Assembly: GCF_007475525.1 (NCBI RefSeq)
Contig: NZ_CP037899.1
Coordinates: 1,178,001 to 1,242,000, forward strand
Length of the DNA stretch: 64,000 nucleotides
Origin: Methylacidiphilum kamchatkense Kam1
Lineage (GTDB): Bacteria; Verrucomicrobiota; Verrucomicrobiia; Methylacidiphilales; Methylacidiphilaceae
Direction: 5' to 3'
The position numbers and the translations under genes were made by a program. The notes under the pieces are model-generated. The model was not told where the DNA came from. It made no database searches and saw nothing but the letters and a program-made list of their open reading frames with translations. Below, one piece after another: positions 1-64,000 of the stretch. Position 1 is the first letter of the stretch. Every line of letters starts with the position of its first letter.

Positions 1-222
1 TCAGGGGTTATTCGTGCTGAAATTGAGCCAGAAGAATATTGGTTAACCACAACCACTCCTAATGATTTTCCAGCATGGAATGCGGCCAAGGCAGCCTTCC
101 CTGGTGACATTCGGAAAGCATTAGAAGCACTATCTATAAAATATCCATTAGGAATTAGAGAAGAAAAGACAAAGGTAGCATCATCCAGTTTAGTCTCCTA
201 TGAGTCTTTGCTAAAAAAATGA
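1..222 (+). CDS. Partial hypothetical protein, C-terminal 73 residues
   Basis: The frame is open from the first base of the window and stops at 220-222, so only the last 73 residues are present. They are charged and soluble-looking, rich in Glu, Lys and Ala, with no motif I recognise. The stop overlaps the start codon of the next gene in an ATGA arrangement, which suggests translational coupling. No function can be assigned from this fragment. Confidence 0.6.
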   Translation, partial: SGVIRAEIEPEEYWLTTTTPNDFPAWNAAKAAFPGDIRKALEALSIKYPLGIREEKTKVASSSLVSYESLLKK

Positions 223-2696
223 AACGGTTTGTTTTTCTCTGCATCTTTTTTTCTCTAATTTATGTCATTGTTTCTAGTGTCTCATCCTTAGGTAAGGAAC
301 TTCCAGAAGAAATGGATCTCAATCCCATTTTAGCTGAATCTGGATGGTCAGACCGCTCATTAAAATGGATGATAGCCAGTGGAGAATCGAACCATTTCAT
401 CCGAAAAGATTGGATGGATACCGAAATTCTGGATTTTCTAAAAAGAGACCAAGCACTAGGTCTTATTCAAAATGATCTTCTCCGAGGAGATGGGCTTTTG
501 GCTGATGCTCTTTCTGAAGGATTTCATCAATTAAGGGTCGGAAGTGAGACAGCTAAAAAAGAGGTTTTAGAGATTGCTCACGATGGGAAATCAAAGCTAT
601 GGATTTCCTTATTATCTAATCCTCAAGCCATTTCGACATTAAGAAACTATTTACTTTATACTCCAAATAGTTATCCCCCTGTTTTATTTGCGTTGAAAGA
701 TTGGGAGAATGGTGCTCCGGATGCCCTCCCAGACTTGGTTATGGAAACGCTCTTAAAAGCCGTAAATATAAGGCCAGTAAAGATTAAAAATATAGAAGAA
801 AATTGGGAAGTGGCTAGAAGACTTTCCAGAATTGGAAATGATGGGCGAGGGGCATACTTTTTAGCTTCTTCGTATCCTAGAAACGAAGATACTTTTTATA
901 ATGCATTTTGGGATAATGTTTGGGAACAAGTCAGAAAGGATCCTGTTTTGTCCCATGAATATTCTTATCGGCTAGAAAGAAACAAAAAAAGTTGGGACAT
1001 TTTATCTAAATTATTCAAGCAAGCCTTACACTCCTATGAAGGAAAAGATTTTTTTATTCATTATCTTGTTGGTAAGACTGCAATCAAACAGGAACTGAAA
1101 GGAAGGCCTTTGTGGCTGTGGGAAGCTTTAATGGGTAAGAAAACTCCATTTAGAATTGATCTGACAGAGGAAGCTTACAAAAGATTCTTAGTGTGTGTTG
1201 ATAAGGACCCCAGATACATTGATTTTATTCTTTGGCATCTTACTCGTCCAGCTGAAGCAGCTTCTGAAGCTACAAGAGAAGCTCTTTGTCAAACTCTTAG
1301 CAAAGAAGAGGCAATTAGTAAGCTAGCAATGGAATGGATATGGGAAGCAGGACCGAAATGGGAAGGGGAGATCCAGAAAAGTAGCAGTTGGAGTTTATGC
1401 GAACAAACTAGAAATGCGACTCCTTCCTCATTAAGAAAAGCTTATCATAACGGTCAATTGACTAGAGCTGATCTTTTTTCCATTGGGGATGCTATAGGCC
1501 ATTATTTGTTAAGAAATGATGAAGCATGGGCTGATCTTGTCTATTCAAAAACAGGAAAGCCACCGATCATTGAAAAATTTTTTCCTCTTCTTATCCAGTA
1601 TTCTCCAGAGTGTGCTTTAGCTTGGCTTGAAAGTATTCTGAACAATGATCAAGAATCGTTTGATGCTTTTGGCAGATGGATTTGTAATCAACCCGAACAC
1701 AAAATATCCGTAGAACAATATGACTCGTGGCTTAAGCGAGCGGAGGATCAATTAAAGGAAGCTATTGAAAAAAGAGAACCTGTTTTAGGAGAAGAGGCTC
1801 AATACTACATCGATTCTTTTGTTAAATGGGCGATGGGACCGGGTTGGGAATACATAATAAATAGGCTTTGGGTGGAAACGATCATTCCTGAGTCGTTAAG
1901 AAAAATTTTAAAAAACCACTGGATAGCCGATAAAGAAGAATTTTGGAAATGGTACCGAGGAGTATGTGCTCTTCCTGCAGCAAAAACAGCAATAGAAAGA
2001 GTAACCAACATTCTTGTTACGGGAAAAGAAATGGAACTTATACTTCATGGGATAGCTTCGTGGAATTATGAGCTGGCTGATATCTGCGCAGCTAATTGGG
2101 ATACTATTTGGGAGGATGAAGAAAAAAGAAAAAGGGTCCTTGAAGCGATTATAGGGTGTGATGGACTCAGCGATTTGAATAATGTACTGGTTTTTGCCAC
2201 TGAAAATACTTTGGAAAGAGATGAAGAAAGAAAAATTGCTCAAAAAATTGCCATTGCCAATGGTCGAACGCCCACAGAAGATCTTCGAGAAGTCATAGCT
2301 CAAGATCCCGTGATTATGCGAAATCTTCTTACGAGGTGGTTAGAAAGTCCTCAATTCGCCGAACATTGGAACAGATCGGTATTCCTCATAATTAAATATG
2401 GAGGTCAGGCACCTATAGTGGCTCAATGGATGTTATCCAAAAAAGAAGCCATAGAGATGTGGACTGATTCTTTAGCTACAACCATGAGAGAAAATCCATT
2501 TCTTTTGCAAGCAATCATTACTCATATTAGCAAGTCAATAGGGGGAGAGATTAGTTGGGAAAAAGAAGTTCGGAGAATAGAAGAAGCAATTATGGATGCC
2601 ATTCTTTCGGACAGAATTTTTTGGGAAAACCTATTAGTAGATAAAACAGGAGGAATAGACAATGAGTCTCAAAAAATTCTGTATGAACTTCCATAA
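219..2696 (+). CDS. Large exported helical protein of unknown function
   Basis: This is an 825-residue protein with an N-terminal hydrophobic segment (about residues 3-24) that looks like a signal peptide or membrane anchor. The rest is almost entirely helical in composition, Trp-, Glu- and Lys-rich, and resembles a series of HEAT/TPR-like helical pairs without a clean repeat. I see no catalytic motif. The start overlaps the preceding gene by 4 bases, and the end overlaps the following lipoprotein gene by 35 bases, so the three are probably one transcript. An envelope scaffold or surface-exposed role is inference only. Confidence 0.7.
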   Translation: MKRFVFLCIFFSLIYVIVSSVSSLGKELPEEMDLNPILAESGWSDRSLKWMIASGESNHFIRKDWMDTEILDFLKRDQALGLIQNDLLRGDGLLADALSEGFHQLRVGSETAKKEVLEIAHDGKSKLWISLLSNPQAISTLRNYLLYTPNSYPPVLFALKDWENGAPDALPDLVMETLLKAVNIRPVKIKNIEENWEVARRLSRIGNDGRGAYFLASSYPRNEDTFYNAFWDNVWEQVRKDPVLSHEYSYRLERNKKSWDILSKLFKQALHSYEGKDFFIHYLVGKTAIKQELKGRPLWLWEALMGKKTPFRIDLTEEAYKRFLVCVDKDPRYIDFILWHLTRPAEAASEATREALCQTLSKEEAISKLAMEWIWEAGPKWEGEIQKSSSWSLCEQTRNATPSSLRKAYHNGQLTRADLFSIGDAIGHYLLRNDEAWADLVYSKTGKPPIIEKFFPLLIQYSPECALAWLESILNNDQESFDAFGRWICNQPEHKISVEQYDSWLKRAEDQLKEAIEKREPVLGEEAQYYIDSFVKWAMGPGWEYIINRLWVETIIPESLRKILKNHWIADKEEFWKWYRGVCALPAAKTAIERVTNILVTGKEMELILHGIASWNYELADICAANWDTIWEDEEKRKRVLEAIIGCDGLSDLNNVLVFATENTLERDEERKIAQKIAIANGRTPTEDLREVIAQDPVIMRNLLTRWLESPQFAEHWNRSVFLIIKYGGQAPIVAQWMLSKKEAIEMWTDSLATTMRENPFLLQAIITHISKSIGGEISWEKEVRRIEEAIMDAILSDRIFWENLLVDKTGGIDNESQKILYELP

Positions 2697-3162
2697 GGGA
2701 TACCTTTTTGTATCTTGTTATTTTTTGATTAATGGATGTTCCACTCAGGTTTACAATCGATATGATGGGCCTATGGCTCAAACCGGTGATAATCTTGTAC
2801 GCTATGGGAGTATTGGTGCAGCAGGAGCGGCTGGATTTTTTGCGGGAAAAGAAATTGGGAAATCCAATGCGGCCGGAGCAGTTGGAGCAGGAGTTGGAGC
2901 TGTTGGAGCTTATGCTCTCAACAAATATTTTGACAAAAAACGAATGACTTCTTACCAACAAGGAGTTGTTGATGGGAAAAATGAGGCTACAGCAGAAATC
3001 CTTAATGAAAAGTGGAAACGTGAAGCTGAATATGGATTACCTGCAGAAGGGAAAAAAGTTAATGCTCCAACCTACAGAACTAGTTACGTTCCTTCAAGGA
3101 AAGACGAGGCTAGCGGAGTAGAATATCCTGGCAGCTATCAAACCATTCCTATTGTTCGATAA
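2662..3162 (+). CDS. Glycine-zipper lipoprotein
   Basis: A 166-residue protein with a hydrophobic leader ending in a lipobox-like LINGC, so the mature protein probably starts at Cys26 and is lipid-anchored. Residues about 47-80 are Gly/Ala-rich (repeated GAAG, GAVGAG), a glycine-zipper pattern typical of small outer-membrane-associated lipoproteins. The C-terminal third is polar and Tyr/Pro-containing. The start is supported by a strong AGGAGGA Shine-Dalgarno at 2648-2654, placed inside the end of the upstream gene. The tight overlap suggests it works with the 825-residue exported protein. The Asn at position -2 of the lipobox is slightly unusual. Confidence 0.7.
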   Translation: MSLKKFCMNFHKGYLFVSCYFLINGCSTQVYNRYDGPMAQTGDNLVRYGSIGAAGAAGFFAGKEIGKSNAAGAVGAGVGAVGAYALNKYFDKKRMTSYQQGVVDGKNEATAEILNEKWKREAEYGLPAEGKKVNAPTYRTSYVPSRKDEASGVEYPGSYQTIPIVR

Positions 3163-3507
3163 TTTTTCTATGCCACCCTATTAGATTTAAACCTCTTTCA
3201 GACTACTAAACTGTAAAGAAGAAGAGTCATACAAATAGAGGCAGAAGCTACCAAATCATTAATTTTATTAATAGATCTATTTTTATATATGATCAAAAAG
3301 ATCTGTAACATTTTGGTATTGATAAAATTCTCTCCAGGGAAAACCAAATTCCTGAAGCATTAAAATAGGATTTTTTCCTAATGTTATTTACTCCAAAAGG
3401 AGACTTTTGACCATTATTTTATTTAATACATTAAATTATCTAAAGCTTATAATGTTATTAACATTTACATATGCATTCTTTAGTGAATAAAAAATTCTTT
3501 TAGTTTT
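3163..3507. other. AT-rich intergenic region
   Basis: About 345 bases without a convincing gene. The second half is very AT-rich and probably carries the promoter of the methyltransferase gene at 3508. I see no clear terminator hairpin with a T-tract and no RNA gene. Confidence 0.4.
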
Positions 3508-4290
3508 ATGAAAGTTGTAAAAGAAAAGAATTCTAATCCAAAAAGTCTTCAGCTACAGAAAGAAACAGATGTAAAAAATGAAATAAATTTTCTGTTTTTT
3601 CTACTGCTTTTATTTTCGTGTTTGAGTTTTTTTCAAAATCCATTATTCCTTAGCTCTCAATTATCAGCTGCAATTTATTTAAAGCCTTATAAATTTACTA
3701 GAGATACTTTTACAGATAGAATTCCTTTTTGGAGAGAAGACCTCTCTGAATTCAAAGGAAAGCCAAATCTCACTTATCTTGAAATAGGCGTTCATGAAGG
3801 CAGATCTGCACTTTGGATGCTTGAAAATATCTTAACGGATTCCACGTCGACCTTAATCATTATAGATGACTTCGGAGAACATTCCTACAACACCTTCATT
3901 TCCAATGTTTCTCTTTCCGGACAAGCCTACAAGTTCAAGATTTTAAAAGGATTGTCTACAGAAAAAATTAAAGAAGTACCATTGAACTCTATTGATATAG
4001 CCTATGTCGATGGATCAGGAAGAAGTGATATCATGTTAGCTGATCTTATCAACGTTTGGGATAGAGTCAAACATGGAGGGGTGATTATTTGCAATCGATA
4101 TTCAATGACAAAACACTTAAGATGGGCTTTAAATGCTCCACCAGGTGATCTTGGACCTGTTGGAGCAATAAATACCTTTTTGGATCGATACAAGACTCAA
4201 CTTAAACTCGTCAGATTCATGTCGAACTTTGTCATCGTTCGCAAGTTAACTGAACAGGATTCAAAACAAGTGTCAAAGACTTCTGAATGA
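3508..4290 (+). CDS. Membrane-anchored class I SAM-dependent methyltransferase
   Basis: The 260-residue product starts with a Lys-rich stretch, then a hydrophobic segment (about residues 28-55) that could anchor it in the membrane, then a Rossmann-type methyltransferase domain of the Methyltransf_24 kind. Visible motifs are motif I (EIGVHEGRS), the acidic residues after strand 2 (IIIDDFG) and DIAYVDGS, where an Asp often binds metal or substrate. The substrate is unknown; relatives often act on sugars, lipids or small phenols. It stands alone between two long AT-rich gaps, so context gives no help. Confidence 0.65.
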   Translation: MKVVKEKNSNPKSLQLQKETDVKNEINFLFFLLLLFSCLSFFQNPLFLSSQLSAAIYLKPYKFTRDTFTDRIPFWREDLSEFKGKPNLTYLEIGVHEGRSALWMLENILTDSTSTLIIIDDFGEHSYNTFISNVSLSGQAYKFKILKGLSTEKIKEVPLNSIDIAYVDGSGRSDIMLADLINVWDRVKHGGVIICNRYSMTKHLRWALNAPPGDLGPVGAINTFLDRYKTQLKLVRFMSNFVIVRKLTEQDSKQVSKTSE

Positions 4291-4401
4291 TTGCCTAACA
4301 GTTGTTCGTATAAGGCTAGAGAGGTAGAATCAAAACTTATATCTCATCAACTCTTCAAATCTCTATAAAGAATTTTCTTTTTAAAATCTTCTATTTAATG
4401 A

Positions 4402-4430
4402 TTGACATAGTTTGTATTTAGAGCATAAAA
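4402..4430 (+). promoter_or_regulatory. Candidate sigma-70 promoter for the secreted protein at 4605
   Basis: TTGACA at 4402-4407, a 17-base spacer and an ATAAAA -10-like box at 4425-4430. The -35 is perfect and the -10 is weak. It lies about 175 bases before the preferred start of the downstream gene. The 314 bases between the two genes hold nothing else that I recognise. Confidence 0.35.
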
Positions 4431-4604
4431 TCTCCTGACTAAAATCCAGCTACTTTCTTTCAATCCTACAATTGGCAATAACACTGGCTAAAGGCTGGAT
4501 CCTAATCTCAAGAGAGAGTGGAAAAATCCTTAAGAGGATTGAAACTCTTAACGAGTGAAGAAGCAATGACTCATCTTCAAAATCAAAAAAAAAGGACGAA
4601 AAGA

Positions 4605-5264
4605 ATGAAAAAATTAATAATCCAAGCTTTTTTGTCCTTCATGTTAGTAAACATTGCACTGAGTACTTTTGCTTCTGATTGGCACTATGGAATTAGAGCC
4701 TCTATTTTTTGGATAGGGGAAAGAGCAGCATGGGTAGGAGCGCATTTTAGTCCACCTGGAACTATGAGCTCTTGGGATCCTCACTGGAGAGATAATTATG
4801 GAGGAATTGATCATCCCATCCAAAGGATAGGGTATTTCCCAGCAAGGTTTGCTCCAACAGAAAACCCTTTTTATGTCGCCTTGCCATTTAATGATACCAC
4901 GAGTGCGAATAGAGAACTTACTAGAAAGTTTGTTCCCGTAGCATGGACGAAGAGAAATGGCTCGAAATGTTTTGGGAGATGGATAGAAATAAGAGCACCA
5001 GCCACAGGTAAAAGGTGTTTTGCTCAATGGATGGATGTAGGGCCATGGACTACTGATGATGCCAGTTATGTTTTTGGACATAGTAGGCCAAAGGCTCCTT
5101 ATGGAATAGATGTTTCGCCTGCGGTAAGAGACTATCTAGGGATCCATTCTGGAGATAGGGTAGATTGGAGATTTGCAGATGAACAAAATTTGCCATTTGG
5201 TCCCTGGATCCAAGCAAAAGAAGAAGCAATCATTTTCCAAGCTATTAAAAGGAAAATCCATTGA
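4605..5264 (+). CDS. Secreted protein with a probable double-psi beta-barrel-like fold
   Basis: I prefer the ATG at 4605 over an in-frame GTG at 4518. An AAGGA Shine-Dalgarno sits at about 4592-4596, and the resulting 219-residue protein begins with a standard signal peptide (MKKLII then a hydrophobic core ending FAS). The mature part is rich in Trp and aromatic residues. A segment from about residue 130 on (KRCFAQWMDVGPW, then a block ending GIDVSPAVRDYLG and a GDRVDWRF tail) resembles RlpA-type double-psi barrels, where such a module binds or cleaves cell-wall glycan. This family call is tentative. It is a single gene with no obvious partner. Confidence 0.55.
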   Translation: MKKLIIQAFLSFMLVNIALSTFASDWHYGIRASIFWIGERAAWVGAHFSPPGTMSSWDPHWRDNYGGIDHPIQRIGYFPARFAPTENPFYVALPFNDTTSANRELTRKFVPVAWTKRNGSKCFGRWIEIRAPATGKRCFAQWMDVGPWTTDDASYVFGHSRPKAPYGIDVSPAVRDYLGIHSGDRVDWRFADEQNLPFGPWIQAKEEAIIFQAIKRKIH

Positions 5265-5470
5265 TGATGTTTTTGAACTGTAATTAATTCAGAAGATTGC
5301 ATGCGGATAAGAAGAAGCTAGAAATTGATAAATTTTCATTAATCAATCATGTCTAAAGTTAGGCTATTCTTGCTTTAGGGGCGATCTTTTCTCATGAAAG
5401 TTTTATCACTTGCAAATATCGTCAGTTGATCGCGCAATAACATTTATCTATCTGTCTTATAAAAAAAAAT

Positions 5471-6862
5471 CTAGGGAGAAAATGCTCTAGCTGCCTTATT
5501 GATTCCCTCTGAAATCATCGGATGAGGAAAGGCCACGCGAGCCAAAGCCTCTGCATCGAGTCCTTCTCGCACCGCTAAGGCTAAAGGAGCTATTAATTGA
5601 GAAGCTTCGATGCCCCCAATATGAGCACCAAGAAGTCGCTTATCTTCACAATCAAAAATAAGTTTAATGAATCCCTCCGTTTCTCCTAGAATTTCTGCAC
5701 GGGCATCAATAGCATACTCGTACTTTGTTACTTCAATTCGGTGCCCAAACATGTGAATGGCTTCTTCTTCAGTCAACCCAACACTTGCGATTTCTGGCTC
5801 TGTAAATACTGCATAGGGCACACTTTTCCAATCCATTCTGGCAACTGATTGTCCGCCCGCTGCAATGTTATGGGCAGTGATTCGACTTTGAAGAACAGCC
5901 GAATGAAAAAGCATGCTTTTTCCGTTGACATCTCCAGGGGCATAAATGTGAGGAAAATCATATAGTTGGAGGGTGTTGGTAACAGGCAGAGCCTTAAAAC
6001 GTTGAAATCCTAAAATCTCAATACCCTCAGGGCTAACACATTCTCTACCAGTAGCCATTATAACAAGATCTCCAAATAAGGACAATTCTTGACCGTTTTT
6101 AACATAAATAACTTCATAATTTCCCTCTTTACCTTTTACAAATTTTACTTGAGCTTCTAGTTCGATCGATATCCTGCTTTGAAGTCTTTGGAAGAGAAAT
6201 TGAGAGAGTTCCTTGTCAAATCCTCCAATCAAGCTCTTTGAAAATTCAAGAATAGACGGTTTACAACCCAGATTTTCAAACATCGAAGCGACCTCAACTC
6301 CGATATATCCACCACCAATGATGATGGGTTTGGTGGGAAAGGGGACTGAGGATTCTAATTTAAACAGATCATGGGAACTAACTGTTAGTTCAGAACCAGG
6401 AATCTGAAGGGTATGTGGACGACTTCCAGTTGCTATAATTAAATATTTAAAAGTAACATAAAAACTTTCATTTTCAGTAGACACTTCAATTTTTTTATCA
6501 TCAACAATTTTTCCAATGCCTTTATAGAACAATATGCCAGACTGTTGAATCTCTGACTTATGTAATTCATATCGTGTTTTTTGGACACGATCTTTATGCG
6601 CAAGAATTCCATTCCAATCAACTTGGGGCGAAGGGCCGGAAAGTCCAAAAAAAGAATATTTTTTAGCATAAGAACGAATTAAACTGGCCTCTCTAACAGC
6701 TTTCGATGGGACACAACCTTCAGCCAAACAATTTCCACCAAGATTTCCAATAGGATCAACCATTAACACTCTAAATCCAGCTTTATCCAAAAAAAAAGCA
6801 GCTGGATAGCCACCACCACCAGCACCAATAATCGCGACATCAACAGTTAAATTTGTAGCCAT
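5471..6862 (-). CDS. lpdA: Dihydrolipoyl dehydrogenase-family flavoprotein
   Basis: A 463-residue pyridine nucleotide-disulfide oxidoreductase, normal length for the family. It shows the N-terminal FAD-binding GAGGGG (residues 13-18), the redox-active pair C45 and C50 in NCLAEGCVPSK, a second nucleotide-binding GGGYIGVE near residue 185, the APGDVNG FAD motif, and the C-terminal HPMISE with the catalytic base His447 and Glu452. The tail matches lipoamide dehydrogenase and mercuric reductase. There is no heavy-metal-binding N-terminal domain, so E3 of a 2-oxoacid dehydrogenase or glycine cleavage complex is most likely. No E1/E2 genes lie beside it. The G-x-G-G-G-G form of the first motif is slightly unusual. 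Confidence 0.8.
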   Translation of the reverse strand: MATNLTVDVAIIGAGGGGYPAAFFLDKAGFRVLMVDPIGNLGGNCLAEGCVPSKAVREASLIRSYAKKYSFFGLSGPSPQVDWNGILAHKDRVQKTRYELHKSEIQQSGILFYKGIGKIVDDKKIEVSTENESFYVTFKYLIIATGSRPHTLQIPGSELTVSSHDLFKLESSVPFPTKPIIIGGGYIGVEVASMFENLGCKPSILEFSKSLIGGFDKELSQFLFQRLQSRISIELEAQVKFVKGKEGNYEVIYVKNGQELSLFGDLVIMATGRECVSPEGIEILGFQRFKALPVTNTLQLYDFPHIYAPGDVNGKSMLFHSAVLQSRITAHNIAAGGQSVARMDWKSVPYAVFTEPEIASVGLTEEEAIHMFGHRIEVTKYEYAIDARAEILGETEGFIKLIFDCEDKRLLGAHIGGIEASQLIAPLALAVREGLDAEALARVAFPHPMISEGINKAARAFSP

Positions 6863-7191
6863 AGACTTGATAATAAAAAAAATAGCGTAGATGACAAATC
6901 AAAAAGGCATGTGGGGAGAATTGTTCCATGAGGAACCATAATGGAATAAGAGAAAAGAAAAAAAGAGATAATATCACTTCGCACAATATATGTTATGTAA
7001 AATTCGCAGGGAATTCTTATCTGTTGCCGAAAGCTAAATCATTCTTCTAATTTTTATTTGATTTTTTAGACCTCGATGCTTTTTTGTAATCCCCAAGAAA
7101 ATCCTTGCTCTCCACAACAAAATGATCTACAAACAATTGCTTAGATGTTCGGATGGTTGTGGAAAATGAGAGAAAAAATTAAAAACCTTGG

Positions 7192-7207
7192 TGGCATGGT
7201 TTTTGCT
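7192..7207 (+). promoter_or_regulatory. Sigma-54 (-24/-12) promoter of glnB
   Basis: The sequence TGGCATGGTTTTTGCT matches the RpoN consensus TGGCACG-N4-TTGCW at all but one position, with the correct GG-to-GC spacing. It lies 86 bases before the glnB start. Nitrogen-regulated glnB/glnA genes are classic sigma-54 targets, so position and sequence agree. The rest of the 431-base gap between lpdA and glnB is AT-rich and should hold the enhancer site for an NtrC-type activator, which I could not delimit. Confidence 0.75.
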
Positions 7208-7251
7208 TACTAAGTTGGTGTTTTCTATCAATGATTGACTCAATAAGATAA

Positions 7252-7638
<387 letters not shown>

Positions 7639-7822
7639 TTTGCTTCTAGTTCTCTTTTCTCAGTCTTAGAGATGGGATGTATGGATGCAATTCGGTGTGT
7701 TTTTTATCTCAAGATAATTGTTTTTTTTTCTCAAAAATAATAATTCTCAAAGTCTTTGATCTAAATTTTCCTTTTGAAAGATACAACATAAACAATATTT
7801 AACCCAATCAGAGGAGGAAACG

Positions 7823-9256
7823 ATGCCTGAATGTTATAGGAGGTGTGCTACTGGAGAAGAAGTAATAGCTTTTGCTCTGGAGCATAATGTAAAACTGGTT
7901 AATCTGAAATTCTGCGATTTATTAGGAACTTGGCAACATTTTACAATTGGTTTAGACCTATTGACTCCGGAATCTTTTTCCGAAGGGATAGGTTTTGATG
8001 GATCTTCTATTCGCGGATGGCAAGGCATACAAGAATCGGATATGCTTGTAATGCCCGACCCATATACCGCCTTTATTGATCCTTTTATTGCCGAACCTAC
8101 TTTGAGTTTGATCTGTTCCATATATGACCCAATCACTCTTCAGACCTATTCTAAGGATCCTCGTAGTATTGCCATAAGAGCTGAAGCGTATCTTAAAAGC
8201 ACTGGAATCGCAGATACCGCTTATTTCGGACCTGAAGCTGAATTCTTTATCTTAGACAGTGTTCGGTATGATAACCAAGCTAACTTCGCTTATTACGAAG
8301 TCGATTCTGTTGAAGGAATATGGAACAGTGGGAAAGAAAATGGACAAAACCTTGGATATAAAATACGCCATAAAGAAGGCTATTTTCCTGTTCCCCCTGC
8401 GGATACTTTACAGGATCTAAGAGATCAAATGGTTTTAACACTTGAATCGATGGGGGTCAAAGTCGAAAGACAACATCATGAAGTTGCAACAGCAGGACAA
8501 GCAGAAATAGATATCGTCTACAATACCCTACTCCGAATCGGTGACGATATGATGATGTATAAGTATATAATAAAAAATACGGCTAGAAAATATGGTAAAA
8601 CCGTTACATTTATGCCCAAACCTATTTTTGGAGATAATGGATCGGGGATGCATACCCATCAATCACTCTGGAAGGAAGGCAAACCTCTTTTTGCTGGAAA
8701 CCGGTATGCAGGGCTAAGTGAAATGGCTCTTCATTATATTGGTGGTATCATCAAACATGCCCCTGCCCTCACCGCTATCACCAATCCAACAACAAATAGC
8801 TTTAAAAGGCTTGTTCCTGGTTTCGAAGCACCAGTTAATCTAGCCTATTCTGCAAGAAATAGAAGTGCGGCTATTCGTATCCCTACCTACTCGGCTAATC
8901 CCAAGTCAAAGCGAATCGAGTTTCGCACTCCAGATCCTTCTGCCAATCCTTATTTAGCTTGTGCGGCCATGCTTATGGCAGGTCTTGATGGTATTCAGAA
9001 CAGGATAGATCCTGGTGAGCCTATGGAAAAAAATATCTATGAGCTTCCTCCTGAAGAATTAAAAAACATTCCCAAAGTCCCTGATTCCTTAAGTGGTGCC
9101 ATCGAGGCCCTTGAGAAGGACCATGAGTTCCTTATGAAAGGAGACGTCTTTACGAAGGATGCAATTGAAACACTGCTGACGTTACGCAAAAAGGACTATG
9201 ATATGCTAAGGATACGACCTCATCCATTGGAGTTCTACATGTATTATGATATTTAG
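7823..9256 (+). CDS. glnA: Glutamine synthetase type I
   Basis: The 477-residue product catalyses ATP-dependent ligation of ammonium to glutamate. Recognisable parts are the beta-grasp start ([16 protein letters not shown]), the latch [10 protein letters not shown], the metal-site signature FGPEAEFF, the ATP-binding block around [25 protein letters not shown], and the adenylylation-site region [10 protein letters not shown] near residue 400, with the Tyr preserved. It is therefore a GSI-beta enzyme probably controlled by adenylylation. It starts after an AGAGGAGGAAACG Shine-Dalgarno and probably shares nitrogen control with glnB, though I see no second sigma-54 site in the gap. Confidence 0.95.
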
Positions 9257-10058
9257 AGCTTAATGATAGGTGTGAGATCCTCCCTAGATGGAATTTAGAG
9301 AATGGCATAGATAAGTGCACAAGATTGGATTGCGTTTACTTTATCCATATGGCTTTTCATATGGACTGATCTATCACTTACTGTGCCATTCAATTTCTAC
9401 TTTTCTTTTCGACAGTTACGGGAATGCTCGTTTGTAGTTGTTCAGATTCCAGTTAAGATCTGTTGCAGCATAGAGAACTACAGGATCCGGTCTATGCAAC
9501 GAGCTTCCCTAACTGTTCGGTAGGCATGAGAAATAATGAAGAAAGTTTTCTCTGCTGGTTTGGCTTGTCCCCTGCCTTTATATCTGCGATGGCCTCCTTA
9601 TACGATATCATTTTAAGACTCTACCAGTATAGTTCAAAGAAGGAAGCCTTCTACCCCATCCGATTGTGACAGTTGATCACGATTCCAGGACATCGGCTAA
9701 TTGAAGTATGGTTCAATATGGACAAGAGGTGTTCTCCATTGCCTGCGCTCCCAGTTGATAATCTAGTTTTCCAACGGGACTTATGTCTTATTTTGCCCTA
9801 AACATCGGAGACATTCTCCTATGAATTACTTAACGGTTAGAAAAAAATTTTTAATCTGATCTCCCAATTGTTAAATCTCTAACAACTTATGAATGAATAG
9901 AAATCCTCTCTTTTTTTATAGAAATTGAAGGAGAGGAAGAAAAAATTTTATGATCAAATCAAAATAAAAGAAAAATGATTTTTTAAAGTTGTTATCCTAT
10001 AAAGATATGCCTAAAAAATGAAAGCACTTAAATTGTTTTTCCATTTATTTCGGACAAA
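9257..10058. other. 802-base gap, no convincing gene
   Basis: The longest plus-frame reading (9463-9669, 68 codons) has no Shine-Dalgarno and no recognisable family. Base composition in the first 550 bases is closer to coding DNA than to the AT-rich gaps elsewhere, so this may be the decayed remnant of a gene, but I could not match it to a family on either strand. The last 200 bases are AT-rich and precede the glycosyltransferase gene. Confidence 0.4.
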
Positions 10059-11260
10059 ATGGGAATAAAAATTTGCGACATTACACAGTTTTATGCTCCT
10101 GGTGGAGGAGTCAAAAGATATATAGACGAAAAGCAGGATTATATCCGTCAAAAAAAAGAAGATGAGCATTTTCTCATCATTCCAGGAGAAAAAACTTTTT
10201 CTATTCACGACCCCCCTATCCACATATTTAGTATTAAGTCTCCATTAATCAATCAGTTTTCTCAACATAGGATTTTATTGAACCTTACAGAAGTTACCGA
10301 TCTCTTGCATGAGATAAAAGCAGATATTATAGAAGCTGGGGATCCTTATCAATCTTCATGGCTTGTCTCTTGGACTGCAAAAAAACTCAAAGTTCCTGTT
10401 GTTGGCTACTACCATTCTCATTTTCCAGATGCTTATGTTCGAACCTATTTTGGTTGGAAAAATTCTTTTTTAGAAAAGGCTTTTTTTACCTTTTCTCGCT
10501 GGTATGCAGAGGAAATTTACAATCAATTCGACTTTACTTTTGTCCCCACTCTTTCTCTTTTAAATTTACTGCGAAGCTGGGGTATCAAAAACGGAGTCCA
10601 TCTCAGCCTTGGAGTAGATACCAAGACGTTTACTCCTGAGCCACCAAAGAACAACTATCGGTTAAAACTCGGAATCCCAAGAGATGCTTTTCTGTTATTG
10701 TATGTTGGCAGGTTAGCAAAGGAAAAAAACATTGGTTTATTGCTGAAAACATTTTTTTTCTTCAGGATTATTCCTCTAAAAAAGACTATTGGCTATTAAT
10801 TATTGGTGATGGCCCCTTAAGGAATGAGATTCTCAAAGCGATAAAAGCCTCTAATAGAATCTGTTGGATTACAAGAGTAGATTCGAAAAAAGAACTTGCC
10901 GATTATTATCGGTCTGCAGATCTTTTCATTCATCCTGGAATCGTTGAGACTTTTGGATTAGTGACCATCGAAAGCCAAGCTTGTGGCTGTCCAGTAGTGG
11001 GATTCCGTGGAACGCATATGGAGGATTTAGTCGAAGAAGGATTCAGTGAGTACTGGGCAGATAGAAAAGATTTTCGTTCCTTAGCTGAAGCTGTAGAAAA
11101 AATGCGAACATTAGATTTAAGAACAATCGGGAAAAACCTTGCGTTGAATGTTCATCAAAAATACAGCTGGAAAAGATCATTTGAGAAACTCTGGTATTAC
11201 TATTATGAAGCTATTTCGAATTCTTTCATACAGAAAAGCGCTCTTAAATATGCTAGCTAA
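10059..11260 (+). CDS. Group 1 (GT4) glycosyltransferase, frameshifted
   Basis: The first reading frame gives 246 residues with a GT4 N-domain (KICDITQFYAPGGGVKRYID start, GYYHSHFPD, LSLGVDTKTF, LLLYVGRLAKEKN). Reading then shifts at a T8 tract (10752-10759) into a frame that supplies the family C-domain: IIGDGPLR, the SADLFIHPG strand and the donor-binding GIVETFGLVTIESQACG. One extra T joins both frames into about 400 residues, the normal family size. The N-terminal pattern (PGGGVKRY) resembles enzymes that glycosylate lipids or teichuronic-type polymers, but the substrate is unknown. It is either a base-calling error or a recent disabling deletion. Confidence 0.75.
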
Positions 11261-11379
11261 GCAAGTATTGTTTTTGTGATAGAAGCTTCCCAAAAATTAT
11301 GAAAAAAAAAATGTCTATGATTTTCTTAATAAGAAATCAATTTAGCATCATTTTTCATTTTTTCTTTATGAATAAAATC

Positions 11380-11410
11380 TTCAAGCTGTCAGCTTGAAAC
11401 TCCCCTTTTT
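11380..11410. terminator. Terminator between convergent genes
   Basis: The inverted repeat TTCAAGCT / AGCTTGAA at 11380-11387 and 11391-11398 has a 3-base loop and is followed by a T-run. It sits between the converging glycosyltransferase and PAP2 genes and could serve the plus strand. Confidence 0.5.
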
Positions 11411-11444
11411 TTCCAATTTTTTATAAAAATCAGTTCTTCTTTTT

Positions 11445-12212
11445 TCATTTTTCAATCTTTTGAAAAGCAACTCCATAATTTTGGATTTCCGATTTGCTAA
11501 ATATGAATCCCAATAGAAATCCCACTAGACCACCCGCTACAACATCTGAAAAATAATGTCTCCCTAATGCCATTCTGGACCAACAAACTAAAAGGGCCAA
11601 AAAAACCAGAAAATATCCTAACTTAGGCATTTGTCCTAAAAAACTAGCTGCTGTTGCCATGGAAGTTGCTGCATGTCCAGAAGGAAATCCATGGAACATG
11701 GTCAACCACTGGATGCCATAAAAGCCATCAACTAGAGAACCATTTGGATGGATTCTTTGAAAACTAACAATAGGCAAAGGGATATATCCTAATTCTTGTA
11801 TGGCTTCGGTTGCACTTGCCGAAGGTCGGGCGCGTCCTAAGATATTTCTTCCTAAATCAACCAATGCTCCAGCTATAAGGGCCGAAAAAAAACATCCAAT
11901 GGCTACTTCTTTCAATTTCTCTTTTTTAAATAAAATTCCTAAAAAATAGATGCTCACGCAAAGAGGAATTGTTCCTTGAGGAAAGTCACCCCAATAACTT
12001 ATTTTTTCAGCAAAAGTGTGAAAAAGAGAATCTCCTTTTATTATAAAAAAACTGTAAAATAGAAAATCAAGCTGAAATGCTAGAATAACACTTAAAAGCC
12101 AGACTAATGGAAAACCAAATTTTATTGTTGGTGGTAGATTTTTAAGAGCTTCAAAAACAGCTAAACATTTCTTTTTTGAAAGTTGATAAAACCGAAACCA
12201 TTCATTTTTCAT
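11445..12212 (-). CDS. PAP2-family membrane phosphatase
   Basis: A 255-residue integral membrane protein with about six hydrophobic segments and the three PAP2 signature motifs: KX6RP-like GRNILGRARP, PSGH in FPSGHAATS (catalytic His), and SRMALGRHYFSDV, with the second His and the Asp. The family removes phosphate from lipid phosphates such as phosphatidic acid or undecaprenyl pyrophosphate at the outer face of the inner membrane. Its start codon overlaps the stop of the upstream cysteine-desulfurase-like gene by 4 bases, so the two are translationally coupled. The precise substrate cannot be read from sequence. Confidence 0.85.
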   Translation of the reverse strand: MKNEWFRFYQLSKKKCLAVFEALKNLPPTIKFGFPLVWLLSVILAFQLDFLFYSFFIIKGDSLFHTFAEKISYWGDFPQGTIPLCVSIYFLGILFKKEKLKEVAIGCFFSALIAGALVDLGRNILGRARPSASATEAIQELGYIPLPIVSFQRIHPNGSLVDGFYGIQWLTMFHGFPSGHAATSMATAASFLGQMPKLGYFLVFLALLVCWSRMALGRHYFSDVVAGGLVGFLLGFIFSKSEIQNYGVAFQKIEK

Positions 12213-13411
12213 TCGCTACTCTTTTTAGAAAGAAATTTTTTCCAACCAATAGACATCTCTCTGAGTTTGGTAACCACTCCGATATAAATATCAAGAAATC
12301 TTTCGATTTCTTCTTTGGTTGTAGTAATTCCCAAACTGATTCTTACACTGGACATAGCCTTTTGGTACTCCAACCCCACAGCTTTAAATACATGGGAAAT
12401 TCTCAAATTTTTTTGTACACAACTAGGCCCGCTTGAAAGCAAAACTCCTTTCATATCACAACTTAATACCTGTGCTTCTCCTCCAATAAATTCGGGACTT
12501 ATATTCAAATTCTGGATGGAACGGTTTGGACCAAGTTCTGGACCGTTGAGAGATACCAATGGGATGCTAGTAGAAATTCTTTCCCAGATCATTTTTTGAA
12601 AATAACCAATTTTTTCTATTTTTTCTTTAAAAATATTTGTCGTAATTTCAGCTGCTTTAGCAGCAGCCACAATGGAAGCCATATTTTCTGTTCCTCCCCA
12701 TAACCCTAACTCTCTATTGAGCCCTGGAATAATCGGTTCTATTTCTATTCCTTGTCTGATATAAAGTACCCCAATTCCTTTGGGCCCGTTGAATTGATTA
12801 GGATTAAGAGCCAAAAGCGAAATAGGGATTTTTTTTAAGTCAATGGGAATCCAGCCTCCAGCATAAGAACCATCGCAAAATAAAGCTATACTGTTTTTTT
12901 CACAAATTTCAGCAGCTTCCTTTATCTTTTGAATGGTTCCTATTTCAGGATTAACCCATTGAAGACAGCAAAGGATGGTTTGTGGAGTTGATAGCTCTTC
13001 GATTGCTTTGGGGTCAATCATTCCTTCCTGATTTACTGGCAAAAAGGTAAGTTGGGCACCCTCCCTTTTTAGCTTATCTAAAAGCAACAAAATAGGTCTT
13101 TGTTCGATAGGGCTTGTCAGAATATGTTTGCCTTTGAGCGAATTTTTTCTCCAAAACCCTTCAATTCCAAGGATAATCGCTTCCCATATGCCACCAGTAA
13201 ATACGAGTTCATTGGGAGAACATCCAATAAAAGAACTAAAAGACTCTAAAGATGATTCTAAGGTCTTTTTTGATTGAATCCCCAGTTGATGGATACTGGT
13301 GGGGGAAAAAGGTTCGAGGGAATAGTGATAGAAAAGTTCTAGAGCCTCTTTAAAAACAGGAGAAACAGATTGGTGATCCAAAAAAATTAGTTTGTCTATA
13401 GAACGCTCCAT
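12209..13411 (-). CDS. Cysteine desulfurase-like protein lacking the PLP lysine
   Basis: The 400-residue protein aligns end to end with IscS/NifS (class V aminotransferase fold). Conserved are the start LDHQSVSP, the Asp that touches the PLP ring (FCDGSY), VNPEIGT, the GPKGIG block, the mobile-loop Cys (SSGPSC) and VRISLG. The Schiff-base His-Lys before GPKG is replaced by Asn-Gln (NPNQFNGPKG), the catalytic His of TEH is Gln (SPIEQRP), and the His of the GGGHE region is Arg. It therefore probably cannot bind PLP covalently or act as a desulfurase. It sits between a DUF4013-like membrane protein and PAP2 in one operon. A scaffold or regulatory role is inference. Confidence 0.85.
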   Translation of the reverse strand: MERSIDKLIFLDHQSVSPVFKEALELFYHYSLEPFSPTSIHQLGIQSKKTLESSLESFSSFIGCSPNELVFTGGIWEAIILGIEGFWRKNSLKGKHILTSPIEQRPILLLLDKLKREGAQLTFLPVNQEGMIDPKAIEELSTPQTILCCLQWVNPEIGTIQKIKEAAEICEKNSIALFCDGSYAGGWIPIDLKKIPISLLALNPNQFNGPKGIGVLYIRQGIEIEPIIPGLNRELGLWGGTENMASIVAAAKAAEITTNIFKEKIEKIGYFQKMIWERISTSIPLVSLNGPELGPNRSIQNLNISPEFIGGEAQVLSCDMKGVLLSSGPSCVQKNLRISHVFKAVGLEYQKAMSSVRISLGITTTKEEIERFLDIYIGVVTKLREMSIGWKKFLSKKSSE

Positions 13412-13447
13412 GTATTGAACTGTTGATGACCATTATTCTAGTAAAAA

Positions 13448-14245
13448 TCAACGTTGTGAGCTGTCTAAGGTATATAAAGAAGATTTATGCTTTTTTACAG
13501 TTTTTGTATAAATAGGGCCAAACCAAGTATCGACCAAGCACAGACCAAAAAAAGCACCAAAAGGGATGGTATAATAAAAGGCCATTGTCAGCGAATTAAT
13601 GCCTAAAAGAAATGCTGAGGCAATCAAGTAATCAGTTTTTGCAAGGGCAAAAATCCTAAAGTTTTCTGGAAAATTTAAAGCGCAATCAAAAACATTTACC
13701 CCGTCAAGCCACCGGCAACAAGCTACAGCACAAAAAGGAATAACAAACCATAGGATTGGGGGAATAAAAAGGGATAAAAGGCTAGAAGGCAACTCTAAAA
13801 GCTGGATAAAAATATAATAAACAATCCCAATCCAAAGAATAGCAGGGAGGATAAGAGTTGTCAAAGCAATCGTCAGTTTGGCGGCTCCTTCCCTAGCATA
13901 ATTCCATAACAAAGAGAGTTTCCATTCTGGTAGTTGATTTAACTTACCGGTTTTAGCTCTTCGAAGAACTTCAAAAGTAAAGCCAAGAGGAAACCAGAAA
14001 GTGCATACATTAATGATGAGAAGACCTAAAAAAGTGCTAGGTAGTCTTTCGGTACTGTAAGAAGAGCTTATTTTAGGAATTAACGCTAAAAGGAAAGGAT
14101 TAATGAGAAGAAATCCTCCGATCAAAACCTTCATCCACCACCATGGATCAGAAAAGATTTGAGAGAAGCCCTTTTTAATATCCAGAAAAAAGCTCGACTT
14201 TTCTATTTCAGGAGTATCAGAAGTCTGAAAAGCTTCTTCATGCAT
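13448..14245 (-). CDS. DUF4013-like integral membrane protein
   Basis: A 265-residue protein with a short cytoplasmic N-terminus, then a motif resembling DUF4013 proteins (FSDPWWWMKVLIGGFLLINPF) and roughly five to six hydrophobic segments up to residue 250. No catalytic residues are apparent and the function of the family is unknown. It is the first gene of a probable three-gene unit with the desulfurase-like gene and PAP2 (gaps of 36 and -4 bases). Confidence 0.6.
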   Translation of the reverse strand: MHEEAFQTSDTPEIEKSSFFLDIKKGFSQIFSDPWWWMKVLIGGFLLINPFLLALIPKISSSYSTERLPSTFLGLLIINVCTFWFPLGFTFEVLRRAKTGKLNQLPEWKLSLLWNYAREGAAKLTIALTTLILPAILWIGIVYYIFIQLLELPSSLLSLFIPPILWFVIPFCAVACCRWLDGVNVFDCALNFPENFRIFALAKTDYLIASAFLLGINSLTMAFYYTIPFGAFFGLCLVDTWFGPIYTKTVKKHKSSLYTLDSSQR

Positions 14246-14433
14246 AGTATAACTCCTTGATAAGTACTTTAGATCCCTTCAAAAATTCAGTTTCAACGAG
14301 AAAAAAACGCTCTTTATTTTTTATCCAGGAAGACTAACTCCCATTGGACTCTTACATTCTTACCAATAGTTAATTAATTTTTCCTATTTGTTCTATTAAA
14401 CTCTCCTCTTCGTATTTTTCCAACCAAAAAACA

Positions 14434-14787
14434 TTAAATATTGGTCCCCCCATGTCCCCAACCTAGTGGTTCTCCTCCAATCAAATGAACATGAAGATGA
14501 GGTATGCTTTCTCCTGCATCTGGACCATTATTGATAATGACTCTAAATCCAGAATGAAAAATTCCTAGCTGAGCGGCGACTTTATTAGCTGTCAAAAGAA
14601 GATGTCCTAAAAGGGGAATATCCTCCTCCGAGGCTTCGCCAAGTCTTGGAATTTCTTTCCTAGGCACAATAAGAACGTGAACTTTGGCTACGGGATGTAT
14701 ATCACGAAACGCAACGCACTGGCTATCCTCATAGAGGATATCGGCTGGTATTTTCCTAGCGATGATTTGACTGAAAAGGGAAGGCAT
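14434..14787 (-). CDS. HIT-family (HINT-like) nucleotide hydrolase
   Basis: A 117-residue histidine-triad protein. The active-site motif HLHVHLIGG lies near the C-terminus (about residues 98-106), the N-terminus carries the typical IIARKIPADILYEDSQCVAFRDIHPVAKVHVLIVPR pattern in shortened form (IPADILYED, DIHPVAKVH), and length matches HINT/PKCI-type proteins. These cleave nucleoside phosphoramidates and acyl-adenylates. It follows nrdR with a 13-base gap, so the two are probably cotranscribed. Confidence 0.9.
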   Translation of the reverse strand: MPSLFSQIIARKIPADILYEDSQCVAFRDIHPVAKVHVLIVPRKEIPRLGEASEEDIPLLGHLLLTANKVAAQLGIFHSGFRVIINNGPDAGESIPHLHVHLIGGEPLGWGHGGTNI

Positions 14788-14800
14788 AGCTCAATTTTTC

Positions 14801-15301
14801 CTATTGGGAAGCAGCGGGAGAAAGCATAGGAATATCTTTAGATCGAGCTTCATTCATTTTAAGTTCTGAAATAACGTTCATAAAATCTTCCGCATCGTGA
14901 AATTTACAATAGACAGAAGCAAAACGGATAAAAGCTACTTCGTCAATAGTTTTCAGTTTGTTCATGACTTTTGTGCCAATCAAGTAGGATGGAATAATGG
15001 AAGACTTTTCGGTACTACATTCTTCTATAATTTGATCAACAAAATCTTCAATTTGAGCTTGATCTATTGGCCTTTTTTCCAATGCTTTTTGAATTCCTAG
15101 CATCAGCTTATTTCTATCAAAAGGTTCAATCAAACCATTTCTTTTTTTGACTAAAAGTTCAATTTCTTGGATTTCTTCATAGGTCGTGAACCGAAATCCA
15201 CATTGTAAGCATTCTCTACGTCTTCGAATCGATCTGCCCTCTTTTATTGGCCTGGAGTCAATAACCTTATCCTCCATATTTCCGCATTTCATACATTTCA
15301 T
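14801..15301 (-). CDS. nrdR: Transcriptional repressor NrdR
   Basis: The 166-residue protein has the N-terminal zinc ribbon (C3, C6, C31, C34), the DSRP and RRRREC motifs and an ATP-cone domain over residues about 50-140 (VKKRNGLIEPFDRNKL). NrdR senses ATP/dATP and represses ribonucleotide reductase genes by binding NrdR boxes. Length and all cysteines are normal. The target nrd genes are not in this window. Confidence 0.95.
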   Translation of the reverse strand: MKCMKCGNMEDKVIDSRPIKEGRSIRRRRECLQCGFRFTTYEEIQEIELLVKKRNGLIEPFDRNKLMLGIQKALEKRPIDQAQIEDFVDQIIEECSTEKSSIIPSYLIGTKVMNKLKTIDEVAFIRFASVYCKFHDAEDFMNVISELKMNEARSKDIPMLSPAASQ

Positions 15302-15439
15302 ACTTGAAATGACAATATAATCATATTTTATTCAATTACTGAGATCAACCATTAACGTTATTTTTAAAATAGATAAAATTGACTATTTTACAAGCGTTTC
15401 GTGCTTTTTCCTACTTAAACCTCAACCCCTTTCAATTCT

Positions 15440-15889
15440 ATGAAAATTCTTACTTCCATTCTTGCAGCAGAAACATTGATGATTGATAGCTCGATTCATG
15501 CTTCTTTACTTGATTTAAAAGAACCCCATATAAAAGAGCATGCCCCAATTCAAATACATCTCACTGCTTATAAAGATGAGGAAGAGATCTATTTCAATGG
15601 AAATTTAAAAACATCCGTGCTTATTCAATGTGGCCGATGCTGTCAATGGTTTGAATATCCGATAGAAATTTCCAATTTTTCGGTACAAGTTCATGCTCCT
15701 TTTCCAGAGGTAATTGATCTATCCAATAGAATTAGAGAAGATATTTTATTGGCCTTGCCAATGATTGGTTTTTGTGGGCCTGAAGTTGCTAATGGTTGTT
15801 TTGGCAAGGAACTTTTTGAAGATCATAAAGAGACCTCTATTCATGATGCAGGCATTTGGAAAATACTTGAAAAAATTATAAAAAGATAG
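15440..15889 (+). CDS. yceD: YceD/DUF177 family protein
   Basis: A 149-residue protein located directly upstream of rpmF, the invariant context of YceD (23S rRNA accumulation protein). It contains the family's paired cysteines in a CGRCCQWFEYPI segment near residues 65-76 and the acidic DLSNRIREDILLALP stretch. Sequence is weakly conserved in this family, so the call rests on gene order, size and the cysteine motif together. Confidence 0.75.
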   Translation: MKILTSILAAETLMIDSSIHASLLDLKEPHIKEHAPIQIHLTAYKDEEEIYFNGNLKTSVLIQCGRCCQWFEYPIEISNFSVQVHAPFPEVIDLSNRIREDILLALPMIGFCGPEVANGCFGKELFEDHKETSIHDAGIWKILEKIIKR

Positions 15890-15964
15890 ACACTTTCCTT
15901 TTCAAAAAAATATAAAAAGTATTTAAAAAAAGTAGAGTTATAACTTTAAACCATAGGAAGATTT

Positions 15965-16156
15965 ATGGGCGTACCTAAAAGAATTACTTCAAAGGCCAGA
16001 AAAAGATCAAGAAAAGCGGCCAATCGTTGGACCCCTCCAGGGATTTCTAAGGACAAAAAAACAGGAAACTGGGTAAAGTCCCATCATGTGGACCCAGCAA
16101 CGGGAATGTATAATGGCCGACAAGTTCTCACTCAAAAAACGACAGATGAACATTAA
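15965..16156 (+). CDS. rpmF: 50S ribosomal protein L32
   Basis: A 63-residue basic protein beginning MGVPKRITSKARKRSRKA, matching the bacterial L32 start (VPKRRTSKSR), and ending with a HHVDPATGMYNGRQVL block matching the HHITADGYYRGRKV type. The zinc-binding cysteines of C+ type L32 are absent, so it is a C- (zinc-independent) form. AGGAAG lies 8 bases upstream of the ATG. It belongs to the conserved yceD-rpmF-plsX-fabH unit. Confidence 0.9.
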   Translation: MGVPKRITSKARKRSRKAANRWTPPGISKDKKTGNWVKSHHVDPATGMYNGRQVLTQKTTDEH

Positions 16157-16170
16157 CTCAATGAGCACCA

Positions 16171-17214
16171 ATGAAGATCGCTCTCGATGCCATGGGCGGG
16201 GACTACGCTCCAGATTCTCCTATCTCTGGAGCTATCGAAGCTCTCCATCTTTTCCCAGATGTACATCTTATCTTGGTTGGCAATGAACCAATCGTCAAAG
16301 AAATATTTTATAAAAAAAATGGACAAGCTGTTCAACAACGAGTGGAATTTCTTCATACCTCTCAGGTCGTTGGTATGGAGGATCCCCCAATAGAAAGTGT
16401 TCGACATAAAAGGGATTCTTCGATTAGCCGCTGTGTAGAGTTGATAAAAAAAGGGGAGGCAGATGCCGTTGTTTCTGCAGGAAATACTGGAGCTGTCGTG
16501 GCTGCAGCTACAGTATACTTAAGGACTTTACCTGGAATATCAAGGGCGGGTATAGCCAGCGTCATTCCCACTGAAAAAAATCCCTTTATATTAATCGATT
16601 CAGGCGCCATTATCGATTCTACTCCCGAAAACTTATTGGATTTTGGGATTATGGGAAGCATCTATGCTAAAAAAATTCTTGGAGTATCCAATCCACGAGT
16701 CGGGTTGCTTAGCATAGGTACTGAAAATGTCAAAGGTAATGAATTGACCAAAAGCGCTTTCAAACTTTTATCCAAATCGAATTTAAATTTCGTAGGTAAT
16801 ATTGAAGGAAGAGATCTTTTTGAAAATCCAGTGGATGTTGTGGTCTGTGATGGATTTGTCGGCAATGTCGTCTTAAAGACTTCTGAAAGTGTAGCTACGG
16901 CTGTAGTCCGCTGGCTTAAAAGAGAATTTAAAAAGAATCCCATTCGTATCCTTGGTGCTATTCTTGCCAAAGGAGCCTTTGAATCCGTCAAGAAAAAAAC
17001 AAATTATGAAGAATATGGGGGAGCTCTTCTCCTGGGAATAAGGGGAACATGTATCATTGCTCATGGATCTTCGACTCCAAAAGCTATTTGCAATGCTATA
17101 CGTGTAGCAAGGGAAGCGTTGATTCAAAATGTCAACCATATTATTATCGAAGAAATTAAAGCACATCATGAACTTATCGAAGAGCACAAAAGAACCTCTT
17201 TACCAATTACCTGA
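16171..17214 (+). CDS. plsX: Phosphate acyltransferase PlsX
   Basis: The 347-residue enzyme converts acyl-ACP to acyl phosphate for phospholipid synthesis. It shows the family start MKIALDAMGGDYAPD, a VSAGNTGAVVAA block near residue 105, and the C-terminal GGALLLGIRGTCIIAHGSS motif. Its length is typical. It starts 14 bases after rpmF and its 3' end overlaps fabH, the usual order. Confidence 0.95.
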   Translation: MKIALDAMGGDYAPDSPISGAIEALHLFPDVHLILVGNEPIVKEIFYKKNGQAVQQRVEFLHTSQVVGMEDPPIESVRHKRDSSISRCVELIKKGEADAVVSAGNTGAVVAAATVYLRTLPGISRAGIASVIPTEKNPFILIDSGAIIDSTPENLLDFGIMGSIYAKKILGVSNPRVGLLSIGTENVKGNELTKSAFKLLSKSNLNFVGNIEGRDLFENPVDVVVCDGFVGNVVLKTSESVATAVVRWLKREFKKNPIRILGAILAKGAFESVKKKTNYEEYGGALLLGIRGTCIIAHGSSTPKAICNAIRVAREALIQNVNHIIIEEIKAHHELIEEHKRTSLPIT

Positions 17215-18211
17215 GATAGTTATTGTCGGTACCGGAACTTATTTACCATCAAAAATCTTGACTAACTATGATCTTGAAAAAATGGTTGATACTACCGACC
17301 AATGGATTACGGAAAGAACAGGGATTAAAGAAAGAAGAATAGCAAATGAAAAAGAAACCCCTTCAGAAATGGGGGCAGAAGCAGCGTTGATAGCCTTACA
17401 AAATGCCGGGTTAACTCCTGAGGATCTAGATCTTATTATTGTCGCTACTACCACTCCAGATACTATATTTCCTTCTACTGCTTGCTACATTCAACAAAAA
17501 ATCGGTGCCCGTACAATACCTTCTTTCGATATCCAGGCTGCCTGTTCCGGTTTCATCTATGCTTTTGTCCTTGCTTCCCACATTGTTTCTTCTGGTTCTG
17601 CTAGATACGTTCTTGTAGTTGGTGCTGAGAAGCTTTCGACGATTGTTGATTGGACAGACAGAAATACCTGTGTTCTGTTTGGAGATGGAGCGGGTGCTGC
17701 AATAATAGCTGCCGGGCAAGATAAAAATAAGCGGTTATCATTTAATATTGGGGCCGATGGATCTCATTGGCAAACCCTGTACATTCCCGCTGGCGGTTCT
17801 AAGCTTCCTTTAACCCCTCAAAACATACATCATAAACTTCATTATCTCCACATGGTTGGTAAAAAAGTCTTTAAACTAGCGATTGATTCGATGGAACAAT
17901 CTCTTTTGAGGTGCTTAAAAAATGCTGGGCGTTCTCTTGAAGACATCGCATGCATCATTCCTCATCAAGCCAATCTGAGAATTATTGAAGCACTTTCTCA
18001 AAGACTTCACATCCCTAGCGAAAAGTTTTTTGTCAACATGGAAAAATATGGCAATACATCCTCAGCCTGTATTCCTATTGCGCTTCATGAAGCTATCATT
18101 TCAAACCGGATTAAAGATGGAGACATTATTGTGCTCGTTTCCTTTGGGGCTGGAATTACATGGGGAAGTGTTCTTTTCGAATATAAATCTAAAAAAAATG
18201 GAGAGACTTAA
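17168..18211 (+). CDS. fabH: Beta-ketoacyl-ACP synthase III
   Basis: The enzyme starts fatty acid synthesis by condensing acetyl-CoA with malonyl-ACP. The catalytic triad is visible: Cys in DIQAACSGFIYAF, His in IIPHQANLRI and Asn in YGNTSSACIPIAL. I chose the ATG at 17168, inside the end of plsX, because family proteins begin about a dozen residues before the IVGTGTYLP motif; an in-frame ATG at 17129 would add 13 residues. With the 17168 start it is 347 residues. It converges on the M42 peptidase gene with a 4-base overlap. Confidence 0.93.
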   Translation: MNLSKSTKEPLYQLPEIVIVGTGTYLPSKILTNYDLEKMVDTTDQWITERTGIKERRIANEKETPSEMGAEAALIALQNAGLTPEDLDLIIVATTTPDTIFPSTACYIQQKIGARTIPSFDIQAACSGFIYAFVLASHIVSSGSARYVLVVGAEKLSTIVDWTDRNTCVLFGDGAGAAIIAAGQDKNKRLSFNIGADGSHWQTLYIPAGGSKLPLTPQNIHHKLHYLHMVGKKVFKLAIDSMEQSLLRCLKNAGRSLEDIACIIPHQANLRIIEALSQRLHIPSEKFFVNMEKYGNTSSACIPIALHEAIISNRIKDGDIIVLVSFGAGITWGSVLFEYKSKKNGET

Positions 18212-19295
18212 AAAAGAGGAAATTGTTTTAAAAGATCAATAGCCTTTTCTTGGAGGTCGAGTAGCCTTTCTTTCCTCTGCCATCCAATAGCATTCAACTC
18301 CCTTGGATAGCTAGCTAGCCATAGCAGAAAGGAACAAAGAAATTCCCAATCTTTTATTGAAACAGATTCCATGGCGATCTGATTGCCAATGGCCATATTA
18401 TGGTAATTATCCATAGCTAAACAGAGTGCAGCTGAGCGATATCCAAATTCAATAAAAGGAGTGGTTTCACAAGTCCCCCTCCCATAAATTTCTTTTGATA
18501 GACAAACTCTGGATGTACTTTTCTGTAATCTTCTAAAGCTTTTTCAAGCCAGCTTACTACAGAAGCATCGAAGAGCCTTGTTTTATCCCCTACTCTTAAT
18601 ACTGGGCCCTCATTCATAGATCCATAACCCTGAGCCATACTTGCTTCAATCGAAATCATGATAGTATTTTCTGGATTTAAAATCTGCTTTTTAAGAAAAG
18701 CTAAGGTTCCCAAAAATCCGATTTCCTCAGCACGACTAAAAAGTATGGCTATTTTGGTCTTTAGATTCTTTGAAACTATCTGAATAAACATGTAAAGTAA
18801 GGAGCAAACTCCTACAAGATCGTCACAGGACCTGCCGTAAAAAATTCCATCTTGGCTGAAAAATGGAGGAAGATCCCACATTCCAATTGAATTTGGTGGC
18901 GCTGTGGGTTCGCATTGTATCATTTTAAATTTTCCTTTGTTCTGATGGCCCTTAATAACAGACTCTCCGACTTTTTCTCCATGATCCTGACTGAAAAAAA
19001 TCAACTTTGCCCCTTCTAAATAGGATTCGTTTACGCCTCCAAGCAAATAGACATGGCTTTGGCTGTCAGAATAAAATCCTGGATGATCCATATGGGCTAC
19101 AAATAAAAGAAGAGGTTTGTCTTTGTCGTCCGAAACAAAGTCTAACTGAACCAAAAGGTTAGAAAACGGATCGATTTCTATTTTTGATTGCGGATATTCC
19201 GATAAAATAGAATATATTTCCTTAGCAATGAATTTTTCATGCAAGGGGGCTGTTGGTAGGGAAAAAATTCTTTTTGCTATTTCTTCAAGTGTCAT
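18208..19295 (-). CDS. M42-family aminopeptidase, frameshifted
   Basis: The first 290 residues give a metallopeptidase of the M42 (glutamyl aminopeptidase/endoglucanase-like) type: VAHMDHPGF with a metal His-Asp, GRSCDDLVG with the bridging Asp, and SRAEEIGFLG with the catalytic Glu pair. The reading is lost at a C5 tract (18475-18479, G5 in the coding strand). One extra G restores GGGTCETTPF and continues through AMDNYHNM, which contains the last metal His, to a stop at 18208, giving 362 residues. The short C-terminal reading frame (18208-18414) is therefore the tail of this gene and not a separate gene. Probable base-calling error. Confidence 0.8.
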
Positions 19296-19364
19296 AGCGG
19301 GTTTTAATTTGCTTGCATTAAAAAAAGAGATTTTTAAAAACAGTAACCAACCTTCTACTCAAAG

Positions 19365-20828
19365 TTGAATATAGTGGCTGACAATTCTCTTGGCAAAACC
19401 AAAAGCATGTATCCTAAAGAGGAATGCGGCGTTTTTGCTATCTATGGTCATGTCAATTCGGCGGAATTAACCTATTATGGCTTATACGCTCTGCAACACC
19501 GTGGCCAAGAAAGTGCAGGAATAGCTAGCTTTGATCCTTGTCAGAACCATTTTCAAGTTTGCCGGGGCATGGGACTTGTTTCTCAAGTTTTTGACAGTCG
19601 TTCCTTAGCTTCTCTTCAAGGCACAATGGCCATTGGGCATGTTCGTTATTCGACAACAGGTTCCAGCACGCTTTTAAACGCTCAGCCTATTGTAGTTTCT
19701 TGTTCGAAGGGCGAACTGGCTTTAGCTCATAATGGCAATATTGTCAACGCGGTTTCGATTCGGCGAGAATTGGAAAACAAAGGTTCAATTTTTCAAACGA
19801 CTTCCGATTCTGAAGTTATTCTTCATCTTATGGCCCAACCGGCACAAGAAGACATTGTCGGTAGTTTTCTCAATGCCTTACAAAGAGTCAAAGGAGCCTT
19901 TTCCTGTGTTCTCATGACCACAAAAGGCATATTCGCAGCAAGAGATCCTTTAGGATTTCGCCCCCTATGCCTTGGAAAAATAGAGAACAGCTACGTTGTG
20001 TCTAGTGAAACTTGTGCATTCGATCTGATTCATGCCGAATACATTAGAGATATTGAGCCAGGAGAAGTGCTGTTTATTGGAGAAGATGGGCTAAAGTCCT
20101 ATTTTATAAATGGACAAACAACTAAGAAAGCCTTTTGTATTTTTGAATACGTTTATTTTGCGCGTCCTGACAGCAACATTGCTGGGCTTAATGTAAGCAA
20201 AGCCAGAATTCAGATGGGTAAAGAATTGGCTAAGCTCTATCCGGTTGATGCCGATATTGTTGTTCCGGTCCCTGATTCAGGAAATTATGCAGCTCTTGGC
20301 TATGCAGAACAGTCTGGTATTCCTTATTACCCCGCTTTTGTCCGGAACCATTATATTGGAAGAACCTTTATTCAACCCACACAGCTAATTCGGGATTTTA
20401 GTGTCCGAATAAAACTTAATCTCATTCAAGAAGCTATTAAAGGGAAAAGAGTGATAGTGGTAGACGATTCAATCGTCAGAGGTACAACCGCTCGAGCCAG
20501 AGTAGTTAACTTGAGGGAGGCTGGAGCCAAAGAAGTCCATATTCGAGTCAGCTGTCCTCCCCACCGCTATCCTTGTCACTACGGGATCGATTTTCCTAAT
20601 CCAAAAAGTCTTTTAGCTAATCAACTGGCAATTGAAGATATCTGTAAGTATCTTGGAGCAGACTCTCTTGGATATCTCTCTCACGAAGCTCTCATCAAAG
20701 CATGCTTAGAGGCGAACACAGAGTTTTGTACAGCCTGCTTTACAGGCAAATACCCAGTAGATTTTGATCCTGATTTCGATAAAATGATTCTAGAAAGAAG
20801 GTCTTTCTTTGAAAATGTTACTAAATAA
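19365..20828 (+). CDS. purF: Amidophosphoribosyltransferase
   Basis: PurF catalyses the first step of purine synthesis, PRPP plus glutamine to phosphoribosylamine. After a short propeptide comes the nucleophilic Cys in EECGVFAIYGH, then YGLYALQHRGQESAG, the glutaminase domain, and the PRPP-binding VVDDSIVRGTTARARV near residue 365. The start is uncertain: TTG at 19365 gives 487 residues, GTG at 19374 is possible, and ATG at 19407 would leave only a five-residue propeptide (MYPKE) before the Cys. None has a clear Shine-Dalgarno. It is followed 17 bases later by purM. Confidence 0.93.
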   Translation: MNIVADNSLGKTKSMYPKEECGVFAIYGHVNSAELTYYGLYALQHRGQESAGIASFDPCQNHFQVCRGMGLVSQVFDSRSLASLQGTMAIGHVRYSTTGSSTLLNAQPIVVSCSKGELALAHNGNIVNAVSIRRELENKGSIFQTTSDSEVILHLMAQPAQEDIVGSFLNALQRVKGAFSCVLMTTKGIFAARDPLGFRPLCLGKIENSYVVSSETCAFDLIHAEYIRDIEPGEVLFIGEDGLKSYFINGQTTKKAFCIFEYVYFARPDSNIAGLNVSKARIQMGKELAKLYPVDADIVVPVPDSGNYAALGYAEQSGIPYYPAFVRNHYIGRTFIQPTQLIRDFSVRIKLNLIQEAIKGKRVIVVDDSIVRGTTARARVVNLREAGAKEVHIRVSCPPHRYPCHYGIDFPNPKSLLANQLAIEDICKYLGADSLGYLSHEALIKACLEANTEFCTACFTGKYPVDFDPDFDKMILERRSFFENVTK

Positions 20829-20845
20829 TATTCAGTCTAGTTTCC

Positions 20846-21859
20846 ATGAATCTTTATTCTCAAGCAGGTGTGGATCTCAAAGCAGCCCAGGCTTTTAAAT
20901 CAACAATTCCAAAGTTAATAACCTCTACTCAAAGAGCTGAAGTTATTGGGAGTTTTGGTGGTTTTGGGGGTCTTTTTTCTGCAGCTTTTCCAACTTTCCA
21001 TCATCCAGTCCTTGTGTCAAGTATTGATGGGGTGGGAACAAAATTACTCATTGGCCAAATGGCCAATCGGTATGATGGTCTGGGTGAAGATCTTGTAAAC
21101 CATTGTGTTAATGATATCGCCACGCTTGGGGCTGAACCGCTCTTTTTTCTTGATTACATAGGATGTGGAAAGCTTGAACCATCAGTATTAATAAAAATAT
21201 TAGAAGGAATGGAAAGAGCCTGTAGGAATGCAAACTGTGCCTTGTTAGGTGGAGAAACGGCTCAAATGCCTGGGATCTACAAAGAAAAAGATTTTGACTT
21301 AGTAGGTGCCATTGTGGGAGTCGTTGAAAAAGAGCATATAATCGATGGAAAAATGATTTGTCCGGGAGATCTAATCATTGGTCTTCCCTCCTCTGGCTTA
21401 CATACCAATGGGTATTCTTTAGTCAGAAAACTTCTGTTTGCTGAAAAGCATTATAATCTTTGGGATACTCCTCCTGGTTTTTGCCGACCTCTTGTCGATG
21501 AACTATTAGAGGTGCATAAATCTTACCTTGAAGAGATTAGGCTCTTAAAAAAGCTTATACCCATTAAAGGTATTGCACATATCACTGGTGGTGGGTTTTT
21601 TGAAAATTTACCTAGAATACTTCCAGAGGGAGTGGATGCTATTATTTATGCAAATAGCTGGCCTATCCCTCCCATATTTTCTTTTTTAACAAGTCTTGGG
21701 GCTATGACGATCGAAGAACAGTACAGTATTTTTAATATGGGAATTGGGTTATGTCTTATTATTGGCCCTGAATCCAAAGAAGTATGTCTGAGTAATGTTG
21801 AAGGTTTTTTAATCGGACAAATAGTTTCAGGAACAAGGAAGGTAGAATTGAAAATATAA
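20846..21859 (+). CDS. purM: Phosphoribosylformylglycinamidine cyclo-ligase
   Basis: A 337-residue AIR synthetase of the purine pathway, in an operon with purF. It shows YSQAGVDLKAA at the start, the SSIDGVGTKLL substrate loop, HCVNDIATLGAEPLFFLDYIG, LLGGETAQMPG and LPSSGLHTNGYSLVRK, in the family order. Length and motifs are complete. Confidence 0.95.
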   Translation: MNLYSQAGVDLKAAQAFKSTIPKLITSTQRAEVIGSFGGFGGLFSAAFPTFHHPVLVSSIDGVGTKLLIGQMANRYDGLGEDLVNHCVNDIATLGAEPLFFLDYIGCGKLEPSVLIKILEGMERACRNANCALLGGETAQMPGIYKEKDFDLVGAIVGVVEKEHIIDGKMICPGDLIIGLPSSGLHTNGYSLVRKLLFAEKHYNLWDTPPGFCRPLVDELLEVHKSYLEEIRLLKKLIPIKGIAHITGGGFFENLPRILPEGVDAIIYANSWPIPPIFSFLTSLGAMTIEEQYSIFNMGIGLCLIIGPESKEVCLSNVEGFLIGQIVSGTRKVELKI

Positions 21860-21878
21860 CTGGTTAGGGGTTAGCTCT

Positions 21879-21904
21879 AAATAAGCATGTATGCTTATTT
21901 TTTT
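21879..21904 (+). terminator. Rho-independent terminator of purF-purM
   Basis: AATAAGCAT followed by ATGCTTATT with only two bases between the arms, then a run of T, placed 20 bases after the purM stop. The outer part of the stem is likely to form the working hairpin. Confidence 0.7.
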
Positions 21905-22053
21905 AGCAATTTTTTGAAGCTCAACTAAATAAAATGGTAAAGATTGCAAGAAGGAGATGAGGATTTAAAAATCTAAAAGGTTAGCTGCTAGTTATGCAAC
22001 AGGGTATTATTTCCTACCTCCTTATCCAGCAGGCTTAGATAGATTTCAACCTT

Positions 22054-22165
22054 CTCCTACTCCCTTTTCATCTTTTCTTCTTATAAAATCGGTCAAACTC
22101 TTCCTTGCTTTCTTGAAGACTATCTGATTGATAACCCCTTCTTACAATCCCAACCAAAGATAGAT
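22054..22165 (+). pseudogene. Possible relic resembling the sigma-54 N-terminus
   Basis: Within the 376-base gap between purM and tmRNA, one frame reads TPFSSFLLIKSVKLFLAF and the next reads LEDYLIDNPFLQ. Joined, they resemble the activator-binding region of RpoN (TP...LK.L......LE..L..NPFLE). It has stops on both sides and no start. This is a weak, short similarity that I can only suggest. Confidence 0.2.
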
Positions 22166-22235
22166 TAGGTTCTTTTGAAACAATGGATAAGAGAAAACAA
22201 AGAAGCTAAGAATTTTTCTAAAGAAGAATAAAAAT

Positions 22236-22611
22236 GGTGGAGGCGGAGGGAGTCGAACCCTCGTCTTCTCGGGAACTTGAAAATTGTCCTACAAGTTTAG
22301 TGGTTTTTCAATTAACCGTTGTAGGACCAAGGAACCACGAACCCATTTTCCTACAACGTGAACCTTTTTTAATCGCGTTGAATAACAGGTTCCAATTATT
22401 CAACGCTTTCCGGCTGATTGACACGCCCTTTTCCACTCCGCCGGAGAAAGTGGAAAAAGACGCTTGCTACTATGTATTAAGCAGCAAGAGCCAATTCTTC
22501 GTTGGCATTTATAAATTAAAGCAGGTTTTTTTACGAGGCCAACCTACTTAAAGCCCTCGACTTGCACAATTTCCAAGTTCGAACCGGAGAATCGATTACC
22601 GGTACGCCCCC
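22236..22611 (-). ncRNA. ssrA: Transfer-messenger RNA (tmRNA)
   Basis: On the minus strand the 5' end GGGGGCG pairs with the 3' CGCCTCC before ACCA, forming the alanine-type acceptor stem, and a T-arm GAGGGTTCGACTCCCTC precedes the end. The tag reading frame lies at 22477-22506 (minus strand) and encodes ANEELALAA followed by TAA, a standard proteolysis tag. The length of about 376 nt fits one-piece tmRNA. An open reading frame on the opposite strand over the same bases (22234-22551) is spurious. Confidence 0.96.
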
Positions 22612-22617
22612 ATATGC

Positions 22618-22645
22618 AATATATCAAAAGAGAGAAAAAATACAA
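22618..22645 (-). promoter_or_regulatory. Candidate sigma-70 promoter of tmRNA
   Basis: On the minus strand TTGTAT (22645-22640), a 16-base spacer and TATATT (22623-22618) end 6 bases before the mature 5' end. The rest of the gap up to 22974 is AT-rich and shows nothing else. Confidence 0.45.
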
Positions 22646-22974
22646 TTAGATTTAATCAAAAATATTTAATATACTATTTAATTTTTTTCTACTATTTTTT
22701 CCTCTGCTTTTCAAACTTAATATATGTTTACCATTCTAGGTTAGGTACCCCTTATACTGAAGCTTAAAAACACCAATGATCTCATCAAGGTCGTTAGTTT
22801 TATTAAGCATTTTTTCTCGGTACTCTTTGCATTAGGAAATTTAAATGGTTCTTTCGATTGCATAGGAGAAAAGTCTTCCTTCTGATTCTTTTCTAGTTTT
22901 AAGTTATAGAGCCACAATGCTGTTTTTTTGCAATTTCATTTTCCATTTTTTGCTTATGGAGATAAGTTAAAAAC

Positions 22975-23130
22975 ATGGTTGGTAATCCCAAATGGCCTCC
23001 ACAGGGAGACGACAATGATAAAAACATCATACGGCAACTTCTTTATCTATTCGCTCTTTTCTTCTTTCTTGCTTTGCTCAGAGTAGTAATGGGGATGATG
23101 ATTGGTTTACGGTTTTGGATCGGCGGATGA
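22975..23130 (+). CDS. Small single-span membrane protein (51 aa)
   Basis: An ATG at 22975 opens 51 codons. The N-terminal third is polar with Pro, Asp and Lys (MVGNPKWPPQGDDNDKN); residues about 18-46 are a continuous hydrophobic span with FALFFFLALL, ending in RFWIGG. GGAGATAAG lies about 10 bases upstream. The clear polar/hydrophobic split supports a real gene. The family is unknown. A perfect inverted repeat follows 26 bases after the stop. Confidence 0.5.
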   Translation: MVGNPKWPPQGDDNDKNIIRQLLYLFALFFFLALLRVVMGMMIGLRFWIGG

Positions 23131-23156
23131 AAAGAGAATATAAAGATGTACTTCTA

Positions 23157-23192
23157 TCCTAAAGGAAAAAACTTTTCCTTTTTCCTTTAGGA
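23157..23192. terminator. 14-bp perfect inverted repeat, probable transcript end
   Basis: TCCTAAAGGAAAAA (23157-23170) and TTTTTCCTTTAGGA (23179-23192) are perfect complements around an 8-base loop. It follows the small membrane protein gene and could end its transcript. There is no T-run after it, but the 3' arm itself contains T5. Confidence 0.5.
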
Positions 23193-23351
23193 ATGAATAA
23201 AGAAGTTAAGAATAATGACTAACATTCGTCAGAAAATCTCCCTATCCTTACTCTTAAAATCCCCCAAAACAGAATTATCCACAAACTGATCGAGAAATAG
23301 CTTTTATAAAATACGTTTTGTCTGTAAAATATGACATCAAACTGAAATTCT

Positions 23352-23936
23352 ATGTCTATTCCTCGTTCCGAAAGCCAAACGAAGAGCTTTGATGAAGATC
23401 CACCGAAGGCGTGTTGTTGCAAGAAAAGAGCTGGTACTACAATTGATAAAATTCATGTATGTCCTGAGCGTGTAGATTTTATATTTCCAGAGGTCATATT
23501 TCCTTCTGAAAGAGTGTTTAAAATTGCTGGGGAAGAGCTTCTTAGAAAACTAGTTTTAAGGCATCATGAAAATTTGCTAAAAAGCCAAATTTTCTATCTT
23601 TTTCCAACCGATAAAGCTGGGATGGAAAAATTGGTGAAACGTTCAGCTGATTTTGTGGTAGAGATGTGTGGAGGACCATCATATTATACTGCCTCTAGGG
23701 GAGAGCCAAGGATGCGCTCCCGTCATTTTTCAGTAACCATAGACGAAAAAGCAAGAGAAGTATGGCTTGCTTGCTATAAGTACGCACTCAAAGAAGTTAA
23801 TTTTCCTTTCTCAGTTCTCGAAGAATTCTGGCAATGGATCGAATCTTTTTCTATTCGCATCATCAATAGAAGAACCACTCTTGAACCTCCCCGTCGCATT
23901 CCCTTTGCAGAGATTAAAAATTTCTTTATTTCCTAA
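23352..23936 (+). CDS. Group II truncated haemoglobin-like protein
   Basis: A 194-residue protein whose middle (about residues 58-150) fits a group II 2/2 haemoglobin: CGGPSYYTASRGEPRMRSRHFSVTI carries the proximal His, and EVWLACYKYAL carries the Trp at G8. The usual B10 Tyr is apparently His (RHHENLL aligned to FYD). An unusual N-terminal tail of about 50 residues contains CCCKK, and there is a C-terminal extension after residue 160. Such proteins bind O2 or NO or detoxify peroxide; methanotrophic Verrucomicrobia are known for several thermostable globins. It stands alone; the next gene is on the other strand. Confidence 0.75.
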   Translation: MSIPRSESQTKSFDEDPPKACCCKKRAGTTIDKIHVCPERVDFIFPEVIFPSERVFKIAGEELLRKLVLRHHENLLKSQIFYLFPTDKAGMEKLVKRSADFVVEMCGGPSYYTASRGEPRMRSRHFSVTIDEKAREVWLACYKYALKEVNFPFSVLEEFWQWIESFSIRIINRRTTLEPPRRIPFAEIKNFFIS

Positions 23937-24003
23937 TTGCTTCTGGAAGGATCTGTCTTTAATTCCATTGATAGATATAGATTAATTTAATTAATCTATA
24001 TCA

Positions 24004-24624
24004 TTATTCAGTAATATTGACTTCCCAACTATTAATATCCAAAAACTTTTCCCAAGATTCATCAATGGGAAACTTCCCGGCAATAAAGAGTGGACGCCAT
24101 TTAGGCTTTTTCGGCTTCTTAAGTAATTTCATTCCAGCTTCTTGAGGCGTTCTATTCCCTTTTTTGCTATTGCATCGAATACAGGAACAAACCACATTCT
24201 CCCAAGTTGTTTTTCCGCCCCGCTCTCTAGGGATCACATGGTCTAAATTTAGATAAGAGGGGTCAAATTTTCCCCCGCAATACTGACAAAGATACCCATC
24301 TCTCTCAAAAACATTATGCCTAGTAAATTTAACTTCCTTCATTGGAACTTTTTCAAAAAGGAGCAGTAAAATAACTTTTGGTACTCTGATTTTAAAAGAA
24401 ACCGTATGAACTACATCGCTCCCATGGTATGCTTGAGAATGTTCTTTCCATTCAAAAAAATCCAAGGTATAAAAATCATCTTTGTTTTTATGGACCACGT
24501 AAGCATGTCCACAATAAAGAAGATTAAAAGCCCTCCGAGCTGTGCACCAATTAACGGCTTGCCACAGCCTGTTAAGAATAAGAACACTAGAATTCAAAAT
24601 GTCCCTTGAACTTTGTTGCAACAA
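24004..24624 (-). CDS. HNH endonuclease family protein
   Basis: A 206-residue protein with an HNH domain in its second half: CQYCGGKF, LDHVIPRERGGKTTWENVV and CIRCNSKKGNRTPQEA, giving two zinc CxxC pairs and the catalytic His-Asn-His elements. The first 90 residues match the stand-alone HNH proteins common in bacteria (SSVLILNRLWQAVNW...ARRAFNLLYCG). It probably nicks or cuts DNA in repair or as a housekeeping nuclease; nothing nearby suggests restriction or a mobile element. Confidence 0.85.
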   Translation of the reverse strand: MLQQSSRDILNSSVLILNRLWQAVNWCTARRAFNLLYCGHAYVVHKNKDDFYTLDFFEWKEHSQAYHGSDVVHTVSFKIRVPKVILLLLFEKVPMKEVKFTRHNVFERDGYLCQYCGGKFDPSYLNLDHVIPRERGGKTTWENVVCSCIRCNSKKGNRTPQEAGMKLLKKPKKPKWRPLFIAGKFPIDESWEKFLDINSWEVNITE

Positions 24625-24872
24625 TCCAATGTGTAATTTGTGAATGTATTGGTGTCAAGAATCCTTTTTGTTCATTAAAAGAAGAATTATTCCAAAATGC
24701 CCTCCCTATTTTTCTACTTGCCTAAGATTTCCAAAAACAATAAATATTATAATAATTTTGATAAAAAAATATTAATCTTTTTAATGATCCTACAAAGGCT
24801 ATTCTTGAATCCCATTTTTTTGGAGTGTAAAAAATAATCCAATAATGTAAATGCTTGTTTCATTACCTCTCA

Positions 24873-27676
24873 ATGAAAAAAAACTTAGAAAATTTTCTGG
24901 CATGGCTTTTGCACAAAACCTGCCTGCATTGCCGAATAGTTATTCTATTATTTCTTGGTCTGACAGGATTATCCATATGGATTCTTTCTACGCAATTTAA
25001 AGTCATCAACGACACCAATGCCTTGATTCGAAAAGATTCGCCCATTCATAAGTATTATTTGGAATATCGGAAGGAATTTGGCGTTGCGGAAGATTATGTC
25101 GTAGTGATTCATGGGGATGATCCCGAGGCAAATAAAAAAGCTGCTTTAGAAGTTGGGAAAAAGCTTAGAGAACTTGCTCCCCTAGTGCAAAATGTAAGAG
25201 ATAGACTCGATCTTTCAAAACTAGAAACCCATCTTTTGCTTTATCTTTCGCTCGATGATCTTAAAAAAATCGATTCCGAAATTGACGGTTACGTCAAAGC
25301 CCTTAAAGAACAACCTGAAATAAAACTCGATCTGAACACTATTTTAAACCAGGCAAATGAAAAATTCCAAGAATCTTATCTCCGAAAACACGAAAACTGG
25401 AAAGAATTTATTCCTTTTATCGACCGGTTTATTTCTATTTTGAACCAGCTAGCTGACCAGCTTGAGCAAAAGCCAAATTATCAAGTAAAGGTCCAGAAAT
25501 CTTCGCTCCAGCTTCAGGACAAAGACATGTCTAATCTTAGAGTTGAAGACATTCGATCTATTCTAGAAGATCATGAATTTCTTTCTTTCGAGGATGGCAA
25601 ACTAGTCCTTGTGACTGCTTCTCCAGGCAAAGGGGCAAGCGATGGGCAAAAAAGAACGGAAACGATAAAAAAAATCCGAGAAATTATTGCTGATATTGGA
25701 ATGGAGTACCCTTCCCTATCGATCGGGCTGACTGGAGAGCCGGTACTTGAAGATGACCAGTTACAGGAAAGTTCGAAAGATAGCCTAAATTCGGCTCTTC
25801 TAGCTTTTAGCCTTGTTAGTTTGCTTTTTTTTATCAGCTATCGTGAAATCCTTCGCCCTGCTATCGGTTTGATTGTTCTGGCAATGGCTTTGTGCTGGTC
25901 TCTGGCTTTTCCCATGGTAACCATTGGTCATCTGAACATTATTTCTGAAGCTTTCGTAGCCATGGTAATAGGAATGGGAATCGATTTTAGTATTCAATAC
26001 ATGAGTAGATATGAAGAAGAAATTTCTGGAGGAAAAACTATCCTAGAGGCTCTTAAAACGACTTCCAAACACACAGGAGCCGCAATCTTTACAGGGGATG
26101 TACGACAGCTATTGCTTTCTTTACAATGTGTTTTAACGATTTTATTGGTTTACAGGAGTTCGGGATAGTTGCGGGATTTGGTATTCTCTTTTGCCTTTTA
26201 AGCAGCCTAACCCTTCTGCCAGCTATGTATTACTGGATCGATTCTAAAATAGGGCTTAACAGAATCCGACAGTCTACGATTAAAACCACCTGGACAACGC
26301 CCCAATGGTTTAATACCATTTTGTTTTTCTCTCCAAGAGGCACTTTGACGCTAGCCTCACTGGCTACTATTTTCTTTGCGTTTATGATTCCAAAAGTGGG
26401 ATTTGACTACAATCTGTTGAATCTACAAAATCAAAATCTCGATTGTGTCCAACGAGAACTAGAGCTACTTAACTCCCCTTCTCGCGGGATGATTTCAGCC
26501 TTATCTGTCGCCGATAACGAAGAAGAAGCAAAAAAAAGAGCCAAGGCTTTTGAGGCTTTACCTTCTGTTGCCGAAGTCCGTACGTTGACAACTATTTTTC
26601 CCGAGCAACAAGAAGAAAAACTTCAAATTATCAGAGACATTGTCAATAAGCTTAAGGATGTTCCTTTAGACTCCTCGAAAAAAGAAGTCAACGCTGATAG
26701 ACTGAAAAAGGATATCGACGATCTTCTCCAGAAGTCTGAAGAGGGCTACAAAACAGCACAAAAGTTCGTCTCGATTGCTCCACAGGCAAAAGAAGCGGTG
26801 GATATTTTTTCAAAACTCATCCCTGCACTAAGCCGTATTCAAAAGCAAATGAATAAGCTTCCAAGAACTGAATTAAACAAGCGGCTTAGTAGAGCTCAAT
26901 TTGAAATCTTCGGTACCATGGAAAGTGGGCTGCTCTGGTTAAGATCACAAGACATTTCTAGAGGAGTTACCAAAGAAGACCTTCCGAAAGAGGTTCTGGA
27001 ACGATTCCTTTCTCCTCACGGGAAAATTCTCATTGAAATTATTCCTAAAGAAAATGTATGGGAAAGGAAAGCTGATGTGCAATTCGTTAACGATATTCGT
27101 AAAGTTGATCCAAAAGTTACTGGAACTCCTGTTCAAAATTATGAGTATATAGAACTGTTAAGAAAGAGTTATACGGAAGCTGCTCAATGGGCATTCGTAG
27201 CTATCGTTATCCTTATTGTCTTGAGGTTTCAAAATCTCCTCTATTCTATTCTAGCTCTTTTTCCCCTCGTATTAGCTGCTATATGGACCTTGGGATGGAT
27301 GGGTTTTTTTAACATTCCCTTTAATCCAGCCAACATTATTACCTTGCCTCTGGCTATCGGAGCAGGCGTAGCTTATGGGATCTATACAGTGGATAGGTAT
27401 AGTGAAGATGGGAATGCCCAACTTTTTTCTACAAGTACAGGCAAAGCCATTCTCGTTTCCGGTCTCACAGCTGTCATCGGGTTTGCTTCTCTACTCATAA
27501 GCTCGTATCAAGGACTATACAGTTTAGGCTTGGTTATGACGATAGCTATTAGCTTTTGCTTAATTACAAGCCTGATTATCCTGCCACAGGTGTTTTATTT
27601 GATGAGTAACAAGAAAAAAAAAGATAACGAGCTGACGATCGATCTTCCTGCAGAAGAAACCCTTGCGAATAAATAA
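24873..27676 (+). CDS. MMPL/RND-family exporter (HpnN-like), frameshifted
   Basis: The N-terminal half has a membrane span, a large periplasmic loop (VINDTNALIRKDSPIHK) and a first sterol-sensing-like membrane block (VAMVIGMGIDFSIQYMSRYEE). It is followed in another frame by the second block and second loop, ending with LPLAIGAGVAYGIYTVDRY. The break is at a G4 tract (26094-26097); one extra G restores TGGCTTAIAFFTMCFNDFIGLQEFG, the family signature, and a 934-residue protein. The ATG at 24873 is preferred over TTG at 24855. Similar proteins (HpnN) move hopanoids to the outer membrane; the substrate here is inferred. Confidence 0.75.
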
Positions 27677-27699
27677 ATTTTTTGAAAATAAAGAATTTT

Positions 27700-28359
27700 C
27701 TAGTAAGGACTAAATGCTTTTTCTGATACCAAAAGAAAGGGTGGCGGGTCAGCTTTTTTATAACTTTTGGGCTGTTTAAGCCTTCTACCTATCCTTTTAT
27801 CCTCCGTCTGCGTCCTAGCAATCACTATTGGAGTCCCGATGTCAACCAATTGGTATAGCTTTTCAGCTTCTTTCCATTCAAGCCGAATACAGCCATGACT
27901 TCTTGGCACAGGCCATACATAGCCTTGATGAATGTAGTAACCAGGTAAAAATTCTACGGCATAGGGCATTGGATAGCCAACGTATTTCCAGCCTTCTCCA
28001 GGTCGACCTGAAATATCTGATGGAATATATTTCCCATCTTTAACCCAAAATCCGTAACTGGAAGACCTTTTCCTTTGTTGCTTATCTAGCACTTTGAAAT
28101 GGCCAGTTGGAGTCGTATCTCCTTTACCTGTGCATACATGAGTGGCAAGAACAATTTTTCCACCTTTCACAATATAAAGCGCTTGATTATTCAAAGAAAT
28201 TTTGACGACTGTTTGCCCGGGATACCCTTTTTGAACATTTTCTTCCTTGCCAAAAAGATCCAAAAAGTCGTTTAAAGAAATGGCTTTCATAGGACCAGAG
28301 CAAAAAGGAAAGAATAGTGAAAAAAAGAGAATCAAAAATCGCATCATATCGAAAAACAA
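27700..28359 (-). CDS. L,D-transpeptidase (YkuD domain)
   Basis: The 219-residue protein has an N-terminal signal sequence (hydrophobic, residues 7-30) and a YkuD catalytic domain with the HQGYVWPVPRSHGCIRL motif containing the active-site Cys. It also carries the typical start of the domain VVKISLNNQALYIVKGG. Such enzymes make 3-3 cross-links or attach proteins to peptidoglycan in the periplasm. It converges on the RND exporter with a 23-base gap. Confidence 0.9.
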   Translation of the reverse strand: MFFDMMRFLILFFSLFFPFCSGPMKAISLNDFLDLFGKEENVQKGYPGQTVVKISLNNQALYIVKGGKIVLATHVCTGKGDTTPTGHFKVLDKQQRKRSSSYGFWVKDGKYIPSDISGRPGEGWKYVGYPMPYAVEFLPGYYIHQGYVWPVPRSHGCIRLEWKEAEKLYQLVDIGTPIVIARTQTEDKRIGRRLKQPKSYKKADPPPFLLVSEKAFSPY

Positions 28360-28441
28360 AGGAAGAGCGATAGATATCGTATCCTACTGGATACATTCCA
28401 ATATCAAGAACCTTTTGGCAAAAGAAAAACAAACCTTCTAT

Positions 28442-28789
28442 TCAAGAAACCAATCTAAAAATATAGGGATAATTATAAGTTTTCCCTTTGGATACAGCGA
28501 TTGAGGCTGAAATCATCGTCCAAATTACAAAGATCCCTAAAAAAAATATAAGAAGATAACCGATCAACACAGAAAAGAGGAACAGACAAATCAAAAAATA
28601 AACAGTAAAGCTGATCTGTGCATTCAAGGCTTCTCTAGCCTGCATTTTAACGAAGGGATCTTTGGCGAGCAAAAAAATGGTAAGTGGCACTAAGATTTGT
28701 CCAATCGCAAAAAAATACCCAATCAAAGGAGCTAAGTGCGCCAAAAGGGCAAGGTTTTTGCTTTCTGATGAAATCATCTCTGTAAACAA
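28442..28789 (-). CDS. DUF4870-family membrane protein
   Basis: A 115-residue protein with three hydrophobic segments and the DUF4870/Tic20-like pattern LALLAHLAPLIGYF...LLAKDPFVKMQAREALNAQISF. Function is unknown. It is upstream of the L,D-transpeptidase gene on the same strand, 82 bases away. Confidence 0.8.
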   Translation of the reverse strand: MFTEMISSESKNLALLAHLAPLIGYFFAIGQILVPLTIFLLAKDPFVKMQAREALNAQISFTVYFLICLFLFSVLIGYLLIFFLGIFVIWTMISASIAVSKGKTYNYPYIFRLVS

Positions 28790-29008
28790 TTGGGACGATT
28801 TGAGCTGTTTTTCAAATGTTTTTTCTGAGATAGCAGCCTGTTTGTAAACAGCTATGATCTGTCTATAAGTTCGATGCCGCTTAATAAAAAGAATACAACT
28901 GACTCAAATGGCCCCTTTGGGATAGGCTTCCATTCCTTTCTATTAGGAGTATCCACAACCCAGTCAGCAGCTTTCTCCACTCTTCTTCAATAGCTTCATG
29001 AGAATGAT

Positions 29009-29680
29009 TCAATGTGTAGTAGGACTACAAGCCGTTTTCACCCTATCCTTATTAAGGGAACTGGAAGAAGCATTTATTAGAGAAGGCATAATACGTTGCA
29101 TCGCTTGTTTCCAAACGAAACGCAAAGGTTTCTTTGCCCATTCTTCTGCGTAATCGACACCAATTCTAGGAGTTCTCTCAATTTCTGAATCTGGAACTTC
29201 AAGTCCAGATTCTTCCACCCAGATGCGATCTCCAATCAAAGAAATCCCATTATCAGCTAGAGTAATTCCCATAGCTTTGGTGACTTTTCCAGGGCCATCT
29301 GCCCAGTGATGTTCAGGATTACCTTTCCTTCTTTGTTTAACCAACTCCTTTCCTTCTGTAATAATCACCCCACGAATCAAAACAGCCATGGGAACTCCTT
29401 CTGGACCCAAAACAAAATTCAAAAGATGGTGCATGCCGTAGCAAAAATAGACATAAGTAATGCCTCCTTGCTGAAAGATTATTTTATTTCTTGGCGTCAG
29501 CCGTTTCCCATAGCCATGACAGGCTTTATCCTCAGCTCCGCCATACGCTTCCGTCTCAACAATGATTCCAGCAATATTCCCTTTCGAATCTTTAACCGCC
29601 AATTTTTTCCCTAGGAAAAAAAGAGCCCCTTGTACTGGATCATCAATCAGATATGCAGCTAAGCCAATTTTCTTTCCCAT
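29009..29680 (-). CDS. mpg: 3-methyladenine DNA glycosylase (alkyladenine type)
   Basis: A 223-residue AAG/MPG-fold enzyme that removes alkylated purines. Visible are [20 protein letters not shown] with the catalytic Glu, [27 protein letters not shown], and the VLIRG and [12 protein letters not shown] blocks. Length is normal. It is separated by 69 bases from fdsD upstream on the same strand; a functional link to the formate dehydrogenase is unlikely. Confidence 0.93.
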
Positions 29681-29749
29681 TATGGCTTTTATTTAAATCG
29701 AGAGTACAAAGAAATCCATTGCGAAGAAAAAACGCAAAGAAATTTCAAC

Positions 29750-29989
29750 CTAGCTACTACTTTTTAGTTTTTCAACGGCTAGTCTTACAAGGGGAGCCAG
29801 GTCCCCTCCCTCAGTTTTCTCAACATAGCCAATAATCCTTTGTCGCATGGAAGGAGACCAAAATTTCCGAAGATGATTAGCAATCCCCTCTACGGCTTCT
29901 TCAGTAGTAGGATAATTTTTAAAAAAATCGCCTATCTGGTTAGCCATAAAAATGAGATCCTCATACCCCTCTTTCATAACTATGTTCAT
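29750..29989 (-). CDS. fdsD: NAD-dependent formate dehydrogenase delta subunit
   Basis: A 79-residue protein with the FdsD pattern: LIFMANQIGDFFKNYP, then AVEGIANHLRKFWSPSMRQRI and a LAPLVRLAVEKLK tail. FdsD stabilises or assembles the soluble NAD-dependent formate dehydrogenase. It lies 50 bases downstream of fdsA on the same strand. There is no strong Shine-Dalgarno; an internal ATG four codons in is an alternative start. Confidence 0.85.
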   Translation of the reverse strand: MNIVMKEGYEDLIFMANQIGDFFKNYPTTEEAVEGIANHLRKFWSPSMRQRIIGYVEKTEGGDLAPLVRLAVEKLKSSS

Positions 29990-30039
29990 TGAAACGAAGA
30001 TGTTATATAAAATTTACAATAGGTGTAATGCCCTCCTTC

Positions 30040-32919
30040 TTAACAGGCAACGGTTTTTTCTTTTGCTTCTTTAGCAAGAGCGCTCACTTGCACAGCAGTT
30101 ACCTTATATTCCGGACAGTTTGTTGCCCAATCTGAAATTTCAGTAGTGACAATATTCGCACGACTTTCAGGAAAATGGAAAGTTGCATATACAGTTCCTG
30201 GTTGCACTCTTTCGGTTATTTTACACCTGAAAATTCCACTGCCCTTTCTACTGGTCACTTCTACCAACTCCCCATCTTTGATTCCCCTTTCTTGAGCATC
30301 TGATGGATGAATTTCTAAGATATCTTCTTTAAACCAGATGACATTTTGCGTCCGCCGTGTCTGCGTACCCACATTGTAATGATGCAAAATCCTGCCCGTT
30401 GTGAGGATAAGGGGGAAACGCCTGGATGGCTTTTCTGGCGTTGGGACATACCCAGTAATATGGAATTGTCCTAAGCCTCTGAAGAATTTCTCCTTGTGCA
30501 TAACTGGAGTTCCTTCAGTCGCCTGTTCATTACAGGGCCATTGAATGCTTCCTAATTTGTCAAGTTTCTCATAGCTAACCCCTCGGAAGGTTGGAGTAAG
30601 TCTAGCAATTTCATCCATGATTTCTGAGGGATGATTATAATGCATGGGATAACCCATTGCTTGAGCGATTTCCTGAATCACTTCCCATTCTTGTTTTCTG
30701 CAGAGCGGAGGCATCACTTGTCTGACCCTTTGAATCCTTCTTTCCGCATTGGTGAAAGTCCCGTCTTTTTCTAAAAAGGAACAACCAGGCAAAAACACAT
30801 GGCAATACTTCGACATTTCATTGAGGAAAATGTCATGAAGGACCACCAGCTCCATTGATTTTAGGGCTTGAATGACGTGATTGCTATCAGGATCCGATTG
30901 AGTAAGATCTTCCCCATGCACATAGATGCCCTTAAAATTACCATACACAGCTTCCGTCAGCATATTAGTAATTCTTAATCCCGGTTCTGGATCCAAGGGG
31001 ACGTTCCATGCTTCTTCGAAAAGCATCCTCGTTTCAAAATCCGATACATGCCTATAGCCTGAAAATTCATGAGGGAAAGAACCCATGTCACAGGAGCCTT
31101 GCACGTTGTTTTGACCTCGCAGAGGATTAACTCCTGCTCCCTCTTTGCCCACATTTCCAGTAAGCATAGCCAGATTCGCTATGGCAAGGACAGCAGTTGT
31201 CCCTTGAGAATGTTCAGTTACGCCAAGCCCATAATAGATAGCCGCATTCCCCCCGGTAGCATACAGTCTTGCTGCAGCTCGGATGGTTTCGGCAGGGACT
31301 CCTGTTATTTCCTGAACCGCTTCTGGGGCATTCTCAGGCTTTCGAATAAATTGCATCCATTTTTCAAAGGAGACCTTGTCACATTTCTCTTCAATAAATT
31401 TCCTATCTTCGAGCCCTTCATCAAGGATCGTATAGGCGATAGCGTTCAACAAAGCGACATTAGTCCCCGGCTTTAATTGAAGATGATAATCGGCTCGAAT
31501 GTGGGGTGTTTTGACTAGGTCGATTTTTCTTGGATCAGCTACAATTAGACGTGCACCTTGGCGAAGCCGACGTTTCATTTGGGAACCAAAAACAGGATGC
31601 CCATCGGTAGGATTGGCACCGATGACAAAAATGACATCAGAAAACTGAATAGAATCAAAGGGATTCGTACCTGCTGAGGTTCCAAAGGCTGCCTTCAATC
31701 CATAACCTGTAGGAGAATGGCAGACCCGAGCACAAGTATCAATGTTGTTATTGTGAAAGACTGCTCGAACTAGCTTTTGTACAAGATAGTCCTCTTCATT
31801 GGTGCATCGAGAAGAACTCACAGCCCCAATCGAATTTCTACCATATTTATCAGCTATTCTTTTAAATTCCGAAGCGACATAAGCAATAGCTTCTTCCCAG
31901 CTCACTTCTTTCCAGGGATCTTCGATTTTTTTACGGAGCAGAGGCTTTAATGGCCTTTCAGGACTCAGCGCATAAGTCCAGGCAAACCTGCCTTTAACAC
32001 AAGAATGTCCATGATTCGCATGACCATTTTTATAGGGCACCATTCGAATGACTTCATTGCCTTGGGTTTGAGCTTCGAAAGAACAACCCACTCCACAATA
32101 GGCACAGGTTGTAATCGTTGATTTTACGGGTAGGCCCTTTTCTATGACCGTATCTTCGATCAATGCGGCTGTTGGACAGGCCATAACGCAGGCTCCGCAA
32201 GAAACACATTCTGAACTCAGAAACTCATGGGTAGGACCAGGAGTGATAACAGAATCAAAACCTCTATGCCGGGCAGTGAGAGCCAGAGTTCCTTGAATTT
32301 CATCGCAAGCACGGACGCATCGAAAACAGACAATGCACTTGGAGGGATCAAACGTAAAATAAGGATTTGTTTTATCTTTAGGACTTGCTAGATGATTTTT
32401 TCCTGAAAAGCCATAACGGACCTCTCTTAATCCAACAGCACCTGCCATGTCCTGGAGCTCACAGTCTCCATCCACAGGGCACATTAAGCAATCCAAGGGA
32501 TGATCCGAAATATACAATTCCATAACGTTGCGACGGAGCTTGGCAAGCTTTTCAGAATATGTTTTAACTTTCATGCCCTGTTCTACAAGGGTCGTACAGG
32601 AGGCTGGATACCCTCTTTTGCCTTCTATCTCCACAAGACAAAGCCTACAAGATCCAAAAGGCTCAAGGCTTTCTGTAGCACAAAGCTTGGGAATCATAAT
32701 TCCATGTAATGCTGCAGCCCTTAAAAGGGAAGTTCCCTCAGGAACGCTGACCTCTATCCCATCAATGGTTAGAGTTACAGTTTTTGGTTGAATCTCGGAT
32801 TCGGCAACAAACCGAGCCGTCTTATTTTGAAGAGCACCATTTTTATGGCCGTTTCTATATTTAATCCACTCGATAGGGCTTCCAGGCGTTCCAAGATCTA
32901 TGCGTTTGTCTGTTAACAT
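30040..32919 (-). CDS. fdsA: NAD-dependent formate dehydrogenase alpha subunit
   Basis: The catalytic subunit oxidises formate to CO2 at a molybdenum (or tungsten) bis-MGD site. Domain order: N-terminal 2Fe-2S domain (CATESLEPFGSCRLC), NuoG-like HPLDCLMCPVDGDC, two ferredoxin clusters (CIVCFRCVRAC; CVSCGACVMAC), the 4Fe-4S start of the catalytic domain (CAYCGVGC), then the active-site Cys in CARVCHSPTG, so it is a Cys and not a Sec enzyme. I chose ATG 32919, 7 bases after GGAGGA, over an in-frame ATG at 33012 that would run into fdsB. The product is 959 residues, normal for FdsA. Confidence 0.93.
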   Translation of the reverse strand: MLTDKRIDLGTPGSPIEWIKYRNGHKNGALQNKTARFVAESEIQPKTVTLTIDGIEVSVPEGTSLLRAAALHGIMIPKLCATESLEPFGSCRLCLVEIEGKRGYPASCTTLVEQGMKVKTYSEKLAKLRRNVMELYISDHPLDCLMCPVDGDCELQDMAGAVGLREVRYGFSGKNHLASPKDKTNPYFTFDPSKCIVCFRCVRACDEIQGTLALTARHRGFDSVITPGPTHEFLSSECVSCGACVMACPTAALIEDTVIEKGLPVKSTITTCAYCGVGCSFEAQTQGNEVIRMVPYKNGHANHGHSCVKGRFAWTYALSPERPLKPLLRKKIEDPWKEVSWEEAIAYVASEFKRIADKYGRNSIGAVSSSRCTNEEDYLVQKLVRAVFHNNNIDTCARVCHSPTGYGLKAAFGTSAGTNPFDSIQFSDVIFVIGANPTDGHPVFGSQMKRRLRQGARLIVADPRKIDLVKTPHIRADYHLQLKPGTNVALLNAIAYTILDEGLEDRKFIEEKCDKVSFEKWMQFIRKPENAPEAVQEITGVPAETIRAAARLYATGGNAAIYYGLGVTEHSQGTTAVLAIANLAMLTGNVGKEGAGVNPLRGQNNVQGSCDMGSFPHEFSGYRHVSDFETRMLFEEAWNVPLDPEPGLRITNMLTEAVYGNFKGIYVHGEDLTQSDPDSNHVIQALKSMELVVLHDIFLNEMSKYCHVFLPGCSFLEKDGTFTNAERRIQRVRQVMPPLCRKQEWEVIQEIAQAMGYPMHYNHPSEIMDEIARLTPTFRGVSYEKLDKLGSIQWPCNEQATEGTPVMHKEKFFRGLGQFHITGYVPTPEKPSRRFPLILTTGRILHHYNVGTQTRRTQNVIWFKEDILEIHPSDAQERGIKDGELVEVTSRKGSGIFRCKITERVQPGTVYATFHFPESRANIVTTEISDWATNCPEYKVTAVQVSALAKEAKEKTVAC

Positions 32920-32987
32920 GGCTTCGTCCTCCTTTTTCTGTTTTTCTAGCGGTGTAATTTTTTTTCTGTCCTCTTTTTTCTCTTGCT

Positions 32988-34555
32988 TTAAAAAGCGCCC
33001 GCAAAGGCACAAATTTCTTCTTTACAATAGCCAAAATCCTCTGGGAAATGTCTCAACGCACTCAAAACAGGGAAGGGAGTCATTCCTCCCAAGCCGCATA
33101 ACGAAGCATGAAGCATCGTATCACACAGATCGAAAAGCAGCTCTAGCTCTTTTCGAGACCCTTTTCCCATTAAAATTTTTTCCATTAACTCCATGCCCCT
33201 GGTCGAACCAATCCTGCAAGGCGTACATTTTCCACAAGATTCCTCCGCACAAAATTCCATGGCATAATGAGCCATATGCGCCAAATTTGTTTGATCATCA
33301 AAGGCAATGATTCCCCCATGGCCTACAATCCCTTTGATTTTGCTTAATTCCTCGTAATCTAGCGGAATATCCAAAAGATGTTCGGGAAGATAAGGACCTA
33401 AAGGACCTCCAATTTGAATGGCTTTGAGTGGCCTCCCGCTACGGGTGCCTCCTCCAAAGCCATAAACCAGATCCCGAAGAGATATGCCAAAGGGGATTTC
33501 TACAAGTCCTGGATACTTAAGATTTCCAGAGAGTTGAACTGGCAAAGTACCTTTGGATCGGTTAACTCCATAGGCTGCGTAGGCCTCTCCTCCATGAGAC
33601 AAAATCCACGGAACAGAGGCGAGCGTGATCACATTATTGATGACGGTGGGTTTTCCCCACAATCCTTTAACAGCAGGCAAAGGCGGTCTGGGCCTTACCA
33701 TTCCTCTTTTGCCTTCAAGGCTCTCAAGAAGAGCTGTTTCCTCTCCACAGACATAAGCTCCTGCTCCAAGAAAAACCTCTAAATCAAAAGAAAAGGAGGA
33801 ACCAAAGAGTGGGCTGCCCAATATTCCTTGCGATCTGCAAACCGCAATAGCTTTGTTGAGTATTTCGTGGGCAAGCGGATACTCAGACCGAAGATAGATA
33901 TATCCTTTATCAGCTCCTACAGCAAATCCAGCAATCGCCATTCCTTCAATGAGTAAGAAGGGATCGCCTTCCATAACCATTCTATCAGAAAAGGTTCCTG
34001 AATCCCCTTCATCAGCATTGCAAACGATGTATTTCTGGGAAGCGATAGCCCCTTTTGTCGTTTTCCATTTGATGCCAGTTGGGAAGGCTGCCCCACCTCG
34101 ACCTCTTAACCCAGATTTTGTAATTTGATCAATGACTTTATCTGGACCCAATTCAATCGCTTTTTTTAGTCCCTGAAATCCCCCCAAGCCATGTAAGAAT
34201 CTAATGACAAAGGGTCGTTCTTTCCGATTCGTTCAAAAATCAACCGTGTCTGTTTTTTCAAATAGGGATGCTCTTGAAGATTTCCCAAACAAAGAGGATG
34301 GTCTGAACCCTCTAAAAAACCTGAATCAAATAAGGAACCAATCGCCTCTTCAGTCACTGGCCCATAGGCGATCCTTTTGCCTCCTTCTAGTTCGACTTCT
34401 ATAACCGGCTCCAACCAATAAAGTCCATAAGAACCCGTACGGACTATCCGAATGGGGATATTCCTTAAGAAAGCTTCTTTTTCAACTGCAAAAGCCACCT
34501 CGTCCGCGCCTACGGCGATGGCTGAATAATCTTTGGCTATATAAAGGGTGTGCAT
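32988..34555 (-). CDS. fdsB: NAD-dependent formate dehydrogenase beta subunit, frameshifted
   Basis: FdsB carries FMN and a 4Fe-4S cluster and passes electrons to NAD. The N-terminal about 125 residues form the thioredoxin-like region; the remainder is NuoF-like with GRGGAAFPTGIKW, GAGAYVCGEETALLES and SCGKCTPCRIG. The two parts are in different frames, broken at a C6 tract (34180-34185, G6 in the coding strand). Adding one G gives YMAWGGFQGLKKAIELG and a 522-residue protein, the normal FdsB size. It is therefore one gene with a probable base-calling error. It starts 2 bases after fdsG. Confidence 0.88.
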
Positions 34556-34557
34556 AA

Positions 34558-35016
34558 CTAGCGTAAGGAGTGGATTAGGTTTTCAATTTTTCGAGCATCA
34601 ACTCTTCCGTAGAGCTTTCCATTGAGGGCCACCGAAGGACCATTAGCGCAATTGCCAAAACAAAAAGTTGGCAGTAATGTCACTTTGCCATCAGCGGTCG
34701 TCCCACCAAAATCAATTTTCAACGTTTCTTTTGCTTTTTCTATCACCTTATGACAGCCATTAGCTTGACAGGCTTCAGCTCGACAAATCTTTAAGATGTT
34801 ATTTCCCGGAGGCTTAGTTCGAAAGTCAGCATAAAAAGTAAGAACACCATACACTTCCGCTTGAGAAAGATTAAAAGAAGAAGCAATCTGAGGTAGAAAT
34901 TCTTTGGGAATATATCCAATTTCTTCTTGTACTTTATGATAGAAGGGAATAAGCCCATTGGGTTTCGTAGAATAGAAAGCTAAGCTGTCCAGAAGTTTTT
35001 GATCCATTGTTCTCAT
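34558..35016 (-). CDS. fdsG: NAD-dependent formate dehydrogenase gamma subunit
   Basis: A 152-residue NuoE-like 2Fe-2S protein, first gene of fdsGBAD. The cluster ligands are visible as CRAEAC and CFGNC, with the typical GYIPKEFLPQIA and AEVYGVLTFYADF stretches. It relays electrons between the FMN and FeS clusters of the soluble formate dehydrogenase. The 206-base AT-rich gap upstream presumably holds the operon promoter. Confidence 0.92.
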   Translation of the reverse strand: MRTMDQKLLDSLAFYSTKPNGLIPFYHKVQEEIGYIPKEFLPQIASSFNLSQAEVYGVLTFYADFRTKPPGNNILKICRAEACQANGCHKVIEKAKETLKIDFGGTTADGKVTLLPTFCFGNCANGPSVALNGKLYGRVDARKIENLIHSLR

Positions 35017-35222
35017 CGATCCGTTCTCTAATTAAATTTCTTTCTTTGTTTCCTAAATTTGATTATCATAATTTTTTTTAATAACTATTCCGTCTAGTTG
35101 TTTCCTGTAACATAACATCATAAATGCATTTACTAATGTAATTATCCGATTTTCCCCTATCAATCAATATTCAAAAATAAAAATTATTAAAATAATTTTT
35201 TTACAATATTCATTAAAATATT

Positions 35223-36323
35223 TTATGGGCTATCCAGACTTCCATAACTTAAGGGATAAGTGATTATTCCCCAAGGCATTTTTATTCCTTCAATCTTGGC
35301 TAGTTCTTTGTAATTGTTCGCATCGAAAACATGGATGGCATCAGAGCGGCCACTGGCAACTAAGATTTTTCTTCCATCCGGACTAAAAGTAAAATGCCAG
35401 CTTCGCATACCTACAGGCGCTTCCGCTAAAAGCTTCAGATTTTGGGAATCGAACACTTGTAGTTTTCTATCCCGGAAAGCAAGTACCAAAACCCTTTTTC
35501 CTGATGGATCGAAGGCTACTCCATAAGGACCAGAAGCGGTGGTCGTCGCTTTAAGAAGAGAAAAATTATGGTCGAATAAAGCTAAGGTATTGCTGTTTTC
35601 AAAAGTCACCGCATAGATTTCCTCTTGAGGTGCCCTCTTTAAACCTCGAGGTCTTGTACCAATTTTCTGAAGATCTATCCGGCGGATTTCCCGTCGCGTT
35701 TCAATATCATAAAGGCCAATGGAATTTTCTCCCTCATTTGCAACCAATAGTTTCGATCCATCTTTAGAAAACTCTATGGCTTCGGTTTCTTTTCCTCCGG
35801 AAAACTCATTGTCTATCTTTTCCTTTTGGATATCAATCTGGGCAATTTTTGCTCCTATAGGACTTGACTCCGAAAGCTCTGGCTCATAAGAAACAAAGAG
35901 AAATTTCCTTTCTGGATCCAATCGCAAAAATTCAGGATTTTGTCCCAGCCGTATCGTATTTTTTATTTGTCCATTGCTCGCATCTAGAATTAGCAAGGAC
36001 TGAGTCGATTTGTCAGCGACAAACAGAGTTTTTCCTTCTTTATCAATACCAATCCCTCTGAGCATGCTGCCGGGAAGGGAAATTGTTTTGAGTTTTTCGT
36101 TTTTTTCAATATCAATAATGGCTATGCCTCCTTCACAACTGACATAGGCTAAAGGATGAACGCCAGCTCTTACGGAGGAAAAACAAATCAACATAGAAAG
36201 AAAAGGAATGAAAAAGAAGACCCACAAACGGATCGAAAGAGTAGAGAATGATAAGATCTTAAATTTCAAGAGAAAGAAATTAAAAAAACCGTTTTGTTGA
36301 ATAATCATTGAAAAAAAAGACAA
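35223..36323 (-). CDS. Exported beta-propeller (YVTN) protein of the PQQ-associated type
   Basis: A 366-residue protein with an N-terminal hydrophobic leader (cleavage likely near SSVRAG) followed by about seven repeats of the YVTN/NHL style, for example RGIGIDKEGKTLFVADKSTQ, EFLRLDPERKFLFVSYEPE and GVAFDPSGKRVLVLAFRD. Similar periplasmic propellers are encoded next to PQQ-dependent alcohol dehydrogenase systems. It is divergent from pqqA with a 147-base shared promoter region, which supports a role in PQQ-dependent oxidation; the exact role is unknown. Confidence 0.75.
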   Translation of the reverse strand: MSFFSMIIQQNGFFNFFLLKFKILSFSTLSIRLWVFFFIPFLSMLICFSSVRAGVHPLAYVSCEGGIAIIDIEKNEKLKTISLPGSMLRGIGIDKEGKTLFVADKSTQSLLILDASNGQIKNTIRLGQNPEFLRLDPERKFLFVSYEPELSESSPIGAKIAQIDIQKEKIDNEFSGGKETEAIEFSKDGSKLLVANEGENSIGLYDIETRREIRRIDLQKIGTRPRGLKRAPQEEIYAVTFENSNTLALFDHNFSLLKATTTASGPYGVAFDPSGKRVLVLAFRDRKLQVFDSQNLKLLAEAPVGMRSWHFTFSPDGRKILVASGRSDAIHVFDANNYKELAKIEGIKMPWGIITYPLSYGSLDSP

Positions 36324-36470
36324 AATAATTTATTTAGATTGCTGTTCTTCTGAGTTACATTAAAATAATCAATGTAGAAAAATTTAAAAAATTGAAATTG
36401 CATTTCAATAAAAATTGCAATTGAATGAGAAAAAAATAATTTATTAATTTTATTTAAAATAGGAGGACTC

Positions 36471-36551
36471 ATGAATTGGGAAAAACCTGCATTCGAAGAA
36501 ATGAATCTCTGCATGGAAGTGACAGCCTACGCGTTTGTTGCTGAGAACTAA
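36471..36551 (+). CDS. pqqA: PQQ precursor peptide PqqA
   Basis: A 26-residue peptide preceded by a strong AGGAGGA at 36461-36467. It contains the invariant Glu16 and Tyr20 in the EVTAY motif, which PqqE cross-links to begin PQQ synthesis, and the family's N-terminal WEKPAF resembles WTKPAY. It is followed by pqqB, pqqC, pqqD and pqqE in the standard order. Confidence 0.95.
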   Translation: MNWEKPAFEEMNLCMEVTAYAFVAEN

Positions 36552-36574
36552 TCTTCGATGAGTTAAAAAGCTTC

Positions 36575-36612
36575 CACAAAGGGCAAAGACAATCCTGTCT
36601 TTGCCCTTTGTG
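36575..36612 (+). promoter_or_regulatory. Perfect 17-bp intercistronic hairpin between pqqA and pqqB
   Basis: CACAAAGGGCAAAGACA (36575-36591) pairs perfectly with TGTCTTTGCCCTTTGTG (36596-36612) around a 4-base loop. It starts 23 bases after the pqqA stop and ends 7 bases before the pqqB ATG. There is no T-run after it, so it may act as an attenuator or an RNA-stabilising element that raises pqqA relative to pqqB; it also covers the place where a pqqB Shine-Dalgarno would lie. Confidence 0.8.
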
Positions 36613-36619
36613 CTCCAAT

Positions 36620-37515
36620 ATGGAAGTCATAGTTTTAGGTTCGGGAGCAGGAGGAGGTATTCCACAATGGAATTGTCTTTGTCCAAACTGTGTTCGCGCC
36701 CGGATTGAAATCAAGGAAAAGAAAGAGGTTTTTTCCTTTAGAAGAACCCAATCCTCTATAGCTGTTCGGATGGAGGGGGAAAAGTGGATTCTTTTAAACG
36801 CATCGATTGATTTGCCTACTCAATTAGCTCTTCATCCAGAACTGGCGCCTCCCGGCCTTGAAATTCGTTCTTCTCCATTTGCTGCTATTATTCTAACTGA
36901 TGGACAGATTGATCATGCCTCTGGCCTTCTTTCCTTACGTGAAGGCAAAGAAATAGAGGTTGTTTGTTCTGAGAGCACTTGGGATCTAATTTCTGAGCAC
37001 TATCCAATTGTTCGAATCTTGTCTTCCTATGTTCGATTGAAACGAAGCTCTTTTCCAATAAAAATAGGCTCGTTGCTTTTTGATGCTTTTGAGTTACCGG
37101 GAGGTCCCCCACCGTATGCAAAAAGAGAGCCGCAACCCGGTGATGTGATTGCGGTAAGTATCGAGGATGAATCTGGGTTAAAAGTCGTTTATTGTCCTGC
37201 TTTACCAGCAATAAGCACCAGTTTGGAAGAATTTATTCAGGAAGCCGAATGCCTGTTTGTCGATGGGACTTTTTGGTCAGAAAACGAACTTTTACTTTGG
37301 AACATTAAAGATAAAAAAGCTTCAGAAATGGGGCATATTCCTGTGGGGGGGAAAACGGATCGCTAAGCTGGCTAAGCACTCTACAAATTCCTAAAAAAAT
37401 CTACATTCATATCAACAATACCAATCCCATGCTTGATCCTGATTCGGCACAGGCAAAAGCTGTGCGTTCTTTAGGGATAGAAATTGCTTACGATGGGATG
37501 AAACTTTTGCTATGA
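36620..37515 (+). CDS. pqqB: PQQ biosynthesis protein PqqB, frameshifted
   Basis: A metallo-beta-lactamase-fold protein needed for PQQ synthesis. The start [19 protein letters not shown] with CLCPNC is diagnostic. An in-frame TTG at 36608 lies inside the hairpin and is rejected. The frame is lost at a G7 tract (37345-37351); one extra G gives [16 protein letters not shown] and then [11 protein letters not shown] and YDGMKL, the conserved PqqB tail, for 298 residues (normal length about 300). The HINNTNP and GH motifs belong to the metal site. It is followed by pqqC after 10 bases. Confidence 0.92.
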
Positions 37516-37525
37516 TGTTCTTCCG

Positions 37526-38311
37526 ATGACTTCCTTTGATGCTTTACCTATTTATCCTTCCTTTGTACCGAAAGAAGAATTTGTTTCAAAACTTCCCCTG
37601 CCTCCTGCCCAATTTGAAGAGGTCCTCAGATCAATAGGAAATACTAGCTATCATGACAAACACCCTTTTCACCAGCTGATGAACGAAGGCAAACTCACCA
37701 AAGAGGCCTTACAGGGATGGGTAGCCAATCGGTTCTACTACCAGGAACAGATCCCCATCAAAGATGCCGCGATCTTGTCGAACTGTCCAGAGAGGGAATT
37801 GCGGCGGATCTGGATATCCAGGATCCATGATCATGATGGGTTCGGAGAAGATCCTGGCGGTATTGAACGATGGCTTAATCTAGGAAAGGCTGTCGGGCTT
37901 AGTCGGGAAGACCTTTTGTCTCATCGGTTTCTGCTTCCTGCAGTTCGGTATGCTGTGGATGCTTATGTCCATTTCTGTAGAGAACAACATTGGTTAATCG
38001 CCATGGCTTCTTCTCTGACAGAGCTTTTTGCCCCTACCATACATAGGATACGGATTTCAGCTTTCCCAAAATATTATCCGTGGATCGATCCTGAAGGATT
38101 AAAATATTTCGAAAAAAGAGTTGAACAAGCACCCAAAGACGTCCGATTTACCCTTGATCTTGTGCTTAAAAGATGTACTACCCAATCACTGCAGCTTGCC
38201 GCCATTGAAGCCTTACAATTCAAATGTGATCTACTTTGGTCGATGCTCGATGCACTCTATATGCATTACCAGTTGGGGATTTGTTCGCCCAAGCCTCCCT
38301 ATGCACTCTGA
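37526..38311 (+). CDS. pqqC: Pyrroloquinoline-quinone synthase PqqC
   Basis: The 261-residue enzyme catalyses the final oxidation and ring closure to PQQ. It shows [16 protein letters not shown], the [19 protein letters not shown] block, RIHDHDG and the [12 protein letters not shown] helix, all typical. A ten-residue N-terminal segment precedes the family start. The stop overlaps pqqD by 11 bases. Confidence 0.96.
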
Positions 38312-38573
38312 TAAAATCCCAACTCTTTCCTCGAAAGCAAGACTCAAATTTGATCAGGCAAGACAAAAGCCAGTTCTTTTGTATCCAGAAGGACTCCTTT
38401 TCCTAAACCAAACCGCTTATAAAATCTTGCTTTTGTGTGATGGAAAGAGAAAAGTTGACGAGATTGTTACCGAACTATCTAAAGAATATTCTATCGACAG
38501 AGTTGCGGTGGAAAAAGATGTATGGGATTTTATATTAACCCTATGTGAAAAGGGTTTTATTCAACTCAATTAA
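38301..38573 (+). CDS. pqqD: PQQ precursor peptide chaperone PqqD
   Basis: A 90-residue winged-helix protein that binds PqqA and presents it to PqqE. The ATG at 38301 overlaps the end of pqqC by 11 bases; an upstream in-frame ATG at 38121 would lie deep in pqqC and is rejected. It contains [31 protein letters not shown], characteristic of PqqD, abbreviated here as LFLNQTA and [10 protein letters not shown]. Confidence 0.93.
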
Positions 38574-38582
38574 AAGCTTTGT

Positions 38583-39710
38583 ATGTCCAACTCAAAGTTG
38601 TTACCCTTATCCTTACTCTGTGAGCTGACCTTTCACTGTCCTTTACAGTGTCCATATTGCAGTAATACCCTAGGATATTCGAAATGGTTGAAGGACGAAC
38701 TGTCTACCGAAGAGTGGATGAGAGTTCTTCAGGAGGCTCAAAGACTTGGAATTTTGCAAGTTTATTTTTCTGGGGGCGAGCCATTGGTGCGAAAAGACCT
38801 GCCTATTTTGATTCGTACCGCTCATGACCTAGGGTTTTATTCGAATATGAGTACAGGGGGAACCTTGATCACCAGGAAACTTTTAAAAGAGATAAAAGAA
38901 GCGGGATTGGACAGCATTCAGCTGAGCATTCAGGATTGCAGGCCCGAAAGTGCTGATCTTTTTTCAGGAGTAAAAAAGAGCTTTGAAAAAAAAATAGAAG
39001 CCGTCCAGCTCATTAATGAATTTTCTATTCCCTTAGGGATTAACGTCGTTATTCATCGACATAATATCGAAAGAATCTCTGAAATTATAGATTTCGCTGC
39101 AGCCTTAGGGGCTCAGAGGCTAGAACTGGCTAATACCCAATACTACGGTTGGGCTCTACATAATAGAAGGGAGTTACTTCCTAGGAGACATCAAGTGGAA
39201 AAGGCTGCTAAAGAAGCTTCAAGAGCAAAAGAAAAGTATAAGGGGAAGATGGAAATTCTTTTTGTAATCCCCGATTATTATAGTCCGTTTCCAAAACCTT
39301 GTCTTCAAGGATGGGCTAAAGTATACATGACTGTTTCAGCTGACGGAACAGTTTTACCCTGCCAAAGCGCACGTGACATCCGCTCCCTTTCTTTTCCAAA
39401 CATCCGATCAGACCATTTAGAGAATATCTGGTGGAATTCGGAAGCCTTCAACAAATTCCGAGGGACCGATTTTCTTCCCGAACCATGCAAGAGTTGTCCT
39501 CGCAAAGAAATCGATTTTGGTGGTTGCCGCTGTCAAGCCTTCTTGTTCACCGCCGATGCTTCTGCAACTGATCCTACCTGCATTTATTCTCCACACCATC
39601 ATCTCATTGAAAAGATTGTAGAAGAGATAAACGCACCAGAAAATAATACATCTGAAGAACCAACGTTTGTTTATCGAAACATCAAAAATTCAAAAGCTTT
39701 ATGCTCCTAA
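38583..39710 (+). CDS. pqqE: Radical SAM PqqA cross-linking enzyme PqqE
   Basis: The 375-residue enzyme forms the Glu-Tyr carbon-carbon bond in PqqA. The radical SAM cluster motif is C19-x3-C23-x2-C26 (CPLQCPYC), followed by FSGGEPLVRKDL. The C-terminal SPASM domain has CLQGW, a VLPCQSA segment and CKSCPRKEIDFGGCRCQAF with the auxiliary-cluster cysteines. It is the last pqq gene; a pqqF-type peptidase is absent here. A strong bidirectional terminator follows 120 bases later. Confidence 0.95.
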   Translation: MSNSKLLPLSLLCELTFHCPLQCPYCSNTLGYSKWLKDELSTEEWMRVLQEAQRLGILQVYFSGGEPLVRKDLPILIRTAHDLGFYSNMSTGGTLITRKLLKEIKEAGLDSIQLSIQDCRPESADLFSGVKKSFEKKIEAVQLINEFSIPLGINVVIHRHNIERISEIIDFAAALGAQRLELANTQYYGWALHNRRELLPRRHQVEKAAKEASRAKEKYKGKMEILFVIPDYYSPFPKPCLQGWAKVYMTVSADGTVLPCQSARDIRSLSFPNIRSDHLENIWWNSEAFNKFRGTDFLPEPCKSCPRKEIDFGGCRCQAFLFTADASATDPTCIYSPHHHLIEKIVEEINAPENNTSEEPTFVYRNIKNSKALCS

Positions 39711-39831
39711 TTATGCCTTAGGAAACTTCTCCGCTTAAGAGAAGAATACATAAAAATCATCCCATCGCTGGTCAATCTGTTTATAAGGAATAAAGCGTAC
39801 GAAAACTAGACAATGCTTTGTTTAATAAAAT

Positions 39832-39868
39832 AAAAAAGCCAAAGGCTTTGTTTCCTTTGGCTTTTTTT
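39832..39868. terminator. Bidirectional rho-independent terminator
   Basis: AAAAAAGCCAAAGG at the left and CCTTTGGCTTTTTTT at the right enclose an 8-base loop. A-run and T-run on opposite sides allow use on both strands; it sits between pqqE and the converging small exported protein gene. Confidence 0.85.
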
Positions 39869-39895
39869 AAAAAATCCACTCTATAACAAAACTCT

Positions 39896-40099
39896 TTATT
39901 CAGTCTTTTTCTGTTTCTTTTCTTTTTTACAGGATGGACATTCTCCTGATTTCCCTAAGTAATTATTCCCCTGTTTTCCAACAATAACCATATCCCCTCT
40001 TGTTGTCTGAATCATCCGTCCATGGCCTTGAGTGGCAAAAAACGAACCACAAACAACGATAGAAAACAGAACTGTAAGATACTTTTTCATGTGTTTCAT
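39896..40099 (-). CDS. Small exported protein with a CxxC motif
   Basis: A 67-residue protein with a signal peptide (MKKYLTVLFSIVVCGSFF) and a short mature region, RMIQTTRGDMVIVGKQGN, ending with GECPSCKKEKKQKK, a CxxC in a Lys-rich tail. AAAGGAG lies about 5-10 bases upstream of the first ATG; a second ATG three codons in is also possible. Function is unknown. A role in metal or redox handling in the periplasm is only a guess from the CxxC. Confidence 0.6.
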   Translation of the reverse strand: MKHMKKYLTVLFSIVVCGSFFATQGHGRMIQTTRGDMVIVGKQGNNYLGKSGECPSCKKEKKQKKTE

Positions 40100-40342
40100 A
40101 AAAAAACTCCTTTTTATTTATCGTTTGTTCTTATTAAAAAGTCTCCCTAGGATTTTCTTTTTTACTTTGAAGCTACATTATTTTTATGTGCCTCCTTCTC
40201 TCTCCTCCCTCCCCCCCTTTTTCAAAAAAAATATGAATTAGAGGAAGACAATCGGCAAGTTCTTTTTAAATCAAAACGAAACTAACATTTTTATAATGAT
40301 TTACTTTTCATAAGAGCTATAATACAACTACAAAATTATTTC

Positions 40343-43300
40343 ATGGCAACTAAGAGTATTATTACTGCAGCCGATCCAAGATTTCTCAAAGAAGAAGGTT
40401 TTGAAGTTTATACTGGTAATGAGGCAATCGTTAAAGGACTTCTTGAAACTGATGGAGGGGTTCATCTTCTAACCGGCTATCCTGGTTCCCCTATCTCCGG
40501 AATTTTCGATTCAATTGAATCAATTGCTGGTTTGCTAAAAGAACATGGGATTCAAGCAATCCTTGCCAATAATGAGGCTTTGGCTGCGGCCATGCTTAAC
40601 GGCTCACAGATGGCAGGGTTAAGAGCTGTTGCAGCCATGAAAAGTGTTGGGTTCCATGTGGCTTCCGATGGATTAGCACTGGGTAATCTCTGCGGCAGTC
40701 ACCCTGAAGGAGGGGCAATTGTCATCATAGGGGATGATCCATGGAATGATTCAACTCAAGCTCCAGCTGATTCTCGCTTTCTTTGCAAGCATCTTCATAT
40801 GCCTCTTTTAGAGCCTTCCACAATCCAAGAAATGAAAGATTGGATTAATTTAGGATTTCTTCTCTCCAGGCATTCCAATCTTTTCATAGGCTATTTAGTC
40901 ACGACCAATCAAGCCGATGGTGGGGGTACGGTTTCTGTGAAGAAAAACCATTTTCCCATTCACAATGCCCTTAATCCTTTTTTGCTGAACAGCTCAGAAA
41001 TAGACTTAGAGAACCGGGTCATTCTCCCACCAAGGACTTCTAAAAGAGAACAAGATTATCTTTTTCGGTATCGGCTTCTTTGGTCCAAAGCCAAGGAGCT
41101 AGGAATAGATAAAAGTGAATTTTTGGATCAGAAAAAAGGTCGCAAAAAAATAGGTTTTGTTAGTTCTGGCCTTGCTTATTGTTATCTCGTACAGGCATTA
41201 AGCAGCCTTGGAATGTATGGACAAATCCCTATTTTAAAGCTCGGTTTATCTTATCCTTTAAATCCTGAAGTTGTCATTCCATTTGCCGAAGCCGTCGAAG
41301 AACTTTATGTGATAGAAGAAAGAAGGGCTTTTGTTGAAGAATCCCTCGTTTTGCTTTTTAATCAGGAAGGAATTACAAAAAAAGTTTATGGGAAAAAATT
41401 TCCTTTTGGACTCCAAGGTATTCCTTCAACAGGGGGGCTTGATCCTTCTATCCTTATTCAAATATTGAGCCCTCTTTTCTCCAAACTGTCGATAAGCAAT
41501 GAGAGGACAAGTTCTTTCAGAAGTTTTACTTTAGAAAGTAATTCAAGGGTTTCTTTTAATCTCCCATTAAGGACACCCACCTTCTGCCCTGGTTGTCCTC
41601 ACAGAGATTCAGCGGCCGTGCTTCTAGAAATCCAAAAAGATTTTAAGAATCCTCACTACATGAAATCCCGGTACCAATCCGATCCTATTGAACTTGTATT
41701 TCATGGGGATACCGGCTGCTATACGATGCTGATGTTCGAACCTTTTCAAAACCTAATGCATAATTACAGTGGCATGGGTTTGGGTGGAGGTACAGGATTA
41801 GGAATCGATCCTTTTATTAAAAACAAACAAGTGGTATTCATGGGTGATTCCACCTTTTTCCATTCTGGGATGATTGCCATTTCCAACTCCGTTAAAAATG
41901 GACAAGATATCACCTACATTATTCTGGATAATAGAACCACTGCTATGACTGGGCATCAAACAACCCCAGCTCTGGATAAGGATCTTCTCGGTGACCGAAC
42001 TGATTCTCAGGACATAGAAAAAATTATTGCTTCGGTGACTGAAAAAACTGGTGTTCCCATCTATAGACTCAATCCTGCGTCCAGAGATAGTTATAAAATG
42101 CTTCTAGAGCGCACCCTTCTGAAAGATGGGGTGAAGGTGGTGATTGCCGAAAAGGAATGCGCCATTGTCTCTCACCGCAGGCAAACAAGTAGAGAAAGGA
42201 AAGAATTAAGGGAAAAAGGATATATTCCAAAGAAAAGGTATGTTTTTATTAATCCCGAAGTCTGCGAATTCTGCTTGGAATGTACGCTAGCCACAGGTTG
42301 TCCAGGATTAACTTTTGTTGAAACTGATTTTGGGAAAAAGATGGCTACCGACTTATCCTGGTGCATAGCTGATGGAGCATGTGCTAGGGTTGGAGCCTGT
42401 CCAGCCTTTGAAGAGCTAACTGTTTATCGAAGCTCGCCTCGATCGACTTCTAAAAAAGAAAGCTTAAAATTGGATTTACCACGTAGAGAAAATTTGACGA
42501 AGCCATTTCGAATCGTCGTCGCTGGAGTGGGGGGAATGGGGATTGCCAGTGTTACTGCTGTCCTTGTGAGAGCAGGGCATAGGGAAGGATATGGGGTGCA
42601 ATTTTGCGATCGCAATGGATTAGCTATCCGAAACGGCTCCGTTGTCTCTCAAATTGTTTTCTATCCTAAATCAGAAGGAGACAATCCGCCGATTACCCCA
42701 ATTGGTAATTATGGGGATGCGGATCTGATTTTGGGGTTGGATCCATTAGAAACAGCCAGGATCATTGATCCAGTAGGCCGCTACCGGGTTGCTTCTCCAG
42801 AAAAAACCTCACTGATTCTTAACGAAACGATTACTCAAACAGTCCGCTCGTTGCTTGGAAAGGATCAACTTAGTTTTGAGCAATTCGAAGAAAAAATTCT
42901 TTCGATGATCAATCCAAACAAGTATTTAAAGTTTCCTTTCTCCCGCCTTTCTGAGGAATATTTTGACAACAAGCTCTATGCCAATCTTATGGTTGTTGGA
43001 GCAGCCTTTCAGGCTGGACTACTCCCTTTTTCTCTAGAAAGCATCGAATGGGCGGTGCAGGAAACCCTCGGCAAAGCAACTCCAATAAACTTCGAAGCTT
43101 TTTCCGTTGGCAGAGCCCTAGTTACGGGTAGTCTAGAAACAGCGAAACACAGTGAGCAAGCATCAATTCAAGATTGCCATCAAGAGTGGGATGCATTCAT
43201 TAATCAACTCCAGAAATCCAAAAAACAAGAGGCTCAAAAACTATGGAAATGGAACTCAGAGATATCTTCCTATCCATTAGATACCTCAACAATTCGAGCT

Positions 43301-43921
43301 TTTAGCTTAAGACTCAAAAATTTATATCTTTACGAAGACATCAATTATGCCCAGCTCTATTTCGATGCCATACGATCCATTTTAATTAAAGACGAAGCTC
43401 AATTCCAATTTGCAGCAACCAAGGCGGCCATCGAAAACCTCTACAAATGCATGGCTATCAAAGATGAGGTCGAAGTGGCAAGGCTTCTGACAGAACCGCA
43501 AACCATATCACAAGATCTACAGAAACTCCACATTCATTTTGACAAAGGAGACAAGGTCGTTTACAAGCACTGGACTTGTCCAGAATTTGTTATCGGAAAA
43601 CTGAGGATTAGGTTTCGACTGAAATCTTCTCAGTGGATGCTTCAGCTTATGAAAAGAGCAAAATTTTTGAGACGACTTCTCCCTGGCTGGCATGCTCATG
43701 AAAGAGCCTTTCGGGATTGGTTCCTTTCTCTTTGCAAAGGATTTGATTACTCGACTGCGCAAGAATATCAACTTTGGGTAGATCTTCTCAAATTGCCTGA
43801 AGAGATAAAAGGATATAGAGAAATCCGTTATCCAAAAATGGCAGCAGCTCGGGAAAAGGCTTCAAAAATTATTGCAGCTATTAGTAGTAATAGCCAAAAA
43901 GAACAGCGCCTGCTGTCCTAG
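40343..43921 (+). CDS. Fused indolepyruvate:ferredoxin oxidoreductase
   Basis: A 1192-residue protein combining the alpha and beta parts: N-terminal thiamine-type domain (VYTGNEAIVKGLLE, GYPGSPISG), TPP-binding domain (HGDTGCYTM, GMGLGGGTG, MGDSTFFHSG), a ferredoxin-like cluster segment (CEFCLECTLATGCPG, CIADGACARVGACP), then the gamma/beta domain (VAGVGGMGIASVTAVL, FCDRNGLAIRNGSVVSQI) and a C-terminal helical region typical of the long fused forms. It decarboxylates aryl pyruvates to acyl-CoA with ferredoxin as acceptor, probably in amino acid breakdown or reverse synthesis. It is monocistronic. Confidence 0.88.
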   Translation: MATKSIITAADPRFLKEEGFEVYTGNEAIVKGLLETDGGVHLLTGYPGSPISGIFDSIESIAGLLKEHGIQAILANNEALAAAMLNGSQMAGLRAVAAMKSVGFHVASDGLALGNLCGSHPEGGAIVIIGDDPWNDSTQAPADSRFLCKHLHMPLLEPSTIQEMKDWINLGFLLSRHSNLFIGYLVTTNQADGGGTVSVKKNHFPIHNALNPFLLNSSEIDLENRVILPPRTSKREQDYLFRYRLLWSKAKELGIDKSEFLDQKKGRKKIGFVSSGLAYCYLVQALSSLGMYGQIPILKLGLSYPLNPEVVIPFAEAVEELYVIEERRAFVEESLVLLFNQEGITKKVYGKKFPFGLQGIPSTGGLDPSILIQILSPLFSKLSISNERTSSFRSFTLESNSRVSFNLPLRTPTFCPGCPHRDSAAVLLEIQKDFKNPHYMKSRYQSDPIELVFHGDTGCYTMLMFEPFQNLMHNYSGMGLGGGTGLGIDPFIKNKQVVFMGDSTFFHSGMIAISNSVKNGQDITYIILDNRTTAMTGHQTTPALDKDLLGDRTDSQDIEKIIASVTEKTGVPIYRLNPASRDSYKMLLERTLLKDGVKVVIAEKECAIVSHRRQTSRERKELREKGYIPKKRYVFINPEVCEFCLECTLATGCPGLTFVETDFGKKMATDLSWCIADGACARVGACPAFEELTVYRSSPRSTSKKESLKLDLPRRENLTKPFRIVVAGVGGMGIASVTAVLVRAGHREGYGVQFCDRNGLAIRNGSVVSQIVFYPKSEGDNPPITPIGNYGDADLILGLDPLETARIIDPVGRYRVASPEKTSLILNETITQTVRSLLGKDQLSFEQFEEKILSMINPNKYLKFPFSRLSEEYFDNKLYANLMVVGAAFQAGLLPFSLESIEWAVQETLGKATPINFEAFSVGRALVTGSLETAKHSEQASIQDCHQEWDAFINQLQKSKKQEAQKLWKWNSEISSYPLDTSTIRAFSLRLKNLYLYEDINYAQLYFDAIRSILIKDEAQFQFAATKAAIENLYKCMAIKDEVEVARLLTEPQTISQDLQKLHIHFDKGDKVVYKHWTCPEFVIGKLRIRFRLKSSQWMLQLMKRAKFLRRLLPGWHAHERAFRDWFLSLCKGFDYSTAQEYQLWVDLLKLPEEIKGYREIRYPKMAAAREKASKIIAAISSNSQKEQRLLS

Positions 43922-43935
43922 CCTGAAGTTCTAAA

Positions 43936-43972
43936 GAATAGCAAAGGGAGCTGCCTTGCTATTCAATTTTTT
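43936..43972. terminator. Terminator between ior and glyS
   Basis: AATAGCAAAGG and CCTTGCTATT pair (one bulged A) around GAGCTG, followed by T6. It begins 15 bases after the indolepyruvate oxidoreductase stop and overlaps the corrected end of the converging glyS gene. Confidence 0.6.
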
Positions 43973-45331
43973 CTTTAAGAAAATCTACAAGCTCCTCAAT
44001 CATGACTCTATCCTGTCTCATACTATCCCGGTAACGAACGGTCACCGTATTTTTTTCCCAGCCAGTACTCCTTCCCTTACTCCTTCTAATGTTTCAAAAT
44101 CGATCGTCACACAAAAGGGTGTTCCAATTTCATCCATTCGTCGGTATCGGCGCCCAATCGCTCCAGATTCATCATAAAACGATTTAAAATGTTTTTGTAA
44201 TAGCCTAAAGACCTCTTTAGCTTTAGAAACTATATCCATCTTGTTTTTCAGAAGAGGAAATACCCCAACTTTTATCGGGGCAATTCTTGGAGAAAACCCG
44301 AGTACAACGCGTTTCTCTTTTTCTCCTTTTTCTCCAAGGACCTCCTCTTCCCTATAGGCCTCACAAAGTAAGGCTAAAAGAGTTCTATCGACGCCAGCAC
44401 TCGGTTCGACAACATGGGGAATATATTTACATTTTCTTTCTTCATCGTAATATTCTAAAGATTTTCCACTAAAAGTGGCATGCTGTTTGAGATCAAAATC
44501 CGTTCGATAGGCTATTCCTTCGAGTTCTTGCCTGCCAAAAGGAAAATCATATTCTAAATCGTAGGTTTTTTTAGAATAAAACGCTCTTTCCTCCTCTGGC
44601 ACATCGCGAACATGAATATGCGATCTTGGAATCCCAATAGACTCATACCATAAGATCCGTTGTTCTTTCCATTCTTCAATATACTGAAAGCCGGTATCAG
44701 GAGGGATGAAATATTCAAGTTCCATCTGTTCGAATTCTCTAGACCGGAAAATGAAATTTCTTGGATTCACTTCGTTTCGGAACGCTTTTCCTATTTGGGC
44801 TATTCCAAAAGGAATTTTCATTCGGGAACTTTCCAGAACATTTTTGAATTGCACAAAAATCGACTGAGCTGTTTCTGGTCTTAGATAGGTCAGAGTGCTT
44901 TCTTCTTCCAGAGGGCCAACATAAGTTTTAAAAAGAAGATTAAACCGCCTTGGTTCAGTCAATTCCCCTCCGCAGTCTCCTGGATGTTTTGAAGGATGTA
45001 ACGGACAAGCATTCTCTTTTAAATGATCTAATCGGAACCTGCCATGACAGACTTTACAGTCTACAAACCAATCGGCAAATTGCTCTTCATGACCGCTGGC
45101 TTTCCATACTTCCCTGTTCATTAGTATGGAGCCATCCAACCCCACCACATCCGTTCTTAGCTGTGTCATGGCTTTCCACCATGACATTTTGATGTTATTC
45201 TTCAGTTCGGCCCCCAGTGGACCATAGTCCCATACCCCATTAATTCCTCCATAGATTTCTGAAGAAGGAAAAACGAAACCTCTTCTTTTACACAGCGCAA
45301 CAATCTTTTCTAAAAGCGTTAATTCTGTCAT
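43959..45331 (-). CDS. glyS: Glycyl-tRNA synthetase (single-chain type), frameshifted at the C-terminus
   Basis: A class II synthetase of the alpha2 type. It begins MTELTLLEKIVALCKRRGFVFPSSEIYGG, here with ATG 45331, and shows VWDYGPLGAELKNNIK, the RPETAQSIFVQFKN motif 2 region, and SAGVDRTLLALL (motif 3). At a T7 tract (44050-44056, A7 in the coding strand) the frame is lost; one extra A gives GKKNTVTVRYRDSMRQDR and an end at 43959, for 457 residues. An essential gene would not tolerate the shift, which supports a base-calling error. An in-frame upstream ATG at 45385 is unlikely. Confidence 0.9.
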
Positions 45332-45360
45332 AACTTCCAAAAATGAATAGTATATCTTAA

Positions 45361-47799
45361 TTGTACGTGCATAAAAAGACACCAAAATCTGAAGCCATCG
45401 ACAAAAAAGAACAAACTTCCACAGAAGTTGTTCCGTATCGTCTGCCTTTTGCCCTATGGTGTAGTTTTTGTTCGTTCACAAAAAAGCTGCTCCTTCTCTT
45501 TATTTTAGCCTTAATAGGGATTATCCTAGGTCTTTTTCTTTACCTTCGCTATTTTGGTTTCCCATCACCAATCAAACGCTTTGTTCTTTCTGAACTGGAA
45601 TCCCGTGGAATGATTATATCTCTAGATAAACTCTCCATTGATCCCAAGGGTAATCTGATAGCTAATCGAGTCGTCGTCTTCCGTGCAAAAGACAAACAAT
45701 CGATATGGCTGCAAGTCGATAAAGTTTATCTATCCGTTGGATGGTATTCCTGGTGGAGGGGTCAGCCACTAATACAAAGTGCCATCGTTTCCAACGCAAC
45801 GATTTCGATTCCTCTGACTCCACACAATGAACTAGAAATCCATCAGGTCAACGCTTCAGTCAAGCTCCTAGCTGATGCCATAGAAGTTAAAAAAGCCAAC
45901 GGTAGGATTCTTAATATAAATTTTGATCTTAAGGGCAAGATTGAGCTCAATGGGTTTCCTCCATTTTATCCACAGACCGAAGAACAAATTCAGTGGATCG
46001 ATACGCTATGGTCCAAAGTGATTGCCACTTTGGATCAAGTGGAAACCCAAAAACCACTTCTGCTTGAAGGAGCATTTAACCTTAGTACTAAAAATCCAGA
46101 AAATGCTGTCGCTACCTTTCAACTATCCTCTAAAAAACTTTGGTTTAAGAACGCTCCTATTGACAATATTTTTGCTGAGCTAAGACTCAACAGTGGAGTA
46201 TTACAGGTTGAAGAACTCACCATTGAACTCCCTAGAGGAGAAATGTCGGCATGGGGAGAAATAGACTTTAAAGGATCTAATTTGTTTGTCGAATTTCTTA
46301 GTAGCGCCGATGTCACTTTATTAAAAACAGCACTGGACAAAAGTTGGCAAAAGGCAATCGAAAACTTAAAATTCAATGATTTACCCACTTTCAGTGGTCG
46401 ACTGACTACAAAATGGGGAGAGCAGAAGATGACTAGTCTGGTCGTAGACATCCATTGCCATAATTTTTCCTATTGTGGCAATCAGTTGAGCGAGCTGTCC
46501 TTACCCATCGCTTATGATGGGAAGAAACTATTTATCCCAGAAATTAAGCTAAAAACTGCCGATGGGACGTTGATTGGAGAATTGCTTTGGGATAGGCTTC
46601 ATTCCACCATCTGGACAAAAATTAACAGTAATAAAATAAATCCCAAGATTTTCAAAAATTTTTTTGGAACTGAATTTGATAGGATCTTGGACGTCACAGA
46701 ATTCAATAAAGAATTTCCTGTCGTGAACCTAGAAATCCGAGGTCCTGCACACGATCCTAAGCAATGGGTCTATTTTGGTCATTATCTAATAAATAATTTT
46801 ATTTATCAAGGAGTCTTCATTAAATCAGCAGAATCGGATTTTACTTTTTCCAACTACGAGCTGTTTTTACCAAACTTACAAGTCAGTCGTCCAGAAGGAA
46901 CAGTCAACGGAACCATTCGACATAATTTTCAAAAAAAAGTGGTATGGATCACCAACCTTTGTTCTTCAGTCAACGTCATCGAATCAGCACCAGCTCTTGG
47001 AAAAGAATTTTATTCTTATGTCAAACCTTACCGGTTTCACTCTCCCCCTTTTTTAAAAGTCAATGGAATTGTTGATTTGGATAAAAATTCTACAGAACCA
47101 AAAACGGACTTGCATATCGAGGTAGTCTCTTCCTCTGTTATGGATCTGGATATTTTTAAAGTCACCTTTCCTCTAACCAAACCCAAAGGAGAAATCTTCT
47201 TAAAAGGCAGGGAATTAACCATCAAAGTTCATCACGGCTTTCTTTTCGATGGACCCATTCAAGGGGTTTATACTTCCACTTTGTGGCGGAAGACGATTCC
47301 ATTTCACACTCATTTTACCATCACTCGTGGGAATTTTCATAAGGCGATGCTAACAATATTTAAAAACGAAAAAGATTCTGGAATCTTTAATTTTAAAACT
47401 CAATTTGGTGGAAATTTGGGAGATCTTTATTCTCTTAAAGGGGATGGGAAAATTGAAATTCATGATGGCTATATTATGTCTATCCCTTTTTTAGGAATCA
47501 TTTCTACCTCTTTAAGTACAAAAGACACCGATTTTGCCATGGCTAGAGCCGATGAAGCTTCAGCTAGTTTTAATATCAAAGATGGTTGTATTTTCACTAA
47601 AGACCTGAAAATTTCTAGTTTTACTTTTTCAGTCCTAGGCTCTGGAAAATACGATTTTATCCGAGATAATCTCGACATGGATATGCGAGTTAATATGCGG
47701 GGTCCCATGGGCTATTTGCTCTATCCCATCAGTCAGCTCTTTGAATATCATGGGACCGGAAAGCTTGCTTCTCCAGTCTGGAAATCTAAGGTTTTTTAA
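45361..47799 (+). CDS. AsmA-like membrane-anchored protein
   Basis: An 812-residue protein with a Lys-rich cytoplasmic start, one membrane span (LLLLFILALIGIILGLFLYL, about residues 42-62) and a long beta-rich periplasmic part. The C-terminal 150 residues match AsmA-type domains (a GKIEIHDGYIMSIPFLG segment, then ASASFNIKDG and VLGSGKYDF). AsmA-like proteins help lipid movement to the outer membrane. The start is uncertain: TTG 45361 or GTG 45367; no nearby ATG precedes the span. It is divergent from glyS and followed 2 bases later by nfo. Confidence 0.7.
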   Translation: MYVHKKTPKSEAIDKKEQTSTEVVPYRLPFALWCSFCSFTKKLLLLFILALIGIILGLFLYLRYFGFPSPIKRFVLSELESRGMIISLDKLSIDPKGNLIANRVVVFRAKDKQSIWLQVDKVYLSVGWYSWWRGQPLIQSAIVSNATISIPLTPHNELEIHQVNASVKLLADAIEVKKANGRILNINFDLKGKIELNGFPPFYPQTEEQIQWIDTLWSKVIATLDQVETQKPLLLEGAFNLSTKNPENAVATFQLSSKKLWFKNAPIDNIFAELRLNSGVLQVEELTIELPRGEMSAWGEIDFKGSNLFVEFLSSADVTLLKTALDKSWQKAIENLKFNDLPTFSGRLTTKWGEQKMTSLVVDIHCHNFSYCGNQLSELSLPIAYDGKKLFIPEIKLKTADGTLIGELLWDRLHSTIWTKINSNKINPKIFKNFFGTEFDRILDVTEFNKEFPVVNLEIRGPAHDPKQWVYFGHYLINNFIYQGVFIKSAESDFTFSNYELFLPNLQVSRPEGTVNGTIRHNFQKKVVWITNLCSSVNVIESAPALGKEFYSYVKPYRFHSPPFLKVNGIVDLDKNSTEPKTDLHIEVVSSSVMDLDIFKVTFPLTKPKGEIFLKGRELTIKVHHGFLFDGPIQGVYTSTLWRKTIPFHTHFTITRGNFHKAMLTIFKNEKDSGIFNFKTQFGGNLGDLYSLKGDGKIEIHDGYIMSIPFLGIISTSLSTKDTDFAMARADEASASFNIKDGCIFTKDLKISSFTFSVLGSGKYDFIRDNLDMDMRVNMRGPMGYLLYPISQLFEYHGTGKLASPVWKSKVF

Positions 47800-47801
47800 A
47801 A

Positions 47802-48710
47802 ATGGGAACTAAAGAGAGATTACCAAAGCAAGAAGTGTGTAAACATCCCCTTTTGCCTGAGGAGATAAAATCTAGACTTGTTGGAGCGCATGTTTCGATT
47901 GCTGGTGGATTTCGATTTGCGGTTTTGCGTGCAAAAGATTGCGGTTTTAGTGCTGCGCAAATTTTTTTGAAAAACTGTCGGAAATGGGAAGACCCAATAG
48001 TAGATTCAGAAGATGTAGCGCAATTTTTAAGTTTAAAAGAAAAATATAGAATCTTTTTTTTTGGCCACTGCAGCTATTTAATCAACCTTTGTGCTTCGAC
48101 AGAGCAGACAGTGAGAAAATCCATCCACGCATTGATCCAAGAAATGGCTGTAGCCGCAAAGCTCACTCTGCCATTTGTCGTTTTGCATCCTGGCAGTTCT
48201 GCAGTAGAGAACCCAATAGAAGCCATTGAGGCTCTTTCAACTCGGTTAAATCAAGTGATGGAGATGACCGAAGCAAAAGAGGTAAAAATTGCCCTTGAAA
48301 CAATGGCGGGTCAAGGCGGCCAGATTGGACGACATATTGAACAACTCCAAGCAATCTTTGAAAGATTAAAAAAGCCAGAACGTTTTTGTTTTTGTTTAGA
48401 TACTGCCCATCTTTGGGAAGCAGGATACGACATAAAAAGCAAGGAAGGGTATGAAGCATTGATTGAAAAAATTGCAGCTGCTCTAGACCTCTCTAGAATT
48501 GCTGCGTTTCATCTTAATGATTCAAGCAGCCCTTTTGGCTCAAATGTGGATCGGCACGCCCATATTGGAGAAGGGACCATTGGCCTGGAACCATTCCGAA
48601 GGATAATCGAAGATAGTCGATTTGCGGGCTTGCCTATGGTTTTGGAAACTCCTAAAGAAAATGGCGTAGAGGCGGATTGTCAGAATCTTAGAAAAATTTT
48701 AGTTTATTAA
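47802..48710 (+). CDS. nfo: Endonuclease IV (AP endonuclease)
   Basis: A 302-residue TIM-barrel DNA repair nuclease. Metal-binding motifs are visible: GAHVSIAGG, VVLHPGS, IALETMAGQG, CLDTAHLWEAGYD, HLNDSSSPFGSNVDRHAHIGEG and VLETPKE, all in family order. It has a 25-residue N-terminal extension. It starts 2 bases after the AsmA-like gene. Confidence 0.95.
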   Translation: MGTKERLPKQEVCKHPLLPEEIKSRLVGAHVSIAGGFRFAVLRAKDCGFSAAQIFLKNCRKWEDPIVDSEDVAQFLSLKEKYRIFFFGHCSYLINLCASTEQTVRKSIHALIQEMAVAAKLTLPFVVLHPGSSAVENPIEAIEALSTRLNQVMEMTEAKEVKIALETMAGQGGQIGRHIEQLQAIFERLKKPERFCFCLDTAHLWEAGYDIKSKEGYEALIEKIAAALDLSRIAAFHLNDSSSPFGSNVDRHAHIGEGTIGLEPFRRIIEDSRFAGLPMVLETPKENGVEADCQNLRKILVY

Positions 48711-48754
48711 AAAAATTTCTAGTCAAAAAGTGTAATCTAAATATAGTAAATGCC

Positions 48755-49099
48755 ATGAGTAATCTACGTATTGTTGCCTATTTAAAACCATCTTGTGGTT
48801 GGAGTAACGGGGTAAGAGCTATTTTGAAGAAATACAATCTCCCTTACGAAGATAAAGACATCATTAATTATCCTGAAAACATGGAGGAAATGATTATGAA
48901 AAGTGGGCAGCCTTTTTCTCCATGCGTGGAAGTCAATGGCGAAATGCTTGCTGATATCAGTGGTCAGGAACTGGAAGAGTGGCTCATTGCCAAAAATTAT
49001 GTCCAAAGGATAGACCAGCCAGTTGATGTACCTATTAATCAAGCCTGCTCAGGGGAGCATCATCAGAGTCAGCCTATAAGAGTAAATTTTGAACTATAA
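48755..49099 (+). CDS. Glutaredoxin-like protein
   Basis: A 114-residue thioredoxin-fold protein with the redox motif C14-G-W-S (one Cys, then Ser) near the N-terminus. It carries the SPCVEVNGEMLADISGQELEEWL region equivalent to the cis-Pro and GSH-binding part of glutaredoxins. Monothiol-type chemistry is suggested by CGWS. A C-terminal extension of about 25 residues contains an isolated Cys. It may share a transcript with nfo (44-base gap). Confidence 0.7.
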   Translation: MSNLRIVAYLKPSCGWSNGVRAILKKYNLPYEDKDIINYPENMEEMIMKSGQPFSPCVEVNGEMLADISGQELEEWLIAKNYVQRIDQPVDVPINQACSGEHHQSQPIRVNFEL

Positions 49100-50084
49100 A
49101 ATCGTTTGGGTAGCTAGGATCTCTACTCTTTAAGAAATAATAGACGGGGCCGTAAAGAAAGCCATCCGTTACATCATTGAAAAAGGTTGAGAACTACCGC
49201 GTAAGTGATTATGACTCCGTTTTTGTCATTATTTTCTGAGCTGTTAGTTCTCAGGTAGGCTGGGCAGAGCAATGGGCAAGGTCGGAGTGTAACCTTGCCC
49301 ATTGCTAATCTAAGTGTTTATCCACCTGCCGTGAGAATCATAGCCTCTAGTCTGTTCATCCACAAATAAATGGCCAAGGGCGTTTATTCGATAGGATTGT
49401 CATGATTAGATAAGAATTTATCCTGAAAAATCATCTTTCTTTGATGATTTGCCCTTTAACGCACAGATCTAAGAATCGTCCAGGTTTCACTTTATTGGGC
49501 AAGAAGAAGGTTTTTTTGATTGGTGCTCCCGCACAGCTCTCATAAATGCAGCAGCACAGCAGATTTCTGCATCCTATTTTCAGAAGGCTCTACGTTTTTA
49601 ATCAATCATAGCAAATTATACCAACTAATACTTTTTAAATAGTAATTATTTCAATGAATACGTTTTAATTGTAATATGATTTTTATTAGCTTTACCGGAA
49701 ACTTTTCAGGCAATAACAGCCTCTATTGATTTATTTAGGTAATAAAACAGGATTGTTCTCTTTCATCTGGCCATAAGCAATCCTAAGGGATTTCTTTTTA
49801 TCTTTGTCTTTTAGCGAATTCCTTAAAAATCCCACTTCCATTGTCTCACCCTTAAGCTCCTATATAACCACAAATAGCTGCATTCAAAAAAAATATTAAG
49901 AATGTAATTAATATATACATATTTTTCATATTATCGTAATATTTTAAAATATAAAAAATAACAACGTCATTTGGCTAGATAAAATTTTGCACAATATTGT
50001 CGTCATTATGTCATAGTGTAAATTATTAACATATATAATACCTTTCAATTGTATTTATATATGATTATGAAATCATATATATGA
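49100..50084. other. 985-base gap with a 15-bp hairpin and AT-rich promoter region
   Basis: No convincing gene. The first half has coding-like composition and contains a perfect 15-bp inverted repeat (see 49268-49306) and a degraded stretch around 49485-49545 whose translation (PGFTLLGKKKVFLIGAPA) recalls peroxiredoxins but is interrupted by stops. The second half, roughly 49640-50084, is extremely AT-rich and should contain the promoter of the TonB-dependent receptor gene; ATGATT/AATCAT arms at 50061-50076 might be an operator. Confidence 0.45.
49268..49306. repeat. 15-bp perfect inverted repeat (hairpin)
   Basis: AGCAATGGGCAAGGT (49268-49282) and ACCTTGCCCATTGCT (49292-49306) enclose a 9-base loop. 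There is no T-run after it. It lies 170 bases after the glutaredoxin-like gene and may end that transcript or be part of a small RNA. Confidence 0.7.
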
Positions 50085-52280
50085 ATGAAAAGTTTTCATT
50101 ATAATTTAGTAAAGAAGCTATTTATAATTTATATAATAAACAGCATAAACTTTGGGTCATTACATGGTCAGCCATCTCAGGAATCCTCTAACCCAAGTAC
50201 CAGAGTGGTTATGCCGGAAGTGGAGGTCTCTGAATCTGAGCCTTCTTTAACTGTTCTCTCTGCACAAAAAATGCAAGAATTATTAAATGAACTGCCAGCA
50301 AGTTCCAATCTTATTGAAGCCAAACGAGTCCGTCAGGGCAGAGCAGCTACGTTGCAAGATCTTTTTTTGTTTCAACCAGGCATATGGACCCAACCTGGAT
50401 TTACCGGGCCTAACGCCTATCGAATATCAATTAGGGGATCTGGCCTATCGACTGGAGCAGGGACTGAAAGAGGAATATGGTTTTTACAAGATGGGCTCCC
50501 CTTAAACCCTCCAGATGGCGTGCTGTTTAATCAAGGGCAGTTTGATCCATTGGCTTATCAGTATTCTGTGATTTCTCGTGGAGCCGAGGCGTTTAATTAT
50601 GGATTTGCAACACTTTTTGGAGCCGTAAACTTCGTCACATACACTGGCTATACTGCACCTCCCTATTCCGCTTATTTTACAGCCGGTAGTTTTGGTTGGC
50701 TACAAGGTTCCATTGAAACAGCTGGTGTGGAATCCAAGACAGATTATTTTGCTGTTCTCTCCGATGCTTCCGCAGAAGGCTATCGCTTTCACAACAGCTT
50801 TAATAATGCTTGGCTGAACACCAACATTGGCTATAAGATCACGCCAACTGTCGAAAATCGCATCTACTTTACTTATTCCAACCAGCAATGGCAAGTTCCT
50901 GGGCCTCTTGCTCTTGAGGAAGTCTTAACGGATCCTACCACAGCTAATCCAGCCTATGTGGAGGGAGACTATCGGCAATTTTGGGACACCACCCGAGTAG
51001 CCGATAAAGCAACCTATACGATTGATCCACAACAAACCGTAAACATGGGAATTTCTTGGACTAATCTCCATCAGATAACTTTTTATGGTCTTTTTTTCCA
51101 GAGCTCCAATAATTTCTTCTCTCTGCCCTGCAACTATACGAATACCATGGATCTCTACGGACATCGGAACTTGATTGTTGCTGGGATCATGCCAATGGGT
51201 GAGTTCTATCAAGAGAATTGGAATAGGCTTTTGGGAACTATTCAGGGAACTCCGATGGCCACATATAATATGACCGTCGTGAATATCCCCGTATATGCCT
51301 ATGATCAATTTTGGGTTAACGAAAAATTTTCTATTAATCTTGCTTTACAAGCTGTTTACGATCGGTTGACTAATGAAGCTTATAAAGATCTCCTTCATCG
51401 AAGTGCCGATACCACACTGACATTTAGTCAATTCAATCCTAAATTGGGACTTCTTTATCAAGTGGACCATTATAATCAAGTCTATACCAGTGTAGCAAGG
51501 AGCTTTGAACCCCCTTCTCTTTATGAAACGGCAATCTCCCCTACCGCTTTACCACCCAACCTTGCTTTATACCCTAATCGAGCTCAAAATGCCATTACAG
51601 CAGAGATTGGAACCAGAGGCCAATGGGATAGATTTAATTGGAGTTTTGCTTTTTTTCAATCTTGGGTAACAAACGAACTGCTTGAAGTCTCTTTAAATCC
51701 TCCTCTTAATACTTTAATTTATACAATTAATGCTCCTCCAACCACTCATCGTGGCATTGAAATCAGTCTCAATACCACCCTGGCTAGGGGGTTAATGGTT
51801 AGCAATGCCGACCCCCAAAACCTGGATCAGCTTGTGCTCTATCAGATTTTTGATTGGTATCGATTTTATTTAAATGGGAATTTTTTTTCACCAATCACGC
51901 ATCAAGAGATACCTCTAAGGGGTGATCAACTTTTTGGGGTGCCTGAATATTCCTATATGGCTCAACTGTTATATATGCATCCTTCTGGATTTTACATCGG
52001 ACCCAATGTTATGGCATGGTCCACTTATCCAGTAGACCTGGTGAACACGACATTTGCTCCAGGGACGGCTTTGCTCGGTTTTCGGATTGGATATCAAAAC
52101 CCAAAAAAACATCTTTCCATTTATTTAGACGGAAGGAACTTAACCAACGAACATTATGTAGCGATGGTAAGTGATGTTTTTGACGCCTCTAATGGAGGAA
52201 AGATTCCGGTGTCAAAACAAACATATTTTTGGCCTGGAGATGGTTGGGCTATTTATGGGGGAATTTCATGGAACTTTTGA
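50085..52280 (+). CDS. TonB-dependent outer-membrane receptor
   Basis: A 731-residue protein with a signal peptide, a TonB-box-like VEVSESE near residue 47, a plug domain (LQDLFLFQPGIWTQ, AYRISIRGSG, FLQDGLPLN) and a 22-strand-type barrel ending in a C-terminal Phe (SWNF). The plug region resembles siderophore and ferric citrate receptors. The gene stands alone after a long AT-rich region; no tonB or exbBD lies nearby. The ligand cannot be read from sequence; iron or lanthanide chelate uptake are both possible. Confidence 0.88.
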   Translation: MKSFHYNLVKKLFIIYIINSINFGSLHGQPSQESSNPSTRVVMPEVEVSESEPSLTVLSAQKMQELLNELPASSNLIEAKRVRQGRAATLQDLFLFQPGIWTQPGFTGPNAYRISIRGSGLSTGAGTERGIWFLQDGLPLNPPDGVLFNQGQFDPLAYQYSVISRGAEAFNYGFATLFGAVNFVTYTGYTAPPYSAYFTAGSFGWLQGSIETAGVESKTDYFAVLSDASAEGYRFHNSFNNAWLNTNIGYKITPTVENRIYFTYSNQQWQVPGPLALEEVLTDPTTANPAYVEGDYRQFWDTTRVADKATYTIDPQQTVNMGISWTNLHQITFYGLFFQSSNNFFSLPCNYTNTMDLYGHRNLIVAGIMPMGEFYQENWNRLLGTIQGTPMATYNMTVVNIPVYAYDQFWVNEKFSINLALQAVYDRLTNEAYKDLLHRSADTTLTFSQFNPKLGLLYQVDHYNQVYTSVARSFEPPSLYETAISPTALPPNLALYPNRAQNAITAEIGTRGQWDRFNWSFAFFQSWVTNELLEVSLNPPLNTLIYTINAPPTTHRGIEISLNTTLARGLMVSNADPQNLDQLVLYQIFDWYRFYLNGNFFSPITHQEIPLRGDQLFGVPEYSYMAQLLYMHPSGFYIGPNVMAWSTYPVDLVNTTFAPGTALLGFRIGYQNPKKHLSIYLDGRNLTNEHYVAMVSDVFDASNGGKIPVSKQTYFWPGDGWAIYGGISWNF

Positions 52281-52607
52281 TTTTCACTAAGAGATTTGAT
52301 TTTTTCTAATTATTTAGCAATTGAAAAACCCTTCTTCTTTTCTTAAGGATGATTTCCTGTTCGAGGAATTTGATAACGCCCTTCCCCATGGCTTAAAAGA
52401 ATTGGATAATTTAAGACCAAGAAAGTTGCTAGCCTCTCTGTGGCAATGAATTTGAAGAACTATGCTGACCACAGGCTCAGACCGTATAAGGAAAAAAGAA
52501 ATAGGCAGGTGGTCTACCCCTTTTCCCATTGTCCCTCTCCAGCCTTCTTCGCTCCTTTTTCCATAGCATGGATCTGTAGTCCTGGCAGTATGAGATGAGC
52601 TAAATGC
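52281..52607. other. Intergenic region, no recognised feature
   Basis: About 327 bases between the receptor gene and the convergent uracil-DNA glycosylase gene. A 71-codon reading on the minus strand (52314-52529) has no family match that I recognise and no Shine-Dalgarno. I see no terminator hairpin with a T-run. Confidence 0.35.
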
Positions 52608-53318
52608 CTAGCTATTTAAAAGTTGATCAATCCGCTTAAAAACAGCATCGAACATGCTCTTGGTGAGTCTACCTGTAAAGGTGTTTTGTTGGCTGGGATG
52701 AAAGGAAGCGACAAGAATTTTACCATCCGGGAGGGATAGTTCGAGTCCATGCCTAAAGGCGGGCTTTTTGATTGGAAAAGGTTCACCTTTTTCTTTGGCC
52801 ATAATTTTAAGTGTTTCAAAGATTCCATCAAAAGCAATGCGGCCCAAAGCCAAAATGATATGAACGTTTTTTAGAATGTTTAATTCTTCTATCAAATATG
52901 GCCTGCAATTAATAATTTCTTCTAAAAGCGGTTTATTTTTAGGAGGCGCACAGCGAACTGTAGCCGTAATGTAGACCTTATTAAGGAGTAAAGAATCGTT
53001 TTTTCCAATCGATAATGGACTGTTGGAATATCCAAAACGGTAGAGGGCATCGAAGAGAAAATCCCCACTCCGATCGCCCGTAAAGATTCTACCAGTACGG
53101 TTTCCTCCGTGAGCTGCTGGGGCAAGCCCAACAATAAGTAGCTTAGCCGAACTATCTCCAAATCCTGGAACGGGTCTGGACCAATACGTTTCTTTGGCAA
53201 ATCTTTTCGGTTTATGCTTTAGTATTTCTTCCCTCCAGGCTACAAGTCTCGGACAGAGACGGCAAGCAATCACTCTTTCCTCTAGATCGGAAAGTGCTCG
53301 ATCTTTTGGATCCATCAA
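52608..53318 (-). CDS. Uracil-DNA glycosylase, family 5 (UDGb) type
   Basis: A 236-residue enzyme removing deaminated bases from DNA. It has CRLCPRLVAWRE (4Fe-4S cysteines), the catalytic-loop motif GLAPAAHGGNRTGRIFTGD and the second motif HPSQQNTFTGRLT, which match the UDGb group found in thermophiles. The Asp of family 4 motif A is replaced by Ala (GLAPAAHG), as expected for family 5. It follows the deaminase gene by 6 bases. Confidence 0.88.
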   Translation of the reverse strand: MMDPKDRALSDLEERVIACRLCPRLVAWREEILKHKPKRFAKETYWSRPVPGFGDSSAKLLIVGLAPAAHGGNRTGRIFTGDRSGDFLFDALYRFGYSNSPLSIGKNDSLLLNKVYITATVRCAPPKNKPLLEEIINCRPYLIEELNILKNVHIILALGRIAFDGIFETLKIMAKEKGEPFPIKKPAFRHGLELSLPDGKILVASFHPSQQNTFTGRLTKSMFDAVFKRIDQLLNS

Positions 53319-53324
53319 ATGCCC

Positions 53325-53792
53325 CTAGTCAGTGATTTTTCCTATATCTTCGAACCACAGCTCAGGATTCGATTCGATAAAAGAAGTCAATAATCTTTTG
53401 CATTCTTCATCATCGAGATGAATAATTTCTACCCCATGCTGTACAAGGACTTCTTCAGGTCCTTTAAAGTTATGATTTTCCCCTACGACAACTTTTTTTA
53501 TTCCATAGAGGAGAATGGCTCCCGTGCACATCCAACACGGAGAAAGGGTCGTATAGAGAATGGCGTTATGATAAACTTTTGGTGGATAGCGTCCTGCATT
53601 TTCTAAGCAATCCATTTCACCATGCCTTATAACGCTGCCCAATTGTACCCTACGGTTTCTTCCTCTTCCAAGCACTCTATCTTTGTAGACAAGGCAGGCA
53701 CCGATTGGTATTCCCCCTTCTTCAAATCCAATTTTTGCCTCCTCCAGAGCAATTTTCCAGAAAGGATCAGAATAATGCTGATGACTATTCAT
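53325..53792 (-). CDS. Cytidine/cytosine deaminase-fold protein
   Basis: A zinc-dependent deaminase with the motif HGEMDCLEN (His ligand and catalytic Glu) and TLSPCWMCTGAIL (two Cys ligands). The sequence resembles cytosine deaminases of the yeast FCY1 type more than TadA. I prefer ATG 53792 (MNSHQHYSD, 155 residues); ATG 53837 would add 15 residues. It is followed closely by a uracil-DNA glycosylase, so both handle deaminated pyrimidines, though the pairing could be accidental. Confidence 0.8.
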   Translation of the reverse strand: MNSHQHYSDPFWKIALEEAKIGFEEGGIPIGACLVYKDRVLGRGRNRRVQLGSVIRHGEMDCLENAGRYPPKVYHNAILYTTLSPCWMCTGAILLYGIKKVVVGENHNFKGPEEVLVQHGVEIIHLDDEECKRLLTSFIESNPELWFEDIGKITD

Positions 53793-53944
53793 GAATTTTT
53801 TTTTTATGATATTCGCTTTGAAGAAAGACGATTGCAAGCATAGTTTGATGATAAACTAATGGATCGAAAAATTTACTAAGATGATCTTTGTTAAGCTTTT
53901 TCTTTATTCCTACTCTTTTTCTTTGCCTTATTGCTTTATTTTTA

Positions 53945-53972
53945 TTGACAACTTAACGAAGGTCTTTATGCT
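53945..53972 (+). promoter_or_regulatory. Sigma-70 promoter of the SAM-riboswitch operon
   Basis: TTGACA (53945-53950), 16-base spacer, TATGCT (53967-53972). A transcript start near 53979 would place the riboswitch aptamer at its very 5' end. Confidence 0.6.
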
Positions 53973-53985
53973 TAGTAGTCAAAAA

Positions 53986-54098
53986 CTCTTATCGAGAGCG
54001 GTGGAGGGACTGGCCCTGTGAAGCCGCGGCAACCGGAAAAGAACTCTTTTCGTCTAGGTGCCAAGCCCAGCCCTTTGAAGTTAAGGGGAGGATGAGAG
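53986..54098 (+). promoter_or_regulatory. SAM-I (S-box) riboswitch
   Basis: The conserved core GGAGGGACTGGCCC, GTGAAGCC, CGGCAACC, then GGTGCCAAGCCCAGCCC and the closing GATGAGAG are all present. The P1 stem pairs CTCTTATC (53986-53993) with GATGAGAG (54091-54098). It precedes the threonine-synthase-like gene by 76 bases. A weak hairpin followed by T-rich sequence (about 54093-54121, AGAGGAA/TTTCTCT) is a candidate expression platform. High SAM would therefore reduce expression of the three downstream genes. Confidence 0.93.
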
Positions 54099-54174
54099 GA
54101 AGTTTCTTTCTCTTTATTTTTTGCCTTTTCTTCCTTCAAAGCAATCCTCGATAAGCATCACAAAGGAATAAATC

Positions 54175-55413
54175 GTGAAAGAATTTTTTGACTGTTTGAA
54201 GTGTAAGGAATGCGGCAGGAGTTATCCTAAAGAAGCGCTTCATGTGTGTGAATTCGATTTTGGGCCTCTGGAAGCAACCTACCATTATCATAAAATTAAA
54301 AAATATGTTTCCAGGCAAATGATCGAATCTGGACCCTATTCGATGTGGAGATATGAACCCTTTCTTCCTTTGGAAGAGGAACCCACTGTTGGACTGCATA
54401 CGGGAATGACCCCCCTACTCGATGCTAAAAGATTAGCTAAGATACTTGGAGTAAAAGCACTCTACATTAAGAATGACACGGTCAATTTTCCTACTCTTTC
54501 TTTCAAAGACAGGGTTGTTTCTGTTGCCCTTTCTCGAGCTAAAGAGCTGCATTATGAAGTCGTTTCCTGTGCTTCAACAGGCAATCTTGCCAACAGTCTG
54601 GCTGCTCACGCTGCTGCCAATGGATTTAAAAGTTACGTTCTTATTCCTGCTGATCTTGAGCCTGCAAAAGTCATAGGGAGTTTGGTCTATAATACGAGGG
54701 TTATCGGTATTAAAGGCTCCTATGATAAAGTTAATAGGCTTTGTTCGGAAATTGCTGGCAAATATCGCTGGGCCTTTGTCAATGTCAATTTTAGACCTTA
54801 TTATGCTGAAGGTTCGAAAACGATGGGCTTTGAAATCTTAGAACAAATGGGATGGAAAATTCCGGATCATACGGTCATCTGCATGGCTAGTGGCTCTTTA
54901 TTGACCAAAATAGATAAAGCTTATCAAGAAGCCATTCTCTGTGGGTTGGTGGAAGAAAAACCCTATGCTATTCATGGGGCCCAAGCCTCTGGTTGTAATC
55001 CCATTACGGCAGCCTTTAAAAAAGGAACGGATTTGATCAGGCCTATAGCCAATCCAAACACGATTGCTAAGTCTTTGGCTATTGGAACGCCTGCCGATGG
55101 TTATTATGCGATTCAGACAATTCGGCGGACCGGTGGATATGCTGAAGATGTCACTGATCAAGAAATTATTGAAGGCATAAAAATTTTGGCTGAAACCGAA
55201 GGTGTATTCGCTGAAACCGCTGGTGGCGTTACGGTAGGATGTGCAAAAAAATTGATCCAAAAAGGATACATACCCCAAGAAAGCCAAGTAGTTTTGTGTA
55301 TTACAGGCAACGGATTAAAAACTGCAGAAGTCCTCAAAGATCATTTAAACCCCATTGATGTGATTGACCCGTATATTCAAGATTTTGATAAAATAGTTGA
55401 CTTTGAAAAATAA
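54175..55413 (+). CDS. thrC: Threonine synthase-family enzyme, probable MetM-type homocysteine synthase
   Basis: A 412-residue fold type II PLP enzyme. An N-terminal zinc ribbon (C10, C13, C25; CKECGRSYP, HVCEFDFGPLE) precedes the catalytic domain, with the PLP Lys111 in TLSFKDR and the phosphate-binding ASTGNLANS. GTG start 54175 with AAAGGA 8 bases upstream. Standard annotation is threonine synthase, which acts on O-phosphohomoserine. Here it is under a SAM riboswitch and directly upstream of a sulfur-carrier gene and a NIL protein. That setting fits enzymes (MetM) that make homocysteine from O-phosphohomoserine with a thiocarboxylated carrier. Which reaction it performs is inferred from context. 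Confidence 0.9.
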   Translation: MKEFFDCLKCKECGRSYPKEALHVCEFDFGPLEATYHYHKIKKYVSRQMIESGPYSMWRYEPFLPLEEEPTVGLHTGMTPLLDAKRLAKILGVKALYIKNDTVNFPTLSFKDRVVSVALSRAKELHYEVVSCASTGNLANSLAAHAAANGFKSYVLIPADLEPAKVIGSLVYNTRVIGIKGSYDKVNRLCSEIAGKYRWAFVNVNFRPYYAEGSKTMGFEILEQMGWKIPDHTVICMASGSLLTKIDKAYQEAILCGLVEEKPYAIHGAQASGCNPITAAFKKGTDLIRPIANPNTIAKSLAIGTPADGYYAIQTIRRTGGYAEDVTDQEIIEGIKILAETEGVFAETAGGVTVGCAKKLIQKGYIPQESQVVLCITGNGLKTAEVLKDHLNPIDVIDPYIQDFDKIVDFEK

Positions 55414-55438
55414 AAAAGCAAAGGAGTAATGAATACTT

Positions 55439-55729
55439 ATGAATACAACGCTAAACGACATCGCTGTAAGGATCCCCACTCCACTTCGTGGACTAACACA
55501 GAATAAAGAAATTGTCTATGTTTCTGGAAAGACGATCAAAGAACTGCTGCATAATCTAGAATCCCAATGCCCAGGGATTTTGAACCGCATATGCAACGAA
55601 AAAGGAGAGATTAGGCGTTTTGTTAATGTTTATCTTAATGGGGAAGACATCCGGTTTTTAAACGGTTTGGATACTCCACTCCAACAGAAGGATGAAGTAA
55701 GCATAGTCCCCGCTATTGCTGGGGGATAA
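55439..55729 (+). CDS. ThiS/MoaD-like sulfur carrier protein (MetO-type)
   Basis: A 96-residue ubiquitin-fold protein ending in the diglycine AIAGG required for C-terminal adenylation and thiocarboxylation. It contains the MoaD-like pattern VNVYLNGEDIRFLNGLDTPL and DEVSIVPA. It follows the threonine synthase-like gene by 25 bases and precedes the NIL gene by 2 bases. With no molybdopterin or thiamine genes beside it, a role as sulfur donor for methionine or cysteine synthesis is most likely. The activating E1 enzyme must be encoded elsewhere. Confidence 0.85.
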   Translation: MNTTLNDIAVRIPTPLRGLTQNKEIVYVSGKTIKELLHNLESQCPGILNRICNEKGEIRRFVNVYLNGEDIRFLNGLDTPLQQKDEVSIVPAIAGG

Positions 55730-55731
55730 AG

Positions 55732-55974
55732 ATGATCAAACAACGCTATTGGCTCAGTTTGGATGGGCATCTCTGTAAGAGGCCCTTGATATGGGAGTTG
55801 AGTAGGAATTTTGATCTCATTTTCAACATCCGAAATGCAAGTATCACTGGAGAAATTGGCATTATAGGCATTGAACTAGAAGGCAATCCAGAAGTTATTA
55901 AAGAGGCAGTTTCTTGGCTAGAATCCCAAGGGGTGCATGTAGAGCCTGTGGAAATTAGCACCATCGAAGGATAA
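55732..55974 (+). CDS. NIL-domain protein
   Basis: An 80-residue ACT-like NIL domain (RYWLSLDGHLCKRPLIWELSR start, then GEIGIIGIELEGN and AVSWLESQGVHVEPVE). NIL domains occur at the end of the methionine transporter ATPase MetN, where they bind methionine, and in proteins of homocysteine synthesis. As third gene of the SAM-riboswitch operon it may sense methionine or aid sulfur transfer. No ferredoxin domain is attached. Confidence 0.82.
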   Translation: MIKQRYWLSLDGHLCKRPLIWELSRNFDLIFNIRNASITGEIGIIGIELEGNPEVIKEAVSWLESQGVHVEPVEISTIEG

Positions 55975-56023
55975 GCCAAATGGGGAGTGGATCGCTGTGG
56001 ACTGTTTGAATAAAGTAAGCGCT

Positions 56024-56353
56024 TTACTCCACCCCAGCTTTAGGTTTGGCTGAACTACTATTCGAAGCACTGCTATTGCCACCAGTTGTTTTATTTGTAG
56101 TTGAAGCTTCTTTTTCTGCTTTGGCAGCTTTCATATAACTAGGACTGCGATAATCAGTGATATAGAAACCAGAACCTTTGAATAAAAGACCCATCCCACC
56201 AGAGATAATTCGTTTAACTTCTCCTTTTGCCCAGGGTTTCATAGCACAGCATTCTTCTGGACAACAGAGTAAAGGAGGTTCGGTAATCGATTGGAAAATT
56301 TCAAATTCCTTACCACATTTCCTACATTCGTATAAATAGGTTGGCATCTCCAT
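56024..56353 (-). CDS. FmdB-family zinc ribbon protein
   Basis: A 109-residue protein with MPTYLYECRKCGKEFEIFQSI (first CxxC pair) and a second pair partly displaced (CCPEECC), then a GGMGLLFKGSGFYITDYRSPSY segment typical of FmdB. The tail is low complexity (Ser, Thr, Lys, Asn). The ATG at the third codon is an equally good start. FmdB regulates formamidase/amidase genes in some methylotrophs; a nucleic-acid role is assumed for the family. Confidence 0.85.
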   Translation of the reverse strand: MEMPTYLYECRKCGKEFEIFQSITEPPLLCCPEECCAMKPWAKGEVKRIISGGMGLLFKGSGFYITDYRSPSYMKAAKAEKEASTTNKTTGGNSSASNSSSAKPKAGVE

Positions 56354-56391
56354 TCCTTTCGTTGAGGAAAAAAATTGCTGTTAGTTAAGTT

Positions 56392-58233
56392 TCAAACAGA
56401 AGGGGCATCAATCCATCGGGTTATTTTGTCAATCCTGATCTCTTTTGTGTTGCCATCCTCCATTGCTACCTGAACCACATCCCCTGGTTTATGACCTAGT
56501 AAAGACTGACCAAATGCCGCAAGGTAAGAAATAATCCCCTTAGTTGGATTGCTATCCCATGCCCCTAGAATGGCTATGGAACTAGGAGTATTAGTTTTCA
56601 AATCCGTAAAATGAACAACCGTTCCAATATTTACTACGGATGTATCCACATCTGAAAAGTCTGTAGCCCTAGCCTTGCTAATCATCGATTCAAGTTCGGC
56701 TTTCCTTCGCATTAACACTGCTTGCATTTCTTTGGCTGCTTTGTATTCATGATTCTCTCTGAGATCCCCATAAGACCTAGCATGCGCTATTTCCTTGCTA
56801 TTTTCTGGAATCTTTTTCCTCACTAGCTCATCCAGTTCTCTTTTCTTTTCTTCCAAACTACTCCAAGACACAATTAAGGTGTTTTCTCCTTCGATTCCAC
56901 GATTCCCACTGATCAATTCCTGAACTTCCGGCCTTACCTTGACAATAGCTCCTAGCAACGATCTTTTATCGAGTTCTCTAAAAACCGGGCTAAGGAGTAC
57001 CGTACGGGTGATATCCTTGACGTCATCGAGAGAAGAGGCAGACAGTAGACCCTGAATCAATCCTGTCCCAGTAGTTAAAAGATCGTATAATTTTTCAGCT
57101 TTCTTTCCAACCGAACCGAGTTCTCTTTCTAGAACATAAAGGATGCAATAAAAAAGATCAGAATTTAAAAGGGGCTGAAGCAGATTGTTTTTGTTTCTAC
57201 AAAGCCAGTACAATAATTCAACGGATAGGGCTCTTTCTCTGATCAATCTATTAAATTTTTCAAGCAATAGGTCTGTTAAGCCCGATTGCTCAAAAATCTT
57301 AACGATATTATCTGCTAATTTTCCATCCGCATTGGTCAAAAGATCGAAAAACAGCTCAATAGGCTTATTCTTCCTCTCCCAAAGTAACCACAAAACTCTT
57401 TCTTGGTTTATTGACGATAATCGTAAAAGGGAAGACAAAAGAAGATCATACTTTTCGGGAATATAAACAAAGAGATCTTCTTCCTTTTCAGAAGGCAGAG
57501 AAATTTTAGCTTTTTGGATAATTTCTTCTTTCAATAAAACAAAATCCAATGTAGGAAAGGAATCCTCCTTAGCCTGTTGCAATAGACTCTCTATGCTTGC
57601 AATCGCTTTCAAAGCTTGATCCTGATCGTTCCAACTCTCTATCTCTTTGAGTATTTTGTATAATGCATCAATCTTTTTTCGTGGAGGTAGTGCTGACTGA
57701 AGAGTTCCAATAAATAGGGAATAGTTATCGGGAGCTTTATCTAAAATAACAATCGGTTCAGACTTTCTAGTAGGAATACGGATCGAGGCAGATTTTTTAA
57801 TTATTTTTTTTGAATTTTCCCACCATTTCTTCCATTGGTCAGCAGAGACGACCTCAGGACATAGGACAGCTTGCAAGCGCTCTGGGGTAGCCTTTTGCCG
57901 AAAAGAAAGAACAAAAATCTTAATTAACTCTACTGGATTCTCAAGAGAAAGTTTCTGCAAATAGGATAGCTTTTCTTCTTTCAAAACCAACAAATGGTTA
58001 GAAGAGAGGACGGTGAGAGAAGAATAAGCAAAATCAAGAGCCATTTGATGCGAAGGCTTGCCTTTAAAATCAATGATCACACAATCATTACTCTCATCTA
58101 TCTTCTTGACTTTGCCCAATCCCCAACTCCGATGAATGCAAAAGACCCCTTCTTTAAAATTATTTGAATTAATACTTTGTTCCCACTCGTCATCCTCTTT
58201 ACTAGAAATAATATCAATTAGTTCGGTTGTCAT
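56392..58233 (-). CDS. greA: Transcription elongation factor GreA with long N-terminal extension
   Basis: A protein of about 613 residues from ATG 58233. The last 150 residues are GreA: coiled-coil region with ARSYGDLRENHEYKAAKEMQA (acidic tip), then the C-terminal FKBP-like domain (VNIGTVVHF, LLGHKPGDVVQV). The N-terminal about 460 residues are a helical extension beginning with a small beta-domain (HRSWGLGKVKKID), as in chlamydial GreA. It rescues backtracked RNA polymerase. The in-frame ATG at 58263 is less likely. The extension is otherwise of unknown function. Confidence 0.88.
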   Translation of the reverse strand: MTTELIDIISSKEDDEWEQSINSNNFKEGVFCIHRSWGLGKVKKIDESNDCVIIDFKGKPSHQMALDFAYSSLTVLSSNHLLVLKEEKLSYLQKLSLENPVELIKIFVLSFRQKATPERLQAVLCPEVVSADQWKKWWENSKKIIKKSASIRIPTRKSEPIVILDKAPDNYSLFIGTLQSALPPRKKIDALYKILKEIESWNDQDQALKAIASIESLLQQAKEDSFPTLDFVLLKEEIIQKAKISLPSEKEEDLFVYIPEKYDLLLSSLLRLSSINQERVLWLLWERKNKPIELFFDLLTNADGKLADNIVKIFEQSGLTDLLLEKFNRLIRERALSVELLYWLCRNKNNLLQPLLNSDLFYCILYVLERELGSVGKKAEKLYDLLTTGTGLIQGLLSASSLDDVKDITRTVLLSPVFRELDKRSLLGAIVKVRPEVQELISGNRGIEGENTLIVSWSSLEEKKRELDELVRKKIPENSKEIAHARSYGDLRENHEYKAAKEMQAVLMRRKAELESMISKARATDFSDVDTSVVNIGTVVHFTDLKTNTPSSIAILGAWDSNPTKGIISYLAAFGQSLLGHKPGDVVQVAMEDGNTKEIRIDKITRWIDAPSV

Positions 58234-58322
58234 ATGATAATTAAATTTAATACATATGAACAATTTAACAATAATAAAGAAGATTAATTAAAATCAATGA
58301 AAGAAATTTTATTTTTCTTTTT

Positions 58323-58975
58323 TTATTCCAAAGGAGAAGAGGGTTCAGAAAATAGGAAGCTACAGCAATAGCTCCCATAAGATCTATCCTCAATACGTCG
58401 CACAGGCACGCCTAAAACTTTTTCAAACATTCTCCTTTCGAATTTTTTTATCACTGGATACTTATCTAACAGCGCTACAAGAGGATGATGATATTCTATG
58501 ATTTTTAGCTCTTCCCCTTCCTCAATAACAAGCTTACCCATATAACCCCTTTCTTCTCTAAAACTCAGTAATTCTTTAGCTTTATCCACTAAGCTCAACG
58601 CACTGACAGCCTGACTCAGATGTTCCCCCTCCGTTCTATATATCCAATGGATCAGTCGATCAACCGCTAAGGACCCATAAATGGATTCTATAGCTCTTAG
58701 CAGCTGCTCAGTAAAAGAAGAACAATCTTTAGGGAAAAAAATGTCCGCTTTCTCCGTTAAGCAATAAACAATTTCTGGTCTTCCTACAGATTTCTGCCTT
58801 TTACGAGTTTCTAAAAATCCTTCCTTTTCTAGGGCTGCACAATGTTGTTTGACTCCCATGTACGAAAGATTGATTTTTTAGTCAGTTCCCCTATGGAAAG
58901 TCCAGGGTTTATCTTCAATTCAAAAAGAATATTATAACGAGAATCTTTTATCAAATTGGATAAAAGGCTATTCAT
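58323..58975 (-). CDS. SufR/ArsR-like HTH regulator, frameshifted
   Basis: The N-terminus (MNSLLSNLIKDSRYNILFELK, LSIGELTKK) is in another frame from the rest (MGVKQHCAALEKEGF, GRPEIVYCLTEKADIFFP); the break is at a T6 tract (58874-58879). One extra base yields LTKKINLSYMGVKQHC and a 217-residue winged-helix regulator with the SufR architecture. The SufR iron-sulfur cysteines are largely absent (EYHHPLV in place of NCP). It is divergent from serA with a 196-base gap and could regulate it or itself. Probable base-calling error. Confidence 0.7.
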
Positions 58976-59171
58976 ACTGTTTAAAGCTACATTGGAATTG
59001 CATTGCAAAAATATTTGCTTAATAAAGCGATCTTTTTTTATTGAAAAAATTTAAAAAAAAAGAAATGCTTTTATTCTTCTCTCTCTTTCAATGAATTTTT
59101 CTATGAAAAAGTGCAAATAACTTTTTAACAAATTCAATGTATTCTTAATGAATTTCAATGAGTAAATTATT

Positions 59172-60767
59172 ATGACTATTCCATATCATATCCTTATCGC
59201 TGACCCTATTTCCAAAAAAGGGATTCTTGAATTAGAAGCTTCTGGGCAAATTAGAATAGACGAAAAATATGGCTTAAAAGAACCCGATCTTCTCTCCATC
59301 ATTTCTGAATACGACGGAGTGATTGTCCGCAGTCAGACAAAGATAACTCGAAAAGTTCTCGAGGCAGGAAAAAAGCTAAAGGTCATTGGGAGAGCGGGTG
59401 TAGGTATTGATAATGTCGATGTCGAGGCAGCAACAGAAAATGGGATAGTAGTGATGAACACCCCCGGAGGCAATACGATTGCTACAGCCGAACATACCTT
59501 CTCCCTGCTTCTTGCTCTTGCCAGAAATGTGCCCCAAGCCCATGCCTCCATGCAACGTGGGGAATGGAAACGAAAAAATTTTGAAGGCATCGAGCTTTTT
59601 GGAAAGGTCCTAGGCATTATTGGACTTGGGAGAGTTGGAATGGAAGTAGCTAAACGAGCCCTTGCCTTTGGGATGAAAGTTAAATGCTTCGATCCCTACC
59701 TCTCACCCACGAAGGTGAAAAATTTGCAAGTGGAACTTGTCAACAATTTGGAAGAGCTCTTTTTTGATTTGGATTTTCTTTCCCTTCATGTCCCTCTTAC
59801 CTCTGAAACCGAAGGGATCATCAACAAGGAAAACTTAAAAAAATGCAAACAGGGAATCAGGCTCATCAATTGCGCCCGAGGTGGGCTAATTCGGATTGAA
59901 GACTTGCTGGAGCTGCTTAAATCAGGATGGGTAGCAGGCGCCGCACTCGATGTCTATGACCCTGAACCTCCGCCAGCTGACTTTCCTCTCCGCGGACTGC
60001 CGAATGTCATTCTCACCCCGCATCTGGCTGCATCCACAGTCGAAGCACAGGAAAATGTTGGGACCGAAATCGCAAGCATGATCATAGACTTCCTTTGCCA
60101 TGGCATAATCCGGAATGCTGTTAATGTGCCGAGTGTTGATCCGAAAGTGCTTTCTATTCTTAGTCCTTACATGGCACTGGGCGAAAAGCTGGGATTTTTT
60201 ATGAGCCAATGGATTCCCAACCGAATTGACGAGCTGATTATCTATTTCTCTGGAAAAATCAATGAATATGATACAAGCCCGCTGACTCGTGCTGTTTTAA
60301 AGGGATATTTGCGAAAAGTCGCTGGCAAAGAAGTCAACGAGGTCAACGTCATGTTCTTGATCAATACCCTCGGCATCACTGTCAAAGAAGTCAAAATGAG
60401 TAGTGCCGGAGAGTTCACTGAGATTATTGGCGTTGAAGCCAAAACTGATGGACTTGTCTTTCAAGCTGCCTCAACTTTCTACGGGAAGTCACACAGACTC
60501 GTGCAACTCAATTTCAATCCCATTGAAGCCTCTATGGAGGGGATTCTTCTATTGCTAGAAAACAAAGACAGGCCAGGAATCGTTGGCAAAGTTGGGACTA
60601 TCCTTGGAGAACACGCCGTCAATATTGCAGCGATGTCGCTTGCCCGAGCAAAGGCCCAAGAAAAGGCAATTAGCATACTTAACTTAGACAACGTACCTAG
60701 TCCTGAAGTCTTAGCTCAAATACGCAATACGGAGGATATTTATAATGTGCGGTTAATTTCTCTATGA
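59172..60767 (+). CDS. serA: D-3-phosphoglycerate dehydrogenase
   Basis: A 531-residue enzyme of serine synthesis. It has an N-terminal substrate/NAD-binding domain (GRAGVGIDNVDVEAA, GIIGLGRVGMEVA with the NAD motif, INCARGGLI, and the LTPHLAASTVEA His motif), an intermediate domain and a C-terminal ACT domain (LLLLENKDRPGIVGKVGTIL). This is the long form with allosteric serine binding. In a methylotroph, serine synthesis is also linked to C1 assimilation, though Methylacidiphilum types fix CO2. Confidence 0.95.
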   Translation: MTIPYHILIADPISKKGILELEASGQIRIDEKYGLKEPDLLSIISEYDGVIVRSQTKITRKVLEAGKKLKVIGRAGVGIDNVDVEAATENGIVVMNTPGGNTIATAEHTFSLLLALARNVPQAHASMQRGEWKRKNFEGIELFGKVLGIIGLGRVGMEVAKRALAFGMKVKCFDPYLSPTKVKNLQVELVNNLEELFFDLDFLSLHVPLTSETEGIINKENLKKCKQGIRLINCARGGLIRIEDLLELLKSGWVAGAALDVYDPEPPPADFPLRGLPNVILTPHLAASTVEAQENVGTEIASMIIDFLCHGIIRNAVNVPSVDPKVLSILSPYMALGEKLGFFMSQWIPNRIDELIIYFSGKINEYDTSPLTRAVLKGYLRKVAGKEVNEVNVMFLINTLGITVKEVKMSSAGEFTEIIGVEAKTDGLVFQAASTFYGKSHRLVQLNFNPIEASMEGILLLLENKDRPGIVGKVGTILGEHAVNIAAMSLARAKAQEKAISILNLDNVPSPEVLAQIRNTEDIYNVRLISL

Positions 60768-60808
60768 TTTCCTTTGTTCTTTAAAAGGAATAATGCTAGA
60801 GTTTTCTT

Positions 60809-61192
60809 GTGAAACGTATCGCAGGCTCATTATGCTTCCTTTTCTTTGTAAGCATCCCCTTTTTGCTTCCTGCAGCCAATACGCAGAAAGGTGATCCTGA
60901 AATTTCTCAGGCTAAAAAAATTGAAAAGAAACCAAAACCAATTCCTATCAAGCCCGCGCCAGAAAAGGCAAAAAAAGCCCCTACCCTTCTTCCTCCCCGG
61001 GCTACGGGCATTATTCCTGAAGGAATAAGACAAGGGCCTCAAATTATTAATCCATTGGCTCCCAAAGAAATGGGATATGGACAAAAGTTCATGGCTAAGG
61101 ATCCAAGACAGCCTCATCCTACGTGGACGATTAATAGCACAGAGGTCATGACTCCCGGAGGAGGACTCGAACTGTTTACATGGGAATGGTAA
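60809..61192 (+). CDS. Small exported proline- and lysine-rich protein
   Basis: A 127-residue protein from GTG 60809 with a signal peptide (KRIAGSLCFLFFVSIPFLLPAA), a central Lys/Pro-rich linker (KKPKPIPIKPAPEKAKK) and a C-terminal part ending GGGLELFTWEW. No family recognised. Its 3' end overlaps the DUF488 gene by 13 bases, so the pair is probably cotranscribed after serA (41-base gap). Confidence 0.65.
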   Translation: MKRIAGSLCFLFFVSIPFLLPAANTQKGDPEISQAKKIEKKPKPIPIKPAPEKAKKAPTLLPPRATGIIPEGIRQGPQIINPLAPKEMGYGQKFMAKDPRQPHPTWTINSTEVMTPGGGLELFTWEW

Positions 61193-61554
61193 AAAAAATT
61201 CGCATTAAGCGCGTTTACGAGGAGCCTTCTGCACAAGATGGCTACAGGGTCCTTGTTGATAGGTTATGGCCCAGGGGAATGCAAAAAGAACAATTAAAAA
61301 TCGATTTTTGGGCAAAAGAATGGGCTCCTTCGGATGAATTGCGAAAATGGTTTGCCCACGATCCTCAAAAATGGGAGGCATTTTCGAAAAAGTATGTAGA
61401 AGAACTTACTAGTAAAGAAAATGCCATCAAAGAGCACCTAAGCAATTGCCCTTCCCCAACTGTTACTCTCCTCTACAGTGCTAAAGACAGGTTGCATAAT
61501 CAGGCAGTCGTTTTAAAATCTTTTATTGAATCAAAACTCAAAGATAATGCCTAA
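61180..61554 (+). CDS. DUF488 (YeaO-like) protein
   Basis: A 124-residue protein with the family pattern IRIKRVYEEPSAQDGYRVLVDRLWPRG, then FWAKEWAPSDELRKWFAHDP. Function is unknown in general. Starts at 61180 and 61186 (second Met) are both plausible. It converges on the HAD gene with a 4-base overlap of coding ends. Confidence 0.88.
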   Translation: MGMVKKIRIKRVYEEPSAQDGYRVLVDRLWPRGMQKEQLKIDFWAKEWAPSDELRKWFAHDPQKWEAFSKKYVEELTSKENAIKEHLSNCPSPTVTLLYSAKDRLHNQAVVLKSFIESKLKDNA

Positions 61555-62255
61555 GCAGGATTAAGAAGCGAATCGAGCAGGGAAACATTAAGCCTAGATA
61601 TGTCAGCCGTTACAAAGACTGCTCCTTTGAAATCTGCACACGCCGTATAATCATTAGGAACGGCAACACATTTTATCCCTGCTTTCAATGCGCAACGTAA
61701 CCCGTTCATCGAATCTTCTATGGCAATCACCTGTTCTGCTCCTAAGCCCAGCTCTTCTAGACATTTCCTATAAAGGGGGGAGTCTGAAGCTGTTTTTGTT
61801 CCAGCTCGTCTTCCTAGAATAGGATGAATATGAGGCCTTAATTCAGACAGATGACGAACAAGAAAGGCTTCGATTTGTTCTTCAATAGAAGTAGAAACAA
61901 TAGCAATAGCTATTCTCTCCTGCACGGCTTGCCCGATTAATTCCTTTATTCCTTCTCTTAGGCGTGCCTTATCGACATGTTTTTCAATATAAAGTTTTTT
62001 TTTCGTTTCAGCCCAAAGATTCGATACTTTTTTTAATTCTTCCTCCGCTACCGAAGGATACAATTGTTTATAAGCATACTCCATCCTTGCTTGATTACCA
62101 GGCAATTCCAGCAGAGCTATAAATTCTTCCCAAGACCATTGGATAGGTATACCGAGTGTTCTAAATGCTTCATTGCATGCAGGCAGATGGGCTTCCTTTT
62201 CGCTGAAGGCAATCGTTCCATCAAAATCAAAAATGATTGCTTTTAGCCTGCGCAT
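61551..62255 (-). CDS. HAD-superfamily hydrolase, beta-phosphoglucomutase-like
   Basis: A 234-residue protein with the nucleophile motif DFDGT (DFDGTIAFSE), motif II IVSTS, and motif III/IV around AIEDSMNGLRCALKAG. The cap region and ED-S pattern put it near CbbY/phosphoglucomutase-like phosphatases; CbbY-type enzymes remove inhibitors of RuBisCO, which would fit an autotrophic methanotroph, but this is inference. It follows the histidine phosphatase gene by 15 bases. Confidence 0.85.
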   Translation of the reverse strand: MRRLKAIIFDFDGTIAFSEKEAHLPACNEAFRTLGIPIQWSWEEFIALLELPGNQARMEYAYKQLYPSVAEEELKKVSNLWAETKKKLYIEKHVDKARLREGIKELIGQAVQERIAIAIVSTSIEEQIEAFLVRHLSELRPHIHPILGRRAGTKTASDSPLYRKCLEELGLGAEQVIAIEDSMNGLRCALKAGIKCVAVPNDYTACADFKGAVFVTADISRLNVSLLDSLLNPA

Positions 62256-62270
62256 GCACTTACTAATCTT

Positions 62271-62873
62271 TTAGCAAATGGAAAGGCACTTTTCAATGGC
62301 CTTTGAAGATACAATAGATAGGTTTTGGGGCAACGTTGTTTCGATAATTTCTTTTTTGAAATGATTTAGCTCTAACCCTTGAAGCGCGCATCGTAAAAGG
62401 GAGCATACATACTTATGGAGAATGACCAGAACATTCTTCTCCTCGTCATTTTCTTTATAAATAGTAAGGATGGTGCTAAGAATCCTCCTTTGTGCTGTAA
62501 ACACATCTTCTTTACTGCCAGGAACCAGAGGCACTTTCCTTGGATCTTCCATCCATTGCAGGTATAAAGAAGGGATTTGAGCAGAAAGTTCTAGAGCTGT
62601 TTTCCCTTCCCACTCCCCCATATCCATTTCCAATAGCCCATCTCTTGTTTCGTAGGGTACCTGCAGAGCGGCGGCATAGATTGCAGCTGTCTGCTTTCCT
62701 CTTGTCAAAGGACTCGCATAAATTTTACCAATCTTCAATGCTTCCAGGAAGCCGACATTCGTTTTTGCTTCTTCAATCCCAATTTCACATAAAGGAATAT
62801 CCGTACGACCCTGAATTCTGTGCTCTAGATTCCAAGCAGTCTTACAATGCCGCGCCAAATAGAGATTTCCCAT
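62271..62873 (-). CDS. Histidine phosphatase (phosphoglycerate mutase-like)
   Basis: A 200-residue protein of the histidine phosphatase fold. The RHG motif is RHC here (LARHCKTAWN), with the catalytic His kept. Other elements are QGRTDIPLCEIG, ASPLTRGKQTA and the acid-base region EMDMGEWEG; the second His may be in ILHKYV. The RHG-to-RHC change is found in some active members. The substrate is unknown. It precedes the HAD gene and follows transketolase on the same strand. Confidence 0.85.
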   Translation of the reverse strand: MGNLYLARHCKTAWNLEHRIQGRTDIPLCEIGIEEAKTNVGFLEALKIGKIYASPLTRGKQTAAIYAAALQVPYETRDGLLEMDMGEWEGKTALELSAQIPSLYLQWMEDPRKVPLVPGSKEDVFTAQRRILSTILTIYKENDEEKNVLVILHKYVCSLLRCALQGLELNHFKKEIIETTLPQNLSIVSSKAIEKCLSIC

Positions 62874-62922
62874 CTTATTAAAGAATATAGGCCTCTTGAA
62901 CTCAAGGACTTGTCCAATAACC

Positions 62923-64000
62923 CTATGGTAGTTTTCCTAAGGATCGAATGGCTGCTTCCATAACCTTCTCAGCAGTAATCCCAAACTGCTGATAGATCAC
63001 TTTATAGGGTGCCGAGGCTCCGAAATGATCTAAGCCTACTACCTCTCCCTCGAGTCCAACCCATTTGTTCCATGCGAGTGTTGCTCCAGCTTCCACCGCT
63101 ACCCTAGCCCGAATCCGTGATGGAATCACCTCTTCGATATACTGCGCAGGTTGTCGAAGGAATAGATCCCAAGAAGGCATAGAAACGACTCTTGTAGGGA
63201 TTTGTTTTTGTGCCAGTAGTTGTTGAGCTTCCAAAGCAATATGTACCTCTGAACCAGTTCCAATCAAAATGACCCGAAAGTCAGCCATATCCGAAAGAAC
63301 ATATGCTCCATACCTAGCTCCAGAACTAGGAGCATACTTGGATCGATCAAGTACAGGCAAAGCTTGCCTGGTCAGGACCAGGGCAGTCGGCCCATCTGTT
63401 CTTTCTAAAGCTACTTTCCAACCTTCCACTGTTTCTGCGGCATCACAAGGTCTGAATACCGTCATATTCGGTATGGCCCGAAGAGCGGTAAGCTGTTCGA
63501 CAGGCTGATGGGTTGGCCCATCCTCCCCTAAACCTATGCTATCATGAGTGAAAATGTAAATTACAGGCAGTTTCATCATTGCAGCCAATCTCATGGTGGG
63601 TCTCATGTAATCCGAAAAGATAAGGAAGGTCCCACCATATGGTCTTATTCCCTTATGCAAAGCCATCCCACTCATTATTGCTGCCATCCCATGTTCTCTG
63701 ACTCCATAATGAATATACCTGCCTGCATAATTCCCTTTAGTAATATCCTTTGCTTCTTTCGGTTTGGTATTGTTTGAAGGAGTCAAATCAGCAGAACCCC
63801 CAATGAGGGAGTCAACTTTAGAGAAAATGGCATTAATCACACTACCAGAAGCAGCCCGTGTAGCAATCGGTTTATCTAAGGGGAAAGTTGGCAAATCTTT
63901 ATCCCACCCTTCCGGCAGCTCATTCTTTAATGCTTTCTCTAGCTCCAAAGCCTCTTTTGGATACTTTTTGGAATAGCTCTCATAGAGCTCGAGCCACTGT
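62923..64000 (-). CDS. tkt: Transketolase, C-terminal part (runs off the window)
   Basis: The frame is open to the window edge; the visible 358 or so residues are the pyrimidine-binding and C-terminal domains. Markers are ATRAASG, GGSADLTPSN, YIHYGVREHGMAAIMSGMALH, FSDYMRPTMRLAAMM, FTHDSIGLGEDGPTHQPVEQL and the VALERTDGPTALVLTRQ tail. It serves the pentose phosphate/Calvin-Benson pathways. The N-terminal TPP-binding half is beyond position 64000. The histidine phosphatase and HAD genes follow on the same strand. Confidence 0.95.
   Translation of the reverse strand, partial: QWLELYESYSKKYPKEALELEKALKNELPEGWDKDLPTFPLDKPIATRAASGSVINAIFSKVDSLIGGSADLTPSNNTKPKEAKDITKGNYAGRYIHYGVREHGMAAIMSGMALHKGIRPYGGTFLIFSDYMRPTMRLAAMMKLPVIYIFTHDSIGLGEDGPTHQPVEQLTALRAIPNMTVFRPCDAAETVEGWKVALERTDGPTALVLTRQALPVLDRSKYAPSSGARYGAYVLSDMADFRVILIGTGSEVHIALEAQQLLAQKQIPTRVVSMPSWDLFLRQPAQYIEEVIPSRIRARVAVEAGATLAWNKWVGLEGEVVGLDHFGASAPYKVIYQQFGITAEKVMEAAIRSLGKLP

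Follow-up and report, generated by a model that had tools for sequence, protein, structure and literature searches.

Gene organization of the locus

The window, by which we mean the whole 64,000-nucleotide stretch of the Methylacidiphilum kamchatkense Kam1 genome analyzed here (NZ_CP037899.1, positions 1,178,001 to 1,242,000), contains a gene for a homologue of the cysteine desulfurases IscS and NifS, set between a membrane-protein gene and a PAP2-family phosphatase gene (Table 1). The reading frame starts with ATG and contains no internal stop codon. An in-frame overlap with the phosphatase gene and a DUF4013-like membrane protein as the other neighbor had been described in the original prediction. 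The overlap is real, but it is a 4-bp ATGA start/stop overlap (12209-12212) at which the two genes are read in different frames. The membrane-protein gene does adjoin: it lies on the same strand, 36 bp away on the upstream side, but NCBIfam and Pfam profile searches with its product gave no match. An ATGA start/stop overlap is the usual sign of co-transcription, which is therefore suggested for the IscS homologue and the phosphatase. The order membrane protein, IscS homologue, PAP2 phosphatase is kept in the genus of the window (g1) and in the sister genus g3, which we take to be Methylacidimicrobium, and part of it, the membrane-protein gene, is kept in a further genus (g2). These neighbors do not suggest sulfur metabolism. 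Elsewhere in the window, a glycosyltransferase gene on the forward strand (10059-11260) is divided by a frameshift within a run of T residues, with 8 T here and 9 T in G004/L207; a pseudogene, a tract subject to phase variation, and an error in the sequence are all possible readings.

Table 1 Features of the locus. Positions are those of the window; residue numbers at active-site positions follow E. coli IscS, except Cys331.
Feature	Position	Strand	Evidence
Pseudo-cysteine desulfurase gene, IscS/NifS fold, 400 aa	12209..13411	-	ORF, NCBIfam, Pfam, PDB, AlphaFold2/Foldseek
PAP2-family phosphatase gene, downstream, 4-bp ATGA overlap	11445..12212	-	ORF list, Pfam, synteny
Membrane-protein gene, 36 bp upstream, same strand	13448..14245	-	ORF list, synteny
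Gln206 codon, site of the PLP Schiff-base lysine K206	12794..12796	-	Alignment
Cys331 codon, site of the catalytic loop Cys328, retained	12419..12421	-	Alignment
Gln104 codon, site of the catalytic His104	13100..13102	-	Alignment
Asp180 (retained) to Tyr183 (canonical Gln), PLP pyridine contacts	12863..12874	-	Alignment
Trp76 codon, site of the PLP-phosphate-binding Thr76	13184..13186	-	Alignment

Family and predicted fold

The NCBIfam profile TIGR03402 (NifS) matched residues 9-387 of the protein with 277.8 bits, the Pfam profile Aminotran_5 (PF00266), of the fold type I aminotransferase-V family, spanned residues 9-372, and IscS chains in the PDB matched with E-values down to 1e-67. The full-length alignment to IscS that had been predicted is thus borne out by all three. 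The scores fell below the NCBIfam equivalog cut-offs, at 277.8 versus 530.75 bits for TIGR03402 and 232.9 versus 643.2 for IscS. An AlphaFold2 model (pLDDT 89.4, pTM 0.89) gave human NFS1, Archaeoglobus fulgidus IscS, and E. coli IscS as its top Foldseek matches, with TM-scores of approximately 0.87-0.92 by query length. A spurious or chance ORF is ruled out by the full-length homology, together with the orthologues and selection described below.

Substitutions in the active-site pocket

Pocket residues were read from an alignment in the numbering of E. coli IscS, the sequence of which was taken from the MG1655 record. At positions 76/104/155/180/183/203/205/206/328/354, E. coli IscS has THNDQSHKCR versus WQPDYNNQCR in the window protein, which corresponds to the changes T76W, H104Q, N155P, Q183Y, S203N, H205N, and K206Q. 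D180, the loop cysteine (C331, equivalent to C328, in the segment SSGPSC), and R354, which binds the substrate carboxylate, are retained. In place of the lysine motif HK-x-x-G/A-P-K-G, the protein has NQFNGPKG, and Gln is found at the lysine site in 5/5 genus genomes; Gln and Tyr stand at the sites of His104 and Gln183, the residues at the PLP ring. The alignment agrees with the original prediction that HK before GPKG has become NQ, that the His of the TEH motif has become Gln (TEH to IEQ, that is, H104Q), and that the Asp under PLP and the loop Cys are kept. T76W, N155P, Q183Y, and S203N are changes absent from that account. The account also counted the Arg in the GGGHE stretch as a lost catalytic His, which does not hold: intact paralogues in the same genome carry Gln there (GGNQE and GGSQE), so the Arg is no evidence of lost catalysis.

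Canonical IscS/NifS proteins (EcIscS and the paralogues L002-L004 of the same genome) resemble the window protein in fold, full-length alignment, D180, and the loop Cys, but have K206, H205, H104, Q183, N155, and Thr or Ser at 76, none of which is found in the window protein. The K206A and H104Q mutants of E. coli IscS are each without desulfurase activity (PMC9978102), and the latter carries the same change as the window protein. We infer that the window protein is without PLP and without desulfurase activity. The cofactor-free state is not certain, because E. coli IscS K206A still binds some PLP and forms the external aldimine (PMC9978102).

Conservation, selection, and paralogues

Orthologues were found in 4/4 other genomes of the genus, and all keep W76, Q104, P155, Y183, N203, N205, and Q206, as well as the loop Cys. 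The same substitutions are therefore present in all five genus genomes, and a search for an orthologue with a normal HK, which would have spoken against the prediction, found none in the lineage of the window gene. The gene is intact in every genus genome and, in the sister genus, in every genome except the least complete one. Its dN/dS was 0.14-0.15 for close pairs and approximately 0.05-0.10 for distant pairs, the latter being rough values near synonymous saturation, whereas that of the PAP2 gene was higher (0.20-0.25). The window gene is under purifying selection. The genus-wide changes, the dN/dS values of 0.05-0.15, and the conserved gene order support the predicted conserved pseudoenzyme over decay, and the same dN/dS values rule out recent decay.

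The genome is a single contig of 2,202,032 bp and encodes four intact desulfurases with the HK motif, three of the IscS/NifS type and one SufS. The proposed search for a second intact IscS or SufS thus yielded four, which rules out the window protein as the sole desulfurase of the genome. One paralogue (L002) had seemed to be disrupted by an internal TAG, but this TAG lies upstream of the real start codon and the gene is therefore not disrupted. The window protein shares 31-34% identity with the intact paralogues and has no genomic linkage to them. The genome encodes no isc-type IscU; its sole NifU_N protein is SufU-like and lies beside SufS. No IscU is encoded near the window gene, and the window protein accordingly lacks an iscU pairing at the level of both gene and genome. 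One TusA and one full-length Mrp are encoded, neither close to the gene.

A lineage of IscS homologues lacking the Schiff-base lysine

The nearest homologues elsewhere in the order are all without the lysine. Most have SPHRFYGPKG, with Arg for Lys (hereafter HR proteins), whereas the orthologues of the sister genus (L010-L014 and L016) have HFRGCGGPVG in its place, with Ser at position 104 and the loop Cys kept. A degenerate DNA pattern for HRF[YF]GPKG matched at least 119 contig stretches; nearly all of the matches listed fall in real IscS homologues, and the lineage has more than 100 members. The carriers among the matches listed are mostly Verrucomicrobiota, with others labeled Nitrospirae, Deltaproteobacteria, Ca. 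Acididesulfobacter, Hydrothermarchaeota, and Pyrohabitans; the labels outside Verrucomicrobiota are record titles of metagenome bins, in which contamination is possible. In a class-wide draw, the exact motif was present in 33/286 genomes and 21/137 genera, and in a phylum-wide draw the pattern was found in 0/387 genomes. Because the pattern search recovers known carriers, the lineage is patchy, and the families that carry it were apparently not sampled in the phylum-wide draw.

Residues were tabulated for 141 sequences without K206, mostly picked for HR by the pattern, and for 26 with K206. Of the 141 sequences, 7 have R354 and 3 have Q183, two positions not selected by the pattern, whereas D180 is present in 140 and the loop Cys is kept in 139 of the 140 that are readable there; R354 and C328 are both present in 26/26 sequences with K206. 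These tallies are counts and not a test, because related sequences are not independent. The window protein has the lysine replaced and the loop Cys kept, like the lysine-less IscS of A. fulgidus. One HR homologue (L133) has Asn aligned with the loop Cys and Ala with His104; this protein may be entirely dead, or its alignment may be wrong.

Phylogenetic position of the window protein

The window protein grouped with lysine-less proteins of Methylacidiphilaceae and relatives in a clade of eight rows (support 100/99), on a very long branch of 1.04 changes per site. When the active-site columns were removed, the HR proteins still fell on one side of a branch, with weak support (78/50). Grouping of A. 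fulgidus IscS with the HR proteins was rejected with these columns removed (AU p 0.008). A single origin of all lysine-less IscS proteins is ruled out for A. fulgidus by this result, which indicates that the lysine was lost at least twice. In the line of the window protein the loss is old and long predates the genus. The original prediction is supported as to a conserved pseudoenzyme but missed this early loss in a large lineage tied to iscU.

Genomic context of the HR proteins

Among the matches listed, 108 HR loci were inspected for genes within 2 kb on the same strand; IscU was encoded at 75/108, Rrf2/IscR at 47/108, Mrp at 34/108, and TusA at 22/108. The commonest layout among them was iscR-iscU-iscS*-mrp, where iscS* is the lysine-less gene, and an iscS*-iscU-tusA layout was seen in acid-mine and sulfur bacteria. 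The neighboring IscU proteins retain all cluster ligands (C37, D39, C63, and C106) in 47/47 cases. HR proteins from iscU operons have a long conserved C-terminal tail, 'LRxMSPxW...', comparable to 'SPLWEMYKQ' of E. coli, and by analogy with the known E. coli complex this tail probably faces IscU; it is shortened in the window protein. Because the window genome lacks an isc-type IscU, this context is not directly transferable to the window protein.

Two further arrangements were observed. Hydrothermal archaea (L039, L043, L053, L062, L105, and L117) have the tandem iscS*(HR)-tusA-iscS(HK)-iscU, in which an inactive and an active IscS form a natural pair. In G013, the HR-type IscS gene has a LarE-like sulfur-transferase gene (L203:11562-12359), named from its first residues only, approximately 1.4 kb away.

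Discussion

The closest known parallel comes from archaea. The IscS of A. fulgidus lacks desulfurase activity owing to an Asp at the site of the Lys, and a Cys of this protein ligates the [2Fe-2S] cluster on IscU (PMC7585200). A. fulgidus IscS2 (4eb5/4eb7/4hvk) resembles the window protein in having the IscS fold (TM-score 0.87-0.88 by query, 34-35% identity), in the loss of the PLP lysine and Q183, and in the retained loop Cys. It differs in that the loss was independent, with D199 and not Arg or Gln at the lysine site, and in that it partners its own IscU, whereas no isc-type IscU is encoded in the window genome. For Methanosarcina acetivorans IscS1, absence of the catalytic lysine is likewise reported, and a mode of action like that of A. 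fulgidus IscS has been suggested (PMC7585200); unlike the window protein, IscS1 is archaeal and lies in an iscSU cluster.

We put at about even the chance that the window protein acts without PLP as a thiol platform in the handling of sulfur or Fe-S, with only candidate partners at present. Its ancestor would have been an IscS with Arg for the lysine (K206R), with a normal IscU scaffold encoded alongside it. Such a protein would not have cleaved cysteine. Its role, similar to that of A. fulgidus IscS, would have been to present the flexible-loop Cys to the scaffold, so as to ligate the nascent [2Fe-2S] cluster, to accept persulfide, or both. The sulfur might have been supplied as sulfide or as persulfide produced by other enzymes; the relatives have TusA genes next to them and, in archaea, an HK-type IscS. 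The gene would then have been kept in Methylacidiphilaceae without its iscU partner and without the C-terminal tail presumed to face IscU, and in Methylacidiphilum the pocket would have eroded further (T76W, H104Q, N155P, Q183Y, S203N, H205N, and R206Q). As the dimeric fold and the loop Cys are under selection, the protein most likely still provides a thiol, as platform or relay, in sulfur or Fe-S handling, for which SufU, TusA, or an intact IscS/NifS paralogue in a heterodimer are candidate partners. R354 is kept in the genus but has been lost by most HR relatives, and its presence is somewhat harder to reconcile with a pure pseudoenzyme.

A heterodimer could also have another purpose, in that the window protein might be an inactive subunit that regulates or stabilizes an intact IscS/NifS paralogue, as LCB1 is the inactive partner subunit in serine palmitoyltransferase. 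Three intact NifS/IscS-type paralogues are available in the genome, and in archaeal relatives HR-IscS and HK-IscS genes lie together in a single tandem array; we nevertheless regard this as unlikely, given the low identity to the paralogues, the lack of linkage to them, and a loop Cys for which a purely structural subunit would have no need. Less probable still is a new enzyme whose remodeled pocket accommodates PMP, a different ligand, or a metal for chemistry that dispenses with the Schiff-base lysine, in the manner of the PMP-dependent dehydratases, which carry His for Lys. The pocket changes are specific and conserved in the genus rather than random, R354 and D180 are kept, and purifying selection is strong, but the phosphate site would be perturbed by T76W and H205N, neither a substrate nor a metabolic neighbor points to a reaction, and the very different pocket of the sister genus (FRG, S104) argues against shared new chemistry.

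Two other readings have very little in their favor. One is a residual gene that is being lost and persists only through polar effects in the PAP2 transcription unit; the very long branch, the change of most catalytic residues, and the translational coupling through the 4-bp overlap would fit, but a dN/dS lower than that of PAP2 itself and a frame that is intact in every genome of the genus and, apart from the least complete one, of the sister genus make it highly improbable. The other, a low-activity cysteine desulfurase with non-covalent PLP, could draw on the retained D180 and R354 and on the PLP and external aldimine seen with E. coli K206A (PMC9978102). It is equally hard to credit, because K206A and H104Q each abolish the E. 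coli activity, and the window protein differs at both of these sites as well as at five other pocket positions.

In textbook ISC assembly, the first step is the taking of sulfur from cysteine by IscS. Returning to the thiol platform, we propose, more tentatively than for the window protein itself, that an ancient class of ISC operons may build Fe-S clusters with an IscS that is desulfurase-inactive by design and contributes only a thiol, the sulfur arriving as sulfide or as outside persulfide, and that the Methylacidiphilum protein may be an IscU-free descendant with a new thiol-based role. If so, the oddity of A. fulgidus becomes a widespread design, and the roles of IscS as sulfur donor and as cysteine ligand or acceptor are separated in a form testable in bacteria. 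The principle of a lysine-less IscS is already known from one archaeon. In the open-access literature, where an earlier mention is possible, we found no description of a wide bacterial lineage with operon evidence and an IscU-free methanotroph derivative, nor any account of a desulfurase with Arg for the lysine in Verrucomicrobia. Automatic annotation as 'cysteine desulfurase' is probably wrong for many proteins of Verrucomicrobiota and other groups.

The HR loci also bear comparison with the minimal Fe-S system MisS/MisU, in which MisS is described as a cysteine desulfurase (PMC12442378, PMC10653786). Both pair a NifS/IscS-like protein with an IscU-like scaffold, and the HR loci add iscR and mrp. 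As far as that description goes, MisS is set apart as a desulfurase, whereas the HR proteins are without the lysine.
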